From the NCBI GenBank assembly GCA_017513525.1, contig JAFXFC010000019.1, forward strand, positions 62,001 through 126,000: a stretch of 64,000 nt of DNA, written 5' to 3'. Origin of the DNA: Clostridia bacterium. GTDB taxonomy: Bacteria; Bacillota; Clostridia; Oscillospirales; Acutalibacteraceae. Shown here piece after piece: positions 1 through 64,000 of the stretch (position 1 is the first letter of the stretch; each line of letters opens with the position of its first letter). The notes under the pieces were generated by a model, which had not been told where the DNA came from, ran no database searches, and was given only the letters and a program-made list of their open reading frames with translations. A program made the translations under genes and the position numbers.

Positions 1-1092
1 AAAGCTTATAACAATAAGGAACAGCACATATATACGGGAAAGAACCTTACTCTTTTTAAGGTATTTTCCGAGCCACATTTTTTCGAGAGTGAGAAGCACT
101 GCAAAATAAAGTCCCCATACGATAAAGTTCCAGTCAGCACCGTGCCAGAAGCCTGTTAAGAACCATACAACAAATATGTTTCTTAAGTGCTTCAGAGTGG
201 AAACTCTGTTGCCTCCGAGAGGAATATATACATAATCTCTGAACCACTGACCGAGAGACATATGCCATCTTCTCCAGAATTCCGTGACACTCTTTGAGAT
301 ATAAGGATAATTGAAGTTTTCCATAAAGGTAAAGCCGAAAAGCTTACCAAGTCCTATAGCCATGTCACTGTAGCCTGAGAAGTCGAAATATATGTGAAGC
401 GAGAAAGCAACGGCATAAAGCCAGTAGAAAAGGACTGTCTTTTCATCCGTAGCCTTAAAGGTCTCACACAGCTCTCCCAATGCGTTTGCAATAAGTATCT
501 TTTTACCAAGACCCACACAAAAACGGATAATTCCGTCATAGGTTTTTACGAGTGTGTGTGTTCTGTCACGAAGCTCTCTTTCAACATCGCTGTAACGCAC
601 AATCGGACCTGCAATAAGCTGAGGGAACATTGAAATATAAGCGCCGAGAGTTATGGGATTTTTCTGTGCAGGTACAGTGCCTCTATACACATCCACCGTG
701 TAGCTTAATATCTGGAAGGTATAAAAGCTTATACCTATGGGAAGTGCAATTCTTAAAAGAGGAATTCCGAGTCCTGTCACTGCATTGAAGTTTTCAATGA
801 AGAAATCGACATACTTGAAGTATACGAGAAGTCCTAAATCAACACAAACGGACAGTATCATAAATACTTTAGAAAGCTTCTTCCCGCGGAATTTTTCAAT
901 AAGAAGTCCGAAAACATATCCTACAAGTATGGAGATGACCATTATAACAACGTATCTCGGCTCTCCCCACGCATAGAAAACAAGTCCCGACAGTAAAAGC
1001 ACCGAGTTTTTAAGCACCTTCGGCACAATCAGATATAAAATCAAAACTATCGGAAGAAAGAAATATAAAAATGAAATACTTGAAAACAGCAT
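1..1092 (-). CDS. MBOAT family O-acyltransferase (AlgI/DltB-like), 3' end outside window
   Basis: The frame is open from an ATG at 1092 to the window edge (364 codons), so the C-terminus is missing; family members are usually about 460-500 residues. This is a multi-span membrane protein that moves acyl (often acetyl) groups to an extracytoplasmic polysaccharide. The start MLFSSISFLYFFLP is the usual AlgI-type N-terminus. The motifs FWRRWHMSL and, further on, GFWHGADWNFIVWG hold the two conserved histidine regions of the family. The acceptor polymer cannot be told, because the usual partner gene would lie outside the window. Confidence 0.9.
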   Translation of the reverse strand, partial: MLFSSISFLYFFLPIVLILYLIVPKVLKNSVLLLSGLVFYAWGEPRYVVIMVISILVGYVFGLLIEKFRGKKLSKVFMILSVCVDLGLLVYFKYVDFFIENFNAVTGLGIPLLRIALPIGISFYTFQILSYTVDVYRGTVPAQKNPITLGAYISMFPQLIAGPIVRYSDVERELRDRTHTLVKTYDGIIRFCVGLGKKILIANALGELCETFKATDEKTVLFYWLYAVAFSLHIYFDFSGYSDMAIGLGKLFGFTFMENFNYPYISKSVTEFWRRWHMSLGQWFRDYVYIPLGGNRVSTLKHLRNIFVVWFLTGFWHGADWNFIVWGLYFAVLLTLEKMWLGKYLKKSKVLSRIYVLFLIVISF

Positions 1093-1108
1093 CTTTATCA
1101 CCCGTGAT

Positions 1109-1233
<125 letters not shown>

Positions 1234-1273
1234 TTCTATTCTTTATTATTTACTCTTTATTATTTAAACAAAA

Positions 1274-1316
1274 AAGGTGCTTTTATCAACACTTAAGCGA
1301 TATAAAGCACCTTCTT
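1274..1316 (-). terminator. Rho-independent terminator after the lipoprotein gene
   Basis: A stem of AAGGTGCTTTTAT pairing with ATAAAGCACCTT is followed on the minus strand by a T tract. It lies just downstream of the lipoprotein stop codon at 1346. Confidence 0.8.
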
Positions 1317-1345
1317 ATCATTTACATGGTTTTAGCAAATAAAAC

Positions 1346-2023
1346 TTAAGCAACTGTTGTTTCTTCAGCTGTTGTGTCTTCTGCAACTGTTTCGTCAGCT
1401 ACTGTTTCAGCATCGGGATCGAATGCTGCGGGGCCGTCAAGCTCGCCTTCCATGCCGCCGATGTCGCCGCCTTCAACTTCACCTTCAAGTTCGTCGCCTA
1501 CGGGTTCCTGTTCGAAAGAAAGAGGAGCCATGATGAAGAATACGAAGTTACCAACTGTTTCAACGAGCATTTCTTCTGCAGCTGTGCAGATGTTCCAACG
1601 AAGGTTTGCATTGTCCTTAAGAGTTGTAACGAAAGCGTCTGCGTCTGCATCTTCAGCGAGTTCGAAAACATAGCTTACGAAAGGAATTGTGCCGATCATG
1701 GGCATGAATGCTGTGCAGGAAGCGAAACCTGTGATATCAGCATCAAAGCCTGCAAGGTAGCCTTCTTCCATATCCTGAACCATGGGCATGAATGCAACAA
1801 CTTCATTTGTTGAAAGAGCTGTAGCGATTGTGTTTGCTGTAGCATCTTCTTTAGCAGCTTCTGCCTTGAAAGCTTCAACGAATGTAGCAGCAACTGTTAC
1901 ATCAGCAGCTGTTGTTGTTTCATCAGCAAGAGTTGTTGTTTCGTCGTTACCTGCAACTGTAGCACAAGCTACAAGACCGATAACTACTACGAGAGCGAGT
2001 ACGATAGCAATTACTTTTTTCAT
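1346..2023 (-). CDS. Thr/Glu-rich predicted lipoprotein of unknown function
   Basis: This 225-residue protein has a lysine-started hydrophobic signal segment ending in a lipobox-like GLVAC, so it is probably lipidated and exported. After the lipobox comes a Thr-rich linker of repeated DETTT/ADETTTAADV units, a central domain of about 120 residues with no family I recognise, and an acidic Gly/Glu-rich C-terminal tail that returns to Thr/Glu repeats. A strong ribosome site (TAAGGAGAAAAACAAAATG) fixes the start. It is the last gene of an ECF sigma / anti-sigma operon, so it may be a cell-surface target or sensor of that system (inference). Confidence 0.8.
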   Translation of the reverse strand: MKKVIAIVLALVVVIGLVACATVAGNDETTTLADETTTAADVTVAATFVEAFKAEAAKEDATANTIATALSTNEVVAFMPMVQDMEEGYLAGFDADITGFASCTAFMPMIGTIPFVSYVFELAEDADADAFVTTLKDNANLRWNICTAAEEMLVETVGNFVFFIMAPLSFEQEPVGDELEGEVEGGDIGGMEGELDGPAAFDPDAETVADETVAEDTTAEETTVA

Positions 2024-2056
2024 TTTGTTTTTCTCCTTAGATATGTTTTTTGTTTT

Positions 2057-2611
2057 TTATTTTGTCAGACTTGCGGTCCAAGTACCGTTTTGTCTGTCAA
2101 AGGACAAAGTAATAAAATATGTGCCGTTTTTATCGGAAAGTCTTATTTCATAAGTACGGCTTTCGTCTGCCATGGGAACTACCCACTTACAGGAAAACTT
2201 TTCCGAAAAAACCTCTTCTTTTTCTGCCTCGAGGATTATATTATCTTTTTCATCAAAAAGCAAGCCTTCCGACAGAAAAATTTTTGTTTCACGCTTTATA
2301 TCAAAAGTAAGTTCACATTTTATCTCATTCATTGCACGGGCAAGCATCAGAGCATCGTTACTTTCTTCCGCAATACTTACTTCACCCGTAAGCTTTTCCG
2401 TTCCCATATAAACAGCGGGAAGTGAATCAGAGGAAAAAACGAAGCCTGCAATTATTATAACGGCAACTGCCGCAGCAAGTGAAGCCAGCTTCCCGAAAGG
2501 AACAACATTACTCTTTTTAACTTCAGGTTTTTCGGCGTTCATTATTCTGTCATAAAGCTCTACAGGCGCTTTTATGCTTTTATATTCGTCAGTAAACTTC
2601 TTGTCAAGCAT
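2057..2611 (-). CDS. Predicted membrane-bound anti-sigma factor
   Basis: This 184-residue protein has a short cytoplasmic N-terminus (about residues 1-45), one transmembrane helix (about 46-62) and an extracytoplasmic domain. It has no zinc-binding HxxxCxxC motif. Its start overlaps the end of the ECF sigma gene by 8 bases, the classic arrangement of a sigma/anti-sigma pair, and this context is the main basis for the call. The extracytoplasmic domain resembles no family I can name. Confidence 0.7.
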   Translation of the reverse strand: MLDKKFTDEYKSIKAPVELYDRIMNAEKPEVKKSNVVPFGKLASLAAAVAVIIIAGFVFSSDSLPAVYMGTEKLTGEVSIAEESNDALMLARAMNEIKCELTFDIKRETKIFLSEGLLFDEKDNIILEAEKEEVFSEKFSCKWVVPMADESRTYEIRLSDKNGTYFITLSFDRQNGTWTASLTK

Positions 2612-3107
2612 TGAACTCCTCCTTTTCCAAAAGTATTTTAAGAGCGTCCCTTCCTCGGGATAATCTCATTTTTACGGCGGAGGCAGATATTTTCAGCATT
2701 TTTGCTGTTTCTTCAACAGAAAAACCTTCAAGATAATGAAGTATCACAACGGTTTTTATCTTTTCGGGAAGCTTTTCCACTGCTTCAAGTATAGAAATAT
2801 TATCTTCACCGAAATGCTCTTTATAAGAAACATTATGAGCCTCACTCAGGTCTTCATGGGCTCTTACGCTGTTTTTGCGGTATATATCGTGACAGCGGTT
2901 CACGGTAGCTTTAATAAACCATGCTTTTTCATGCTCGTCTGAAAAGAATAAAACAGTTTTATCCATATATTTCAGAAAAACATCCTGAACGGCATCCATA
3001 GCGTCGTCTTTGTTTCCGAGCTGCATAAGACTGATTCTAAAAAGCATATCGGAATACTTATTATAGACTTCTGTTATATCCCTTTCAGGCTTCGGAAACA
3101 GACCCAC
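2604..3107 (-). CDS. ECF-family RNA polymerase sigma factor (sigma-70 family)
   Basis: The 167-residue protein shows region 2 (YNKYSDMLFRISLMQLGN ... DAMDAVQDVFLKY) and region 4 with a helix-turn-helix (FSVEETAKMLKISASAVKMRLSRGR). It lacks regions 1 and 3, as is normal for ECF factors. It should direct RNA polymerase to a small regulon in response to a signal relayed by the membrane protein encoded next to it. It is the first gene of a three-gene operon with the anti-sigma and lipoprotein genes. Confidence 0.93.
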   Translation of the reverse strand: MGLFPKPERDITEVYNKYSDMLFRISLMQLGNKDDAMDAVQDVFLKYMDKTVLFFSDEHEKAWFIKATVNRCHDIYRKNSVRAHEDLSEAHNVSYKEHFGEDNISILEAVEKLPEKIKTVVILHYLEGFSVEETAKMLKISASAVKMRLSRGRDALKILLEKEEFNA

Positions 3108-3280
3108 TTCAAGGCCTCCTATCTCTAAAACGTTTCAGAACACAAAAAGGTCACAAAAAAATTAAAAAAATTTTTTTATTTTTTTCGCCTTTGTCGCTCA
3201 CTAAATTAAAATTATACCATAAACACATATATAATGTAAATATATATAATTTTATTGTAAAAAACCTTTTAATTTTCTAC

Positions 3281-3308
3281 TTGCAATAGAAAATATCAGT
3301 GCTATAAT
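3281..3308 (+). promoter_or_regulatory. Sigma-A promoter of the ATP synthase operon
   Basis: TTGCAA (3281) and a perfect TATAAT (3303) are 16 bases apart, ending 21 bases before the atpI start. The region upstream is very AT-rich, including a run of about 20 A/T bases near 3160-3185. Confidence 0.7.
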
Positions 3309-3329
3309 TAAGCAAAAGAGGTGACATAT

Positions 3330-3656
3330 ATGGAAAACGATTTTGTCGGAGTAATACTCGCATTTATCATAGGTGCTATGATATGCTTCGCAAATTTTAA
3401 GTTATCTGAATATTTCTTAAAAAAGCATACGGAGCATTTTTCAAAAATCTCGTTTTTAAGACAGATAATTCAGGTGCTTTATATATTAGTGCTGTTCTTC
3501 ATAGCAAAATACACACCGTGGGACAGAACCTTTGTGCTTATAGGCGGTGCATTGGGAGTAACGCTTCCGATGTTCATATTTACTTATAAGCTGCTAAAAA
3601 CAAACAAGACCGTCAGCGTAAAAAAAGAAGAAAAGGAGGAGTCTTCCGATGGGTGA
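3330..3656 (+). CDS. atpI: ATP synthase protein I-like membrane protein
   Basis: A 108-residue protein with about three or four hydrophobic helices and a charged Lys/Glu-rich C-terminus. It is weakly conserved, as AtpI proteins are, and the call rests on its place as first gene of the atp operon, directly before subunit a (8-base overlap). AtpI is thought to help assemble the c-ring or aid Mg uptake. I chose the ATG at 3330 because AGAGGTG at 3317 is well spaced for it; a GTG lies within that site at 3321. Confidence 0.7.
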   Translation: MENDFVGVILAFIIGAMICFANFKLSEYFLKKHTEHFSKISFLRQIIQVLYILVLFFIAKYTPWDRTFVLIGGALGVTLPMFIFTYKLLKTNKTVSVKKEEKEESSDG

Positions 3657-4320
3657 ACCCTCAAAAGTTCTTATAAGCCTCGGGGGAATACTCGATGTCA
3701 CGGGTGAAGTTGTGGCAATGTGGATACTTCTTGCCGTTGTAACTGCCGTGTGTCTTATAATAAAATTCACCCTCAAAGAAAAGCCCGGAAAATTTCAGAA
3801 TATCATAGAAACGGGAGTTGAAGCACTCGACAACTTCTTCATGGGTCTTCTCGGTGAAAAATCAAGACAGTATTTTACCTTCCTCGGCTCACTTTTCATA
3901 TTTATAATATTTTCGAACTATTCGGGACTTATCCCCGGAGTGGGACTTACCGATTATGTAAAAGCCCCCACCGCATCTCTTTCCGTTACGGCAGGACTCG
4001 GAGTTCTTACCTTTATATTCTTACAGGGTGCAGGACTTAAAAAGGGAGTAAAACACTATTTCAAGCGTTTCATAAGCCCCATATTTATAATGCTGCCGCT
4101 TTTGGTTTTAGATGAACTCATAAAGCCCGCGTCTTTGGCACTTCGTCTTTTCGGTAATGTTTTCGGAGAAGAGATGGTAACACATCAGCTTTATGAAATA
4201 TTCCCCATAGGCGTACCCGTTGTAATGATGGTATTATCCCTTTTGTTCTGCTCCTTGCAGGCAATGGTATATACAATGCTCGTATCAATTTACCTTGATG
4301 AAGCAACCGAAACAGAATAA
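3649..4320 (+). CDS. atpB: F-type ATP synthase subunit a
   Basis: This 223-residue membrane subunit of Fo forms the ion half-channels. The signature ASLALRLFGNVFGEEM contains the essential arginine (R166) on the long membrane helix that faces the c-ring. Other family marks are the N-terminal helix, SNYSGLIPG and the C-terminal MVYTMLVSIYLDEA. It is slightly short compared with the usual 230-270 residues. It starts inside the end of atpI and is followed 19 bases later by atpE. Confidence 0.96.
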   Translation: MGEPSKVLISLGGILDVTGEVVAMWILLAVVTAVCLIIKFTLKEKPGKFQNIIETGVEALDNFFMGLLGEKSRQYFTFLGSLFIFIIFSNYSGLIPGVGLTDYVKAPTASLSVTAGLGVLTFIFLQGAGLKKGVKHYFKRFISPIFIMLPLLVLDELIKPASLALRLFGNVFGEEMVTHQLYEIFPIGVPVVMMVLSLLFCSLQAMVYTMLVSIYLDEATETE

Positions 4321-4339
4321 CTTTTAAGGAGACATAAAA

Positions 4340-4570
4340 ATGACAAATTCAGCAATTATCGCACTCGCAGCAGCTCTCGCTATCGCAGTAAGCACTATAG
4401 CTCCCGCTATCGCACAGGGACTTACAGCTAAATCCGCAATGGAAAGCATTGCCCGTCAGCCCGATGCGGCAAAGGATATCCGTTCAACTCTTATTATAGC
4501 ATTGGCACTTATGGAAGCTCTTACCATTTACGGACTTCTTATTGCTTTCATGCTCATTTCAAGAATCTGA
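4340..4570 (+). CDS. atpE: F-type ATP synthase subunit c
   Basis: A 76-residue helical hairpin with the polar loop RQPDA (39-43) and the ion-carrying glutamate E59 in MEALTIYG. Sodium-type c subunits have a glutamine on helix 1, a Ser/Thr right after the glutamate and a tyrosine five residues on. Here Q26 and Y64 are kept but the residue after E59 is alanine, followed by leucine. The coupling ion is therefore unclear, with proton coupling more likely. The ribosome site AAGGAGACATAAAAATG is strong, as expected for the most abundant subunit. Confidence 0.96.
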
Positions 4571-4582
4571 GGTTAAGAAAAG

Positions 4583-5002
4583 ATGAATATACAGTTACCC
4601 GTATTGATATGGACTGTAATATGCTTTCTTTTAATGATGATAGTGCTTAAATATCTTCTTTTTAAGCCCGTCTTAGAGGTAATTGACAAAAGAAAAGAAA
4701 AAATCGCGAAAGCCGAAGAAAAGAAAGCCGAAGAAAAAAGACTCATGGAGGAGCACGAAAAAAGACTTGAAATTTTCCATGAGGATGCAAAAATACAAAG
4801 AGAAAATTTAATAAAAAGCGAACTCGAATTAATAAGAGTTAAAAGTAAAACCGATATTGAAGAGGTAAAAGCAGGCCGTGTTTTAAGATTTGAGGAATAC
4901 AAAAAAAACACGGAAAAAGAGAAAGAAGACATAATATCGGCTTTTAATGCTTCTTCAGACGAGATAGTAAAGGCTTTTGCAGACCGCCTTATCTCACAAT
5001 AA
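4583..5002 (+). CDS. atpF: F-type ATP synthase subunit b (peripheral stalk)
   Basis: A 139-residue protein with one N-terminal membrane helix (about 4-27) followed by a long, highly charged Lys/Glu coiled coil. The pattern LFKPVLEVIDKRKEKI after the helix is typical of b subunits. It is shorter than the usual 155-175 residues. It lies 12 bases after atpE. The next gene begins with a second b-like stalk segment, so the peripheral stalk may pair this protein with the fused one. Confidence 0.93.
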   Translation: MNIQLPVLIWTVICFLLMMIVLKYLLFKPVLEVIDKRKEKIAKAEEKKAEEKRLMEEHEKRLEIFHEDAKIQRENLIKSELELIRVKSKTDIEEVKAGRVLRFEEYKKNTEKEKEDIISAFNASSDEIVKAFADRLISQ

Positions 5003-5030
5003 TATTTCCACTTAATAACGGAGATATAAT

Positions 5031-7235
5031 ATGGAAATACAGTATGTAATAATAAACTTCATTATCCTTACGGTAATTCTTTTCTTTGCGGGAAGAAAAA
5101 CCGTTAAAAGGATATTCACTTCAAGACGAGAAAAAATCATAAGTGAACTCAATGAGGCAGAAGAAACAGAAAAAAGAGAGCTTCCCGTGTTTTCTGAGGA
5201 GGCTCTGCCCTTTGATGAAACCATCCCCGAAGAGATCTTCCGTGAAAGGACTGCCGCAGAAAAAAAGCTTGAAGCTTTATATGCTTTTGAAGAAAGAGAA
5301 CTCAGAGAAATACACCGTCTTATGGTCGAAAAAACCAAAAAAGAGCTGATGACAAGCTTTTCGGACGCTGTGAAAGAGCTTTTTTCCAAAGAGCCCTATT
5401 ATTCAAAAATAAGAGCTAAGGAAGAAGCCTTAATAGATAAGATACTCTCTGAAATCACACTCACCGCAGGTGATATGGCATACTTAAAGCACCATGATGT
5501 GCTTTATGTCACACTCATGTCGGCATTTCCTTTAAGTAAAGAGTTAGTCGATAAGGTAGATAAAGCCACAACAGCACTTCTTGACACTGTCGGCGGAAAA
5601 ACATCTCTATGGGTAAAAGAAGAGCCCGCTTTCATAGGGGGGCTCCGACTTCGTATCGGTGACACGGTGTATGACGGCACAATATCAGAGGAGCTTTATC
5701 ACTTTGAAAGAAGACTTAACCGAGAAGCGCTCACAAGTGATGATACAGTGAAGGAAATAACCGAGGATTTTCTCAAAACAGCAAGAAATTTCAAGCCTCA
5801 GATAAATAAATATCAGCTTGGCAGAGTTCTTACGGTTTCCGACGGTATTTGCTGGATGGACGGTCTTGCAGATATCATGTACGGTGAAGTCATAGAATTT
5901 GAATGCGGCGAAAGAGGCATGATACTTGATATTCAGCCCGACAAAATAGGCTGTGTTATTTTCGGTGAGTATGAACACATCGAAAGCGGAAGCAGGGTAA
6001 GACGTGTCGGAAGAATAGCCTCAGTTCCCGTAGGTGAAAATCTTCTCGGACGAGTAGTAAACGCAATAGGTGACCCCATTGACGGTGTCGGAAATCTTTT
6101 CTTAACAGAAAAACGCCCCATAGAGGTGTCAGCCCCCGCAATACTTGAGCGTGCCCCCGTTGACACTCCCCTTCTTACGGGTATTAAAGCCATAGATGCC
6201 TTAGTTCCCATTGGAAAAGGTCAGAGAGAGCTTATTATCGGCGACCGTCAGACAGGAAAATCCGCAATTGCAATAGATACCATAATAAACCAGAAGGGCA
6301 AAAATACCGTATGTATCTATGTTGCCATAGGTCAGAAGGAGTCTTTGATTTCTGAAATCAGAGAAACTCTCGAAAAGCACGGTGCAATGGAATATACAAC
6401 GATAGTTTCAGCACCTGCCTCAGAATCTGCGGCGCTTCAGTATATAGCACCCTTTTCGGGCACTGCAATGGCTGAATACTTTATGTATGAGGGAAAAGAT
6501 GTTTTAATAGTCTATGACGACTTATCGAAGCACGCAGTAGCCTACAGAGAATTATCCCTTCTTTTACACCGCCCCTCAGGAAGAGAAGCATACCCCGGAG
6601 ATATATTCTATCTTCATTCCCGTCTTCTTGAACGCTCGGCACATCTGAGTAGTGACCTTGGCGGCGGCTCTATCACGGCACTTCCCGTTATAGAAACTCT
6701 CGCAGGTGATATCTCGGCATATGTTCCCACAAATGTTATTTCAATTACAGACGGTCAGATATTCTTAGATGCTGAGCTGTTCCATGAGGGTCAGCGCCCT
6801 GCTATCAATGTAGGTCTTTCCGTTTCGCGTGTAGGCGGTTCGGCACAGAGTAAGCTTATGAAACAGGTTTCTGCCTCTCTTCGCACAAAGCTCGCTCAAT
6901 TCAGAGAGCTTCAGGACTTTACACAGTTCGGCACGGATATTGACGATGTTACAAAGAAAACCCTTGATTCTGGCCGCCGTCTTATGGCAACTCTCAAACA
7001 AGGCAGATATCAGCCTCTTGACAGCTGGAAACAGGCTTTAATACTCTTTGCAGTTTCCGAAAATCTCACGGGAGAAGCGGATCTCGAAGAAAAAGCATAC
7101 GAAAACGGTCTTTTCGAATTCTTCGAAAAAGAGAAAGCTACCCTTACAAATACTCTTAAAAGCGGTGAAAAAATGTCCCCCGAAACTATGGAGGAAGTAA
7201 GAACCGCTGTTAAAGAGTTTACCGAGAGGTTCTGA
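5031..7235 (+). CDS. Fusion protein: b-like stalk + delta C-terminal domain + complete F1 alpha subunit
   Basis: A single uninterrupted 734-residue frame. Residues 1-20 are a membrane helix, and 21-145 are a charged stalk typical of subunit b (GRKTVKRIFTSRREKI, then a b-like C-terminal helix). Residues about 150-230 are the delta/OSCP C-terminal domain, with its hallmark FIGGLRLRIGDTVYDGTI. Residues about 240-734 are a full alpha subunit: beta-barrel start (LGRVLTVSDGICWMDGL), Walker A GDRQTGKS (404-411), and the alpha-type VGLSVSRVGGSAQ. The delta N-terminal six-helix domain, which normally grips the alpha N-termini, is absent. No separate atpH or atpA is present. No in-frame ATG with a good ribosome site precedes the alpha part. 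The start at 5031 follows CGGAGATATAAT. Confidence 0.95.
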   Translation: MEIQYVIINFIILTVILFFAGRKTVKRIFTSRREKIISELNEAEETEKRELPVFSEEALPFDETIPEEIFRERTAAEKKLEALYAFEERELREIHRLMVEKTKKELMTSFSDAVKELFSKEPYYSKIRAKEEALIDKILSEITLTAGDMAYLKHHDVLYVTLMSAFPLSKELVDKVDKATTALLDTVGGKTSLWVKEEPAFIGGLRLRIGDTVYDGTISEELYHFERRLNREALTSDDTVKEITEDFLKTARNFKPQINKYQLGRVLTVSDGICWMDGLADIMYGEVIEFECGERGMILDIQPDKIGCVIFGEYEHIESGSRVRRVGRIASVPVGENLLGRVVNAIGDPIDGVGNLFLTEKRPIEVSAPAILERAPVDTPLLTGIKAIDALVPIGKGQRELIIGDRQTGKSAIAIDTIINQKGKNTVCIYVAIGQKESLISEIRETLEKHGAMEYTTIVSAPASESAALQYIAPFSGTAMAEYFMYEGKDVLIVYDDLSKHAVAYRELSLLLHRPSGREAYPGDIFYLHSRLLERSAHLSSDLGGGSITALPVIETLAGDISAYVPTNVISITDGQIFLDAELFHEGQRPAINVGLSVSRVGGSAQSKLMKQVSASLRTKLAQFRELQDFTQFGTDIDDVTKKTLDSGRRLMATLKQGRYQPLDSWKQALILFAVSENLTGEADLEEKAYENGLFEFFEKEKATLTNTLKSGEKMSPETMEEVRTAVKEFTERF

Positions 7236-7237
7236 AG

Positions 7238-8050
7238 ATGCCTACTTTACCCGAACTTAAAAAGAAGCTTAAAGGAATCAGATCCACCGAAAAGCTTACT
7301 AAAGCAATGAAGACCGTTTCGGCGGCAAAGTATTCAAAGCTCGGCAGACTTTTCGGGGAATATTCCTCTTATTCGGAAAAATGCTTTTCGCTTTATAAAA
7401 CCTATGAAGCCGAAATAAACGGGCATTTTCCGAACGCCGACTCTTCGGCTCCCCCTGCGGTGTTTGTTTTTTCATCAAATAAAGGCATGTGCGGCTCATT
7501 CAATACCGAAATTTTTAATTTTACGGTAGATAAATTAAAGGAGCTTCCCGAAAATACACTTATTTTCCCCTGCGGAAAAAAAGCGGCAAATTTTTTCAGC
7601 GAAAAAAATATTTCACATGAAAACTCCTTTATTTTCTCAGACACACCCTCGGTAAAGGAAGCAGAGGATTTTCTCGATGAGATACTCTTAAAGAGAAAAA
7701 ACGGCAAAATATCCGAAATTTTTATAATATATCCGAAATATAAAAATGTAATGCAGCAAATTCCCGTTATGACAGAGCTTTTCACTGTCAAGTCCGAAAA
7801 GGCAGAAAGCAGTCAGGAAAACATTTTATTTGTTCCCGACAGAAAGACTGTAATGGAAAGCATTTCAAAAAAAGTTATTTTCGCAGCAGTTTACGGCTTT
7901 ATTCTGGAAACGGCACTCGGTGCGCAGGCATCAACGCTCAACACAATGCGCTCAGCCTATGACACAGCGACAGCCTATTCAGGGATGCTCGAAACCCAGA
8001 TAAACCGCAAACGCCAGAGCGAAGTCACGGCAGATGTTATAGAAACAGCT

Positions 8051-8059
<9 letters not shown>
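7238..8059 (+). CDS. atpG: F-type ATP synthase subunit gamma
   Basis: The 273-residue central rotor shaft. The N-terminal helix LKGIRSTEKLTKAMKTVSAAK and the C-terminal helix with NTMRSAYDTATAYSGML are the two arms of the coiled coil; SSNKGMCGSFN marks the Rossmann-like middle domain. It begins 2 bases after the fusion gene. The last codons (Lys-Ser-stop, AAATCATAA) coincide exactly with the terminal motif of the repeat at 8051-8249, so the inserted element supplies the stop codon. The usual alanine/asparagine-rich gamma end (EIVGGANAL-like) is missing. Confidence 0.95.
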
Positions 8060-9655
<1,596 letters not shown>

Positions 9656-9689
9656 AAATTTTTGTCTTTTGTAAAATTGGGAGATGAAG

Positions 9690-9862
9690 TCGGCACGGGA
9701 GTGCCGTATTGAAGCTTTCGTTGACCTTTCTCGAAAGGTCACGGTGTCAAGAGGCAGCGCCTCTTGTCGCACTCCGCAGAGTGCGAAATCCTTTATGCTC
9801 ATTTAGCGCAGGAAGGTTTCGGGAACCCTCGCCGGGGGTTCCCGAAGTGCGAAGCACAATAT
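9690..9862. repeat. Cluster of small palindromes between atpD and atpC
   Basis: In order: GGCAC/GTGCC, TGACCTTTC/GAAAGGTCA, AAGAGGC/GCCTCTT, GCACTC/GAGTGC, GGGAACCC/GGGTTCCC and GTGC/GCAC. Each has a loop of two to six bases. The 284-base gap holds no plausible gene. The stems could slow RNases or terminate part of the transcripts. Confidence 0.8.
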
Positions 9863-9939
9863 AATTAAAGTTGGTAGTTAAAATCCCCTCAACTTTCCGT
9901 AAGGAGTCAATTTTTTGTATTTAGTTTAGGATGATGAAT

Positions 9940-10230
9940 ATGTCACAAATAAATAATGACCTTCCTTTAACTCTCGTGATCGTCACTCCGGAAGGGGCCT
10001 TGCCCCAAATCAGATGTGAGAGCATCACCCTTACTGTAAAGGACAACGAAAAGGGAAAAGGCGGCGGCTCCTACGGCATAAGAAAGGGCCACACGAATTC
10101 CCTTATAGCTACCGATAAAGGCGAAGTCCGCGCTTTCATAAACGGCGAAAAAGTCTTCTCTGTCCTCTTGTCGGAGGGCTTCGCCGGGGTTGATAAAAAC
10201 ACCGTCACAATAACGGCAAATAAGCTTTAA
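9940..10230 (+). CDS. atpC: F-type ATP synthase subunit epsilon, beta-domain only
   Basis: A 96-residue protein corresponding to the N-terminal beta-sandwich of epsilon (VIVTPEGALPQIRCESITL ... GIRKGHTNSLIATDKGEVRAF ... GFAGVDKNTVTI). Normal epsilon has about 130-140 residues; the C-terminal two-helix domain that can block rotation is missing. I favour the ATG at 9940, eight bases after AGGA; an alternative ATG lies at 9931. It closes the atp operon and is followed by a terminator. Confidence 0.88.
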   Translation: MSQINNDLPLTLVIVTPEGALPQIRCESITLTVKDNEKGKGGGSYGIRKGHTNSLIATDKGEVRAFINGEKVFSVLLSEGFAGVDKNTVTITANKL

Positions 10231-10247
10231 TAAGCTACAATAAACAA

Positions 10248-10290
10248 GCCCTGTGCAGCAAAAAAACGCTTCACAGGGCTTTATTTTTTC
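10248..10290 (+). terminator. Terminator of the atp operon
   Basis: GCCCTGTG pairs with CACAGGGC around a loop of about 16 bases, followed by TTTATTTTTT. Confidence 0.88.
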
Positions 10291-10320
10291 ACAATCACAT
10301 AAAAAAATGTATTCTAAAAC

Positions 10321-10421
10321 AAATCATAATTTATTGCAGTAAGTTGCCTTTACATTTGTAGGGGAGGGGTCTCCCCTACGATAAGTATGTTCATCCTGGC
10401 ACATAACAAATAAATTATGAA
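10321..10421 (+). repeat. GTAGGGGAGGGG-family intergenic repeat, short copy
   Basis: It starts with AAATCATAATTTATTGCAG, contains TTTGTAGGGGAGGGG/CCCCTAC as a short hairpin, and ends near AAATTATGAATT. Longer copies at 27741, 31341, 39936 and 50226 have about 100 extra bases between two GGGGAGGGG-type palindromes; this copy looks like an internal deletion. Confidence 0.8.
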
Positions 10422-10467
10422 TTAACAAAACTTGTTTTACATCTTTTTGTAAAAAAAACTGAATTTT

Positions 10468-11139
10468 CTATATTCCGTTATTTCTTAAAAATTCCAAGGC
10501 TTCTTTTGTAGCGCCTGCTTCGTCTTCGAATTTATGGCGTAGAAGAAGCATATCCATACCCGTTTTTTTGCTGCCATCCAGAGCCTTCATTGCATTGTCA
10601 AATGCTGTTTTATGTAATTTGGTGTCTTCGTTTTTCTTTGCAATTATAATTTCGGTAACCGAGCGGTAAAATATAAATCTTCTGAAAGAAGCCGTAAATT
10701 CATCCGCTTTCAGCAGTGCATTATAAAGCTCATTAATATAATCGCTGTAACAAAAATTACAGCAATGCAATTCAGTACGAAGAATATCCATCGCTATTGA
10801 CGGGGTATGGCTCTCTCTTGTGTTTTCGGGAACCGCATCAAGCGACTTTTTATATGAAATATTAGCATTTTTATAATCTCCCGTGAATTCGTATATACCG
10901 CCGAGATTATATAAGCTCCTCTTGATATCAAGTGCTGTGCCTTCAAATGTTTCAAGAGCATAATTTATCAGCCGAAGTGCATTTTCGGGATCCTTTTCAC
11001 GCATGGAATAAGCCGTGGTATAGCAATGCTGCATACGAAGAGTTTTCGGAACACGGGAAAGTGCTTTTACGAACTGCTCAAAAATTTCCTCAGAAAATTC
11101 TCCGTCTATCATTTTTTCTTCAATTTCAGAAATCTTCAT
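10468..11139 (-). CDS. TPR-like helical protein of unknown function
   Basis: A 223-residue, soluble, all-helical protein. The middle part reads as tetratricopeptide-type helix pairs (for example LYNLGGIYEFTGDYKNANISYKKSLDAVPEN at about 75-105). No catalytic motif or signal peptide is visible. TPR folds usually bind protein partners. It is a single gene between the atp operon end and the divergently transcribed ABC exporter, so context gives no function. Confidence 0.75.
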   Translation of the reverse strand: MKISEIEEKMIDGEFSEEIFEQFVKALSRVPKTLRMQHCYTTAYSMREKDPENALRLINYALETFEGTALDIKRSLYNLGGIYEFTGDYKNANISYKKSLDAVPENTRESHTPSIAMDILRTELHCCNFCYSDYINELYNALLKADEFTASFRRFIFYRSVTEIIIAKKNEDTKLHKTAFDNAMKALDGSKKTGMDMLLLRHKFEDEAGATKEALEFLRNNGI

Positions 11140-11212
11140 TCGCCCTCACCGTTTTTATTTTAGCATACATAAATATAAAAGTAAATGCGGTGCCTTGCGA
11201 ACAATTTTCAAA

Positions 11213-11241
11213 TTGACAAAATTAATTCAGGTTAATATAAT
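11213..11241 (+). promoter_or_regulatory. Promoter of the ABC exporter gene
   Basis: A perfect TTGACA (11213) and TATAAT (11236) are separated by 17 bases and lie about 50 bases before the start codon. Confidence 0.8.
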
Positions 11242-11292
11242 ATAATTTATGGAATAAATAGTCAGAAGAGAAAAATAAAGGGAGTTGATCTG

Positions 11293-13026
11293 ATGTTAAA
11301 ACGATTTATGAGCTACTATAAGCCTCATATCAAAATGCTTTCTCTTGATATGGGTGCATCGCTTCTCATATCCGTAATAGGTATGGTATATCCTGTTGTT
11401 ACAAACAAGATGCTCAATGAGTATATTCCGCAGAAGATGTATTCGACTATTGTAGTTGCAGGTATTATCGTGCTGGCGCTTTATGTTTTAAGAATGCTTC
11501 TTCGCTATTTCGTGCAGTATTACGGCCATGTTATCGGCGTTAAAATGCAGTCAAAAATGAGACAGGATCTTTTTTCGCATCTTCAGAAGCTTCCTTTCAG
11601 ATTTTACGATAACCACGAAACAGGTAAAATAATGACAAGAATAACAAGTGACCTATTTGAAGTATGCGAGCTTGCACACCACGGCCCCGAAAACCTGCTC
11701 ATAAGCTCCGTCATGATAGTTTTGTCATTTGTTTATCTCATTACAATAGACCCCATTCTTACACTCATAATTTTCACCTGTGTGCCGATACTCATAATTG
11801 TTACAATGCACCTGAGAAAGGCAATGAAGCAGGCATTTGACGACAGAAGAAAGAGCAACGCAATTATCAATGCTTCTGTTGAAAGCAGTGTTACGGGTAT
11901 ACGCGTTACTAAGGCTTACACAAATTCCGAGCGTGAAGTGGAAAAATTCAGAATAGGTGATGATGCCTTTGTAAATTCCTCGGGAAGAGCTTATAGCGCT
12001 ATGGCAAAATTCCACTCCTCAACCACTTTTATAACTGATGTATTCAATGTATTTATTCTTATAGCAGGCGGTCTTTTCCTGTATTCAGGCAGAATTTCCT
12101 TCGGGGACTATTCTACATTTATTGTTTCAGTTAATATGTTCATAGGCCCCGTAAATACACTAATAGGCTTTATGGAGCAGTTCCAGAACGGCGTCAGCGG
12201 CTTCAAGCGCTTCGTTGAGATAATGGAAGAAGAGCCCGAAAAGGAAGCGGATGATGCCAAAGAGCTCACTGATGTTCAGGGTGTCATTGAATTTAAGGAT
12301 GTTACATATTCATATGAGCCTGAAAATGAAGTTCTTCATAATGTAAACCTTCGTCTTGAAAAAGGCAGAAAGCTCGCTTTGGTAGGACCCTCGGGCGGCG
12401 GTAAAACCACGCTTTGCCACTTACTGCCCAATTTCTACAGATTAGAAGACGGCAACGGCTCCGTACTCATAGACGGTACTGACATTAAAGAGCTTTCTCT
12501 CGATTCTCTTCGCCGAAATATCGGTATAGTTCAGCAGGATGTTTTCCTCTTTGTCGGAACTATCCGTGAAAATATACTCTACGGAAGACCCGATGCTACA
12601 GAAGAAGAGGTTATAGAAGCAGCAAAAAGAGCCAATATTCACGACTATGTTATGACACTTGAAAAGGGCTATGATACCGAGATAGGCGAAAGAGGCGTAA
12701 AGCTTTCAGGCGGTCAGAAGCAGAGACTGAGCATTGCCCGTGTATTCTTAAAGGACCCTGCAATACTTATCCTCGACGAAGCTACAAGTGCACTCGATAA
12801 CACAACAGAGGTTCTCATTCAGGAAGCTCTGGACGAATTATGTAAGGGCAGAACAACTCTCGTTGTAGCCCACCGCCTTTCAACTATCAGAAATGCGGAC
12901 GAAATTGCAGTTGTAATAGACGGCGAAATAAAAGAAAGAGGCACCCACGAAGAGCTCATGGCTCAGGGCGGTACCTACAAGGACCTCTATTCCCTCCAGT
13001 TCCGCGACAACGATATATTTGAATAA
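11293..13026 (+). CDS. ABC exporter half-transporter, fused membrane and ATPase domains
   Basis: A 577-residue MsbA/BmrA-type protein. Residues about 15-300 form six membrane helices (ABC_membrane domain). The C-terminal ATPase carries Walker A GPSGGGKTT (about 364), Q-loop IVQQDVFLF, signature LSGGQKQR (about 471), Walker B ILILDEATS (about 493) and the switch AHRLST. It should work as a homodimer exporting lipids, drugs or peptides; the substrate cannot be read. A good ribosome site (GGGAGTTGATCTG) precedes the ATG. It is a single gene flanked by a clear promoter and a terminator. Confidence 0.93.
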   Translation: MLKRFMSYYKPHIKMLSLDMGASLLISVIGMVYPVVTNKMLNEYIPQKMYSTIVVAGIIVLALYVLRMLLRYFVQYYGHVIGVKMQSKMRQDLFSHLQKLPFRFYDNHETGKIMTRITSDLFEVCELAHHGPENLLISSVMIVLSFVYLITIDPILTLIIFTCVPILIIVTMHLRKAMKQAFDDRRKSNAIINASVESSVTGIRVTKAYTNSEREVEKFRIGDDAFVNSSGRAYSAMAKFHSSTTFITDVFNVFILIAGGLFLYSGRISFGDYSTFIVSVNMFIGPVNTLIGFMEQFQNGVSGFKRFVEIMEEEPEKEADDAKELTDVQGVIEFKDVTYSYEPENEVLHNVNLRLEKGRKLALVGPSGGGKTTLCHLLPNFYRLEDGNGSVLIDGTDIKELSLDSLRRNIGIVQQDVFLFVGTIRENILYGRPDATEEEVIEAAKRANIHDYVMTLEKGYDTEIGERGVKLSGGQKQRLSIARVFLKDPAILILDEATSALDNTTEVLIQEALDELCKGRTTLVVAHRLSTIRNADEIAVVIDGEIKERGTHEELMAQGGTYKDLYSLQFRDNDIFE

Positions 13027-13028
13027 AC

Positions 13029-13062
13029 AAAAAAAGCGAGGTGAAATTCATCTCGCTTTTGT
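13029..13062. terminator. Hairpin terminator, left boundary of the TIR cassette
   Basis: AAAAAGCGAGGTGAAATT pairs with ATTCATCTCGCTTTT. It ends the exporter transcript and can work in both directions. An inverted copy of the same hairpin lies at 18043-18075, so the two flank the 5 kb TIR/VanX/TIR region. A promoter-like TTGTCA/TATGAT pair (13059, 13083) follows, before the TIR-TPR gene. Confidence 0.8.
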
Positions 13063-13125
13063 CATTGTAATAGATATTTCTTTATGATACAATAATCAAG
13101 AGTTAAAAATGAGGAGAATATGGTT

Positions 13126-15582
13126 ATGGCAAGTATAAAGGTCGAAATAAAAAACAAGGCAGATATTGACAGAAAACCAAGGGTGTATTTTACTTGTCAT
13201 CCGGATGATTTTGATAAATATTTCAGAAAGATCTGCGACGATATTTTCAGATCCCACGATTGTGCGATCTATTACACCGAAGATATGACAGAGCTGTTTG
13301 CTGAAGAAGATAAAGAGACGGATCTCGGAAGAAACAACTTGTTTGTCATCCCGGTTACATTTAAGCTGTTGAGTACACCTAACCGTGCAATGGATGAGGA
13401 CTTTCCTTATGCCATAAAAGAGCATATCCCTGTTCTTCCGATCATGCTTGAGCCGGGAATTGATGTGTTATATTCCCGCCCCGATAAATTCGGTGAACTG
13501 CAGTATCTTAATCCCTACAGCACTGATCTTACCGAAATTTCTTATGAAGAAAAGCTCAAAAAGTATTTGGAATCAGTCCTCATCAGTGATGAGTTGGCAC
13601 AGCGTGTCCGCGCTGCCTTTGATGCATACATATTTTTAAGCTACCGTAAAAAAGACCGCCGTTATGCAAATGAACTGATGCGCATTATCCACAGTAACCC
13701 CGAATGTCTTGATATTGCTATATGGTTTGATGAATTCCTGACTCCGGGTGAAAACTTTAAGGAAAATATAGAAAAAATGCTGGATGATTGTAAGCTTTTT
13801 ACGCTTCTTGTCACCCCTCACCTTTCAGAAAAAGTAATAGACGAAAACGGCAAAGAAAGAGATAACTATATCATTTCGACCGAATTGCCTCTTGCCCAAA
13901 AAAAGAAAAAAGAAAAAGGTACCGAAATATTTGCCGTCGAAATGGAAGATACAGACCGGAATTTTTTGGCAACAATCAATATTAATGATTATGTCAATTC
14001 AAAAGATGAAGAAAATTTTCGTTCTCGTTTATTAGAGTCTATATCCAAAATCGCTGTTTCAGGCAACGATAATGATCCGGAACACAACTTTCTTATCGGC
14101 CTTGCGTACCTTGACGGCATCGATGTGGAAGTTGACCGTGAACGTGGATTGGCACTCATCACCTCTGCTGCTGAGGCAGGATTACCAGAAGCGATGAGAA
14201 AATTACATAATATGTATTATGAAGGCATCGGCGTTAAGATTAACTACCGTAAAGCAGTCAAATGGTGCGAACACCTTGCAGATTACTATAAACAACAATA
14301 CGGAAAAGAACACCCGGACACACTGACATACCTGAATAATTTGGCTGTAATATATGGCAAACTGGGCGACTATCGAAAAGCGTTCGTATTAACAGAAAAA
14401 GTATATGCACTGCGTTGTAAGAAACTGGGTAAAAATCATCCGGATACGCTTACCTCACAAAGCAATATGGCATCAATCTATGGTGAACTGGGTGACCTTC
14501 AAAAAGAGTTGAGACTAAACGAAAAAGTATACACGCTACGTTGTAAATTTCCGGGAGAAGAACATCCGGATACGCTTACAACACTAAATAATCTGGCATC
14601 AACCTACGGTGACTTGGGTGACTATCAGAAAGCACTGGAGCTAAATCAGAAAGCATACACAGTATCTTGTAAGATTTTGGGAGAAGAGCATCCGAATACG
14701 CTCACATCACTAAACAATCTTGCATTTACCTATAGAGACCTGGGCTACTATCAGAAAGCGTTAGAGCAAGCTAGGAAAGCATACGCCCTGCGCTGCACGA
14801 GTCTAGGACAAGAACATCCTGATACGCTCACATCACTAGGTAATCTGGCATTAATTTACAGTAATCTGGGTGACAAAAAAAAAGCATTGAAGGTAAATGA
14901 GACATCATACGCATTACACTGTAAGGTGTTGGGAGAAGAACATCCGGATACACTTCTATCACTGAACAATTTGGCAATATTCTATAGCAAGTTAGGTAAT
15001 CAAAAAAAAGCGTTGGAGCTGAACAAGAAAGCATATTCACTACGCTGCAAGGTGTTAGGAGAAGAGAATCCGGTTACGCTCGTATCACAGGGTAATTTAG
15101 CATTAACCTATAAAATGCTGGGCAACTATCAGAAGGCAGTGGAGCTAACTGAGAAATCATATGCGTTAAGTTGTGAACTTCTGGGAGAAGAACATCCGTC
15201 TACACTTATATCTCTGAGTAACTTAGCAGTAATCTACGGTAACTTGGGTGACCATCAGAAAGCATTGGAGCTAAATGAGAAATCATATGTGCTGCATTGC
15301 AAAGTATTGGGAGAAGAACATCCGAATACACATACATCAATGAAAAACCTTGCATGCTCCTATGGTAAAATCGGTAAATACCATAAAGAAAATGAACTCC
15401 GTGAACGCTTATACACTTTGCAAATAGAGCATCTTATGAAAGAATATCCTAATAGGTCGAATGTACTGAATATGATTTCGATTGTTATCTCTAAACTGAT
15501 GAATATCAAAAAGCTCTGGAACCGGATAAAAAGCTTTATTCATCGCACTGCAAGGTATAGTGAGAAGAACAACAAAAAATAA
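13126..15582 (+). CDS. TIR-TIR-Sel1-TPR multidomain protein (putative immune sensor/effector)
   Basis: An 818-residue cytoplasmic protein. Residues about 15-155 are a divergent TIR-like domain and 165-315 a clearer TIR domain (AYIFLSYRKKDRRYANELM ... IWFDEFLTPGE ... FTLLVTPHLSE), with a glutamate in ISTELPLAQ where TIR NADases carry the catalytic one. A Sel1-type repeat pair follows (about 318-385), then nine 42-residue kinesin-light-chain-type TPR units, each starting near GEEHPDTLTSLNNLA, to about residue 770, and a basic tail. TIR domains often make NAD-derived signals or destroy NAD; TPRs often recognise a trigger. The ATG at 13126 suits AGGAG at 13112. The gene is followed by a VanX-like and another TIR gene. 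Confidence 0.88.
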   Translation: MASIKVEIKNKADIDRKPRVYFTCHPDDFDKYFRKICDDIFRSHDCAIYYTEDMTELFAEEDKETDLGRNNLFVIPVTFKLLSTPNRAMDEDFPYAIKEHIPVLPIMLEPGIDVLYSRPDKFGELQYLNPYSTDLTEISYEEKLKKYLESVLISDELAQRVRAAFDAYIFLSYRKKDRRYANELMRIIHSNPECLDIAIWFDEFLTPGENFKENIEKMLDDCKLFTLLVTPHLSEKVIDENGKERDNYIISTELPLAQKKKKEKGTEIFAVEMEDTDRNFLATININDYVNSKDEENFRSRLLESISKIAVSGNDNDPEHNFLIGLAYLDGIDVEVDRERGLALITSAAEAGLPEAMRKLHNMYYEGIGVKINYRKAVKWCEHLADYYKQQYGKEHPDTLTYLNNLAVIYGKLGDYRKAFVLTEKVYALRCKKLGKNHPDTLTSQSNMASIYGELGDLQKELRLNEKVYTLRCKFPGEEHPDTLTTLNNLASTYGDLGDYQKALELNQKAYTVSCKILGEEHPNTLTSLNNLAFTYRDLGYYQKALEQARKAYALRCTSLGQEHPDTLTSLGNLALIYSNLGDKKKALKVNETSYALHCKVLGEEHPDTLLSLNNLAIFYSKLGNQKKALELNKKAYSLRCKVLGEENPVTLVSQGNLALTYKMLGNYQKAVELTEKSYALSCELLGEEHPSTLISLSNLAVIYGNLGDHQKALELNEKSYVLHCKVLGEEHPNTHTSMKNLACSYGKIGKYHKENELRERLYTLQIEHLMKEYPNRSNVLNMISIVISKLMNIKKLWNRIKSFIHRTARYSEKNNKK

Positions 15583-15709
15583 TTACCTCTGTTAAACACA
15601 TTGATGTTAAAATGACATTTTATAATTTACATACAAAAAGTGCATTATATTGAAACCTTAACATATTCATGTTAGAATATATGTGCTTTTGAAGGAGATG
15701 GTTATTGAT

Positions 15710-16429
15710 ATGCGGAATTTTACAGATATACCTATTATAAGCCACTGCCTACCGTTAACGGATAACGTGGGGTTAAAAGAAACGGATGAAAATTTCGTTG
15801 ATATTTTTACATATTCTAACGGGGCAATAAAAGTCAATATGCAATACGCAAAAGTTAAAATTCCTTCAGCTATACAAAAAGCGTATGTCAGAGAAACGGT
15901 TGCAAAAAAATTGTCAGAAGCCAAAAAATTGCTGCCGGAAGGATTCACCTTTGAAATATTTGATGCGTGGAGACCTTACGAAGTTCAGCTTAGTTTGTTT
16001 AACAATTATCGGGAACAAATTGTAAAACAATCTGTTATTGATATGACAGAAGAAGAGCTGACAAAAAAAGTTTGCGAATTTGTTTCTTTCCCGGACAAAA
16101 GTAAACGGGTCTCTTATGTCCATTCTACCGGCGGTGCAGTTGATATTACGATTTTGGATTCCAATGGAAACAGGCTGAATATGGGAACAGAATTCGACGA
16201 TTTTTCTGAAAAGGCGTATACAGCATGGTACGAACAAAACGGATCGGACGAACAAATAAAGAAAAATCGCAGATTGCTTCATAATGTTCTCTGTGAGTGC
16301 GGTTTTACGAACTATCCTGCAGAGTGGTGGCACTATGATTTCGGGGATTCGTTCTGGGCGTTTTATACACAAAATGAAGCGATTTATTCCTCTAAATATG
16401 AAGAAGCGGATGTGAAAAATGATGACTGA
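15710..16429 (+). CDS. VanX-like M15D D-Ala-D-Ala dipeptidase
   Basis: A 239-residue zinc metallopeptidase. The VanX signatures are present: DAWRPYEVQ with the substrate-binding arginine, the zinc motif VHSTGGAVDIT (SxHxxGxAxD-like) and EWWHYDFGD with the catalytic glutamate and a zinc histidine. There is no signal peptide, as in VanX. Family members cleave D-Ala-D-Ala in the cytoplasm. There is no vanH or vanA ligase nearby, so glycopeptide resistance is unlikely. Its last bases overlap the start of a TIR gene, suggesting the two are co-translated. The start is chosen at 15710, after GAAGGAG; earlier in-frame starts exist at 15683 and 15698. Confidence 0.88.
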   Translation: MRNFTDIPIISHCLPLTDNVGLKETDENFVDIFTYSNGAIKVNMQYAKVKIPSAIQKAYVRETVAKKLSEAKKLLPEGFTFEIFDAWRPYEVQLSLFNNYREQIVKQSVIDMTEEELTKKVCEFVSFPDKSKRVSYVHSTGGAVDITILDSNGNRLNMGTEFDDFSEKAYTAWYEQNGSDEQIKKNRRLLHNVLCECGFTNYPAEWWHYDFGDSFWAFYTQNEAIYSSKYEEADVKNDD

Positions 16430-17753
16430 AAACACTTCGTCCAATAATTACGAAATATTTATAAGTTACCGCAGAAATGGTGGAGATTTATTAGCTAAAT
16501 TATTGTACGAAACATTACTGCACAAAAAATACTCTGTTTTTTTTGATCACGAATCTCTTTCTGCAGGGATTTTCGGTGAAAAAATCCTTGATACCATCAG
16601 ACGCTCAAAGGATGTAATTGTAGTTTTGTCAAAAGAATGTCTGAAACGTTGCAAAAACAAGGACGATTGGATGTTGCTGGAGATACGGGAAGCAATTGAA
16701 ACAGGTAAGAATATAACACTTGTTTTTTCGGAAGATTTTAAAATGCCCTCATCACAAGAGCTGATTGAATATCCTAAAGAAATACAAACACTGCTTACAT
16801 ATCAAGGGTATTTGATTAATGTTGAGCATTACGACAACACACTGAAAAAGATTTGTGACGGTTTTGAATCACAACCTGTTTCATATACCGAAAATGATGC
16901 ACATCAAGCCGCTTCATTTTTATTAAAAAACGGCACAAGCAATTTATCGGATGATGAAAAAATCGGATTGCTTGATGGTGTTGTATCTTCTTATTACGGA
17001 ACAAAAATAGCAAGTGTGATGTCTTCTTTTTTGCAGACAAATCCCCGATATTACAATAACATTCGTTTGAAATTCAATTACGAAATATCAATTGACAGTG
17101 TTTTTCCTTTCGGGAACATTGCAATTGACAAAAAAAATTATTTCAAGCTGTCCGAATCATTATCTTACCAAAAGCACTTTCTTGATACACCAATCGGGCA
17201 GGAGTTTTGGATTTCTTTTGTAAGAGATCTGGATGATGTGGATGAATCTTTGCGCAACGAAAATTATATTTTTAGCGAAAACTTGTTAATTGATGAAAAT
17301 GATATGAATAATATTATCAATTTGAGCGAAGAAGATCAAAAAACTTTTTTCACAAAACACATGCGTGTCCGCTTTAATTTAAATGGAAGAGTTTTGGAGC
17401 CGGTTGTTTTAACAATTAACAAAGCAGGTATTTTTGCTAAATATGTAATGGCATCGGAAGAATCACACAATAAGTCAACGGTGTTAGATGTTAAAATAGC
17501 ATTCACCATACCTCATAGAAAAATAGCAAGTTATTTCTTTGCGTCAATCAGCGATCCCACATATAGTCCGCACATATCTTTTTCCTACCCCGAAGACGAA
17601 GTGAATGTTGAAATGATTTCTTTTATGAACAGAAATATCACAACAGCAAATGCTAAAATATTTGAAGGTCTAAGAGAAATATTCCTGGATGAAGAATGGG
17701 TGATTCCGATGAGCGGAGTTGTTTTTATAATGTCACCTAAGTGCTATGAATAA
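16422..17753 (+). CDS. TIR-domain protein with an unknown C-terminal domain
   Basis: A 443-residue protein. Residues about 8-150 are a TIR domain: YEIFISYRRNGGDLLAKLLYE (box 1), SVFFDHESLSAG (box 2), VIVVLSKECLKRCKNKDDW and LLEIREAIE, with the glutamate at the expected catalytic place. Residues about 170-443 are a mixed, partly beta-rich domain that I do not recognise. No membrane segment is seen. The gene starts within the last codons of the VanX-like gene (TGATGACTG), so the two form a translational unit. Low GC and long AT-rich stretches set it apart from the housekeeping genes nearby. Confidence 0.88.
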   Translation: MTENTSSNNYEIFISYRRNGGDLLAKLLYETLLHKKYSVFFDHESLSAGIFGEKILDTIRRSKDVIVVLSKECLKRCKNKDDWMLLEIREAIETGKNITLVFSEDFKMPSSQELIEYPKEIQTLLTYQGYLINVEHYDNTLKKICDGFESQPVSYTENDAHQAASFLLKNGTSNLSDDEKIGLLDGVVSSYYGTKIASVMSSFLQTNPRYYNNIRLKFNYEISIDSVFPFGNIAIDKKNYFKLSESLSYQKHFLDTPIGQEFWISFVRDLDDVDESLRNENYIFSENLLIDENDMNNIINLSEEDQKTFFTKHMRVRFNLNGRVLEPVVLTINKAGIFAKYVMASEESHNKSTVLDVKIAFTIPHRKIASYFFASISDPTYSPHISFSYPEDEVNVEMISFMNRNITTANAKIFEGLREIFLDEEWVIPMSGVVFIMSPKCYE

Positions 17754-17766
17754 TTTCAGCATAATT

Positions 17767-17818
17767 CTCCTTGTTTTACAGATAATAGTATCACTATTAC
17801 TAAAGCAAGGAGATTTTT
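17767..17818 (+). terminator. Terminator after the TIR gene
   Basis: CTCCTTG ... CAAGGAG form an outer stem around an inner AATAGT/ACTATT stem, followed by ATTTTTATT. The right arm also contains an AAGGAG that could serve as ribosome site for the small ORF at 17825. Confidence 0.7.
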
Positions 17819-17824
17819 ATTGCA

Positions 17825-17986
17825 ATGGCACCGAACAACAAGGTTCCCGGCACCTTTCCAAAATCTCTGATTTTGATAAAAGGCAAGGTTCTTATATTGA
17901 AAGAAACAAAGTATTGTCCGCCGTATAGAGGCTCGTGTTATAATAACACAAAAGTGCAAGAACCCCTTATAATTACTGGGTTTTAA
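17825..17986 (+). CDS. Possible small ORF (53 residues) in the accessory gap
   Basis: The frame starts with ATG eleven bases-plus after AAGGAGA and encodes a basic peptide with two cysteines and the segment KYCPPYRGSCYNN. I recognise no family. The gap 17754-18137 otherwise holds a terminator, an AT-rich stretch and the hairpin at 18043. It could be a true small gene, the remnant of a longer gene, or chance. Confidence 0.25.
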   Translation: MAPNNKVPGTFPKSLILIKGKVLILKETKYCPPYRGSCYNNTKVQEPLIITGF

Positions 17987-18042
17987 GCGATTTTTAAAGA
18001 AAATTCTTGGCGAAAAACAGCATGTTTTAAGTATACATAGCA

Positions 18043-18075
18043 AAAGTGAGATGAATTTCACCTCGCTTTTGATTA
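18043..18075. terminator. Hairpin, inverted copy of the one at 13029
   Basis: CAAAAGTGAGATGAATTTCA with CCTCGCTTTTG repeats the hairpin at 13029-13062 as its reverse complement, with one base changed. It precedes a promoter-like TATGATATAAT and the RhuM-like gene, and may end transcripts arriving from the TIR genes. Confidence 0.75.
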
Positions 18076-18137
18076 AAGTTGATTTTATATTCTTGTTATG
18101 ATATAATTTAATAAATAAAACGATTGGGAGAATATTG

Positions 18138-19166
18138 ATGTCAAAAGACTTAACTTGCTCTAGAATTGATAGACAAAATATCCTTAATAACGAACTTGCT
18201 CTTAAAGAAATACAAGAATCCTCGAATATTAAAGGTATTATTTTCGAAGATAAAATTTGTCTTACCAAGAACATGGTGGCATCTTTTTTTGGTGTTGAAG
18301 CCAGAACAATTGAACGATATGTTAGCGACAATGCAGATGAACTTATGAAAAACGGTTACGAAATTTTGCGCGGTCAACGACTAAAATTGTTTATTAAGTG
18401 TGTTCAGGATCAAGATGTTCCCGACATTAATGTCGGGAACATTAGTAATCGAACACCTCAGCTTGCTATATTTGATTTTCGTGCTTTCTTAAACATTTCA
18501 ATGTTGCTAACCGAAAGCGAAAACGCTCGTATTTTGCGTCAGTTGGTATTAGATATAGTCATAGATTTGGTGAACCAAAAGACAGGTGGTGGTACAAAGT
18601 TTATAAACCAGCGAGATAAAGACTTTATTACTACCTATCTCCAAGAAGAGAATTATCGCAAAGAATTTACAGATGCTCTTCGAGATTATGTTGATATGGG
18701 TAACGCCAAATATGCCATTTACACCGATAAAATATATCAAAGTATATTTAAAGAAAAGTCCAGAGAATATAGAGAAATCTTGAAACTTAAAAAAAGTGAT
18801 AAAGTGAGAGATACTTTATATTCCGAGATACTTAATTTGGTAGCGTCGTATGAATGCGGTTTAGCGGTGTTGCTTAAAGAACAATCAAAACAAATTGGCC
18901 GCAAATTAAACAACTGGGAAACAGATGATGTATTTAGAGCATTTGAGTTTCTACCACACTGGAAGCCGCTTATAAATAGTGCTCGAGTAAAAATGGCGAG
19001 TCGCGATCTTGCTCTTCGTGATGCTTTTCACAAGCAATTAGAAGAATATATTCAACCGCTTGAATCCGAAGAATATCATCGTTTTTTAGGTGCTGAAGGA
19101 GACGAGATCGAGAGACTAATGATCGAAAATGAAGCGGTGTTAAAGCGTTTGAAGGAGCGAGACTGA
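18138..19166 (+). CDS. RhuM-like DNA-binding protein, partner of Doc toxin
   Basis: A 342-residue protein with an N-terminal helix-turn-helix region (CLTKNMVASFFGVEARTIER at about 45-65), then the FDFRAFLNISMLLTESENARILR region found in RhuM/KilA-like proteins next to Fic/Doc genes, and a long helical C-terminus. Its stop overlaps the start of the Doc gene (TGATG), so it is probably the neutralising and autoregulatory partner. The ATG at 18138 follows GGGAG at 18126. Family naming is by resemblance only. Confidence 0.7.
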   Translation: MSKDLTCSRIDRQNILNNELALKEIQESSNIKGIIFEDKICLTKNMVASFFGVEARTIERYVSDNADELMKNGYEILRGQRLKLFIKCVQDQDVPDINVGNISNRTPQLAIFDFRAFLNISMLLTESENARILRQLVLDIVIDLVNQKTGGGTKFINQRDKDFITTYLQEENYRKEFTDALRDYVDMGNAKYAIYTDKIYQSIFKEKSREYREILKLKKSDKVRDTLYSEILNLVASYECGLAVLLKEQSKQIGRKLNNWETDDVFRAFEFLPHWKPLINSARVKMASRDLALRDAFHKQLEEYIQPLESEEYHRFLGAEGDEIERLMIENEAVLKRLKERD

Positions 19167-19606
19167 TGGATAATATTAAATACATCACTCTTGAAAACGC
19201 TTGCGAAATACATATGATGACAATTGCACATAGTGGTGGAGGGACTTGCGAACATTTTGATCTTGGAAGATTGGATAGTGTTTTGCAAAACATTCAAAAT
19301 GACGATTATTATCCCACTTTTGTTGATAAACTCACTCACTTGTTTTTTTGCACGTGCGAGTTTCATTGCTTTGCCGATGGTAATAAACGCTTGGCAATAA
19401 CATTATCTGCACAGTTCTTATTATTAAACGGTTATTTATCTGTAGCTAAGACTTTCTTTGAAATAACTGAAAATATAAGTTATCAAGTAGCGGCGGGGAA
19501 AATTAACAAACAACTTCTGCACCGGATTATGGCTGCTATAATGGATAATACATACGAAAATGATGAAGAACTAAAACTAGAAATTTATAATGCTATAAAA
19601 GACTGA
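19166..19606 (+). CDS. Doc-type Fic-fold toxin
   Basis: A 146-residue protein with the core motif HCFADGNKR, matching HxFxDGNKR of Doc kinases/Fic AMPylases, in the usual alpha-helical setting (HLFFCTCEFHCFADGNKRLAI). Doc phosphorylates elongation factor Tu and stops translation; Fic relatives AMPylate targets. The Doc-like GNKR (not GNGR) and short length favour Doc. No inhibitory SxxxE(G/N) motif is seen in the protein, so inhibition must come from the partner gene upstream, with which it is translationally coupled. Confidence 0.85.
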   Translation: MDNIKYITLENACEIHMMTIAHSGGGTCEHFDLGRLDSVLQNIQNDDYYPTFVDKLTHLFFCTCEFHCFADGNKRLAITLSAQFLLLNGYLSVAKTFFEITENISYQVAAGKINKQLLHRIMAAIMDNTYENDEELKLEIYNAIKD

Positions 19607-19611
19607 TATTA

Positions 19612-19650
19612 GCGAAAGCGGAGTGTGTTTTCACTCCGCTTTCGTTTTAT
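19612..19650 (+). terminator. Terminator of the RhuM/Doc module
   Basis: CGAAAGCGGAGTG pairs with CACTCCGCTTTCG around TGTTTT, followed by TTTTAT. It again precedes a promoter-like TTATAAT, the same layout as the hairpins at 13029 and 18043. Confidence 0.88.
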
Positions 19651-19733
19651 ATAGATTTATGTTATAATAATTAAAAACTTAGCAACCTCTTTCAAAATTG
19701 CAACACTATATAAGTGAAAGGAGGCTAAAGAAA

Positions 19734-19817
19734 ATGGCAATAGAAAGTACCTCTTTAAGATGCTTTGCAGTCCCTTTATTAATTGCCAACCGTAGCTTTT
19801 TCTCCATAAACAGTTAA
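19734..19817 (+). CDS. Possible 27-residue peptide with strong ribosome site
   Basis: The ATG follows GAAAGGAGGCTAAAGAAA, one of the strongest ribosome sites in the window, and the frame ends at TAA 19815. The peptide starts MAIESTSLRC and ends NRSFFSINS. I recognise no family. It sits about 120 bases before the TetR gene and could be a leader peptide, a small protein, or the 5' stub of a lost gene. Nothing else is seen in the gap 19651-19935 apart from a promoter-like region before TetR. Confidence 0.35.
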   Translation: MAIESTSLRCFAVPLLIANRSFFSINS

Positions 19818-19935
19818 TTTTTCATACACTTTGGGGTAAATTTTACGAAATCCGTTGATTTTATTTATTTTGTCTGATAAAATACATCTATCGTATTAAT
19901 ATACACATGTTTGATATCATACAAAGAGGTGCCTT

Positions 19936-20526
19936 ATGACTAATAATCACAAAACAGAAGACAGACGGGTAAAACGAACAAAAAAGGTATTAAGAGAATG
20001 TCTTTTCAGTCTTCTTGAAAACAAATCAATTGACGAAATAACGGTTAAGGAGCTGACGGTGGCGGCAGATGTAAACCGCTCTACCTTTTATTTTTACTAC
20101 AAGGATATAAACGATATGATGATGCAGATACAGGATGAGATCTTCACGGTATTTGAAGAAACCGTAATTTCACCTCATGCACAATTTGTCACCGTTGAGG
20201 ATTTTACCGAATATTGCAGTCGTTTTCTTGTTTTTTGTAAAGAATATGAGAAAATATGCAAGTTCGTTATAAGCAATGACCCAAATAATAATCTGGCAAA
20301 AAAGATAAGAGCTTCTCTTGCCAGGCATGTTCCCGATTCAGCAAAGGTTTTTCCTGAAACAGACCCGAGGCGTTATCTTACCGGCTTTGCTGTTTCGGCA
20401 TTTTGGGAAGCTGTTATACAGTGGATGTATGACGGCATGAAAATTTCTCCTGAAGAAATGGCAAAGTTTATGGCGAATGCTTATTTTTATGGCGGACGGA
20501 CACTTTTAATGTCTTTCAACAAGTAA
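19936..20526 (+). CDS. TetR/AcrR-family transcriptional regulator
   Basis: A 196-residue protein. The N-terminal DNA-binding domain shows the TetR pattern TKKVLRECLFSLLENKSIDEITVKELTVAADVNRSTFYFYYKD with the helix-turn-helix at about 38-58. The C-terminal part is a ligand domain of the TetR_C_8 style (YDGMKISPEEMAKFMANAY). It lies directly upstream of the GLUG surface protein, in the same direction, but with its own promoter region between. Target and ligand are unknown. Confidence 0.9.
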   Translation: MTNNHKTEDRRVKRTKKVLRECLFSLLENKSIDEITVKELTVAADVNRSTFYFYYKDINDMMMQIQDEIFTVFEETVISPHAQFVTVEDFTEYCSRFLVFCKEYEKICKFVISNDPNNNLAKKIRASLARHVPDSAKVFPETDPRRYLTGFAVSAFWEAVIQWMYDGMKISPEEMAKFMANAYFYGGRTLLMSFNK

Positions 20527-20601
20527 TTTGCTCTTGAACTTTTACTGTATTTATACTATAATTATTATGTTTATTATATATCTATTTACGGAGGAACAGA
20601 A

Positions 20602-22260
20602 ATGAAAAAATATTCCAAAAAAATCATAAGCATTTTATTATGCTTAATGCTTGTTTTTGCTTTTATTCCGACAGCATTTGCAGCAGATTTTTCAGGCATC
20701 GGTTCAAAAGACGATCCTTATCTTATTACAAATGCCGCGGAGCTTGACTTGTTTTCACAGAAGGTAGCGTCAGGCGAGAATTTTGACGGCAAATATTTTC
20801 TTCTCAAGAATAACATCACCGTTTCATCTGAATTCTCCCCTATCGGCACAAAAGATACTGCTTTTGAAGGCATCTTTGACGGTAACGGAAAATCCATATG
20901 GGGCATTGATGTAAGCGCTGATTATGCAGGTCTGTTTGCATTTTGTAACGGTGCCGTAATTTCAAATGTTACAGTAGAAGGTTGGTTTACAGCAGATAAT
21001 TATGCAGGTGCTGTCGTAGCATATGCAGATAACACGGTTATTGAAAACTGCGTATCAGAAGCCGGTTGTTATGCAAATAGCTTTGTAGGCGGCATTGTAG
21101 GTTATATATCCTCCGGCAGAATAAGCAACTGCTCAGCAAGCGATTACGCTTCTATTTCCGGCTATGCTGAATTCACCGGCGGTATCGCAGGCTACAGCGG
21201 TGCAGACATTACAGGCTGCACAAACAGCTCATATCTTGACGGTTACAAGAATGTAGGCGGTATTGCAGGCTTTTCATCAGGTGATATCATTTCCTGCACA
21301 AATGCTTCTCCTGTCACTGCATATTCTTCAAATATCGGCGGTATTGCAGGTCATGCAGAGGGTGAAATAAAATACTGTCAGAACAAGAGCGGCATTGAAA
21401 GCAACGGCGGCAATGTGGGCGGTATCGCAGGCTTTGGCAACAATGCAGTAATTACCGAATGTCTTTCTACAGGTGATGTTACAGCAGTAGGTAATTATGC
21501 AGGCGGTATTGCAGGCTATCTCATGGGCGGCTCAGTTACAAACAGCCTTGCAGCAGCATCCGTTTCAAATTCTAAAAACTATGCAGGCGGTATATTCGGC
21601 GGTTGTATAGACACCGAAGTATCAAAATGTATTTTCACTTCATCTGTTTCTGCAAATGCTTCCACAGCAGGTGCAATAGGTGCTTTATCAGGCGGCAGCG
21701 TTTCAGATTGCTACTATAATGATGCTAACGGCTCAAAGGTTGTATACACTGGTACCGTAACCAGCGCATACGGTGTTTCTTCCTCAGCTCTTTCAATTGA
21801 ATCATCATATCCTACCCTTGATTTCCAAAACACATGGGCAATAAATACAACACATGCACTCTATCATCCCTTACTTCATAACATTCCCTTCCATACACTC
21901 CGTGATGTAACCTCTTCACAGCCTACCTGCGATGAGGACGGTATCACATCAGGCACTTGCTCCTACTGTCAGGAAACCGTTATAACAGTAGCACCTGCAT
22001 TCGGCCACTCATATAAGATACTCTCATCAAAAGCTCCTTCATGCACGACTGAAGGCTATGAAGATAAGATCTGCACAGTATGTGACGATTCCAAAACAGA
22101 TATCATCCCCGCAACAGGACACACAGATGAAAATGCAGACTCTACCTGCGACATATGCGGCTCCTCCACCAAGCCCCAGTCTGAAAAGAAGAATCTCTTC
22201 CAGAGAATAATTGATTTCTTCAAGAGCATATTCGATTGGTTCAAAAATCTCTTCAAATAA
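20602..22260 (+). CDS. Secreted GLUG-repeat surface protein
   Basis: A 552-residue protein with a signal peptide (KKYSKKIISILLCLMLVFAFIPTAFA). From about residue 100 to 375 there are repeated units of the GGIAGYSxxxITGCTNSS type, a GLUG-like beta-solenoid found in adhesins and IgA-peptidase-related surface proteins. A Cys-rich part follows with two or three CxxC-type motifs (GTCSYCQET, DKICTVC, STCDICG). The end is an amphipathic aromatic tail, RIIDFFKSIFDWFKNLFK. No LPXTG sorting signal is seen, so the tail may help retain it at the membrane. A terminator follows at 22268. Confidence 0.85.
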   Translation: MKKYSKKIISILLCLMLVFAFIPTAFAADFSGIGSKDDPYLITNAAELDLFSQKVASGENFDGKYFLLKNNITVSSEFSPIGTKDTAFEGIFDGNGKSIWGIDVSADYAGLFAFCNGAVISNVTVEGWFTADNYAGAVVAYADNTVIENCVSEAGCYANSFVGGIVGYISSGRISNCSASDYASISGYAEFTGGIAGYSGADITGCTNSSYLDGYKNVGGIAGFSSGDIISCTNASPVTAYSSNIGGIAGHAEGEIKYCQNKSGIESNGGNVGGIAGFGNNAVITECLSTGDVTAVGNYAGGIAGYLMGGSVTNSLAAASVSNSKNYAGGIFGGCIDTEVSKCIFTSSVSANASTAGAIGALSGGSVSDCYYNDANGSKVVYTGTVTSAYGVSSSALSIESSYPTLDFQNTWAINTTHALYHPLLHNIPFHTLRDVTSSQPTCDEDGITSGTCSYCQETVITVAPAFGHSYKILSSKAPSCTTEGYEDKICTVCDDSKTDIIPATGHTDENADSTCDICGSSTKPQSEKKNLFQRIIDFFKSIFDWFKNLFK

Positions 22261-22267
22261 TATAAAA

Positions 22268-22308
22268 ACGGTCTCAGACTTACTTTTCAGTAAGTTTGAG
22301 ACCAATTT
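22268..22308 (+). terminator. Terminator of the GLUG protein gene
   Basis: GGTCTCAGACTTAC pairs with GTAAGTTTGAGACC around TTTTCA, followed by AATTTTATT. Confidence 0.88.
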
Positions 22309-22337
22309 TATTATAAGGTAATGGGCAAATAATATAT

Positions 22338-22452
22338 AAAGTTTAAGCGGAACCAAGCCGTCAGGCTTCCGAAACATTTGCCGAAGGCAAATATATAACT
22401 CGCCGAAGGCGAATATCACTTCATGATTTATCGCAATGCGATAAATTATGAA
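22338..22452 (+). repeat. Mosaic repeat with small palindrome array and AAATTATGA palindrome
   Basis: It begins with TTTAAGCGGAACCAAG and the hairpin AAGCC-GTCA-GGCTT, continues with TTTGCC/GGCAAA and CGCC/GGCG palindromes joined by TATATAACT and AATATCACT, and ends with the GATTTATCGC/GCGATAAATTATGA palindrome. It is a shorter version of the element at 60108-60273 and touches the 3' end of the DUF218 gene. Confidence 0.8.
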
Positions 22453-23193
22453 CTACCCTACTACCCATTGTGCAAGTATGCCCATAAATTCACGCATTAC
22501 ATATGTGGGAAGAAGAGGTAAGGGGGTATCTGCCGATATTGTGTAGCATTTGTAGCCCTGATCTTCAACAGAAATAGTGGCTCTGTAGATATGGAAGTTA
22601 TTGGAAACTACAGCTATATTTTCATTAAGTCCGTTTTCCTTTATTATTTCAGAGGAAAACGCAATATTTTCTCTGGTATTTGTTGAGCGGTCTTCCATAT
22701 ACAGTCTTTCGGGAGCTATTCCTTTTGCTGTCAGTTCCCTATACATACAAAGAGCCTCCGAGATATCTTCATTGGGGCCTTGTCCGCCTGAAAGAACTGC
22801 TACAGACTCGGGATTTTCTTCTAAGAATTCTGCTGCCGCATCTATTCTTAACGATAAAACCTGACTGGGTCTTTCTCCGTATACAGCACAGCCGAGCACC
22901 ACTAAGGTAGAATCCTCAGGGGGTGTTCTTAATGCGGCTTCTATCATAAAACCGCTTTCAACTGCGAATAATGCGATAAATGCAGTATAACCTGCAATTA
23001 AAATGCCTGTGAGCGCCTTCGCCCATTTCTTGTCCTTTGAAGCGGCTTTCAGTTTTTTTCTGAATATTCCCCAAAGGAATAAAACTCCGAAAAACAAAAG
23101 TCCCGCAGCATTTCCGATATTGAATATTCCGCTGAATATGACGGGTATCATAAAAGCGACCCAACCGACAGCACCTATTATAATTCGAATCAT
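22453..23193 (-). CDS. DUF218 (YdcF/SanA-like) membrane protein
   Basis: A 246-residue protein with three or four N-terminal membrane helices (about residues 1-95) and a C-terminal DUF218 domain: VVLGCAVYGERPSQVLSLRIDAA, VLSGGQGPNEDISEA, EDRSTNTREN and VSNNFHIYRA are the family hallmarks. Relatives (SanA, ElyC, YdcF) are linked to envelope and peptidoglycan homeostasis, but the reaction is not settled. I chose the ATG at 23193 because GGTGATGAAA precedes it; upstream in-frame codons overlap the AT-rich promoter region. Confidence 0.88.
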   Translation of the reverse strand: MIRIIIGAVGWVAFMIPVIFSGIFNIGNAAGLLFFGVLFLWGIFRKKLKAASKDKKWAKALTGILIAGYTAFIALFAVESGFMIEAALRTPPEDSTLVVLGCAVYGERPSQVLSLRIDAAAEFLEENPESVAVLSGGQGPNEDISEALCMYRELTAKGIAPERLYMEDRSTNTRENIAFSSEIIKENGLNENIAVVSNNFHIYRATISVEDQGYKCYTISADTPLPLLPTYVMREFMGILAQWVVG

Positions 23194-23345
23194 TTTCATC
23201 ACCGAAATGGATAATACAACAAAATCCAATAAAAATCAACACAGTTAAGCATTTCTTAATCATTTCACAAACTTTCTTAAAACAGAAAATTGACACTTGA
23301 TATTTTAATATTCATATATTATAATATATTTCACAAATCATATCC

Positions 23346-23420
23346 GCTGGTGTGGCTCAATGGCAGAGCAGCTCATTCGTAATGAGCAGGTTGCAGGTTC
23401 GATTCCCGTCACCAGCTCCA
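23346..23420 (+). tRNA. tRNA-Thr (anticodon CGU)
   Basis: A 75-base cloverleaf: acceptor stem GCTGGTG/CACCAGC, D arm GCTC-AATGGCA-GAGC, anticodon arm GCTCA-TTCGTAA-TGAGC with anticodon CGT, and T arm GCAGG-TTCGATT-CCCGT. The 3' CCA is encoded. The T stem holds one A/C mismatch and one G/T pair. A strong terminator follows four bases later. Confidence 0.93.
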
Positions 23421-23423
23421 CGA

Positions 23424-23467
23424 AAAAGACCACATTTGTCTTCCGGACAAATGTGGTCTTTTTCGAA
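23424..23467 (+). terminator. Terminator of the tRNA-Thr gene
   Basis: A perfect 16-base stem, AAAGACCACATTTGTC with its complement, around TTCC and followed by TTTTTC. Confidence 0.92.
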
Positions 23468-23648
23468 CTAAGTGTGCCTTACGGCACGTGAAGTGCACTC
23501 TGTGCGTGAAGTGATGCTACGCATCGTGAAGTGCCTGCAGGCGTGGGTGGCACACTTTACTTCACTTCGTGCAATTGCACGATGCTTCATTATGCCATCG
23601 GCATAGCTTCACTGCGGTGTAACCGCAACTTCACTGACTTCTTCTGAA
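23468..23648. repeat. Array of palindromes joined by GTGAAGT, then by its complement
   Basis: First half: GTGCC/GGCAC, GCAC/GTGC, GATGC/GCATC and GCC/GGC hairpins, each followed by GTGAAGT. Second half: GTGCA/TGCAC, TATGCC/GGCATA and GCGGT/ACCGC hairpins joined by ACTTCAC-type links, the reverse complement of the first link. So the array is itself roughly an inverted repeat. The 310-base gap before the shikimate kinase gene holds no plausible gene. Confidence 0.85.
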
Positions 23649-23730
23649 GTGCTTTTTTATATTGGCCCCCCATCTCTCCCCCGTTGCCAATTTCATTTTT
23701 TTATGATATAATTTTATTTTGGTGATACTT

Positions 23731-24231
23731 ATGAAAAATATAATTCTTATCGGTATGCCGGGGGCGGGGAAAAGCACTGTCGGGGTGCTTATTGCAAAAA
23801 CACTTTTAATGGATTTTTCGGACACCGATCTTATAATACAAAGAGAATGCGCCTGCGCTTTATGCGATATAATAAACGAAAAGGGCACAGAATATTTTAT
23901 AGCACTCGAAGAGGATATAATTCTGAAGCAGGAATTTACCCATACCGTTATAGCCACGGGCGGCAGCGCCGTTTACGGGGAAAGAGCTATGAAAAAGCTC
24001 AAGGAAAACGGTATTTGCGTTTACCTTAAAGTGGAACTTAATGAACTTACAAAAAGGCTCGGCGATATAACAACAAGAGGTATTGCAATGGACAAGGACA
24101 CGGGAATTCCCGAATTGTTTATGGAAAGAAGTCCTCTTTATGAAAAATACAGTGATATTACGGTAGACTGCACAAAGCTTTCTCCCGAAGAATGTGTAAG
24201 CCTCATAGCTTCAAAGCTTAAAACGGAGTAA
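23731..24231 (+). CDS. aroK: Shikimate kinase
   Basis: A 166-residue P-loop kinase that phosphorylates shikimate in the aromatic amino acid pathway. Walker A is GMPGAGKST (about residues 8-16); the shikimate-binding FSDTDLII follows at about 32-39, and TGGSAVY replaces the usual GGG loop. The lid region is RLGDITTRGIAM. Length is normal. The ATG at 23731 follows GGTGATACTT. The next gene, a phosphatase, starts 3 bases after its stop, so the two form an operon. Confidence 0.88.
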   Translation: MKNIILIGMPGAGKSTVGVLIAKTLLMDFSDTDLIIQRECACALCDIINEKGTEYFIALEEDIILKQEFTHTVIATGGSAVYGERAMKKLKENGICVYLKVELNELTKRLGDITTRGIAMDKDTGIPELFMERSPLYEKYSDITVDCTKLSPEECVSLIASKLKTE

Positions 24232-24234
24232 ATT

Positions 24235-24684
24235 ATGATAAAAATATTATTTGTCTGCCACGGCAACATATGCCGCAGTCCCATGGCGGAATTCATATTT
24301 AAGGATATGGTAAAAAAAGCAGGTAAAGAGGAAGAATTCCTTATAGCTTCTGCCGCTACAAGCAGTGAAGAAATATATATGGGCAAAGGAAATCCCGTAT
24401 ACCCGCCTGCTCGTGAACAGCTTTTGCTTCACGGCATTGACCCGAAGGGCAAAACTGCCGTAAGACTTACAAAGGAAGACTATAAAAAATATGATCTTCT
24501 TATAGGCATGGATTCAATGAATATCAGAAACATGAAATTAGTTTTGGGCTCTGACCCCGAAAACAAAATAAAAAAGCTTCTCGATTTCTGCGGCGGCGGG
24601 GATGTTTCTGACCCCTGGTACACCGACAGATTCAAAGAAGCTTATGAGAGTATTTATAAAGGCTGCGAAGCACTTTTCAATGCC

Positions 24685-24693
<9 letters not shown>
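24235..24693 (+). CDS. Low-molecular-weight protein tyrosine phosphatase
   Basis: A 152-residue enzyme with the P-loop CHGNICRS (C8 nucleophile, R14) and the catalytic aspartate in DPWYTDR near the C-terminus. YDLLIGMDSMNIRN is the conserved middle region. Such enzymes reverse tyrosine phosphorylation, often of capsule-biosynthesis kinases, or act on small substrates. It lies directly after aroK and converges with the pseudouridine synthase gene, overlapping it by 9 bases. Confidence 0.94.
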
Positions 24694-27706
<3,013 letters not shown>

Positions 27707-27740
27707 TTTTGCTATCCCTTTCTTAGAGGCTACCCTCAAA

Positions 27741-27937
27741 GCGTAGGGAGGGGTCTCCCCTCCCGCCACCAATGGGTTGTAACTTTAAAAAAATTGATTG
27801 TTTTATAAAAATAAAAATATTTACTTTTACTTTCCCATAAATAATTTTTATATAATTAATTGTCTTCTCCCACTTACGGGAGGGGAGACCCCTCCCCTAC
27901 AAATATAAAGGTAACTTACTGCAATATTATGATTTAT
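27741..27937 (+). repeat. GTAGGGGAGGGG-family intergenic repeat, long copy
   Basis: Left palindrome GTAGGGAGGGGTCTCCCCTCCC, middle AT-rich part with AAAATTGATTGTTTTATAAA and TTTACTTTTACTTTCCCATA, right palindrome GGGAGGGGAGACCCCTCCCC then TACAAATATAAAGGTAACTTACTGCAATATTATGATT. The copy at 31341 is close to identical in the middle. It fills the ligA-pepV gap. Confidence 0.85.
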
Positions 27938-27952
27938 TGAAAGGAGTATTTT

Positions 27953-29347
27953 ATGAAAGATAAAATTTGTGCATATATAGAAAGTCAAAGAGAAGATTTT
28001 CTCAAGGACTTAAAAAGTCTTGTTGATATAAAAAGTGTCCGTGAGGAACCAAAAGCTGGTATGCCTTTCGGAGAAGGACCTGCAAAGGCACTTAACGAGG
28101 CTATTAAAATTTCAAACGCCCACGGCTTTGATATCATCAATTTCCAAAACTATGCAGGTGAAATAACCTACGGAAAAGACCCCGTATTAATGCTTTTGGC
28201 TCATCTTGATGTTGTGGATGAGGGCGATTTCTGGACTTATGAGCCTTATAACATGAAGATAGTTGACGGTAAGGCTTTCGGCAGAGGCACTACCGACGAT
28301 AAGGGAGCGGCGCTTTGCTGTTTATATGCCATGAAAGCCGCAAGAGAGCTTTTCGGAGAACCGAAAAAGGGCGTTCGCCTTGTTATGGGCTGCGGTGAGG
28401 AAACAGGCAGTGAGGATATGGACTATTATTTCTCAAAAAGAGAAAAGCTTCCCTATACCCTCTCCCCAGATGCCGATTATCCTCTTATAAATCTCGAAAA
28501 GGGCAGATTTGCACCTACATTCAAGAAAAGTGCCGAAAACTCAGGTGAAAAAACTGTAATTTCTTTTTTCGGCGGCACTACGGGAAATATAGTCCCCTGT
28601 AAAGCGAGCGTTTTAATTTCGGGTATTGAAGAAAACGAAATTTCAGATATAATAAAAACAGCAAAAAATGACACAGGCGTAGAATTTTCCGCGGAAAACG
28701 AAAACGGACTTCTTAAAATTTCCGCTCTCGGTGTTTCTTCTCACGCGGCTCACCCCGAAGGCGGCAATAACGCACAGACAGCACTTATTTATCTTATTAA
28801 CCGTCTGCCTCTTAATAAAAATGAAGTGACGCTTTCTTTTAAGTCTTTGGAAAAATTATTCCCTCATAAGGAAACGAACGGTTCATCCGTAGGTGTTAAA
28901 ATGAGCGATGAAATTTCGGGAGCACTTACTCTCAATTTCGGTGTACTGCATTTTAATAACGGTGAATTCACCGGCTCTTTAGACCTTCGCTGTCCTATTG
29001 GTGCAAATGACACAAATGTAAAGGCTGTTATAGATAAAAATTTCTGCGATCACGGCTTCTCTTTTGAAGGCGACCCTGAAATGATACCCGTACATTATGT
29101 TCCCGAGGATGCTCCCATTATAAAGACCGCACTTAAGGTATATGAAGAATACACGGGACTTAAAGGCGAGTGTCTTGCTATAGGCGGCGGTACATATGTC
29201 CACGATATTGAGGGCGGTGTGGCTTTCGGAATAGAATTCCACGGCACAGATTATAAAATACACGGCGCTGATGAATTTGCAGTCATTGACGAACTGCTTC
29301 TTACGGCAAAAATGTATACAGCAATAATTTATGAACTTTGTTATTGA
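27953..29347 (+). CDS. pepV: Sapep/PepV-type M20 dipeptidase
   Basis: A 464-residue zinc dipeptidase. Metal-binding and catalytic regions are LLAHLDVVDEGDFW (His and Asp), GRGTTDDKGA (bridging Asp), MGCGEETGSED (catalytic and metal Glu), SPDADYP and the C-terminal EFHGTDYKIHGADEF (His). A lid domain is inserted in the middle. It should cleave dipeptides in the cytoplasm. Length matches the family. It is followed 11 bases later by a U32 gene. The ribosome site GAAAGGAGTATTTT is strong. Confidence 0.93.
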   Translation: MKDKICAYIESQREDFLKDLKSLVDIKSVREEPKAGMPFGEGPAKALNEAIKISNAHGFDIINFQNYAGEITYGKDPVLMLLAHLDVVDEGDFWTYEPYNMKIVDGKAFGRGTTDDKGAALCCLYAMKAARELFGEPKKGVRLVMGCGEETGSEDMDYYFSKREKLPYTLSPDADYPLINLEKGRFAPTFKKSAENSGEKTVISFFGGTTGNIVPCKASVLISGIEENEISDIIKTAKNDTGVEFSAENENGLLKISALGVSSHAAHPEGGNNAQTALIYLINRLPLNKNEVTLSFKSLEKLFPHKETNGSSVGVKMSDEISGALTLNFGVLHFNNGEFTGSLDLRCPIGANDTNVKAVIDKNFCDHGFSFEGDPEMIPVHYVPEDAPIIKTALKVYEEYTGLKGECLAIGGGTYVHDIEGGVAFGIEFHGTDYKIHGADEFAVIDELLLTAKMYTAIIYELCY

Positions 29348-29358
29348 GGAATAAGAAA

Positions 29359-30552
29359 ATGAATGTTGAACTTTTAGCCCCTGCAGGCTCCTTTGAAAGT
29401 CTTAAAACCGCTTTATATTTCGGTGCGGATGCCGTTTATTGCGGAGGTCCCCTCTTACAGCTTCGAGCCTCGGGAGCCGGCTTTTCCTTTGAAGAACTCA
29501 AAACGGCGGTGGAATATACCCACGAACGAGGCAAAAAAATATATGTCACGGTAAACTGCTTTGCCGAAAATGAGGAAATTGATGCTCTGGGCGATTACGC
29601 AAACACTCTTTATAATATGGGAGTGGATGCAGTTATAGTATCAGACCTCGGAGCCGTTTCTGAAATCAGGGAAAAATGCCCCTCTCTTCCCGTGCATATA
29701 AGCACACAGGCAAATACACAAAACTACAAAACAATAAAGGTCTATCACTCCATGGGTGTAGAAAGAGTGGTTCTCGGAAGAGAAATGACCATGGAGCAGA
29801 TAGAAGATCTTAAAGACAGAATTCCCGAGGATATGGAAATAGAGGTCTTCGTTCACGGCGCTATGTGTATGGCATATTCGGGCCGCTGTCTTTTAAGCTC
29901 ATTTCTTTCCAACCGTTCGGGAAACCGCGGTGAATGCTCACAGCCCTGCCGCTGGAATTACTATCTCATGGAAGAAAAAAGACAGAATATGTTCTTACCC
30001 GTCATTGAAGAAGACGGCGCTACGGCAGTCTTAAGCTCCACTGACCTTAAATCCATAGAATTTCTCGACCGCCTCGAAAAAGCAGGCGTGAAATCATTTA
30101 AGATAGAGGGCAGAATGAAATCTCCCTACTATGTTGCAACGGTAGTCAATGCATACAGACAGTTCATGGATAATAAAGCCTCCTTAGAAGAATGTGAAAA
30201 TGAGCTTGACTGTGCTTCTCACCGTCCTTTTGCTTCGGGCTTTTATTTCGGAGAGGCAAAAGCCGATCCCAATAATGACGGACTTTATCATCAGACCTGT
30301 TCATTTATAGGAATAGTTCTTGAAGATAAGGGTGAAAACAGATACTTAGTGGAGCAAAGAAACCTTTTTAAGGTGGGCGATACTCTCGAAATTCTTTCTC
30401 CGTCAAAAATCGGTTTATCTTTTGAAGTAACCTCCATAAAAGACTTAAAAGGTAATGATCGTGAAAGTGCCCATCTTGTTCAGGAAAAGGTAGATATTTA
30501 CTGTCCCCACCCCTTACATGCAGGCGATATTCTGAGAAAAAGACTCAAGTGA
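29359..30552 (+). CDS. U32 family peptidase / tRNA hydroxylation protein-like
   Basis: A 397-residue protein starting MNVELLAPAGSFESLKTAL, the standard U32 opening. The signature EVFVHGAMCMAYSGRCLLSSF and GNRGECSQPCRW, with four conserved cysteines, is intact, as is KIEGRMKSPYYVA. Some members are collagenase-like peptidases; others (TrhP, RlhA) are needed for tRNA or rRNA hydroxylation through an iron-sulfur site. This short, single-domain form resembles the TrhP type. ATG at 29359 follows GAGGAATAAGAAA. Confidence 0.93.
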   Translation: MNVELLAPAGSFESLKTALYFGADAVYCGGPLLQLRASGAGFSFEELKTAVEYTHERGKKIYVTVNCFAENEEIDALGDYANTLYNMGVDAVIVSDLGAVSEIREKCPSLPVHISTQANTQNYKTIKVYHSMGVERVVLGREMTMEQIEDLKDRIPEDMEIEVFVHGAMCMAYSGRCLLSSFLSNRSGNRGECSQPCRWNYYLMEEKRQNMFLPVIEEDGATAVLSSTDLKSIEFLDRLEKAGVKSFKIEGRMKSPYYVATVVNAYRQFMDNKASLEECENELDCASHRPFASGFYFGEAKADPNNDGLYHQTCSFIGIVLEDKGENRYLVEQRNLFKVGDTLEILSPSKIGLSFEVTSIKDLKGNDRESAHLVQEKVDIYCPHPLHAGDILRKRLK

Positions 30553-30681
30553 GTTTAATTTCGTCATATTGGCTTTATTTATATTGACAAATAAGTGTAT
30601 TTTATTTATAATAACAGTGATTATGAGCATAAATTAAGGTTTTTATGTTGATAAATCTCAAAATAAAGGAGATATACCGCA

Positions 30682-31287
30682 ATGCTTTTTTACATCATCA
30701 ACTATAATATTATCTGGGCTTGTATAGTTTCCGCTATCGTCGGCGCAGGTGCAGTTCTTCTTTTCTTCTTCCTTAAGAATAAGGGCAAGAAAAATCCCGA
30801 AGATATGAAGCCCTCACCCAAGAAAGAAATGTTAATTGGTCTTCGAGATAATGCTGAAGCTTTCGCTGACCTTTTAGAGCCTCTTTTCATTCTTGCTTGC
30901 GGCAAAGCAGGCAGAAAAGACTGGGTCTTTGATTCATGGAACGACAGAGTAAATTCTCTTGAAGGCTATGACGAATTCAAGGCAGTATTTGCCAAGAAGT
31001 TCGGCGATGTTGCTTCCTGGAAGGGCAAGAAAAAGAAATACATAAAGAATGCGGATAAGCTCCTTAAATATGTATTAAAAGCAGGCATCGAGCGTGATGA
31101 CGCTGAAGTTATAAAGGCTGATGAAAAGACAGCCGAAAAGTATGACATCATCGGCGCTGCTTCTCTTCAGACAGACGAAGAATACGATGTATTCGTTCCC
31201 TTCTGGAGCATAAAAACACAGGTTTCCGACGAAGAAGGCAACAAGACCGAAACAGAAGTTCTTCTCACAAAAGGCGCAATAAGATAA
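30682..31287 (+). CDS. Small membrane-anchored protein of unknown function
   Basis: A 201-residue protein with one N-terminal membrane helix (about 8-32), a Lys-rich linker and a soluble cytoplasmic domain of about 150 residues. The segment LKKYVLKAGIERDDAEVIKADEKTAEKYDIIG and the late DEEYDVFVPFWSIKT are distinctive, but I know no family. It has its own promoter (TTGACA at about 30583 with a TATAAT-like box) and a terminator, so it is a single-gene unit. Confidence 0.75.
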   Translation: MLFYIINYNIIWACIVSAIVGAGAVLLFFFLKNKGKKNPEDMKPSPKKEMLIGLRDNAEAFADLLEPLFILACGKAGRKDWVFDSWNDRVNSLEGYDEFKAVFAKKFGDVASWKGKKKKYIKNADKLLKYVLKAGIERDDAEVIKADEKTAEKYDIIGAASLQTDEEYDVFVPFWSIKTQVSDEEGNKTETEVLLTKGAIR

Positions 31288-31292
31288 ATTCA

Positions 31293-31330
31293 AGAGGTAA
31301 GTACAAAGATGTACTTACCTCTTTTTTTGT
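31293..31330 (+). terminator. Terminator of the 201-residue protein gene
   Basis: AGAGGTAAGTAC pairs with GTACTTACCTCT around AAAGAT, followed by TTTTTTTG. Confidence 0.92.
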
Positions 31331-31340
31331 TTTATAACAC

Positions 31341-31579
31341 AAATCATAATTTATCTGTTAAATGCCAAGAGGCACTTTCTCTTCGTAGGGGAGGGGTCTC
31401 CCCTCCCGCCATCAATAGGTGGTATCTTTAAAAAATTGATTGTTTTATAAAAATGAAAACATTTACTTTTACTTTCCCATAGACAATCTTTATATAATCA
31501 ATTATCTTCTTTCACTTGCGGGAGGGGGAACCCCTCCCCTACAAATGTAAAGGCAACTTACTGCAAAAATCATGATTTA
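31341..31579 (+). repeat. GTAGGGGAGGGG-family intergenic repeat, long copy
   Basis: A 239-base element from AAATCATAATTTATC to ATCATGATTTA. It contains both GGGGAGGGG palindromes and the same AT-rich middle as the copy at 27741. The gap 31331-31588 between convergent genes holds nothing else. Confidence 0.88.
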
Positions 31580-31588
31580 ACAAAAATT

Positions 31589-32920
31589 TTATATATTAAA
31601 ATATGCTTTTATTTTTTCTGCCGAAAAGCCTTCTTTGAAGCCCTCGTCGGGATATTTCTTATCTTCGCCCTTTCCCTCAATGACAGAAATTTCTGTTTCA
31701 ATGCCCACTTCGTTCAATATCTTTATACATTCATTCTGAAAAACCGTATCACGGTTAGCTCTCGAAAAACAAAGAGAAAGCGTGTCATTGAAGCTTATAC
31801 ATGAACAAGTAACGGCAAGACCGTATTTTCTTGTATCGCCGTTTACAAATTGCAGCTTTTCAATGACACCTTGAAGACTTTCGTTAAGTTCACATACACC
31901 GTAATTGGTCAGTATCGTGTATACACCTGCATGAGAGCTTTGCTGCATTTTTCTTAAAACGGGAAGCTTTATAGTATTCGGCACTATTCTTAAAACGGGA
32001 TTATTAACAAGTCCACCGTATTTATTTATAGTCTTCTGAAGCTCTTCTTTCTTTAACTGAGCTTTTAACTGTCCTCTTGTGGCTTCAATAATTTCCTTTA
32101 AGGAAATATCATCTCTTCCCTCGGGAGAGAAGCTAATGAAGCTCTGAATTGTGAAATTTCTTACACTCTCTGTATCAAAAAAGCTTCGAAGATTTACGGG
32201 GACCGCAACCGTAACTCTTTCTCTAATGGGCTCCTTGCGGCTTCTTATAATACCAAGCATTAAAACTGCCGTCAGATACTCTGTAACGGTCAGATTTTCC
32301 TTATGAGCCCTTTCTTTTACTTTCTCAGAACTCATCTCGGCAAAAAGAAGTCTTAAATAGTTATCTTCATATTCTTCTTCGAAATGAAAAGCCTTCGGGT
32401 TATCACCCTGAGCCTTTTCGCCGTTTTCGTCATAGTAATCAGAAAATGCGTTTGTAATATTTTTCACGGGGTCCGTATCTACAGTATATTTTCCCGTTTC
32501 ACCGTTACATATCTCATTATATCTTTTAAGAAGAGCCTTGAAATATTCCATGATGCCCTTGCCGTCACCAAGAGAATGGGAGCTTTCTATATTAAGACGG
32601 TTACCCTTATATGTCAGTCTGAAATCGGGTCTTCCGTCTTTTCTTTTTGTAATGGGAAGCATTCCGCTTTCGTTCTCTTCTCGGATTTCGGGTTGTCTTT
32701 CAGAAAGTGCAAGATAATTCCAGAAAAAACCCTTTTTAAGATATGCGTAGGTTGCAGGGAAATAAGGCATTAAATCCTTTGCGGCTTTTTCGAGAGCAAC
32801 GGGGTCTATATCCTTTGTAAAAAAAGCGGAATATCGGAAAGTTCTCCCCCATTCTTTTGACGATAGAGAAGAAAACATTATTGAAGCCGTATCTATTTTA
32901 AGCCAACGAAAATCTGCCAT
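31589..32920 (-). CDS. Condensation-fold acyltransferase (alcohol acetyltransferase-like)
   Basis: A 443-residue soluble protein of the CoA-dependent acyltransferase superfamily. The catalytic HxxxDG motif is seen as SSHSLGDGKG at about residue 115. The opening with FRYSAFFTKDIDPVALEKAAKDLMPYFP and the late RVTVAVPVNLRSFF support the condensation-type fold. Relatives acetylate alcohols, make wax-like esters or act in lipid/peptide assembly; substrate is unknown. It is a single gene, with no NRPS or PKS genes in the window. Confidence 0.8.
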   Translation of the reverse strand: MADFRWLKIDTASIMFSSLSSKEWGRTFRYSAFFTKDIDPVALEKAAKDLMPYFPATYAYLKKGFFWNYLALSERQPEIREENESGMLPITKRKDGRPDFRLTYKGNRLNIESSHSLGDGKGIMEYFKALLKRYNEICNGETGKYTVDTDPVKNITNAFSDYYDENGEKAQGDNPKAFHFEEEYEDNYLRLLFAEMSSEKVKERAHKENLTVTEYLTAVLMLGIIRSRKEPIRERVTVAVPVNLRSFFDTESVRNFTIQSFISFSPEGRDDISLKEIIEATRGQLKAQLKKEELQKTINKYGGLVNNPVLRIVPNTIKLPVLRKMQQSSHAGVYTILTNYGVCELNESLQGVIEKLQFVNGDTRKYGLAVTCSCISFNDTLSLCFSRANRDTVFQNECIKILNEVGIETEISVIEGKGEDKKYPDEGFKEGFSAEKIKAYFNI

Positions 32921-33034
32921 AGTAAACCTCCTGAAAATACTTAAAACATAATACTACATTATTCTTCTTTTTTCAACATTGACTAAAAAGTATTTTTATC
33001 TTATTATAAAGTAAATAATATAAGGAGAAGTATC

Positions 33035-35773
33035 ATGAAGTATTCTATTATAAGCTTTTTCAGAACGGCAATTGCCGCTATCACAGCATTTTTTGTGACA
33101 ATTTCAGGATTTTTCGGCGGGACTGAAGAACCCCCTGAAAGTGTCCCCGAAAATCAGATTTTTTCTTTTAGCTCAGAAAACTCAGATTATCAGCTTAATA
33201 TCGATCCCGAAGATGAAATTCACGATATAAGTGAGCTTTTATTCGGTATTTTCTTTGAGGATATAAATTTTGCTGCAGACGGCGGACTTTATGCCGAAAT
33301 GGTCGCAAACCGTTCCTTCGAATATACCGAGCTTGCTGAAAATGACGAGCTTTACGGCTGGAGCACGGTAGGTGAAGCCGGGAATAAGGTCATAAAGAAT
33401 GACAGTGAAAATTATCTCAATGAAAATAATAAAAATTTCCTCGCAATAAAAAATAACACCGACGGGAAAGCCGGAATTGAAAACAGAGGCTTTCTTGACG
33501 GAATGAGTATAGTTGAAGGAGCAGACTATAATCTTTCTTTCTATGTAAAAGCTCCCGCCGGCTTTAAAGGTGCTATCACAGCCCGTCTTGCGGTAAACTC
33601 TGAAGTAAAAGCAGAAAATACCGTAAAGCTTAATGAAGAAATAACCTCTTGGCAGAAATACACCTTAACGCTTACTTCTCCCGTAACAGCCTTTGAGAAT
33701 GTTACACTTCAGATACTTATTGATAAAGGTGAAGTTTATTTTGACATGATATCTCTTTTCCCCGAAGACACCTTTAAGGGAAGAGAAAACGGCATGAGAA
33801 AGGATCTCGGCGAAATGCTCGAAAGCTTAGAGCCGAAGTTCCTTCGTTTCCCCGGCGGCTGTGTAATAGAAGGCTATGACGATGACACCGCTTACGACTG
33901 GAAGGACTCCATAGGTGTTGACGAAAACAGAGAGCCTCTTCTTTTCAATGATACCTTTGGCGATGTTGCCGCAAGAAAACAGGGCACAAATCTCTGGACA
34001 AATCTTTCAATTACAGACGATAAGAACCCCTGCTTCATGTCATACGGCTTAGGATTTTATGAATATTTCTTACTCGCCGAGGATATAGGTGCTATAGGCG
34101 TTCCCGTTATAAACTGCGGACTTTTCTGCCAGATGAGAGGCAAGGGTCCCGTAGAAATGTATACCCCCGAATTTCAGAGATATATTGATGATATGTTTGA
34201 TCTCATTGAATTCTGCCGAGGTGACGAAAACACCGTCTGGGGAAAAGTAAGAACAGAAATGGGCCACGAAGAACCTTTCGAGCTTAAATATATTTGTATC
34301 GGTAACGAAAACGAAGGTCAGGTATATTTTGAAAGATATTCCGCCTTCCTTGATGCTTTTAATAAAGCGAAATCTGAAAACCCTGAGCTTTATGAAGGAC
34401 TTGAGCTTATTTATTCCGCAGGTGCATTCGATGCAACTCACGGCGCTAATTACCTCCCCTCATACGAATACGCAAAAGAAGAGCTCAAAAAAATGAATTC
34501 CGAAAATGTACTCGACTTTGCGGGTGCTACCGACCAGCACTATTATAATGACCCCATATGGTTCTTCAGAAATGCCGATTATTATGATGAAGAAAATTAT
34601 AGAAGAGAAGCCTCTGAAATGACCGACACTATCTATGGCGGCGGCATTAATGTATTCTTAGGCGAATATGCGGCAAGAAGCAACCGCCTTGAAGCAGCTC
34701 TCGCAGAAGCGGCGTATATGACAGGCCTTGAAAGAAACGGCGATATAGTCACCATGGCGGCATATGCTCCCCTTTTCGGTAATCTTACCGCAACTCACTG
34801 GTCACCCGACCTTATATGGTTCAATAATCATCAGGTGACAGGCTCAATAAGCTACTATGTGCAGAAGCTTTTCTCAGTAAATCAGGGTGACGCAGTTCTT
34901 AAACACAGCCTTGAGGGTGCAAAAATTGAAGAAGCTGATATCACGGGTAAAGTGGGCGTCGGCACATGGTACACAACAGCCGAATTTGATAATCTTAAAG
35001 TAACCGATAACAAAACAGGAAAAACTCTCGGAAAAGACACATTCAGCATTAAAAACCTTTTCTGGAACTTCATAACCCCCACAGACGGAAAATGGAAAAT
35101 AAAGGGCGGAAAGCTCACACAGACTACCACCGAAATGGAATATAATAACACGGGAAGTGTCGCTTACTTCGGGGATGATACATGGACAGATTATACATTC
35201 ACCGTTGAAGCTACAAAAACAGGCGGCGAAGAAGGCTTCCTTATCCCCTTCGGCGTTAAAGATACAGAGAATAACTACTTCTGGAATATCGGCGGCTGGG
35301 GCAACACAAGAAGCACCGTGCAGCTGATTGAAAATAACATAAAATCTGAAATTCTCGGAACAACAACCGATTTTACCGTAGAAACAGGAAAAACCTATGA
35401 AATCAAGCTCGAGGTTTCGGGAAAACAGGTTAAAGGCTATATTGACGGTGTGCTTCAGTTTGACCACAGCTTTGAAAGTAAGGCCTATGCTGAAACTTAC
35501 ACGGTTGTCAGTACCGACGAAACAGGCGATATAATAATTAAGCTCGTTAATACAACAGACGAAACAAAGGTAGTGGCAATTGACCTCGGAGAAGCTGCCG
35601 TTTCAAATACTGCAACTGTTCATCAGGTCAAAGGCGACAGCCTCAATAACGACAATATTTTAGGCGAAACCGAGGACTGCAAAAAGGAAGAATTCACACT
35701 CCAGGGCATCTCCTCACAGTTCAATTACTCCATCCCCAAATACTCAGTAACAGCAATAAGACTCCACAGATAA
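33035..35773 (+). CDS. Secreted GH51 alpha-L-arabinofuranosidase with extra beta domains
   Basis: A 912-residue exported enzyme that should release arabinose from plant arabinoxylan or arabinan. An N-terminal hydrophobic segment (about 8-28) acts as signal peptide or anchor. A CBM4-like beta domain (about 85-245) is inserted ahead of the catalytic TIM barrel. The acid/base glutamate lies in CIGNENEG (about 423) and the nucleophile in FLGEYAARS (about 544). A concanavalin-like insertion (about 645-815, DDTWTDYTFTVEATKTGGEEGF) splits the C-terminal beta domain, which resumes to the end. The ribosome site AAGGAGAAGTATC is strong. No other polysaccharide-degrading gene is adjacent. Confidence 0.92.
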   Translation: MKYSIISFFRTAIAAITAFFVTISGFFGGTEEPPESVPENQIFSFSSENSDYQLNIDPEDEIHDISELLFGIFFEDINFAADGGLYAEMVANRSFEYTELAENDELYGWSTVGEAGNKVIKNDSENYLNENNKNFLAIKNNTDGKAGIENRGFLDGMSIVEGADYNLSFYVKAPAGFKGAITARLAVNSEVKAENTVKLNEEITSWQKYTLTLTSPVTAFENVTLQILIDKGEVYFDMISLFPEDTFKGRENGMRKDLGEMLESLEPKFLRFPGGCVIEGYDDDTAYDWKDSIGVDENREPLLFNDTFGDVAARKQGTNLWTNLSITDDKNPCFMSYGLGFYEYFLLAEDIGAIGVPVINCGLFCQMRGKGPVEMYTPEFQRYIDDMFDLIEFCRGDENTVWGKVRTEMGHEEPFELKYICIGNENEGQVYFERYSAFLDAFNKAKSENPELYEGLELIYSAGAFDATHGANYLPSYEYAKEELKKMNSENVLDFAGATDQHYYNDPIWFFRNADYYDEENYRREASEMTDTIYGGGINVFLGEYAARSNRLEAALAEAAYMTGLERNGDIVTMAAYAPLFGNLTATHWSPDLIWFNNHQVTGSISYYVQKLFSVNQGDAVLKHSLEGAKIEEADITGKVGVGTWYTTAEFDNLKVTDNKTGKTLGKDTFSIKNLFWNFITPTDGKWKIKGGKLTQTTTEMEYNNTGSVAYFGDDTWTDYTFTVEATKTGGEEGFLIPFGVKDTENNYFWNIGGWGNTRSTVQLIENNIKSEILGTTTDFTVETGKTYEIKLEVSGKQVKGYIDGVLQFDHSFESKAYAETYTVVSTDETGDIIIKLVNTTDETKVVAIDLGEAAVSNTATVHQVKGDSLNNDNILGETEDCKKEEFTLQGISSQFNYSIPKYSVTAIRLHR

Positions 35774-35791
35774 AATGAGAAAGATGCTCAC

Positions 35792-36048
35792 AAATCACCG
35801 TCTTTGACGCACGATTATTTTATTAAGGGTATCTGCCGCAAATCAAGTGGCAGATACCCATTCTTTTTATCTGCAAAATAATTTTTGATGTGCTTTGTTT
35901 TCGGCTCCTCGCAGTACCAATGTACGGCTTTGCGGAGCCGAAAACAAAGCACCACAAAACTGTCTTAGTGGAATATGCTTTAGTTTACAGTTGGTTCTTT
36001 TGAGGCTCTTGTCCCTTTATTTTGACCGTGCGTCAAAGAGGGTGATTT
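35792..36048. mobile_element. MITE-like element with 22-base inverted ends and inner hairpin
   Basis: Terminal inverted repeats at 35792-35813 and 36027-36048 match at 21 of 22 positions (AAATCACC-x-TCTTTGACGCACG). Inside lies a long hairpin whose 19-base arms begin GTGCTTTGTTTTCGG, at about 35888-35955. The element is about 257 bases, non-coding, and is not related to the AAATCATAATTT repeats. No target duplication could be identified with confidence. Confidence 0.65.
35827..35870 (+). terminator. Terminator after the GH51 gene
   Basis: GGGTATCTGCC pairs with GGCAGATACCC, followed by ATTCTTTTTAT. It lies within the left part of the inverted-repeat element. Confidence 0.85.
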
Positions 36049-36060
36049 TTGTGCCTCTTG

Positions 36061-37476
36061 CTATTCTATACTGACTTTTACACTTTCGCCGTAGTACGAG
36101 AAATTGCAGAAGTTGGAGTAATAACTGTTTTCATGTATCATTTCACCGAGAGAACAATCCCATCTGCTGTAATATACTATACCCTCATTTGTAATGACCA
36201 ATATATCCAATTCGCAGTTGTTTCTTATTCCTTCATAATAGTTATGCGTGATGTCATAACATAATACCAGCCGTTCTCCGTCAAAAGCGTGTGCTGCACT
36301 GTAAGGATAAGCCGCCCATGCTTCATGCTCTTCAGGAATAACACATTCCATTGCAACAGTATATTCGCCTTTTTCATTTTTTGAGACTACCTTAATTTCA
36401 TAATCATTTTTGCAGAATATCATATAGTCATCTTTATTAGCGCATTCAACATAATCAAAGTCCGTGTAATCAAAAATCTCTATACTGCAGATATCAGTCA
36501 TGGTCTTTTCATCAATAATTTTATAAATGTATTTATCATTTTCATGTAGCATTAAATATATCTGTCCCATTTCAGTGTTCGGGAACATCCTTATAACGGT
36601 GCTTTCTCCGTTTATAGGATAAACATTTTTTATCTGCTCATAATAAACCGTTTTTTCATCAAAGGGAAGAACATAAATTCCGTAACCGCCGGGAATTTGT
36701 GAGGTGTCAACTGTTACAGAAGTACCGTTATCATAATCTTCAACTCTGTTATTGAAAGTAAAATAACATTTATCACTGAACACTGCATTATATGAATAAA
36801 AGCTGAAGCTGTTTATCCATGTAGAACCGTATGAATATCCGCCTATTGATTTTTCTATTTTCCACTCTCTTATATCATTGTCAAGAACAGGAATTTTAAG
36901 AAAATCTTCAATAGCCTTAATAAAGCCGTTCATTCTTTCTTTCGGCATATCAGAATAATATTCGCCTACCTCGTCAAAGACGCCGTAATTCCAGCTTATA
37001 TTGTTTCCCGGAAGATCAAGGTCTATTATCATCGGATAATAATCGAAATAGTCCTTCATTTTTATTGTCACAGTTTTTGTTTCTCCGTTTTCGGTAAGAC
37101 TATTCTTTATTTCATTAATATTAAGACCTGCTTTTTCAAAAATACTTCCAACGCCCATGATATCACTATTATTATTAAAGCTCAGTCCGAAATAGCTTCT
37201 TCCCTGATCAATCGGGTAAGAGAGCTTATGAAAGGAAAGGTCGGTTTTTGTGCTGCCGAGAGGTGTAAAATCAGTTTTCCATAATAATGTACCCTTTGCA
37301 TCTATAGTGGTATCAATGTTTACGCCCTCAAGATATTTTCTGTCGCCGACTTCTTTTTTTACGGAAAATCTCACATCGTCACCCTGAAGATATATTTCAT
37401 TCGCAGTGACTATTGTAAGAGAAGTAAAAACTATTATTAAACACACTAAAAAGGCAAGTGTTTTTTTCATATTCAC
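36061..37476 (-). CDS. Exported protein of unknown function, last gene of the GntR/ABC operon
   Basis: A 471-residue protein with an N-terminal signal peptide (KKTLAFLVCLIIVFTSLTIVTA). The rest is rich in aromatic residues and beta strands and contains repeated segments that look like a WD/beta-propeller-like surface (LVLCYDITHNYYEG, YIYKIIDEKTMTDICSIEI). I recognise no family. Its start overlaps the stop of the ABC ATPase gene by 4 bases, so it is expressed with that transporter and may serve it or be released by the same stress. Confidence 0.8.
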   Translation of the reverse strand: MNMKKTLAFLVCLIIVFTSLTIVTANEIYLQGDDVRFSVKKEVGDRKYLEGVNIDTTIDAKGTLLWKTDFTPLGSTKTDLSFHKLSYPIDQGRSYFGLSFNNNSDIMGVGSIFEKAGLNINEIKNSLTENGETKTVTIKMKDYFDYYPMIIDLDLPGNNISWNYGVFDEVGEYYSDMPKERMNGFIKAIEDFLKIPVLDNDIREWKIEKSIGGYSYGSTWINSFSFYSYNAVFSDKCYFTFNNRVEDYDNGTSVTVDTSQIPGGYGIYVLPFDEKTVYYEQIKNVYPINGESTVIRMFPNTEMGQIYLMLHENDKYIYKIIDEKTMTDICSIEIFDYTDFDYVECANKDDYMIFCKNDYEIKVVSKNEKGEYTVAMECVIPEEHEAWAAYPYSAAHAFDGERLVLCYDITHNYYEGIRNNCELDILVITNEGIVYYSRWDCSLGEMIHENSYYSNFCNFSYYGESVKVSIE

Positions 37477-38207
37477 TCCTCCTCTCCCGTGATATCCGAA
37501 AGTGCTTTACTTACTCTGTCACCTCTGTAGTTAAATTCCTCTTTAATGTAGGAAATGAGAGTTTTTCCCTGCTCCTCCAATTCCTCTGCCTTAACATCTG
37601 AGATTATATTTCCCTCACGGATAAGAACTGCTCTTCCGATAAAATCAGAAACCTCTTCAATAAGGTGAGTAGATAAAATCACTGTTTCGTGCTCTTCAAG
37701 TATACCCGACAGCACCTTATAAAAGTCCTCACGGTTAAAAACATCGTTTCCCGCAAAGGGTTCGTCCATTAAAATATAATCGGCTCCCTGAGAAAGTGCT
37801 AAAATTACCTCAAACTGATTTTTCTGTCCCATGGAAAAGGTGCGTATCGGTCTGTTTTTGGGAAGAGCGAAAAATTCCATAAGTCCCTGAAAGCGTTTTT
37901 CGTTAAATTCCGGAAAATGCTCAGAATAAAAATCACGGTGCCCCTCGGCTGTGAGTGCGGGAAAAAAGGAATGCTCACTTGTTGCAAAGGATATCTTTTC
38001 AATATTTTTTGTGCTTATCTTTTCTCCGTCAAGGGTGATTTCACCCTTATATGAGAGAAAGCCTAAAATACATTTCATAAGTGTTGTTTTCCCTGCGCCG
38101 TTTTCACCGAAAAGACCTACTATTTCACCTCTCGGAAACTCTAAATCTACATTTTCGAGGGCTGTTTTTGTGCCGTATTTTTTAGTAAGTGAATTTATTT
38201 TTATCAT
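37473..38207 (-). CDS. ABC transporter ATP-binding protein (YtrB-like)
   Basis: A 244-residue ATPase with Walker A GENGAGKTT (about 35-43), Walker B YILMDEPFAGND and switch STHLIEE; the signature motif is degenerate, FSMGQKNQ, in place of LSGGQ. It should energise the two membrane proteins encoded upstream. In YtrA-type systems such transporters respond to cell-wall-active agents. Only 1 base separates it from the 165-residue membrane protein gene. Confidence 0.92.
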   Translation of the reverse strand: MIKINSLTKKYGTKTALENVDLEFPRGEIVGLFGENGAGKTTLMKCILGFLSYKGEITLDGEKISTKNIEKISFATSEHSFFPALTAEGHRDFYSEHFPEFNEKRFQGLMEFFALPKNRPIRTFSMGQKNQFEVILALSQGADYILMDEPFAGNDVFNREDFYKVLSGILEEHETVILSTHLIEEVSDFIGRAVLIREGNIISDVKAEELEEQGKTLISYIKEEFNYRGDRVSKALSDITGEEE

Positions 38208-38208
38208 A

Positions 38209-38706
38209 TTAAAACCTCCACATCATTTCCTCCGAAGAAAGCTTACTCACTTCGGGAACTACATGCTCATAAATACTGAAATAAACAGAGTTTAAGACGA
38301 TTACGGAAACAAAGCTCAGAATTATAAATATAACGGGAACCGTTACACATCTTTTAATAAGTTCATATTTTTGGGGAAGTCTTCTCATGGTGAATATACT
38401 TTTTGAGCCTATATAGTGATAAATAAAATTATATATAGAGAAGACCAAAAGCATAAATATGAAAATCAGAAAAAAATCAAATGCACGCTCTCTTAATAAA
38501 TGAAAGCTTGCCATTTTAACATTCGTTCTTAAAAGCCTGTTTCCCGCTTCATCGTAATAAAAGAGGTTGTTATAATTTACAATAAGATTAGAAAAGTAAA
38601 CAATTGCCGAAAAAGCAGCTGATATGATATAGCCCCAGAGTAAAGCTGTTTTTACTTTTTTTACATTATAGCCCACGGGCAAAACTTTCACTAATTTATG
38701 CGTCAT
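38209..38706 (-). CDS. Membrane protein, probable ABC permease component
   Basis: A 165-residue protein with about three membrane helices (near residues 25-50, 75-100 and 122-150). No family motif is recognised. It overlaps the preceding gene by 11 bases and is immediately followed by the ABC ATPase gene, so it is probably a permease subunit (context-based). Confidence 0.78.
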   Translation of the reverse strand: MTHKLVKVLPVGYNVKKVKTALLWGYIISAAFSAIVYFSNLIVNYNNLFYYDEAGNRLLRTNVKMASFHLLRERAFDFFLIFIFMLLVFSIYNFIYHYIGSKSIFTMRRLPQKYELIKRCVTVPVIFIILSFVSVIVLNSVYFSIYEHVVPEVSKLSSEEMMWRF

Positions 38707-39418
38707 ACTTCTGCCCTCCCAGAACGGTTATTAAGGAGCTGAATAAAATTATCAGCATTGCGAAGATAGAGGCAATATCATAACCGAGTTCACTTATATT
38801 CATTACATAAAAAAGTAATACTGCAGTGGCAAAAGGTGCGACTAACCATTTTTTGCCTCTTCTCCACTGATACGAGAAAGCAGCAAAGCTGACACCAAGG
38901 CTTATAACGGTTAAAATATTTCTTATTATTCTTGCAATATCACGGCCTGCAAAAAGATTCTGAATAAACTGAGTCTGATAAAATGCGAGATAAATGCTCT
39001 GATTAGTAATAAATTCTTCGGGTAAAAGATTGGTTCCTATTTTTAAGAGCATGAAGCAAAGAACAACCTCAAGAAGCCAGGTGAGCATAAGCATTATGAT
39101 GTTATATAAACACTGCCAGCCGAAAACAGCCTTTTCGGATATTAAAAGCCGCCTTAAGGTATAGCCCGTTTTGGAATTAAATTGCATACCTGTTTTACAC
39201 AAGAATACAGCTACTGCAATTATAGTAACGAAAAAGAAAACATTGATATATGATTTATCAATAATCTGTGTAAGCGACGGGATATAATCTTCTTTCAGAT
39301 TTTTTAATACCGATAAAAATACCGTAATCTGCACCCCTGCTGATAAAAGCCATACAAAAAAGATTCTGTAAATACTTTCTCTCGCAATCAATGAAAATAC
39401 CGATATGTGTTTTTTCAT
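38696..39418 (-). CDS. Membrane protein, probable ABC permease component
   Basis: A 240-residue protein with about six membrane helices and a short positively charged loop between (KKWLVAP). It follows the GntR gene by 9 bases and overlaps the next membrane gene. It resembles ABC-2-type permeases in layout, but no signature was recognised; the assignment rests on operon context. Confidence 0.8.
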   Translation of the reverse strand: MKKHISVFSLIARESIYRIFFVWLLSAGVQITVFLSVLKNLKEDYIPSLTQIIDKSYINVFFFVTIIAVAVFLCKTGMQFNSKTGYTLRRLLISEKAVFGWQCLYNIIMLMLTWLLEVVLCFMLLKIGTNLLPEEFITNQSIYLAFYQTQFIQNLFAGRDIARIIRNILTVISLGVSFAAFSYQWRRGKKWLVAPFATAVLLFYVMNISELGYDIASIFAMLIILFSSLITVLGGQKYDA

Positions 39419-39427
39419 ACTCTCACC

Positions 39428-39799
39428 TCAATCCCAGTTTTTAATAATAAGCTCAATTGCCTGCTCTTTTGAAAGACCCATCTGACGAAGAGAGGAAGCT
39501 ATATTTTTAATATCAGCTAAAAGCAGCTCTTCTCTTATTTTTTTGATAGTCGACTCATCTGCCGAAATGACACTTTTAGCACCTGCTCTCGAAAGAATGA
39601 GCCCCTCTTCCTCTAAAAGCGCATACGCCTTTTGCACCGTATTGGGATTTACTCCCAGAAGTGCCGAGAGAACTCTTCTTGAAGGAAGCTCCTCACCGTC
39701 TTTCACAGTGCCTGCAATAAGACCTCTTTTTATAAATAAAATTATCTGCAGATATAAAGGCAAAATACCGTCTGCCACAAAAGCATCAAAAGAAATCAA
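39428..39799 (-). CDS. GntR-family (YtrA-type) transcriptional regulator
   Basis: A 123-residue protein: winged helix domain (PLYLQIILFIKRGLIAGTVKDGEELPSRRVLSALLGVNPNTVQKAYALLEEEGLIL) and a short C-terminal dimer region (SLRQMGLSKEQAIELI) typical of YtrA regulators. The start is probably TTG at 39799, giving MISFDAF with AAAGGTGTGAG in front; a GTG lies at 39808. It should repress its own operon (regulator, two membrane proteins, ATPase, exported protein) through the two palindromes at 39817-39869. Confidence 0.92.
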   Translation of the reverse strand: MISFDAFVADGILPLYLQIILFIKRGLIAGTVKDGEELPSRRVLSALLGVNPNTVQKAYALLEEEGLILSRAGAKSVISADESTIKKIREELLLADIKNIASSLRQMGLSKEQAIELIIKNWD

Positions 39800-39816
39800 C
39801 TTACTCACACCTTTCA

Positions 39817-39880
39817 ACTGTATTACCCAACTAATACACTCTACAACTGTATTATAAGCATAATACAGTTCATTTGTCAA
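39817..39880 (-). promoter_or_regulatory. GntR operon promoter with two operators
   Basis: On the minus strand TTGACA (39880-39875) and TATAAT (39856-39851) are 18 bases apart. Operator 1 (39846-39869) is a perfect palindrome around GTATTA-N6-TAATAC and overlaps the -10 box. Operator 2 (39817-39840) carries the same GTATTA-N6-TAATAC core, 29 bases downstream centre to centre, between promoter and start codon. This is a classical repressor layout. Confidence 0.87.
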
Positions 39881-39935
39881 TAGTTTTTTAACAGTACATC
39901 TTTTTTACATAATTTACCGACAAATTTATGGTGTG

Positions 39936-40110
39936 CATTTTGTAGGGGAGGGGTCTCCCCTCCCGCAAGCGGGAGAAGACAATTAATTGCATATGGAAAA
40001 GTAAATGTCACCATTTTGCTTTTTAAGATATATGTAATTTTTCAAAGTTACAACTCCTCTGCACCGGGAGGGGGGACCCCTCCCCTACAAAGGCAAAGGC
40101 AAATAACTGC
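39936..40110 (+). repeat. GTAGGGGAGGGG-family intergenic repeat, long copy
   Basis: Left palindrome TTTGTAGGGGAGGGG/CCCCTCCCG and right palindrome CGGGAGGGGGGACCCCTCCCC, with GAGAAGACAATTAATTG and TTTCAAAGTTACAACTCCTC between. The outer ends are degraded compared with the copies at 31341 and 50226. Confidence 0.82.
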
Positions 40111-40139
40111 ATTGAATTCTGATTTTCTCTTTTTCGACA

Positions 40140-40269
40140 AGAAAACGGCTGCGCGTGCGCCTACGGCGACCGTTTTCGGCGAGTCCATCTCCGAGGAAAG
40201 CTTGCTTTCCGTTCGGAGGGACATAAAATCTTTTTACTTTATAGGAAGGAATTTCCTATAAAGTAAAAA
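40140..40269. repeat. Three palindromes in the 39.8-40.3 kb gap
   Basis: GAAAACGG/CCGTTTTC, GGAAAGC/GCTTTCC, and a long stem at 40231-40269 built on TTTTTACTTTATAGGAA and its complement. The gap 39881-40346 contains these, the GGGGAGGGG repeat and a terminator, with no plausible gene. Confidence 0.75.
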
Positions 40270-40315
40270 AGACCACAAGCTCACCATCGCGGTAAGTTTG
40301 CGGTCTTATTTTTTG
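40270..40315 (-). terminator. Terminator after the 455-residue exported protein gene
   Basis: GACCACAAGCTCACC pairs imperfectly with GGTAAGTTTGCGGTC, with T runs on both sides, so it could act in either direction. Confidence 0.7.
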
Positions 40316-40346
40316 CAAATTGTTTTTACTCAATCGCTTCTGAATT

Positions 40347-41714
40347 TTATTTTACTGTGCTGAAATTGTTTCTTATTTCATCTGCTGTGCCTGTTGAGAG
40401 CCAGAAGGAATATTCTGTGGGATTAAAGCTCTTGAATTCATAAACTTCAACTGCTGCAATATATGAAGTGGGACTTTCCTTTGCAGGCTCATTTGTAGTG
40501 CAGTTGCCTCTGCTAAAGACACCTGCCAGGAATGAAGCCTCATTCGGAACATAAAGACCTATACCGAAGCTGTCGTCAAATTCACCGATAAATGCTGACC
40601 AGTTTTCTGTTGCTGAGAAATTGGGATAACCTGCATCCGGCCAGAAAATAAGATCGTTTTCATATGAAAGTTCGCTGTCATTTGTCCAAGGCTTGTCACC
40701 TGAATAATACACGAAACGGTTAAGAGGCTCTATGCAGTAAAATGCGGGACATTCCTGTGTTGTTGTAACCTCGGGATAGCCTGAATAGTCAACAAAACGG
40801 CAGGAGGCTTTTACTAAACCTTCTGAAAGTGAATATGTAGCTTCCATATATGAGGGAGTTATATACTCTTTTTCCTTTGCCCAGTCAAGAGGACGGCATT
40901 TGATATAAATGCTTTCATCTGTTATTTTTACATCAACTATCTTTGCGGCATCGTTATACTGATTTCCGCCCTGTACGGGGTTATAGTTCCATTTATTTTC
41001 ACCGTAAAATCCACCCTCATACTGTGCACAGTCACCTGTTCCGTAGTAGGACTGCTGTACGAGTCTTCCCGTATCGTTTGCGTTAATAAGATTTACATTA
41101 CGGCTTATTGCATTCGTATTGTATCTCTTTGAAGCATTCGAATCGACCTTTGTAATACCGTTAACCTTAACGGCCTCAACAGAGGAATTCTTATCCTCAA
41201 GATAAGATAAAGCACCGCCCCAGTTAAGATCTATTCCGAGCTTATGCTCATCATTTTCAATATAAATTTCGGTGTCATACACTTCTCTGTTAAAAAGTCC
41301 TATACCGAGAAGCTCAAAATCAGCCTCTTCTTTACCAAGGGGAGTAAATTCAAGCTTTAATACGCCGCTTGCTCTTTCATTATTGAGATAGCCGTCCAGG
41401 AAGCTGTAAAATTCACCGTTTTCTGAGGGCTCAAGGAAAAAGTCTTCACTCTTCTCTATTGCGTAAACAAGATAAGTTAAAGTGCCCTTTATATAAGCGT
41501 CACTTTTATATTTTATACCGTAATAATTATACCAGCCGTTTTCATATCCGCCGAAATCATAGGTTAAGCCGTCTTCGCTTACTTCGAATACGATACCGTC
41601 TTCTTCAAGGGTATTGATATCAAATTCCGTCTCAAAATTCCAAGGTAAAAAGCTTAAAAGATATGAGGGGAAAAGCATAAGAAAGCTGAATAAAACAGAT
41701 AATATTTTTAACAT
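40347..41714 (-). CDS. Exported protein of unknown function
   Basis: A 455-residue protein with a hydrophobic N-terminal segment (about 3-22) acting as signal or anchor, then a beta-rich extracellular region. Blocks such as GGFYGENKWNYNPVQGGNQYNDAAK and FWPDAGYPNFSATENWSAF look like carbohydrate-active or carbohydrate-binding proteins, but I cannot name a family. RBS GGAGAAGAATT precedes the start. It is a single gene. Confidence 0.75.
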   Translation of the reverse strand: MLKILSVLFSFLMLFPSYLLSFLPWNFETEFDINTLEEDGIVFEVSEDGLTYDFGGYENGWYNYYGIKYKSDAYIKGTLTYLVYAIEKSEDFFLEPSENGEFYSFLDGYLNNERASGVLKLEFTPLGKEEADFELLGIGLFNREVYDTEIYIENDEHKLGIDLNWGGALSYLEDKNSSVEAVKVNGITKVDSNASKRYNTNAISRNVNLINANDTGRLVQQSYYGTGDCAQYEGGFYGENKWNYNPVQGGNQYNDAAKIVDVKITDESIYIKCRPLDWAKEKEYITPSYMEATYSLSEGLVKASCRFVDYSGYPEVTTTQECPAFYCIEPLNRFVYYSGDKPWTNDSELSYENDLIFWPDAGYPNFSATENWSAFIGEFDDSFGIGLYVPNEASFLAGVFSRGNCTTNEPAKESPTSYIAAVEVYEFKSFNPTEYSFWLSTGTADEIRNNFSTVK

Positions 41715-41780
41715 AATTCTTCTCCTTTATTAAAATATATTTATTATAAGCATATCAGAAATTCCTGAAAATGCAATACT

Positions 41781-43631
41781 TTATTCTTTGATTTTAAGCG
41801 TTCTCATGGCATTGAGAATGGCAAGCACCGCAACACCCACATCGGCTAAAACACCTATCCACATATTAGTAAGTCCGAATGAAGCAAAGAAAAGGACTGC
41901 GAATTTTACACCCAATGCAAAAACTACATTCTGAAGGACTATGCGTTTTGTCTTTTTTGCAATTTTTACGCCGAGAGCGCATTTTTCAATGTTATCGTCC
42001 ATAATTACGATATCAGCGGCTTCAATTGCAGCATCGCTTCCGACACCTCCCATGGCAAACCCGACATCGGAAAGCGCGAGAACAGGAGCATCGTTTATGC
42101 CGTCACCGACAAAGGCGACAGTTTCTTTTCCCTTTTTCTCTTTACAAAGCTTTTCCAAGAAATTTGCCTTATCATCAGGGAGAAGCCCTGCATAAAAATC
42201 AGCGATACCGAGTTTTTCGGCAGTCTCCCCCGCGGCGCTTTCATTGTCACCCGTGAGCATGATAAATCCTGACACACCCGATTTTCTGAGCTTATCTAAA
42301 GCTACATTTATATTTTTCTTAGGAGTATCCGAAAGCTTTATAAAGCCTTTATAAGTGCCCTCAAAAGCAATATATACACCCGTGCCGGAATTTTCATTTT
42401 CGGGAAGAGAAATACCGCTTTTTTCGAGAAATCTTTTACTTCCTGCAAAAATCGTTCCTTTTTCTGTTTTTGCCTCAACTCCGAAGCCCGAATGCTCCTT
42501 GACACTTTCGGGAGCACATATATCCCCCGCCGCTTTTACAATGCTTTTTGCTATCGGGTGATTTGAATAATATTCAGCCGTTGCACCGAAATGCAGCAGC
42601 TCTTCGGAGGATGTGCCCTCTTCGGGGAAAATACCGCTGACGGTAAATTCACCTGTCGTAAGTGTTCCCGTTTTATCGAAAACAAAGGTTGATACATTTC
42701 CCAAGGCTTCAAGATAGTTTGCACCTTTTATGAGTATGCCGTTTGAGGAAGCACCGCCGATGCCTCCGAAATACGAAAGGGGTACTGATATCACAAGTGC
42801 ACAAGGACATGATACTACAAGAAAAATAAGAGCTCTGTAGACCCATTCACGCCAATCTCCTGTTATAAGTGAGGGAACAACCGCCAGAATGAGAGCCGAA
42901 ATTACCACAGCAGGCGTATAGTATCTCGAAAAACGGGTCAGGAATTTTTCTGTTTTCGCTTTATTAAGAGAGGAATTTTCCACAAGCTCAAGTATTTTTG
43001 CGGCTGTAGACTCGTGAGCTTCCTTTTGAACCTCTATTTTAAGAGTACTCGTTAAATTTATGCTGCCTGCCTTGACTTCACAGCCGGGGAATGTGTCAAA
43101 GGGTGCACTCTCCCCTGTTAAAGCGGACATATCTACTGCCGCTTCACCCTCAAGCACAATTCCGTCAAGAGGTATCTTTTCTCCGGGACGCACTATTACG
43201 GTCTCACCTGTTTCCACTTCGTCAGGGAAAACAGTTTCCTCGGTGCCGTCTCTTAAAACTACTGCTTCATCGGGGCAAAGCTCCATTAAAGAAGATATTG
43301 AGCGGCGGCTTTTTCCCACCGCAACACTCTGAAAAAGCTCTCCCGTCTGATAAAACACCATAACAAACACACATTCGGGATATTCACCGATAATAAGCGC
43401 TCCCAATGTTGCCACAGTCATGAGAAGCTTTTCGTCAAACACCCTGCCGTGAGTGATATTCTTAAAAAAGCCCAATAGCACATCATAGCCCGAAATAATA
43501 TAGGGCACAAGATACATCACAAGAAGCAATATACTATTGATATTAAAAAGCTTTTCGAGAATAACCGTTACAATAAACAAACCTAAGCTTATTGATATTC
43601 TGAAAAGCAGTTTTTTCTGTTTTTTGTTCAT
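41781..43631 (-). CDS. P1B-type metal-exporting ATPase (Cd/Zn/Co-like)
   Basis: A 616-residue membrane ATPase with the metal-coordinating CPC motif in VSCPCALVIS, the phosphorylation motif DKTGTLT, the SNHPIAKSI histidine-proline motif, the ALTGES actuator motif and GDGINDAPVLA. It has no N-terminal metal-binding domain; that domain is encoded as the separate 72-residue gene just upstream. It should pump Zn, Cd or Pb out of the cell. It follows that gene by 2 bases in an ArsR-controlled operon. Confidence 0.94.
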   Translation of the reverse strand: MNKKQKKLLFRISISLGLFIVTVILEKLFNINSILLLVMYLVPYIISGYDVLLGFFKNITHGRVFDEKLLMTVATLGALIIGEYPECVFVMVFYQTGELFQSVAVGKSRRSISSLMELCPDEAVVLRDGTEETVFPDEVETGETVIVRPGEKIPLDGIVLEGEAAVDMSALTGESAPFDTFPGCEVKAGSINLTSTLKIEVQKEAHESTAAKILELVENSSLNKAKTEKFLTRFSRYYTPAVVISALILAVVPSLITGDWREWVYRALIFLVVSCPCALVISVPLSYFGGIGGASSNGILIKGANYLEALGNVSTFVFDKTGTLTTGEFTVSGIFPEEGTSSEELLHFGATAEYYSNHPIAKSIVKAAGDICAPESVKEHSGFGVEAKTEKGTIFAGSKRFLEKSGISLPENENSGTGVYIAFEGTYKGFIKLSDTPKKNINVALDKLRKSGVSGFIMLTGDNESAAGETAEKLGIADFYAGLLPDDKANFLEKLCKEKKGKETVAFVGDGINDAPVLALSDVGFAMGGVGSDAAIEAADIVIMDDNIEKCALGVKIAKKTKRIVLQNVVFALGVKFAVLFFASFGLTNMWIGVLADVGVAVLAILNAMRTLKIKE

Positions 43632-43633
43632 AT

Positions 43634-43852
43634 TTATAAAATTACCGTGCAGTCGGGAACAGCTTTTTTAGCGACAGCGGGAATAGCCTTGATAACAGCC
43701 GCCAGATCGCCCTCATCCAATTCAATTATCATTTTCTGAGCAATGAAGCTGACGGATGCCTTCCTGACACCCTCAATTTCACTTATTGCCTTTTCGAGCT
43801 TCGCTGCGCAGTTGGGACAGTCGAGATCCTCTAACTTAAATGTCTTTTTCAT
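43634..43852 (-). CDS. Stand-alone heavy-metal-associated (HMA) domain protein
   Basis: A 72-residue ferredoxin-like protein with the metal-binding motif DLDCPNCAAKLE. It supplies, as a separate chain, the N-terminal metal domain that is missing from the ATPase next to it. It may deliver metal to the pump or regulate it. It lies 14 bases after the ArsR gene. Confidence 0.92.
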   Translation of the reverse strand: MKKTFKLEDLDCPNCAAKLEKAISEIEGVRKASVSFIAQKMIIELDEGDLAAVIKAIPAVAKKAVPDCTVIL

Positions 43853-43866
43853 AATAAATTTCTCCT

Positions 43867-44238
43867 TTATTCCTTAATATGCTCCATACCCTGGGAGAGA
43901 ATACTGCTGACATGACTGTCAGCTAAAGAATACAAACAGTTTTTGCCCTCTTTTCTGAATTTTACAAGACGGGCATTTTTAAGTGTTTTCAATTGATGCG
44001 ACACCGCCGACACGGTAGAACCGAGACTTTCTGCTATATCGCACACACAAAGCTCTCTGCCGTATAAAAGATAGAGTATCTTTAGTCGTGACACCTCACT
44101 GAAAACCTTATAAAACTCACCGAGAGCCATGAGCTTTTCTTCCTCGGGCATATGCTTTTTAGCTTCAAAAACCTGCTCCGAATGAATGTGAAGATCTTCA
44201 CAGACAGGCGCTTCAACGGAAGATATTTTATTTTCCAT
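43867..44238 (-). CDS. ArsR/SmtB-family metal-sensing repressor (CadC/CmtR-like)
   Basis: A 123-residue winged-helix repressor. The motif ELCVCDIAESLGSTVSAVSHQLKTLKNARLV holds the ELCVCD metal site and the recognition helix. A cysteine and histidines near the N-terminus (PVCEDLHIHSE) and the C-terminal ADSHVSSILSQGMEHIKE supply further candidate metal ligands (alpha-3N and alpha-5 sites). On metal binding it should leave the operator upstream and allow expression of the HMA protein and the pump. Confidence 0.93.
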   Translation of the reverse strand: MENKISSVEAPVCEDLHIHSEQVFEAKKHMPEEEKLMALGEFYKVFSEVSRLKILYLLYGRELCVCDIAESLGSTVSAVSHQLKTLKNARLVKFRKEGKNCLYSLADSHVSSILSQGMEHIKE

Positions 44239-44257
44239 AAATTACTCCCTTTCACTT

Positions 44258-44323
44258 GATTGAACATTTGAACATTTATTCAATCGTTCAATATTATTAT
44301 AGCCATATTTTACCTCTTGTCAA
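44258..44323 (-). promoter_or_regulatory. Promoter and ArsR operator of the metal efflux operon
   Basis: On the minus strand TTGACA (44323-44318) and TATAAT (44301-44296) are 16 bases apart. Directly downstream, repeated TTGAA/TTCAA half-sites include TTGAATAAATGTTCAA, centred near 44275, with further flanking half-sites. This fits the A/T-rich inverted repeats bound by SmtB/CadC repressors. Confidence 0.8.
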
Positions 44324-44334
44324 TCCGATAAAAG

Positions 44335-44362
44335 AAAAAACCACCTGAATTTTCAGGTGGCA
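44335..44362 (-). terminator. Terminator of the 33-residue membrane peptide gene
   Basis: CCACCTGAA pairs with TTCAGGTGG, with TTTTTTCTTTT following on the minus strand. Confidence 0.87.
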
Positions 44363-44388
44363 AGGCTTTGATACTTTGAAGCTTATTC

Positions 44389-44490
44389 TTATTCTTCTGA
44401 ACTCTTTCCGAAGAAAGTAAGGATAGTGCCTATGAGCATAAGAATCCAATCATAAAAATATTTTGCGATAGGGGAAAGAATATCTGACAT
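44389..44490 (-). CDS. Small membrane peptide (33 residues)
   Basis: ATG at 44490 follows the very strong ribosome site GAAAGGAGATTTTCTT. The peptide begins MSDILSPIAKYFYDW, continues with a hydrophobic helix (ILMLIGTILTFFG) and ends KSSEE. Its own terminator follows 27 bases downstream. The strong start, hydrophobic helix and terminator argue for a real gene of the small-membrane-protein kind. Function is unknown. Confidence 0.65.
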   Translation of the reverse strand: MSDILSPIAKYFYDWILMLIGTILTFFGKSSEE

Positions 44491-44603
44491 AAGAAAATCT
44501 CCTTTCATATAATTACTTAATAAAATTATATAGTAAGTTTTCTTGATTGTCAATCTGATTTTTGACCATTTTTTAGCTTAAATTTTCGTCAAACAACACA
44601 AAA

Positions 44604-44640
44604 AAACCTCTTCCCCGAAAAACGGGAAAGAGATCTTTTT
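44604..44640 (-). terminator. Terminator of the hsp20 gene
   Basis: CTCTTTCCCG pairs with CGGGGAAGAG around TTTTT, followed by GTTTTTTTG on the minus strand. Confidence 0.88.
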
Positions 44641-44658
44641 ATTTATAAGGCAGTGTTT

Positions 44659-45108
44659 TTATCCGATAGAAATCTGTCTTGAGGGGGGTGTGACAGGCTC
44701 CTTACCGGGTAAAGTAAGCACCAGAACGCCGTTTTCGTATTTAGCACCGATGTTTTCAACATCAATTTCAGATACATCAAAGCGTCTTTCATAAGAGCTT
44801 CGTGTGCGTTCAATACGGACAAAGTTTTCATTCTTTTCGCTGTCCTCTTTTTCTGTGCTGTGCTCTGCTTTCACAGTCAGCACATCGCCCTCAATACCTA
44901 CGGAAATATCTTCCTTCTTAAATCCGGGAAGCTCAGCTTCAAGCACGAAGCCCTCGTCTGTTTTTCTTATATCCGTCTTAAAGGGTCTTACCTGTGCTTT
45001 TTCATAGAAAAAGGGTTCATTGAAAAATGCTCTTGCGAGATTATCCATTTCTCTGAAGGGACTCCAGAAAGAGCGGGATGAATGTGTCATGGGAATAATT
45101 TCAAACAT
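44659..45108 (-). CDS. Hsp20 small heat shock protein
   Basis: A 149-residue ATP-independent chaperone that holds unfolding proteins in oligomers. The alpha-crystallin domain is at about 35-135 with FVLEAELPGFKKEDISVGIEGDVLTVKAE and NGVLVLTLPGKE, and the C-terminal tail carries the IxI motif (ISIG). The ATG at 45108 follows CAGGAGGAAAATACA. A CIRCE element lies about 180 bases upstream, suggesting HrcA control. Confidence 0.95.
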   Translation of the reverse strand: MFEIIPMTHSSRSFWSPFREMDNLARAFFNEPFFYEKAQVRPFKTDIRKTDEGFVLEAELPGFKKEDISVGIEGDVLTVKAEHSTEKEDSEKNENFVRIERTRSSYERRFDVSEIDVENIGAKYENGVLVLTLPGKEPVTPPSRQISIG

Positions 45109-45286
45109 TGTATTTTCCTCCTGTATATGATATAATTTATAGCAATATTTCGGGAGTGTCACGAACAGCAGGTTTTGTCGCCTCACCGGTATTCCGTCAA
45201 GGAACCTGATGTTTCCCTCCCTGTGACTATAATATATACCAGTATTATTGTGTTCATGTGTTTTTTCTGTGACCGTTTTGTAAATA

Positions 45287-45313
45287 TTAGCACTCTCACA
45301 CAGAGAGTGCTAA
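45287..45313. promoter_or_regulatory. CIRCE element (HrcA operator)
   Basis: TTAGCACTC-N9-GAGTGCTAA matches the CIRCE consensus exactly. It lies 179 bases before the hsp20 start. No groES, groEL or hrcA gene lies in the window. Between it and hsp20 the minus strand has candidate -10 boxes (TATTAT, TATAAT-like at about 45135-45220). Confidence 0.93.
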
Positions 45314-45424
45314 TTCTTTTCTGCAAACAGGACAATTTTCGTTTTGCCCTCATTTATATTATATACATCACATCAATTCAAAACCGCGGCAATTATTAGA
45401 CACAAAGAGGAATTTTTTACCAAC

Positions 45425-45452
45425 AAAAAAAGCTCTCTGCCGTTTAAGCAGC
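45425..45452 (-). terminator. Weak terminator-like hairpin
   Basis: CTGCTTAAACGGCAG followed by AGAGCTTTTTTTG on the minus strand, downstream of the fragment at 45500-45711. Confidence 0.5.
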
Positions 45453-45499
45453 GAACTATCAGGTTTTTCAATCCATGAACACAAAATCATCCCGTGCAT

Positions 45500-45711
45500 T
45501 CAAAATTTAATAGAAACATTCTTTTTTGCTTTCTCTTTTACTTTCTTTTCAACAACAAATTTTGATCTTTATATATAAAAGAATCAATACCATAAATTTT
45601 TTTGCCTTGATTTTCACAAAAATCAATTACTTTAAGCGCATCTTCAAAAGCAAACATTGTCACACCGCAAGTTTTGATTGCCTTGCTGTTTAATTCTTCA
45701 ATTTTATTCAC
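45500..45711 (-). pseudogene. Truncated Imm40-like immunity protein remnant
   Basis: From a GTG at 45711 the frame reads 57 residues (KIEELNSKAIKTCGVTMFA ... DALKVIDFCENQGKKIYGID) to TAA at 45538. The sequence resembles the first part of Imm40-type immunity proteins, which are usually about 90 residues long. A change of frame near 45550 would extend it to 45500 (VVEKKVKEKAKKNVSIKF). Without the partner toxin gene nearby it is probably an orphan or decaying gene. The rest of the gap 45109-45843 holds the CIRCE element and two hairpins only. Confidence 0.4.
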
Positions 45712-45843
45712 AAACAAAAAAATCGCCTCTCAGAACAAAATCACAAAAGGATTGAACATAACATAAGGTCGCAGAACAAATGAAGCCTATGATAATTCAG
45801 AATTGCATAATTTCAAGCAAAGCTTGCGTCAGCAAACTTTGCT

Positions 45844-46818
45844 TCATTTGCGTTTCTTCTTCTCTTTCACGGGGAAGAAATATTTCAGAAAAGCAAGAGC
45901 CATCACAGCTCCGACAACCGTGGAAATGATACTTGCTAACGAAGAAGATGCTGAAATTATTAGCGAATGAATCAGATTTTCGGGCTCACCTACAAAAATA
46001 TTCACCGTTCCCGCAATTAACTGATAAAACGGAATCGTGATAAGCTCAGGAAGATAATACGGAGCGGCAAATCCGATAATATCAATTCTGTCCTTTCTGA
46101 AACCGTACCCAAAGGAACAAAAAACCGCAGCAATGGCAATCGACATAATCACTGTCAATACGGAAGTTGTGACAGCTACTATTTTTACATCCTCAAAGAT
46201 TTTGCCGACAAAAACAATACAAACGGTCAAAAGAAGCTTTCCGACCTCACTTATAATAATTGCTGCTATTATTGCCTTTATCATTTTTTTTCTGATGATT
46301 GTTTTCTCCGCTGACACAATATAACGGTTCGTTGCCCTGTTTTCAAATGCCGTAAAAAGATAAACATTCAGAAAAACTGTCAGAATACCGACTAACACAT
46401 CAAAAATAAGAATATCCTCAGTAAATGCTTCAGCTGTCGTATCCGCAGAGAAAATCACATTTATTATAACTGTGAAAAATGAAGATATTATATTTAACAG
46501 AGACGTAGCAAGAATAAAAATCCCCGCAAACTTTATAATTCCCGCCTTGCTTTTTGTAATAACAAAACCTCCGACAACAATAACCACAAGAGTCAGTATA
46601 TTCCCCACACAGCTTATAATCGTACCGAAACCTGACATCTGAACCGAGGAAAGACTGAAAAGTCCTTCAAAAAATTCAGATATCTGAGAATTAAAACCTC
46701 TGTAAATCAAGGAGATAAAAACAGCTAAAACCGAAAAAATCAAAACAAGCTTCTTATCATACTTCTTTTCAGAAGCACTAACAGTCAAGTTTTCATCAAC
46801 ACTTAAATTTTTCTTCAT
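45844..46818 (-). CDS. Multi-span membrane protein of unknown function
   Basis: A 324-residue protein with about eight membrane helices and a Lys-rich cytoplasmic N-terminus and C-terminus (PVKEKKKRK). No transporter or enzyme motif is visible. It is a single gene between a terminator and the Imm40-like remnant. A good ribosome site (GGGAGGTAAGATATG) precedes the start. Confidence 0.78.
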   Translation of the reverse strand: MKKNLSVDENLTVSASEKKYDKKLVLIFSVLAVFISLIYRGFNSQISEFFEGLFSLSSVQMSGFGTIISCVGNILTLVVIVVGGFVITKSKAGIIKFAGIFILATSLLNIISSFFTVIINVIFSADTTAEAFTEDILIFDVLVGILTVFLNVYLFTAFENRATNRYIVSAEKTIIRKKMIKAIIAAIIISEVGKLLLTVCIVFVGKIFEDVKIVAVTTSVLTVIMSIAIAAVFCSFGYGFRKDRIDIIGFAAPYYLPELITIPFYQLIAGTVNIFVGEPENLIHSLIISASSSLASIISTVVGAVMALAFLKYFFPVKEKKKRK

Positions 46819-46847
46819 ATCTTACCTCCCGAATGATTATTCAACAA

Positions 46848-46892
46848 AAAAAGCGTGCGGAAAGTGGAGTGCCTCCACCGTCCGCACACTGC
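46848..46892. terminator. Bidirectional terminator-like hairpin
   Basis: GTGCGGAAAGTGGAG pairs with CTCCACCGTCCGCAC around TGC, preceded by AAAAAAAGC. It sits between the XRE gene end and the start of the eight-helix protein gene, whose direction is the same. Confidence 0.75.
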
Positions 46893-47037
46893 ATAATAAG
46901 TTCTGTTAATTATATATTAATATAATATCATCTTATTGTCTATTCACATTTTCTACGAAATTTTTTCTGTTGCTTTGGTTAAGCAGAAAAAAGCCGAAAG
47001 AGAAAATTTCTTTTCTGACATAAAAAGCATTGTGAAT

Positions 47038-47682
47038 TTAATCTACAGCTACAGACTCGTCCCCTGTGCTGTACTCCGATTCATTCTCTGTGCTACATTC
47101 CGATTCATTCTCTGTAGTGTACTCCATATCTTCTCTTAGCTTTATAAAATATTTCTTAATATTGTCTGCTGTTTTATCTAAGTCATCAAAATCAATCATA
47201 TCAATTATTTCATTGCGCATATCTTTCGGCATTTCCGAGCTGTCAAATGTTCCGTCAGAACCGATTTTTATATAATACTCTTCTTTGCCTATATTTTCCG
47301 TTATCATCACTCCTGATTTATCAAGATGAACAGCAACATTTTGCCGTACCCCTATTAAAGCAACAAGACTGATAATTGTAGCTACAATTGATATTAAAAT
47401 CAATACACCTAACGCCTTCAGAATCTTTATAACGATACCTGCCAGTTTTTCGGTATTGGAAACCTTTTCATATATAACTTCTTTGGTATCGTTGCCTGTA
47501 AGCTCATCCAGGCTCACATTAAATACTTGCGACAACAGTTGAGCCTGTTTGATATCCGGAGCTGTTTCTCCCAGCTCCCATTTAGAAATAGTCTGCCTTG
47601 AAACACCCACCTGCTCTGCTAAGTGTTCTTGCGAATAATTATTCTTTTTCCTTAATTCAAAAATTTTATTTCCGAGATCCAT
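47038..47682 (-). CDS. XRE-family regulator with membrane helix and acidic repeat tail
   Basis: A 214-residue protein: an N-terminal HTH_3 domain (IFELRKKNNYSQEHLAEQVGVSRQTISKWELGETAP), one membrane helix (about 88-115), a short domain of about 80 residues, and a C-terminal tail with three tandem copies of an eight- or nine-residue unit (TENESECS, TENESEYS, TGDESV). The DNA shows the same as 27-base tandem repeats at about 47050-47120. ATG at 47682 follows AAAGGAGTAGATGAT. A membrane-bound DNA-binding regulator is likely; targets are unknown. Confidence 0.86.
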   Translation of the reverse strand: MDLGNKIFELRKKNNYSQEHLAEQVGVSRQTISKWELGETAPDIKQAQLLSQVFNVSLDELTGNDTKEVIYEKVSNTEKLAGIVIKILKALGVLILISIVATIISLVALIGVRQNVAVHLDKSGVMITENIGKEEYYIKIGSDGTFDSSEMPKDMRNEIIDMIDFDDLDKTADNIKKYFIKLREDMEYTTENESECSTENESEYSTGDESVAVD

Positions 47683-47768
47683 ATCATCTACTCCTTTCAT
47701 GACAAATAATACCATTGCCACAAATTTATATCTACCAATTTTCATTGGAAATGCCGCCCGTTTTCTTA

Positions 47769-47935
47769 ACATTTTATATTCTTTATTCGGAAAAACTACC
47801 GTAATATGTGAGCATGACCGCTATTTAATAATGTTCACCTGCATTGGCAACACCGAAACCGAAGACATTCTTAAAATGATAGCTTCTCTCACAAAAACCG
47901 AAAAACCTGTTCCCGAAGCTTCCGTCAACCCGTAA
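47769..47935 (+). pseudogene. C-terminal remnant of an unknown protein
   Basis: An open frame reads VICEHDRYLIMFTCIGNTETEDILKMIASLTKTEKPVPEASVNP to a stop at 47933 and has the look of a real protein end (strand, then an acidic-start helix, as in DUF4367-like domains). It has no proper start and is preceded by the upstream part of the divergent XRE gene. It seems to be the leftover of a deleted gene; a terminator follows. Confidence 0.35.
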
Positions 47936-47943
47936 AATAATAA

Positions 47944-47974
47944 ATACGCACACAAGATTTCTTGTGTGCGTGTT
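47944..47974. terminator. Terminator serving convergent units
   Basis: ACGCACACAAG pairs with CTTGTGTGCGT around ATTT. It lies between the remnant at 47769 and the yoeB stop. Confidence 0.8.
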
Positions 47975-47978
47975 GCTA

Positions 47979-48248
47979 TCAGTATTCAAAGTGAGACCAG
48001 ACACTTACGATCTGAATTGTCTTTTCTTCCTCATAAACCTTATAAACCAATCTGTGCTGTATATTAATTCTTCTTGAAAACAAGCCCTGCATATTGCCGA
48101 CTAATTTTTCATAAGGCGGAGGATTCTGAAAAGGGTCAACTCTGATAATATCAAGCAATTTCTTTACTCTGCCAGTTAAATTCGCAGACTTGAGCTTTGG
48201 TATATTCTTAGCAGCTGATTTTGTAAAAACTATCTCATAATTTACCAT
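47979..48248 (-). CDS. yoeB: YoeB-type mRNA endoribonuclease toxin
   Basis: An 89-residue RelE-superfamily toxin that cuts mRNA in the ribosomal A site. The family features are YEIVFTKSAAKNIPKL, the glutamate in PPYEKLVGNMQGLFSRRIN, the arginine in HRLVYKVYE and a C-terminal VWSHFEY. The final CRYHY-like block is altered (HFEY in place of HY), so activity is likely but unproven. It overlaps the antitoxin gene by 7 bases. Confidence 0.93.
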   Translation of the reverse strand: MVNYEIVFTKSAAKNIPKLKSANLTGRVKKLLDIIRVDPFQNPPPYEKLVGNMQGLFSRRINIQHRLVYKVYEEEKTIQIVSVWSHFEY

Positions 48249-48490
48249 TCTATATCACTCTCTGAAACACATTCGCTTAAAGGTGTTGCAGCACCTTCCA
48301 ATATATCAGCCTTGACCTGAGGATTACTTGAAAGGTAAAGAGTTTCCATAAGACCGTTATAGTCTTCCTCGCTCAATATTACAGCGTTTCCGTTTTTCGT
48401 ACTGACATTAATTACATCATTAAACTCAACAGCCTGATTAATATAATCAAAAACATTATTACGAAAATTGGTAATATTTGTATTAGTCAT
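48242..48490 (-). CDS. yefM: YefM-family antitoxin
   Basis: An 82-residue Phd/YefM protein with the opening TNITNFRNNVFDYINQAVEFNDVINVSTKNGNAVILSEEDYNGLMETLYL and the toxin-binding tail LSECVSESDIEW. It neutralises the adjacent YoeB and represses the operon by binding the palindrome at 48514-48535. Confidence 0.94.
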   Translation of the reverse strand: MTNTNITNFRNNVFDYINQAVEFNDVINVSTKNGNAVILSEEDYNGLMETLYLSSNPQVKADILEGAATPLSECVSESDIEW

Positions 48491-48513
48491 TCATATCAAC
48501 TCCCTCAGTATTA

Positions 48514-48535
48514 TATGTACATTATAATGTACATA
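48514..48535 (-). promoter_or_regulatory. YefM operator
   Basis: A perfect 22-base palindrome made of TATGTACATTA and its complement; it contains two TGTACA cores, the hexamer bound by YefM. It lies 24 bases before the yefM start. Confidence 0.85.
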
Positions 48536-48591
48536 TTCATTTTTGTCAACACATTTTAAAACAGCAAAATCAAAAAGAACTGTTATTATAG

Positions 48592-48630
48592 AACACCCCC
48601 GAAACCGCTTTTTGCAGTGTCGGGGGTAGG
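48592..48630 (-). terminator. Terminator after the 61-residue protein gene
   Basis: CCCCCGACACTG and its imperfect complement GGTTTCGGGGG form a long stem, followed by a T tract on the minus strand. Confidence 0.75.
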
Positions 48631-48631
48631 T

Positions 48632-48817
48632 TTATTCTTCATTTACTATTTCAAGAACAACATATTTTTTACCGTTTTTTATAGTTTCGCTCATTTTTTC
48701 AAAGCAGACGTAAGTTTTTTCGAGTTCGTTATACATCGCATTGATGTCTGCTCCGTCCACAGGGAAATATAAGAGCATTGAACGGTCTTTGTCTTTTGAA
48801 AATTCGGGAATTAACAT
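48632..48817 (-). CDS. Small protein of unknown function (61 residues)
   Basis: A compact protein with SMLLYFPVDGADINAMYNELEKTYVCFEKMSE and an Ile/Val-rich C-terminal strand. No family is recognised. A strong ribosome site (AAAAGGAGAAGAATT) precedes the ATG, and it starts 13 bases after the MATE gene stop, so the two are likely co-transcribed. Confidence 0.75.
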   Translation of the reverse strand: MLIPEFSKDKDRSMLLYFPVDGADINAMYNELEKTYVCFEKMSETIKNGKKYVVLEIVNEE

Positions 48818-48830
48818 AATTCTTCTCCTT

Positions 48831-50213
48831 TTATATTAATGTACGCACCCAGACTTTTTTGCCTACGAGAGTAAGGCCTACTATAACCTTTATAATACCT
48901 ATAAGCTGTATTATGGGGAAGACCCAGTAAATCGAAAGTCCCGCATAATAGAGAATAAAGGCAGCGGGAACTGAAAGCGCCCACAGCGTTCCCGAATCAA
49001 ACAGGAAGGTAACAAAGGTCTTTCCGCCTGAACGAAGCGTAAAGTATGAGGCATTTGCTATTGAATCTATCCACATAACAAGAGCAAAAACTCTTATAAA
49101 GTATACTGCAAGCTCTCTTGCCGAAAGATCCGTCTTCTGATAAAGCGAGGGGATCATTGCACCTACAGTAAACAGAAGCACACCCATAACGATACTTAAT
49201 GCGACTGAAAAAGCAATAAGCTTTTTAACGGTGTCAACAGCCTCCTCATGCTTTCCTGCCCCTAAGAGCTTTCCTGCAATAATGCCTATACTTGAACCCA
49301 TGGAAAGGAAGGCTATCATAAAGAGATTATTTACCGTGTTTGCAATACTGCTTGCCGCCACTACATTAAGTCCGTGAAGCGAATATGCAACCGAAAGCAT
49401 TGACATACCCGTTGACCATAACACCTCATTAAGAAACAAGGGGATAGCCTTTTTTGTAACTGAAACGGTAAGCTCCAGCGGAATAGAAAAGCTTTTAAGA
49501 ATATATCTTACATACGGGAACTTTGTTTTTCTCTTTGCTACAGCATAAGTGACTAAAATAATACACTCGACATATCGAGAAAGCACCGTTGCCGCAGCAG
49601 CTCCTCGGACTCCCATTTCGGGGAAGCCGAATTTTCCGAAAATAAGAAGATAATTGAACACACAGTTAATAACAACTGCAATAAGTCCCGTTATCATAGG
49701 AGTAAAGGTGTCGCCCGTTTCTCTGAGCGTACCCGCAAAGGCATTGGCTATTGCAAAGGGCAAAAGACCTATAAGAATAACCTGAAGATAGTCTTTCGCA
49801 TATCCCATGGTTGCAACAAGATCTCCGCCGTCATCACTTTCGTGCAAGAACATTGAAATAAGATCTTCTCCGAAGAAGCTGAAAATGCCAAGCGCAATTA
49901 AAAACAACACAAGACATATATATAGTTTGTATCTTAAAGTATATCTTATTCCGTCATTATCATTTTTACCGTAAAACTGTGCGGTAAAAATACCGACACC
50001 GCTTATGGCACCGAAAACCGCAAGATTAAAAATAAAAACAAGCTGATTAACGACAGATACACCCGACATCTGTTCGGTTCCTACAGAACCTACCATCAGA
50101 TTGTCGAGCATATTTACAAGGTTTGTTATAAAATTCTGCAGCATTATGGGAACTGCCACCGTAAAGGTCATTTTGTAAAATGCCTTATCGCCTATCAAAC
50201 TTTTTATCTTCAT
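48831..50213 (-). CDS. MATE family multidrug/metabolite exporter
   Basis: A 460-residue membrane protein with twelve helices and the MATE double repeat. The start FTVAVPIMLQNFITNLVNMLDNLMVGSVGTEQMSGVSVVNQLV is the family signature. Each half carries the typical GTLRETGDTFTPMITGLIAVVINCVFNYLLIFGKFG-like and RSGGKTFV elements. It uses an ion gradient to export cationic compounds; the substrate is unknown. Confidence 0.95.
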   Translation of the reverse strand: MKIKSLIGDKAFYKMTFTVAVPIMLQNFITNLVNMLDNLMVGSVGTEQMSGVSVVNQLVFIFNLAVFGAISGVGIFTAQFYGKNDNDGIRYTLRYKLYICLVLFLIALGIFSFFGEDLISMFLHESDDGGDLVATMGYAKDYLQVILIGLLPFAIANAFAGTLRETGDTFTPMITGLIAVVINCVFNYLLIFGKFGFPEMGVRGAAAATVLSRYVECIILVTYAVAKRKTKFPYVRYILKSFSIPLELTVSVTKKAIPLFLNEVLWSTGMSMLSVAYSLHGLNVVAASSIANTVNNLFMIAFLSMGSSIGIIAGKLLGAGKHEEAVDTVKKLIAFSVALSIVMGVLLFTVGAMIPSLYQKTDLSARELAVYFIRVFALVMWIDSIANASYFTLRSGGKTFVTFLFDSGTLWALSVPAAFILYYAGLSIYWVFPIIQLIGIIKVIVGLTLVGKKVWVRTLI

Positions 50214-50225
50214 TTAGCCTCCAAT

Positions 50226-50465
50226 AAATCATAATTTGTCGCAGTAAGCTGCCTTTACATTTGTAGGGGAGGGGTCCCCCCTCCCGCAAGTTGGAGAAGA
50301 CAATTGATTATATTAAGCTTTGTATATGTAAAAGTAAAAACGACTGTTTTTGTTTTGAAAAAACAAGTAATTTTTTAAAGTTACAACTCCTCAGTTACGG
50401 GAGGGGAGACCCCTCCCCTACGATGAGTAAGTGCCTCTTGGCAAGTAATAGGTAAATTATGATTT
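50226..50465 (+). repeat. GTAGGGGAGGGG-family intergenic repeat, long copy
   Basis: A 240-base element from AAATCATAATTTGTCGC to AAATTATGATTT. It carries both GGGGAGGGG palindromes and AAAGTTACAACTCCTC near its middle. The right end overlaps the folA gene end: the last two sense codons and stop (AAA TCA TAA) are part of the terminal motif. Confidence 0.9.
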
Positions 50466-50933
50466 GATGTAAAGTATATGTTTAAATTTAAGGCCGTTTT
50501 CTTCTCCCTCGTCGAGAGCTTCACTTTTCCACTGGGATAAATCTATTTCGGGGAAAAATACATCCGCCTTATCGCTTTCAAAATCAACTTCCGTTATATA
50601 AAGCTTTTGAGCAAGAGGGAAAAATGCTTCATAAATGCTCGCACCGCCTATAATGAAAACCTCTTCCGTTTCGCTTTCCTTAAGAGCGGCGTCAAGGCTT
50701 GTCACAACAGTAGCACCCATAGCCTCAAAGTCCTTATTAGAGGAAATTACTATATTTTTTCTCCCGGGAAGTGCCTTCGGGAGCGACTGAAAGGTCTTTC
50801 TTCCCATAATTATGCTTTTGCCCATTGTGGTAGCCTTAAAGAATTTAAGGTCTGAGGGGATATACCATAAAAGGTCGTTATTCCCGCCGATTTCGTTATT
50901 TTTGCCCTTGGCAACTATCATTGAAACTGTCAT
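50457..50933 (-). CDS. folA: Dihydrofolate reductase
   Basis: A 158-residue enzyme reducing dihydrofolate with NADPH. The motifs IVAKGKNNEIGGNNDLLWYIPSDLKFFK, GKSIIMGRKTFQSLPKALPGRKNIVIS and VFIIGGASIYEAF are intact, and length is normal. It follows thyA by 10 bases, the usual pairing because thymidylate synthase makes dihydrofolate. Its stop codon is provided by the terminal motif of the adjacent repeat. Confidence 0.95.
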   Translation of the reverse strand: MTVSMIVAKGKNNEIGGNNDLLWYIPSDLKFFKATTMGKSIIMGRKTFQSLPKALPGRKNIVISSNKDFEAMGATVVTSLDAALKESETEEVFIIGGASIYEAFFPLAQKLYITEVDFESDKADVFFPEIDLSQWKSEALDEGEENGLKFKHILYIKS

Positions 50934-50943
50934 ATTTTCTTCC

Positions 50944-51846
50944 TTACTGAGCTATGGGGAAAGAAATTTTTCCCATATGCTGATAATCTATAAGCTTTAT
51001 ATCCTTAAGATCTCTTGAGTTATCGAACTCGAAAAAATCCTTAACTTCGGGGTTGAGCCATAATTTCGGAGCAGGCAGAGAGCCGTTTTCATCGAAGCGT
51101 TTTATCTGCTCTTTTATTCCGTCTATCTGATTTACATAAATGTGCGCATCCTTAATGCTCCAGTCGAGTGTACCGGGCTTAAGACCCGTGACATGGCAGA
51201 GCATCATAAGAAGAACACTGTACTGCGTTACATTAAAAGGAAGTCCCAGAGGCACGTCACAGCTTCTCTGATGCACCCATGCATTGAGCTTTCCGTCGGT
51301 GACATCCCATTCACTGCTCCATACGCAAGAAGGAAGCACCGCCGTTTCAAGATAATCATTCTGATAAAGGCTCATTATCATTCTTCTGTCACGGGGATTG
51401 TTTTTTAATGTATCTAAAAGATTTTGGGTAAGCTGAAATTTATTGATTATCCAGCCGTAGGCTGTTCCTATTGTGTGCGCCCACTCTTTGCCGAATTCTT
51501 TTTTTATTTCCTTTTTAACAAGATTTCCGTTTTCGTCGGGCAACATCTGAGTAGCTGTCCAGAAGCCGTCCTCGTCAATTTCCCATTCGTTCCAGATGTT
51601 GACATCCCGTGCTTTCAGCCAGCGTACATCATTTGACTGTGCCTGATAAAACCAGAGCATCTCAAGCACTGCCTGACGGATAAAAAGCTGTTTTGTTGTA
51701 AGAACGGGAAACTCTTCTGATAGATCAAAGTGAAAATGATGAGAAGGCACCTTTATGGTATCAATGCCTGTTCTGTTTTCAACTCTTACACCCTGGGAGA
51801 GTATTCTTTTACAAAGCTCTATATAATCTTTATCCCATTTAGACAT
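50944..51846 (-). CDS. thyA: Thymidylate synthase
   Basis: A 300-residue enzyme methylating dUMP with methylene-tetrahydrofolate. The nucleophile cysteine lies in VLPSCVWSSEW and the dUMP-binding region is QRSCDVPLGLPFNVTQYSVLL. DRRMIMSLYQ supplies the phosphate-binding arginines, and the N-terminal RVENRTGIDTIKV is typical. The PxC loop has Ser before Cys. It is 11 bases downstream of the amidohydrolase gene. Confidence 0.95.
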   Translation of the reverse strand: MSKWDKDYIELCKRILSQGVRVENRTGIDTIKVPSHHFHFDLSEEFPVLTTKQLFIRQAVLEMLWFYQAQSNDVRWLKARDVNIWNEWEIDEDGFWTATQMLPDENGNLVKKEIKKEFGKEWAHTIGTAYGWIINKFQLTQNLLDTLKNNPRDRRMIMSLYQNDYLETAVLPSCVWSSEWDVTDGKLNAWVHQRSCDVPLGLPFNVTQYSVLLMMLCHVTGLKPGTLDWSIKDAHIYVNQIDGIKEQIKRFDENGSLPAPKLWLNPEVKDFFEFDNSRDLKDIKLIDYQHMGKISFPIAQ

Positions 51847-51857
51847 AACTTTTCTCC

Positions 51858-52649
51858 TTAAAGCGTAATACCTAAAAGCCTTTCGGCATTCTTAAAGGCA
51901 ATTTTTTCTCTGACGGTATCGGAAATTTTAAGCTTCATAAGATTTTCTTTTTCAATGAGCGGGGAGCCCAGCGGAAAATCACTCGCAAACAATACTCTGT
52001 CCTCACCGAAAAGAGAAATAAGCTCTTCTCCCCTTGAAAGGGGCATATCGTAAAAGGTGCTTGAAATATCAACATAGCAGTTTTCCATATCTTTAAGGTA
52101 CTTCAGTCCCTCATCTGACATGGACCAGCCGCCGAAATGTGCGGCGATACAGATAAGTCGGGGGAATTTTTTCATTACATTTCTGAGCCTCTCGGGATGC
52201 GAGAAGCTGTATCTCGGATCTCCCGAATGAACGATAAGAGGCATTTTCCCTTCCATATAGGAATACACGGGAAACATTCTCTCGTCGTCTATGTTAAAAA
52301 GCTGAGTATCGGGATGGATTTTTATACCGTGAAGTCCTTGTTTTTCAACACGGCATATTTCATCCTCTATATTTTCCATTGCGGCGTGAACCGTACCGAA
52401 GGAGAGAAAATTTTTATGCTCTTCCTGTACTCTTGCCGCAAAATCATTTATATGAACTACTCCAGAGGGCTTTACGGCAACGGGCAAAATAACATTAAGA
52501 GAAACGCCCGCTTCCTTTGAAGCTCTTAAAAGCTCGTCTGCCGTACCTATGTGCTCTGCCTTCATGGAATAGAAGTCTTCGATGCTTTTTGTAGCCTTTT
52601 CGGCTATATTATCGGGGTAAATGTGTGTGTGAAAATCTATAAGTTTCAT
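51858..52649 (-). CDS. Amidohydrolase-2 family metal-dependent hydrolase
   Basis: A 263-residue TIM-barrel metalloenzyme. Metal-binding positions are DFHTHIYPD (HxH), GIKIHPDTQ, LIVHSGDPR, AAHFGG and LFASDFPLG (Asp). Related enzymes remove carboxyl or amide groups from aromatic or heterocyclic compounds. Its start overlaps the metI stop by 4 bases, so it belongs to the methionine transport operon, a linkage I cannot explain. Confidence 0.88.
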   Translation of the reverse strand: MKLIDFHTHIYPDNIAEKATKSIEDFYSMKAEHIGTADELLRASKEAGVSLNVILPVAVKPSGVVHINDFAARVQEEHKNFLSFGTVHAAMENIEDEICRVEKQGLHGIKIHPDTQLFNIDDERMFPVYSYMEGKMPLIVHSGDPRYSFSHPERLRNVMKKFPRLICIAAHFGGWSMSDEGLKYLKDMENCYVDISSTFYDMPLSRGEELISLFGEDRVLFASDFPLGSPLIEKENLMKLKISDTVREKIAFKNAERLLGITL

Positions 52650-53353
52650 TTGTTTTTAAGTCGTTTATCAAGCTTTACGGAAAGCTTTGTTCCCACTGTT
52701 TGGAATATCTGAACCATAATAACAAGAAGTATTACAGCAAGAAGCATTACAACATACTTATAGCGGTAATAGCCGTAGTTTATGGCGATTTTACCTAAGC
52801 CCCCGCCGCCTATAATACCGCTCATTGCACTGTAGCCTAAAATCGTGGTTATAGCTATAGTGAAATTAGATATGAGCGAGGGAATGCTTTCGGGAATCAT
52901 TACTTTTCTTATAATATCAAAGGGAGATGCGCCCATACTCTGAGCCGCTTCTATAATGTTGGGGTTCACTTCTCTGAGTGAGCTTTCAACAAGACGGGCA
53001 ACAAAGGGAAATGCCGCAATAACAAGGGGCACGATTGAAGCTACCGTACCTATAGTCGTTCCCACGATAAGACGAGCCAAGGGGAATGCCATTATCATAA
53101 GAATAAGGAAAGGCACGGAACGAAGAAGATTTATAATAATATTAAGTGTGCTCATAAAAGCTTTGGGCAGGGGCATTATACCGCCCTTATCGCCTACTAC
53201 CAGAAGAACACCGAGAGGAAGACCTATAACTATCGCTATAGCGGTTGATACTACCGTTACATAAAAGGTTTCCCATATTCCTAAAAGAAATTCGGATTTT
53301 ACAATTTCCAGCGCAAAGCTCCAGGCTTCAGCCGAAAAAATATTCTCATACAT
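52646..53353 (-). CDS. metI: Methionine ABC transporter permease
   Basis: A 235-residue membrane protein with five or six helices and the binding-protein-dependent permease loop (EAAQSMGASPFDIIRKVMIPES). The opening VTVVSTAIAIVIGLPLGVLLVV is typical of MetI. It forms the membrane pore for D/L-methionine with MetN and MetQ. It overlaps metN by 8 bases. Confidence 0.93.
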   Translation of the reverse strand: MYENIFSAEAWSFALEIVKSEFLLGIWETFYVTVVSTAIAIVIGLPLGVLLVVGDKGGIMPLPKAFMSTLNIIINLLRSVPFLILMIMAFPLARLIVGTTIGTVASIVPLVIAAFPFVARLVESSLREVNPNIIEAAQSMGASPFDIIRKVMIPESIPSLISNFTIAITTILGYSAMSGIIGGGGLGKIAINYGYYRYKYVVMLLAVILLVIMVQIFQTVGTKLSVKLDKRLKNK

Positions 53354-54359
53354 CGTTTTTTACCTCCTCTGCAGTAATATCCTTGATTCCGGAAAGATAA
53401 GAAAGAGCCTCCTGAAGCTTTTCTTCACCGCCCGAAATACCAAGCATCATACTGCCGTATGCCTTGTCGCCAATGGATTTTGTTGAAGCCGCCATAATAT
53501 TGGCATAAATGCCCTTTTCGGCTGCCATCATTGCAATAAGAGGAGTTTTAGCCGCATCTGCACCGTTGAAAACAACACGGATTCTCGGTTCCTCAGAATA
53601 AGCTTCCATTGATTTTTCATCAAAGCCCTCAGGGAACACAAGGCGTCTTGCGGCATCTGATTTGGGAGCTGAGAAAATCTCGGAAACCTCGCCTTCTTCA
53701 ACAACAACGCCGTCGTCAAGTATTGCCACATGACGGCATATCTCCTCAACAACGCTCATCTGATGAGTGATAACGATTACTGTTATTCCGAGTTTTCTGT
53801 TGATGTCTTTTATAAGCTCAAGTATTGAATGTGTAGTTTTGGGGTCAAGTGCACTTGTTGCCTCATCGCACAAAAGCACCTTGGGATCTGTTGCAAGTGC
53901 ACGGGCAATGGCAATTCTCTGCTGCTGACCGCCTGAAAGCTGTGCGGGATATGCGTTTTCCTTATCGGGAAGTCCTACTATCTCAAGAAGCTCTCTTGCT
54001 CTTTTAACAGCATCTGCTTTTTTGACACCTGAAAGCTCAAGCGGGAAACAGATATTCTTAAGGCAAGTCCTCTGCATAAGAAGATTAAAGCCTTGAAATA
54101 TCATTGTGATATCCCGTCTTTTTTCACGAAGCTGTTTCGGAGAAAGACCTGCCATATCAATTTCGTCAATAACTACAGTACCCTCAGTGGGGCGTTCAAG
54201 CATATTGATACAGCGAACAAGAGTACTCTTGCCCGCACCGCTCATGCCGATAATACCGTAGATATCACCCGACTCAATATTGATATTAACATTCTTAAGT
54301 GCACTGACATCACCGTCAGCAGTTTTGAATGTTTTTGTAAGATTTTTTATCTCAATCAT
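53346..54359 (-). CDS. metN: Methionine ABC transporter ATPase
   Basis: A 337-residue ATPase: Walker A GMSGAGKST (about 38-46), Q-loop MIFQGFNLL, signature LSGGQQQR, Walker B LLCDEATSALD and switch TVIVITHQMS. The C-terminal ACT-like NIL domain (about 260-337) senses methionine and inhibits transport. Separated from metQ by repeat copy C. Confidence 0.95.
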   Translation of the reverse strand: MIEIKNLTKTFKTADGDVSALKNVNINIESGDIYGIIGMSGAGKSTLVRCINMLERPTEGTVVIDEIDMAGLSPKQLREKRRDITMIFQGFNLLMQRTCLKNICFPLELSGVKKADAVKRARELLEIVGLPDKENAYPAQLSGGQQQRIAIARALATDPKVLLCDEATSALDPKTTHSILELIKDINRKLGITVIVITHQMSVVEEICRHVAILDDGVVVEEGEVSEIFSAPKSDAARRLVFPEGFDEKSMEAYSEEPRIRVVFNGADAAKTPLIAMMAAEKGIYANIMAASTKSIGDKAYGSMMLGISGGEEKLQEALSYLSGIKDITAEEVKNDV

Positions 54360-54382
54360 AGTCTTTCTCCGTAAACAAAATT

Positions 54383-54579
54383 AAATCATAATTTAACAGC
54401 GAGAGCCGTTAAAAATTCGGAATTCGGAATTATGAATTCGGAATTTCGGGACCTGCGGTCAGCATTTTAAATAAAGCGAAGCGGAACAAGACACGAAGTG
54501 TCTTCCTTAATTCTTAATTCCTAATTCTTAATTCCTAATTATCATAATTTGCGGTCATAAGACCGACAAATTATGATTT
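54383..54579 (+). repeat. Intergenic mosaic repeat, copy C, inside the met operon
   Basis: A 197-base element bounded by AAATCATAATTT and AAATTATGATTT, in the same orientation as copy A and opposite to copy B. Modules in order: AACAGC/GCCGTT hairpin, GGAATTC units, GGGACCTGCGGTC block, AAGCGGAACAAG with hairpin GACAC/GTGTC and CTTCC, AATTCTTAATTCC units, and a terminal GCGGTC/GACCG palindrome. It separates metQ from metN. Confidence 0.9.
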
Positions 54580-54580
54580 T

Positions 54581-55432
54581 TTATTCAGCAGAAAAAACAT
54601 CAAGTGTTGTCTGCTTGCCGCCGTAGATGCCGAGGGGTTCAACATGGATAGCACCGACAGAAACAACTTTTGTGCCGTTCTGGGCATTGAAGTCTTCAAG
54701 ATAAGGAAGATGCTGGAAGTAGTTAGCATCAACATCGCCTGAATCAACAACATTGTTGGGCTGAACATAGTCTGTGAATTCCTTGACATCAAGAGTAACG
54801 TTCTTTTCAGCAAGGATATCCTTTGCTATTTTAAGAATTTCTGCATGGGGAGCGGGAGAAGCTGCAACAGTGATAGTTTCACCTGCAAGAGCAGCATAAT
54901 CAACTGTGTCATCATAACCTGTGCCGGGATTTTCAACTGTTGAAACAACAGAGCCTGTGTATGTAGTCTTGATGTAATCTGCTACCTTCTGGCTTTCAAG
55001 AGCTGCAAGAAGAGCCTTTGTCTTGGCTGTTTCTTCGTTTCCTTCCTTAACAGCTACGATGTTGCCGTATGCGGAAGCAGCACCCTCCTGTTTAAGTGCC
55101 TTCTCAGCAGGGTTGATGTTTGCAGCAAGTGCATAGTTTGAGTTGATAACAGCAAAGTCAACATCCTGAAGGACATTGGGAATCTGAGCTGCTTCTACTT
55201 CCTTGAATTCGATATTGTGGGGATTTTCTTCAATATCAAGGATAGTTGCTGTGATACCTGCACCCTCTTTAAGCTTGATAAGACCCATATCCTCAAGTAA
55301 GAGAAGAGCACGTGCTTCATTTGTGGTATCGTTGGGAACTGCGATGGTAAGGGTTGTTTCTTCCTTTGCACAGCCTGCAAAAACAGAGAGTGCAAGAACC
55401 AAAACAAGGGCAATTGCAAATAATTTTTTCAT
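54581..55432 (-). CDS. metQ: Methionine-binding lipoprotein
   Basis: A 283-residue substrate-binding lipoprotein: signal segment ending in the lipobox VFAGC, then a NlpA-type periplasmic-binding fold. The motif ANYFQHLPYLEDFN and GIYGGKQ near the end are family marks. It captures methionine at the membrane outer face for MetNI. Encoded first in the unit, before the repeat and metN. No SAM riboswitch is seen in the 70 bases upstream that I could inspect. Confidence 0.92.
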   Translation of the reverse strand: MKKLFAIALVLVLALSVFAGCAKEETTLTIAVPNDTTNEARALLLLEDMGLIKLKEGAGITATILDIEENPHNIEFKEVEAAQIPNVLQDVDFAVINSNYALAANINPAEKALKQEGAASAYGNIVAVKEGNEETAKTKALLAALESQKVADYIKTTYTGSVVSTVENPGTGYDDTVDYAALAGETITVAASPAPHAEILKIAKDILAEKNVTLDVKEFTDYVQPNNVVDSGDVDANYFQHLPYLEDFNAQNGTKVVSVGAIHVEPLGIYGGKQTTLDVFSAE

Positions 55433-55503
55433 AATAATTTCTCCTTTATATTATTATTTGTCCTATTATATACTAAAATAAAATATTTTGCAATATTTAC
55501 CAA

Positions 55504-55540
55504 AAAAAATCGGAACCGTCTTTTATGGCGGTTCCGATAA
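55504..55540 (-). terminator. Terminator of nrdD
   Basis: ATCGGAACCG pairs with CGGTTCCGAT around a loop of ten bases, followed by TTTTTTTT on the minus strand. Confidence 0.92.
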
Positions 55541-55542
55541 AC

Positions 55543-57912
55543 TTATTTTGCTTCGTCAATATACTTCTTGACTGCGGCAACACCTGCATATTTTACTGCT
55601 TCGCCGTTTTTGTAAACAACGAGTGTGGGTGCCTGCTTGAGCTCAAGCTCTTTTGCAAGATCGGGATTTTCGGAAACTAAAAGCTTTTCGAAAGAAATAC
55701 CTGCTTTGTCGAGCCACTGTACAGCGAGCTTGCAGTTGGGGCAGGTTTCAGTCGTGAAAAGAAGAACCTTTTCAGCTTCGCTGCAGCAGCATTCCTCTGC
55801 CTGTGCTTCCTGTGCGGAAGCACCCTCTCTCTTAAGAACGGACTTATCAATATCATATACCTTACGGTCCTTGAATTCCTGACTCTTACCGTCGTTCCAG
55901 TTCTTAACGGGACGGTAGTAACCTGTGATTCTTGAATAAACCTCAGTTTCTTTTCCGCAAAGAGGACACTTGTACTGCTCACCTATAAGGTAACCGTGCT
56001 CACTGCATACAGAGTATGTGGGAGAAAGAGTGTAATAGGGAAGCTTGTAGTTTTCTGCAATCTTCTTAACAAGATTTGCAGCAGCTTTCCAATCGGGAAG
56101 CTTTTCACCGAGGAATGCGTGGAATACAGTACCTGAAGTATAAAGAGTCTGTAATTCGTCCTGAATATCAAGAGCTGAGAAGATATCCTCTGTGTAGCCT
56201 ACGGGGAGGTGTGAGGAGTTTGTATAATAGGGAGCTGCTCCCTCATGTGCTGTAATGATTTCGGGATATCTTGCCTTATCGTGCTTTGCAAGACGGTATG
56301 CTGTGGATTCAGCAGGAGTAGCTTCAAGGTTATAAAGATCACCGTACATTTCCTGATAGTCGGAAAGGCGTTCTCTCATGTGGTTGAGAACCTTCTTGGT
56401 GAATTCCTGGGTATCCTTATTTGTCATATCCTTGCCGAGCCAGCTTGCATTAAGGCCTACTTCGTTCATACCGACAAGACCGATAGTTGAGAAGTGGTTA
56501 TTAAAGGTGCCGAGATATCTCTTTGTGTAGGGATAAAGACCCTCATCAAGAAGTCTTGTAATAATTTCTCTCTTTACCTTGAGTGAACGGGCAGAAATAT
56601 CCATCATCTTGTCAAGACGGGAGAAGAAATCAGCTTCATCCTTACTAAGATGTGCAATTCTCGGCATATTGATGGTAACAACACCAACAGAACCTGTACT
56701 TTCACCGCTTCCGAAGTAACCGCCGGACTTCTTTCTGAGCTCTCTCAGGTCAAGACGGAGTCTGCAGCACATTGAACGGACGTCGCTTGGCTCCATGTCG
56801 GAATTAACATAGTTTGAGAAATAGGGAGTACCGTATTTTGAAGTCATTTCGAAGAGAAGCTTGTTGTTCTCTGTTTCTGACCAGTCAAAGTCACTTGTGA
56901 TTGAATATGTGGGAATGGGATACTGGAAGCCTCTGCCGTTGGCGTCACCCTCAATCATGGTTTCAATAAATGCCTTATTGACCATGTCCATTTCCTTTTT
57001 ACAGTCTCCGTATGTGAAGTCCTGAGGCTTGCCGCCTACGATAGCAGGCTTACATGCAAGGTCAGCAGGAACTGTCCAGTCGAGTGTGATGTTTGAGAAG
57101 GGTGCCTGTGTACCCCAACGGGAAGGAGTATTTACACCGAAAATAAAGGATTCGATGCACTTTTTAACTTCTCTGTAGGAGAGGTTATCTACCTTTACGA
57201 AGGGAGCAAGATATGTGTCAAATGAAGAGAAAGCCTGTGCGCCTGCCCATTCATTCTGCATAATACCGAGGAAGTTTACCATCTGATTGCAAAGTGTTGC
57301 AAGATGGCTTGCGGGAGAAGAAGTGATCTTTCCGGGAACACCGCCGAGACCCTCTTCAATAAGCTGACGAAGTGACCAACCTGCACAGTAGCCTGTGAGC
57401 ATGGAAAGGTCATGGATATGAATATCTGCATTCTTATGAGCAGCGGCGATTTCTTCATCATAAATTTCTGAAAGCCAGTAGTTTGCTGTTATAGCACCTG
57501 AGTTTGAAAGAATAAGTCCGCCGACAGAATAAGTAACTGTGGAGTTTTCCTTAACTCTCCAGTCGGAAACCTTAACATAGTTATCAACAATCTCTTTATA
57601 GTCGAGAATTGTGGACTTCATGTTACGGATCTTTTCACGGTTCTTTCTGTAAAGAATATATGCCTTTGCGATATCAGCGTAGCCTGCCTGAACAAGCACG
57701 GATTCAACAGAGTCCTGAATATCTTCAACGGAAATATACCCGTCTTTAATCTTAGCTTCAAAATCTGCTGTTACCTTGAGAGCAAGGAAGTCTATAATGT
57801 TGGGATGTGATTCTCTGTTTTGTGCTTCAAAAGCTTTTGCGATGGCTGCTGCAATTTTACTTATGTCGAATTCTGATACTTTGCCATCTCTTTTAATTAC
57901 CTGATAAGCCAT
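55543..57912 (-). CDS. nrdD: Anaerobic ribonucleoside-triphosphate reductase with C-terminal thioredoxin-like domain
   Basis: A 789-residue glycyl-radical enzyme that makes deoxyribonucleotides without oxygen. An ATP-cone (1-90, VIKRDGKVSEFDISKIAAAIAKAF) is followed by the barrel. Zinc-binding cysteines occur in SVCSEHG and CPLCGKE, and the glycine radical lies in SRITGYYRPVKNWNDGK (about 663). Beyond a Cys/Glu linker there is a thioredoxin/glutaredoxin-like domain (about 710-789) with CPNC as its redox motif. That domain may recycle the active site. NrdR boxes lie upstream. Confidence 0.94.
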   Translation of the reverse strand: MAYQVIKRDGKVSEFDISKIAAAIAKAFEAQNRESHPNIIDFLALKVTADFEAKIKDGYISVEDIQDSVESVLVQAGYADIAKAYILYRKNREKIRNMKSTILDYKEIVDNYVKVSDWRVKENSTVTYSVGGLILSNSGAITANYWLSEIYDEEIAAAHKNADIHIHDLSMLTGYCAGWSLRQLIEEGLGGVPGKITSSPASHLATLCNQMVNFLGIMQNEWAGAQAFSSFDTYLAPFVKVDNLSYREVKKCIESFIFGVNTPSRWGTQAPFSNITLDWTVPADLACKPAIVGGKPQDFTYGDCKKEMDMVNKAFIETMIEGDANGRGFQYPIPTYSITSDFDWSETENNKLLFEMTSKYGTPYFSNYVNSDMEPSDVRSMCCRLRLDLRELRKKSGGYFGSGESTGSVGVVTINMPRIAHLSKDEADFFSRLDKMMDISARSLKVKREIITRLLDEGLYPYTKRYLGTFNNHFSTIGLVGMNEVGLNASWLGKDMTNKDTQEFTKKVLNHMRERLSDYQEMYGDLYNLEATPAESTAYRLAKHDKARYPEIITAHEGAAPYYTNSSHLPVGYTEDIFSALDIQDELQTLYTSGTVFHAFLGEKLPDWKAAANLVKKIAENYKLPYYTLSPTYSVCSEHGYLIGEQYKCPLCGKETEVYSRITGYYRPVKNWNDGKSQEFKDRKVYDIDKSVLKREGASAQEAQAEECCCSEAEKVLLFTTETCPNCKLAVQWLDKAGISFEKLLVSENPDLAKELELKQAPTLVVYKNGEAVKYAGVAAVKKYIDEAK

Positions 57913-58056
57913 ATTTTTTCCTCCTTCGATATGTTCGATTTTTATAAGTCAACACCCGTCTTTCAGGGTTCCTTTACCGTGTGCCTGCTAATAATAGCAC
58001 AGCTGCAGGCAAAAAATCAATATCTTGTGTTGATATTTTTCCAAATTCGGAACAAT

Positions 58057-58072
58057 GCACAATATATTGTTG
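58057..58072 (-). promoter_or_regulatory. NrdR box-like site 3
   Basis: GCACAATATATTGTTG resembles the NrdR consensus ACACWATATATWGTGT. It lies 145 bases before the nrdD start, closer than the other pair. Confidence 0.6.
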
Positions 58073-58100
58073 CTTTTTTGTGGCAAATGTCTGTTAAAAA

Positions 58101-58115
58101 GCCGAAAAAATCGGC
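58101..58115 (-). terminator. Short hairpin with T tract
   Basis: GCCGA-TTTTT-TCGGC followed by TTTTTAA on the minus strand. It could end the nrdG transcript or act as an attenuator of nrdD. Confidence 0.5.
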
Positions 58116-58119
58116 ATTG

Positions 58120-58167
58120 ACACAACATATAGTATCAATACCGAAAAATTAATACAACATATATGGT
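58120..58167 (-). promoter_or_regulatory. Pair of NrdR boxes upstream of nrdD
   Basis: ACACAACATATAGTAT (58120-58135) and ATACAACATATATGGT (58152-58167) resemble the NrdR box. Their starts are 32 bases apart, about three helical turns, the standard spacing for paired NrdR boxes. Confidence 0.82.
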
Positions 58168-58171
58168 TGCT

Positions 58172-58858
58172 TTATATGCCTCTTGTTTCACATAAAAGTA
58201 CATATTCTTTCGCTTTTTCTGCGGCGCTTTTAAGCATTTCACTATCCGGTGCCGAACAGCCCTCAGAGAGGATATCTCCCGAATCCTTAAAGCACTGAAG
58301 ATAGTATTTTTCTGTTTTACCTAAAAATTTTGCAATGCTTATAATATCCTCTTCGGTGTGATATTCTTTTACAACAGTCGTTCTGAATTCACGGTCTATG
58401 CCGCTGTTTTTTATAATATCCACGCTTTTTTCAATAAGGGAAAAATCAATTTCCACTCCCGAAGTCAGAGAATACTTTTCCTTTGTATTTTTTATATCCA
58501 TTGCAACAAAATCTACAAGTCCTTCTTCAAGAAGAAGTGAAAGCTTATCGGGAAAGCTGCCGTTGGTATCAAGCTTTACACTGTAGCCAAGGTCTTTTAT
58601 TTTTCGCAGAAACTGTGCAATATCCTTTTGTAAAAGAGGCTCTCCGCCCGTAATTGCAACACCGTCAAGAAGTCCCTGTCTTTTTTTAAGAAAAGAGAAA
58701 ATTTCTTCTTCAGAATAGCTTTCCTGAGCCGTTCCTGTTACAAGAGGGGTATTATGACAAAAGGGACAGCGCATATTACAGCCGAGAGTAAAAAGAGTGC
58801 AGGCTGTGTGTCCGGGAAAATCAAGTAAGGTAAGCTTCTGAAAACCGCTTATATTCAT
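58172..58858 (-). CDS. nrdG: Anaerobic NrdD-activating radical SAM protein
   Basis: A 228-residue enzyme that makes the glycyl radical on NrdD. The radical SAM motif is LGCNMRCPFC (CxxxCxxC) and the GGEPLL segment binds SAM. QKLTLLDFPGHTACTLF opens the family. I chose the ATG at 58858, after GGTGATAAT. It lies upstream of nrdD in the same direction, separated by the NrdR box region. Confidence 0.92.
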   Translation of the reverse strand: MNISGFQKLTLLDFPGHTACTLFTLGCNMRCPFCHNTPLVTGTAQESYSEEEIFSFLKKRQGLLDGVAITGGEPLLQKDIAQFLRKIKDLGYSVKLDTNGSFPDKLSLLLEEGLVDFVAMDIKNTKEKYSLTSGVEIDFSLIEKSVDIIKNSGIDREFRTTVVKEYHTEEDIISIAKFLGKTEKYYLQCFKDSGDILSEGCSAPDSEMLKSAAEKAKEYVLLCETRGI

Positions 58859-59005
58859 ATTATCACCGTTATTTATTTTATCCGAAAATATATCCGGAGT
58901 CAATTGTATTTTAAGGCTGTTTTTTGTTAAATAAATATTTACTTTTCTGTAAGAAGGTGCTATATTAATTTTACGAAAATAATTTCAATAAAAGGAGTTT
59001 TAACT

Positions 59006-60046
59006 ATGAAAAAGCTTATATCTGTAGTTCTCGCTTTATGTGTTCTTGCTTTTTCTGCAATTCCCGCATTTGCAGTAAGCTTCAATGACGGAAAAGAAGC
59101 TCTTGATGCACAGTTCGTTTTCGGTGAGGGACCCAAAGCTGACGGCAACAGCATTGATTACCGCTTCTTCTCCCCCGTAAAAGACGGCGATACAACAAAA
59201 TATCCCCTCGTAGTATGGCTTCACGGTATGAGTGACGGCACAAAAGACGGTGTTCAGATTTCAAAGAGCAATATTTCTTATTGGACAAGTGAAGAATTCC
59301 AGTCCCGCTTTATAAACGGCGGCGCATTTATTATGGCTGCGCGTTCGCGTGAAGAAAAGGGCGATTGCTGGTCAAATAATATGATAGAGCCCTTAAAGGC
59401 TGCAATTGATACATTTATCGCAGAAAATATTGAAAATATCGACCTTACAAGAATTTATGTAGGCGGCTATTCAATGGGCGGCAAGATGACCTTCAAGATG
59501 GCTATAGCATACCCTGAAATGTTCGCAGCAGCTTTCCCCATCTGTCCCGCATGGTCTCCCTCAGTTGAGCTTCTTGCAAATTTAGCAGATATGCCCGTAT
59601 GGATCACATCTGCAAAAGCAGATCCTCTTGTAAACTATTTCCTCGGTGTAACTCCCACATGGGAAAAGCTCACAGGTATTTCAAATGTTCCCGAAACATT
59701 GAGATTATCTTCTCTCACCAAGGTTTGCTATGAAGACGGTAAGAGAACTTCAAGCTCTCACCATGCATGGTTCGCTGTTAATCACGATATGTTCTCAAAT
59801 GAAAACGGCGATTATCCCTATATGAGCACAGTAGACGGCAACGGTAATGAAGTAACACTTACATATCCCGACGGTATGATCTCATGGCTTTCATCACACA
59901 CTTCAGATTATAACGGCGAAGCTTCAGTAGGCAAAGGAAATCTCGAAAATGCAAGTGCAACCGACAGTCTTATAGGAATCACAAGCATCATCGAATTTTT
60001 CAAGGGCCTTTTCAACACAATCAAAGCATTATTCGCACTTATCTAA
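59006..60046 (+). CDS. Secreted alpha/beta-hydrolase, likely feruloyl/acetyl esterase type
   Basis: A 346-residue protein with a signal peptide (KKLISVVLALCVLAFSAIPAFA). The nucleophile elbow is YVGGYSMGGKMTF (GxSxG) and the histidine lies in SSHHAWFAVNHD; LVVWLHGM gives the oxyanion region. This layout matches secreted esterases/PHB-depolymerase-like enzymes that trim plant polymers. The protein ends with an amphipathic aromatic segment (FFKGLFNTIKALFALI), like the GLUG protein at 20602. RBS AAAGGAGTTTTAACT. Confidence 0.88.
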   Translation: MKKLISVVLALCVLAFSAIPAFAVSFNDGKEALDAQFVFGEGPKADGNSIDYRFFSPVKDGDTTKYPLVVWLHGMSDGTKDGVQISKSNISYWTSEEFQSRFINGGAFIMAARSREEKGDCWSNNMIEPLKAAIDTFIAENIENIDLTRIYVGGYSMGGKMTFKMAIAYPEMFAAAFPICPAWSPSVELLANLADMPVWITSAKADPLVNYFLGVTPTWEKLTGISNVPETLRLSSLTKVCYEDGKRTSSSHHAWFAVNHDMFSNENGDYPYMSTVDGNGNEVTLTYPDGMISWLSSHTSDYNGEASVGKGNLENASATDSLIGITSIIEFFKGLFNTIKALFALI

Positions 60047-60051
60047 AAGCT

Positions 60052-60085
60052 TACAGCTCCCGCAAAAGCGGGAGCTGTTTTTTTT
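60052..60085 (+). terminator. Terminator of the esterase gene
   Basis: CAGCTCCCGC pairs with GCGGGAGCTG around AAAA, followed by TTTTTTTT. Confidence 0.93.
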
Positions 60086-60107
60086 GCGATGCCCCAAAGT
60101 GCGTATA

Positions 60108-60273
60108 TAGAGCGTAAGCGGAACAAGGGCGTCAGCCCTTCCGAAACATTTGCCAAAGGCAAATATATCACTGCCCTCAGGGCAATATCACTGTGCGAAG
60201 CACAATATCACTCGCACTTTAGTGCGAATATCACTAAATCATAATTTATCACTCTGTGATAAATTATGATTTA
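60108..60273 (+). repeat. Mosaic repeat with palindrome array and AAATCATAATTT palindrome
   Basis: It opens with GCGTAAGCGGAACAAG and hairpin GGGC-GTCA-GCCC, then four palindromes (TTTGCC/GGCAAA, GCCCT/AGGGC, GTGC/GCAC, CGCACT/AGTGCG) each followed by AATATCACT, and ends with a perfect palindrome in which AAATCATAATTTATCAC pairs with GTGATAAATTATGATTT. It reaches into the stop codon of the isomerase gene on the minus strand. Confidence 0.88.
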
Positions 60274-61095
60274 CGGCATGTACGGATCAGAGGAAGCCTC
60301 ATAGTTCTCGGGCATAATAAACTGCTTCATGTAGTTTATTGTAAAATCAACGCCCCACTGACCCTTTGCGCCCTTCCATTTTCCCGAATGAGGTTCAATT
60401 GAAAGAACACCGTTGTAATCATTGACATAAAGCATTGTCATTATAGCACCCCAGTTGAGTCCGTCAAGTCCTGCAGGGGGATCGTCAAAGCCGTCACCTG
60501 CAATATGAAGCACACCCTTTACATGGAAATGACATACTCTGTCGCCCCAGTCACGAAGCTCCCTGAGATAGTCCCCTCCTCTGTTATAGCAGTGTGAGGG
60601 GTCATATTTTATGCCGAGTTCCGGAAGTGCTCCGTGAACCACTGCCCAAGCTCTCTCTTCACAAACGAAGTTACACCAGTCGCAGTTATAGGTTGCTATT
60701 TTAACACCCTTACCTTCAGCATAATCAATAAGCGTCTTGAAATAATCTATTGCAATAAGACAGTTTTCATAATATGTCTTACTCTCAATAAAATTACAGC
60801 CTGTATTGAACACGGGGCAGCCGACAATTGATGCTAAATCTATGAGGTTTTTGTCATGCTGTAAGGCTTCTGCGATAACATTACCGTCTTCATCAATTCT
60901 GTCCATGCCCCATCTGCCGATAGAAGCAACGCCTACATTGTATTTAATTGAATTCTCTTTAATTTCTTCAGCCTTTTTAAGAACCTCGGCTGAATCGTAA
61001 TTATAATTGATACAGAATTCCACTGCTTCAAGACCTTTTACAGCAACTGCCTTGAAGTGTCCTTCTTCCCAACCGTTTATTATACCTAATTTCAT
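60271..61095 (-). CDS. Sugar phosphate isomerase/epimerase (xylose isomerase-like barrel)
   Basis: A 274-residue TIM-barrel protein. Likely metal-binding residues lie in VEFCINYNYD, GIKYDPSHCYN and VCHFHVKGV, with a late glutamate in SIEPHSG. Members isomerise or epimerise sugars or inositol-type compounds. It is divergent from two Gfo/Idh/MocA genes, the typical pairing in inositol- or rare-sugar-use clusters. ATG at 61095 follows GGTGATCAAT. Its stop codon overlaps the terminal motif of the repeat at 60108. Confidence 0.88.
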   Translation of the reverse strand: MKLGIINGWEEGHFKAVAVKGLEAVEFCINYNYDSAEVLKKAEEIKENSIKYNVGVASIGRWGMDRIDEDGNVIAEALQHDKNLIDLASIVGCPVFNTGCNFIESKTYYENCLIAIDYFKTLIDYAEGKGVKIATYNCDWCNFVCEERAWAVVHGALPELGIKYDPSHCYNRGGDYLRELRDWGDRVCHFHVKGVLHIAGDGFDDPPAGLDGLNWGAIMTMLYVNDYNGVLSIEPHSGKWKGAKGQWGVDFTINYMKQFIMPENYEASSDPYMP

Positions 61096-61203
61096 ATTGA
61101 TCACCTCAAAAAAAGTATATCAAAAACAATCTCTTCCGTCAACTTTTCATTGATAATAAATCGAAGCTATGTTATATTAAAAGAAAAAACGGAGGTTTTT
61201 GTT

Positions 61204-62265
61204 ATGGCAAAATGGAAAGTAGGACTTATCGGCAACGGCGGTATCTGTAAGGGTGCTCACTTAAAAACATATCTTAATGACACTCGCCTTGAGGTTGTCG
61301 CAGTTTGCGATATTATAGAAGAAAGAGCACAGTTTCTAAAGGATAATTATTTCCCGAATGCTGCTGTTTACACAGATTATAAAGAATTATTAAAGGATGA
61401 AACAATTGATTCGGTTGATATATGTACTCCCAACTATCTTCACTCAATCATAGCTATTGCGGCATTTGAGGCAGGCAAGCACGTTTTCTGTGAAAAGCCC
61501 GATGCTGTTGATGTTACAGAAGTATTAAAAATGAATGAAGCCGCAAAGAAGGCAGGCAAAACTCTTATGGTTATGAGAAACAACCGTTTTGTTGATGCTT
61601 CCGTTTTTGCTAAGAAATATATTGAAAAAGGCAAGATGGGCGATATCTACTGCGGCAGAGCAGGCTGGCAGAGAAGAAGAGGTATCCCCGGCAAAGGCGG
61701 CTGGTTCACAACAAAAGCTCAGTCGGGCGGCGGTCCCCTTATCGACCTCGGTGTTCACATGATCGACCTTGCAATTTGGCTTATGGGCAATCCCACTCCC
61801 GTGGCAGTTTCCGGTAATACATATATGAAGTTTGCGGATAATGACAGCTCAGACTCCGTCAATTCCGATTTCGGCGATAAAAACGCTGAGGGCACATTCG
61901 ATGTTGAAGACCTTGCAATGGGTATGATCCGCTTCGATAACGGAGCCATTCTTCAGATAGAATTCAGCTGGGCATCAAACATCAAGGAGGAATGCCGTTT
62001 TGTGGAACTCAGAGGCACAAAATCGGGCATGAGCTGGAGAAACGGTGTGCTTGAACTCTTCACGGAAGAAGACGGTGAGCAGCTCAATATAACCGCTCCC
62101 AACTGCAAGGAAAACGACGGCCACTCAAATAACTTAAAGCATTTCTATGATGTTGTAATAGACGGAAAAGAACCCATTTTTGTGGGACAGCAGGGCATTG
62201 ACATGATAAAGATACTCTGTGCTATCTACGAATCCGCAAAAACAGGCAAGGAAGTTATACTTTAA
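61204..62265 (+). CDS. Gfo/Idh/MocA family oxidoreductase
   Basis: A 353-residue NAD(P)-dependent enzyme: Rossmann fold with VGLIGNGGICKGAH at the start, then VFCEKPDAVDV with the catalytic-lysine EKP motif, and a C-terminal alpha/beta domain (GPLIDLGVHMIDLAIWLMG). It should act on a sugar, sugar acid or inositol. ATG at 61204 follows GGAGGTTTTTGTT. It is followed 21 bases later by a second member. Confidence 0.93.
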   Translation: MAKWKVGLIGNGGICKGAHLKTYLNDTRLEVVAVCDIIEERAQFLKDNYFPNAAVYTDYKELLKDETIDSVDICTPNYLHSIIAIAAFEAGKHVFCEKPDAVDVTEVLKMNEAAKKAGKTLMVMRNNRFVDASVFAKKYIEKGKMGDIYCGRAGWQRRRGIPGKGGWFTTKAQSGGGPLIDLGVHMIDLAIWLMGNPTPVAVSGNTYMKFADNDSSDSVNSDFGDKNAEGTFDVEDLAMGMIRFDNGAILQIEFSWASNIKEECRFVELRGTKSGMSWRNGVLELFTEEDGEQLNITAPNCKENDGHSNNLKHFYDVVIDGKEPIFVGQQGIDMIKILCAIYESAKTGKEVIL

Positions 62266-62286
62266 TTCATTCTACAGGAGAAGCTT

Positions 62287-63270
62287 ATGGAAAAACTCAG
62301 ATTCGGAATAGTAGGCACAGGTACAATAGCGCACCGTTTTGCCGAAGCCATAAAAAATGTGCCTGAAGCAGAGCTTACGGCAGTCGCATCAAGAAAACAG
62401 GAAACCGCAGATATTTTCGGAGATGAATTTTCAATTCCTTTCCGCTTCAAAAGCTATGAAGAAATGGCAGCCTCCGATAAAATAGACTGTGCTTATATTG
62501 CGGTTCCCCACTCTCTTCACAAGGAATGCTCAATTCTGATGCTTAAGGGCAAAAAGCATGTAATCTGCGAAAAGCCGATTGCAGTAACGGCAAATGAAGC
62601 GCAGGAAATGTTTTTCTGTGCCGAAGAAAACGGCTGTTTTCTTATGGAAGCTATGTGGGCAAGGCTTGTCCCCGGTACAATTAAAATACTGGAGCTGATA
62701 AAAGACGGTGTGATAGGTGATATAAGAGGCGTTGAGGGAAAATTCTGCTATGCGTTTGACGAGGACGAAATGGATCACCACGCATTAAAGATAGAAAACG
62801 GCGGCGGTTCTCTTCTTGATGTGGGCGTATATGCACTTTATTTCTCAAAATGGTATCTCGGAAAGGACATTGAAGAGATAAACGCACAATGCGATTTTTA
62901 TAATGGTACAGACTCACATATGAATGTGCTTATAAAATACAAAAACGGAGCGTTGGCATCTCTTTCGAGTGCAACACTTTTAAGAAAACCAAACGAGGGA
63001 TATATCTTCGGCACAAAAGGTTATATAAAAGTTAACCGTTTCTATGCACCGCAGGAGATTGAAATACATCTTCTTGACGGCACAAACGAAACGATAAAAA
63101 CTCCATACAAAGGCAACGGCTTTGAAGAGCAGATAGCCCATATGTGCGAATGTATAAACGGCAGACTGAAACACAGCCCCGTAAACACTCCCGACAGCAC
63201 ACTGTTTATTATGAAGCAGATGGACTTTATAAGAAAAATAACGGGAGTAAAATATCCTCAGGATAAGTAA
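62287..63270 (+). CDS. Gfo/Idh/MocA family oxidoreductase
   Basis: A 327-residue NAD(P)-dependent enzyme of the trans-1,2-dihydrobenzene-1,2-diol/glucose-6-phosphate 3-dehydrogenase-like branch (GIVGTGTIAHRFAEA, VICEKPIAVT, MEAMWARLVPG). LLDVGVYALYFS marks the substrate domain. It forms an operon with the preceding oxidoreductase; together with the divergent isomerase it suggests a short pathway for an unusual sugar. Confidence 0.93.
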   Translation: MEKLRFGIVGTGTIAHRFAEAIKNVPEAELTAVASRKQETADIFGDEFSIPFRFKSYEEMAASDKIDCAYIAVPHSLHKECSILMLKGKKHVICEKPIAVTANEAQEMFFCAEENGCFLMEAMWARLVPGTIKILELIKDGVIGDIRGVEGKFCYAFDEDEMDHHALKIENGGGSLLDVGVYALYFSKWYLGKDIEEINAQCDFYNGTDSHMNVLIKYKNGALASLSSATLLRKPNEGYIFGTKGYIKVNRFYAPQEIEIHLLDGTNETIKTPYKGNGFEEQIAHMCECINGRLKHSPVNTPDSTLFIMKQMDFIRKITGVKYPQDK

Positions 63271-63314
63271 TAATCTATCACGACGATAAATTATTATTAA
63301 AGTAAAAAGTAACA

Positions 63315-63443
63315 GTGAATAGTGCGGAAGAAGACACATCAATGACAGCATATTATATTGTAAACAATGGCCGGGGACATAACAGTATATATGTTTGCAC
63401 TGATGATATTCCGGCAAACTCTGAAATGATGTTCCTTATATAA
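63315..63443 (+). pseudogene. Short coding remnant before the lipoprotein gene
   Basis: A frame from GTG 63315 to TAA 63441 ends TAYYIVNNGRGHNSIYVC ... and then PANSEMMFLI. It looks like the C-terminus of an exported protein rather than random DNA. An internal ATG lies at 63342. There is no good ribosome site, so a remnant is more likely than a gene. Confidence 0.3.
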
Positions 63444-63459
63444 GGGGGAAAGAATTATC

Positions 63460-63849
63460 GTGAAACATTTATCATATGTCAGTGTATTTCTGGTATTTTG
63501 TTTGTTGTTGTGCGGCTGTACCGATTCACAGCAAAAGGAAAAGATACTTATCCGCGCCGAAATCAACGGATGGGGTAAAAATGTAGTTCTTGAAACGGAC
63601 GAAGAATTGACCAAATTGAAAAACATTCTTGATGATATAGAATATACCGTTGTTGCAAAAAGAACTGATTCATTGGCACCGGGCAGTATAACAACAACTA
63701 TCAGAATGGAATATTCCAACGAAGAAACGGATGTTATTTCTCTTCCGTGTAATGTCGTTGGCGAAGAGATATATAAGGCACCCGATGAAATTACAAAAGT
63801 TTTGTTTGACACTTATTTTTCTGAATTTTTTACGGAAGCTGCCGAATAG
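63460..63849 (+). CDS. Small predicted lipoprotein of unknown function
   Basis: A 129-residue protein starting at a GTG after AAGGGGGAAAGAATTATC. The signal segment ends in the lipobox LLLCGC, so the mature protein is lipid-anchored. The rest (ILIRAEINGWGKNVVLETDEEL ... SLAPGSITTTIRM) is probably one small beta domain. No family is recognised. A terminator follows. Confidence 0.78.
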   Translation: MKHLSYVSVFLVFCLLLCGCTDSQQKEKILIRAEINGWGKNVVLETDEELTKLKNILDDIEYTVVAKRTDSLAPGSITTTIRMEYSNEETDVISLPCNVVGEEIYKAPDEITKVLFDTYFSEFFTEAAE

Positions 63850-63890
63850 AAAAAGCGGATATTTCCTTTTTGTGGGAATATCCGCTTTTG
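63850..63890. terminator. Terminator after the lipoprotein gene
   Basis: AAAAAGCGGATATT pairs with AATATCCGCTTTT around TCCTTTTTGTGGG, serving both this gene and the convergent partial gene. Confidence 0.85.
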
Positions 63891-63897
63891 CATTTAA

Positions 63898-64000
63898 TTA
63901 TTTATCTTTAATCTTTGCAAGCTCTCTTTTGAGCTTATCTCTTTCGATCATTGCCTTTTCGGCATCCTCAAGATAGCCTGCCATTTCGCTTTTAAGCTTA
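63898..64000 (-). CDS. C-terminal fragment of a coiled-coil protein, 5' end outside window
   Basis: The last 33 codons of a gene read as a charged helix (GYLEDAEKAMIERDKLKRELAKIKDK) and end at TAA (63898-63900). The heptad-like pattern suggests a coiled coil. Nothing more can be said. Confidence 0.6.
   Translation of the reverse strand, partial: KLKSEMAGYLEDAEKAMIERDKLKRELAKIKDK

Follow-up and report, generated by a model that had tools for sequence, protein, structure and literature searches.

What kind of element is built from short palindromes that all differ, each followed by the same linker? The question is raised by an array near the end of the window, by which we mean the whole stretch of 64,000 nucleotides of Clostridia DNA that was analyzed. 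The first-pass annotation, made from the sequence alone, had placed the array at 60140-60236 and described four palindromes, each followed by the same nine-base linker. The window sequence of 60148-60234 reads ATTTGCCAAAGGCAAAT-atatcac-TGCCCTCAGGGCA-atatcac-TGTGCGAAGCACA-atatcac-TCGCACTTTAGTGCGA-atatcac, with ATATCAC standing 3' of each of four different perfect hairpins. On the plus strand, these are hairpin 1 (60148..60164, ATTTGCC-AAA-GGCAAAT, closing pair A-T), hairpin 2 (60172..60184, TGCCC-TCA-GGGCA), hairpin 3 (60192..60204, TGTGC-GAA-GCACA, with a GAA triloop), and hairpin 4 (60212..60227, TCGCAC-TTTA-GTGCGA). The four copies of the linker, on the same strand, occupy 60165..60171, 60185..60191, 60205..60211, and 60228..60234. 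The nine-base linker is exact for the last three hairpins, each of which is followed by the 9-mer AATATCACT (hairpins 2, 3, and 4; at 60184, 60204, and 60227). Hairpin 1 is followed by ATATCACT only, and the 9-mer is broken there because the closing pair is A-T and not T-A. The outer A/T is thus the closing pair of the stem (T-A in three hairpins, A-T in the first) and the true linker is the 7-mer ATATCAC, which is the part that is constant after all four. The 9-mer has 6 occurrences in the 64-kb window for 0.9 expected, a number that none of 100 shuffles reached.

The array was correctly located in the first-pass annotation, but its ends were missed, as two more components belong to it. On the left is a head (60107..60147, plus strand, ATAGAGCG.AAGCGGAACAAGGGC-GTCA-GCCCTTCCGAAAC) made of a hairpin and a conserved CCGAAAC. 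Its start was set at 60107, where half-copies with differing flanks begin to agree. The head is kept in 14 aligned paralogues, and its stem covaries. On the right is a long terminal palindrome of 39 nt (60235..60273, strand-less, TAAATCATAATTTATCAC-TCT-GTGATAAATTATGATTTA), whose outer end falls on the TAA stop codon of the adjoining minus-strand gene and which is missing from the sister species. The stretch 60107-60273 is half of an element, consisting of a head, one arm, and one long palindrome, and it is flanked by genes resembling those of an esterase and of a sugar-phosphate isomerase. When its plus strand is folded as DNA, the centroid structure has separate hairpins and unpaired linkers.

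Other elements of this type are present in the window. A second half-element lies at the locus 22338, which had been noted as having the same array with two units. It is indeed a half-element with two hairpins, of which only the second is followed by ATATCAC, the first linker being ATATAAC. Its head (22337..22375, plus strand) is followed by the two-unit array (22376..22419, plus strand, ATTTGCCGAAGGCAAAT-atataac-TCGCCGAAGGCGA-atatcac) and by a terminal palindrome (22420..22452, strand-less, TTCATGATTTATCGCAATGCGATAAATTATGAA) that ends beside the stop codon of the gene on the minus strand at 22453-23229. The third member is a divergent array pair (23474..23634, strand-less), with GTGAAGT on the left and ACTTCAC on the right, downstream of the tRNA at 23346-23417; this bidirectional array near a tRNA gene was absent from the earlier annotation. 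Finally, two strand-less elements of a related, hairpin-less type were observed at 8051..8253 and 54381..54578. They have a centre and a terminal palindrome as in the hairpin-array elements, and their arms consist of AATTCGG/AATTCCT 7-mer tandem repeats, complementary between arms, that replace the hairpin arrays.

The genome-wide search for the linker that the first-pass annotation had proposed was run, and the linker is not confined to the two loci of the window. The pattern linker-N4-30-linker has 39 matches in the genome, versus none for a reversed-pattern control, so that the combination of a constant linker with variable self-complementary units, first described at two loci, is confirmed as a genome-wide pattern. 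We also used a linker-blind detector, which looks for a hairpin, 7 nt, another hairpin, and a similar 7 nt. In 64 genome stretches, it identified 201 arrays over both strands, i.e., about 100 places, versus 0-1 in dinucleotide shuffles. The linkers recovered blindly are ATATCAC, ATTTCAC, ACTTCAC, ATATCGC/A, ATATAAC, ATTTCAT, and ATATCAT, and their identity is 6.6 out of 7 positions within an array and 5.4 out of 7 between arrays. The stretches analyzed were those around matches, and, with the exception of the searches for Gut-1 and for patterns, the counts in this work are minimum values.

The complete element has about 310-340 bp, with a centre placed between one array and a second, inverted one and with a long palindrome at either outer end. 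Among the copies with the ACTTCAC linker, eight are complete; they share 88-96% identity over about 315 bp, and their flanks are unrelated. Their order is a palindrome (AAATCATAATTT..AAATTATGATTT), the inverted array (GTGAAGT, four hairpins), a centre with two head hairpins, the direct array (ACTTCAC, four hairpins), and the second palindrome. The copies with ATATCGC/GCGATAT linkers are organized in this way as well, and their centre is GGGACCTGCGGTCGGCATT..ATAGAGCG..AAGCGGAAYAAGG. Long palindromes of the form TCATAATTT..AAATTATGA were found 33 times in the genome and never in the control; they have constant outer arms and inner parts in which the variation is compensatory. In the 25 divergent array pairs, left and right linkers agree at 6.52 out of 7 positions versus 5.44 when shuffled (0 of 2000 shuffles reaching the observed value). 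A comparison of the two sides as terminal inverted repeats revealed that the outer palindrome arms and the linkers are inverted, while the stem sequences of the two arms are unrelated. Since complete copies have GNA loops in the 3' arm of each strand, the arms are inverted repeats of structure. In the DNA fold of a full copy, the left linkers pair with the right ones and the hairpins protrude in a fishbone-like manner (z -12).

A part of this element is already known under another name. The minus strand of 60160..60236 matches the Rfam model of Gut-1 RNA (RF01706) over its full length (model positions 1-77 of 77) with 72.4 bits, above the gathering cut-off of 50. The Rfam consensus has three hairpins and a GUGAAAU linker. 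Weinberg et al. 2010 rated Gut-1 as "certainly" RNA, not cis-regulatory, and "human gut only" (PMC2864571). In our literature search, RF01706 was found only in this description, and no account of it as a repeat was found. Yet this genome has 60 matches to Gut-1, 30 of them above the cut-off. They are scattered over many contigs and often located at the ends of these, which is where repeats that interrupt an assembly are expected. We found matches in all 26 genomes of the genus (1-77 copies each), in 126 of the 295 genomes of the order, and in 5 of 398 in an even sample of the phylum, including two from this order, one of which is this genome, which indicates that the repeat is concentrated in this order. 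The habitat is not restricted to the human gut: among the genomes with copies are some recorded from the caecum of water deer and the rectum of goat (the G014 and G010 loci, which match L053 and L058). While the Rfam family represents 77 nt of a single arm and is described as an sRNA, the array studied here is part of a multicopy repeat of 170-360 bp with inverted arms and terminal palindromes. Gut-1 is probably a fragment of a small repeated DNA element, consisting almost wholly of hairpins, that was misfiled as RNA.

The pairing of the hairpins is strongly conserved. Among the 14 aligned half-elements, 97.2% of the 399 pair cells are paired, and 17 of the 30 pairs have changed on both sides; none of 500 shuffles reach such pairing, and partners slid out of register are 34-45% paired. 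The loops are also of a particular type: 108 of the 182 distinct tri- and tetraloops are GNA/GNNA on the ATATCAC strand, and none are of the complementary type, while such loops are found in 10 of 86 terminators from the same stretches. The closing pair is C-G in 180 of 207 hairpins. The tetraloops of the arrays include GNYA alongside GNRA. GNYA tetraloops are not known to be favoured by RNA; GNRA loops stabilize RNA as well, which leaves some probability to an RNA of the plus strand. As DNA, GNA/GNNA loops form extraordinarily stable mini-hairpins (PMC4686876). Wobble pairs are scarce. In units delimited by a linker on either side, and not filtered for pairing, G-T made up 1.3% of the pairs (0.6% for the other-strand equivalent), compared with 7.0% of G-U in terminators, a control picked by RNA folding, which favours G-U (p=7e-13, a value that, like those for the loops, is inflated by the relatedness of the paralogues and should be read as a large effect, not as an exact probability). 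The mismatches of the plus strand, 13 G-T versus 6 A-C, are in the expected direction and not significant (p=0.17). Given the loop type, the scarcity of wobble, and the dispersal of the copies, we argue from these sequence features that the structure of the hairpins matters, and is kept, at the level of DNA rather than RNA. Loops and wobble likewise point to DNA-level structure for Gut-1.

These observations bear on two other explanations. Gut-1 could be a structured non-coding RNA of the minus strand, produced from a promoter of its own or within the 3' portion of the transcript of the isomerase. This would account for the match at gathering level, the rating as "certainly" RNA (Weinberg 2010, PMC2864571), the strong covariation, and the slightly better fold of the minus strand of the window element as RNA (-78.4 kcal/mol versus -66.3 for the plus strand). 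It remains an unlikely explanation when one considers that there are up to 77 copies per genome, that copies are present or absent between sister species, that the bidirectional arms make both strands "the RNA", and that the DNA-stable loop type is on the opposite strand and G-U pairs are nearly absent. Even less can be said for an inert repeat in which template switching during replication makes and keeps perfect palindromes, resulting in structure without selection. Stems have been documented to arise and to be repaired through template switching (PMC8794818), and the rarity of wobble intermediates would fit it. However, mutation alone does not predict a loop polarity that is constant with respect to the arm (108 loops of the GNA type versus 0 complementary), a constant spacing of 7 nt, or linkers that change jointly in both arms, and we regard this explanation as very improbable.

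The elements are intergenic, multicopy, and palindromic, and relatives have empty sites at both window loci, which shows that copies were gained or lost between closely related genomes. Three related genomes keep the adjacency of the isomerase and the esterase (isomerase 83-85% identical), and in these sister genomes the isomerase stop is 0-11 nt away from the shared terminator, versus about 185 nt in the window. No element is present at the site corresponding to 22338 in a sister genome that shares the gene pair. No target-site duplication was read at these copies, whose ends are not base-precise and whose flanks are too diverged from those of the sister species, and no excision was seen among the copies compared. 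Another species of the genus (L347) carries a lone long palindrome, with no array, directly after the stop of the homologue of the gene at 22453-23229, and a similar lone long palindrome was observed in L345.

The position of the elements relative to genes suggests yet another explanation, i.e., that they are retained as a DNA or mRNA structure at gene ends (a terminator, a transcript stabilizer, or a site for gyrase or the nucleoid) and that their mobility is only historical. Of the 32 long palindromes, 18-19 lie between -12 and +10 nt from the stop codon of a neighbouring gene, and several of them supply this stop themselves. In addition, neighbours could be classified for 40 of the intergenic elements, and 12 of these are located between convergent genes, versus 6 of 52 neighbour pairs. 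Against such a role, sister species have ordinary terminators and no element at the same genes, and the number of copies ranges from 1 to 77 between congeners. We consider it somewhat unlikely. The other candidate is a classical REP/BIME mobilized by a RAYT. REPs are also intergenic palindromes with many copies, often in inverted pairs, and likely recognized as hairpins (PMC2817692, PMC6006769), and the elements described here may work similarly. This genome encodes two divergent RAYT genes (G000:C4:31267-31563 and G000:C23:6974-7381), which score 66 and 78 bits to NF047646, under its cut-off of 80, and divergent RAYT genes are present in many relatives. Across the order, the association between RAYTs and the repeat is weak (odds ratio 2.6, p=1.4e-4, in a Fisher test that takes no account of phylogeny). 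Yet, while RAYT genes are described as always flanked by their REPs (PMC2817692), no arrays were detected beside the two RAYT genes of this genome, an array is near only 1 of 63 loci with RAYT or other Y1 genes, and genomes without any match to RAYT or Y1 carry 19-36 copies. A further defining feature of REPs is GT[AG]G, a tetranucleotide located 0-2 nt from the hairpin on its 5' side (PMC6006769). This foot is absent 5' of the hairpins here, which have TCAC, TCGC, and TAAC on one strand and ATAT, AAAT, and AAGT on the other. We thus rejected RAYT as the mobilizer, given the rarity of arrays near RAYT/Y1 genes and the many copies in RAYT-less genomes, and the classical REP, which fails on the foot and on the flanked RAYT (PMC2817692, PMC6006769); this origin is quite unlikely. 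Constant linkers of 7 nt, variable stems, fixed arms of four hairpins, and long terminal palindromes also set the elements apart from REP/BIME.

Comparison with other known systems gives a similar picture of partial likeness. MITEs, such as Correia or RUP, are also short, non-coding, and dispersed, with inverted ends and presence/absence between relatives, and the repeat described here, short and non-coding, is likewise present or absent at orthologous sites. Unlike in MITEs, the inversion of its ends concerns structure and linker and not sequence, no target duplication was read, and no parent element was found among the Y1 transposases examined. These were the class systematically examined as mobilizer, and no transposase linked to the element was found among them in the genus and the order. 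The ends of IS200/IS605 also have sub-terminal DNA hairpins as recognition units (PMC6006769), but with one hairpin per end, whereas there are about four and a long palindrome here, and tnpA is absent inside the element. A CRISPR-like array was rejected because the variable units are palindromes of a dispersed repeat, the constant part has 7 nt, and there are no non-palindromic spacers. The "inverse of CRISPR" in the first-pass annotation captured the constant linker and the variable palindromes, but it is a mere picture of what is a dispersed repeat with inverted arms, terminal palindromes, and empty sites, in which no trait resembling CRISPR was observed. A phage or plasmid origin was also rejected, as there was no match in the plasmids searched with the window element nor in the phages searched with a full copy. 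Two pattern scans of viral contigs returned 135 stretches, few of which had true hairpin arrays.

The explanation that we favour, and regard as reasonably probable, is that the array forms one of the arms of a dispersed repeat, short and non-coding, which is or was mobile as DNA with the help of a putative enzyme acting in trans. The repeat would be of the REP/BIME/MITE kind, i.e., dispersed, probably mobile, and with ends defined by structure. Its two arms would be terminal inverted repeats at the level of structure and not of sequence, in which the linker, the spacing of the hairpins, and the polarity of the loops are kept while the sequence of the stems can vary freely. The trans-acting enzyme may recognize the linker-spaced hairpins, either single-stranded or extruded, and move the element, and the arms might also pair via their complementary linkers into the fishbone fold. 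Once the element has inserted at the 3' end of a gene, its long palindrome would become the terminator of this gene, and the repeat may be tolerated because it lands at gene ends, where the palindrome can terminate transcription. A more specific proposal, which we find possible but hold only tentatively, is that Gut-1 is no RNA family and instead represents a fragment of an undescribed class of mobile DNA with ends recognized by shape. These ends would be arrays of extraordinarily stable GNA/GNNA mini-hairpins, joined by family-specific linkers of 7 bases, that take up a fishbone fold in extruded cruciforms or single-stranded DNA and that a non-RAYT enzyme moves in trans.

Gut-1 was thus half-known under an RNA name, and what is new is that it belongs to a multicopy repeat with inverted arms and terminal palindromes. 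Annotating each of its copies as an sRNA gene is probably wrong across a large group of gut Clostridia. The element provides a natural case in which many stems retain their structure with their sequence left free, and the loops of its arrays are of the kind that chemists choose for the stability of DNA. The question it raises is which protein reads the linker-hairpin arms. If such an enzyme exists and is found, it would represent a DNA-moving system directed by shape.

Two further observations concern the sites where elements are found. Elements of the ATTTCAC type lie directly at the 3' end of genes for tRNA or similar RNAs (L071, L072, L074, and L077, in other genomes of the order), and their outer hairpin resembles the terminator of the RNA gene, in the same way in different genomes. 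A separate family of 360 bp (AAAAGAGTTGG..ACAATGCTAA, L051 777-1130) has one copy with complementary flanks, AAAAATCCGC..GCGGATTTTT, which are the two arms of a terminator hairpin of the host, as if the copy had landed in its loop. A second case is hinted at by two contig ends (L049 with L050). The complementary flanks suggest that the 360-bp family inserts into the loops of terminators.
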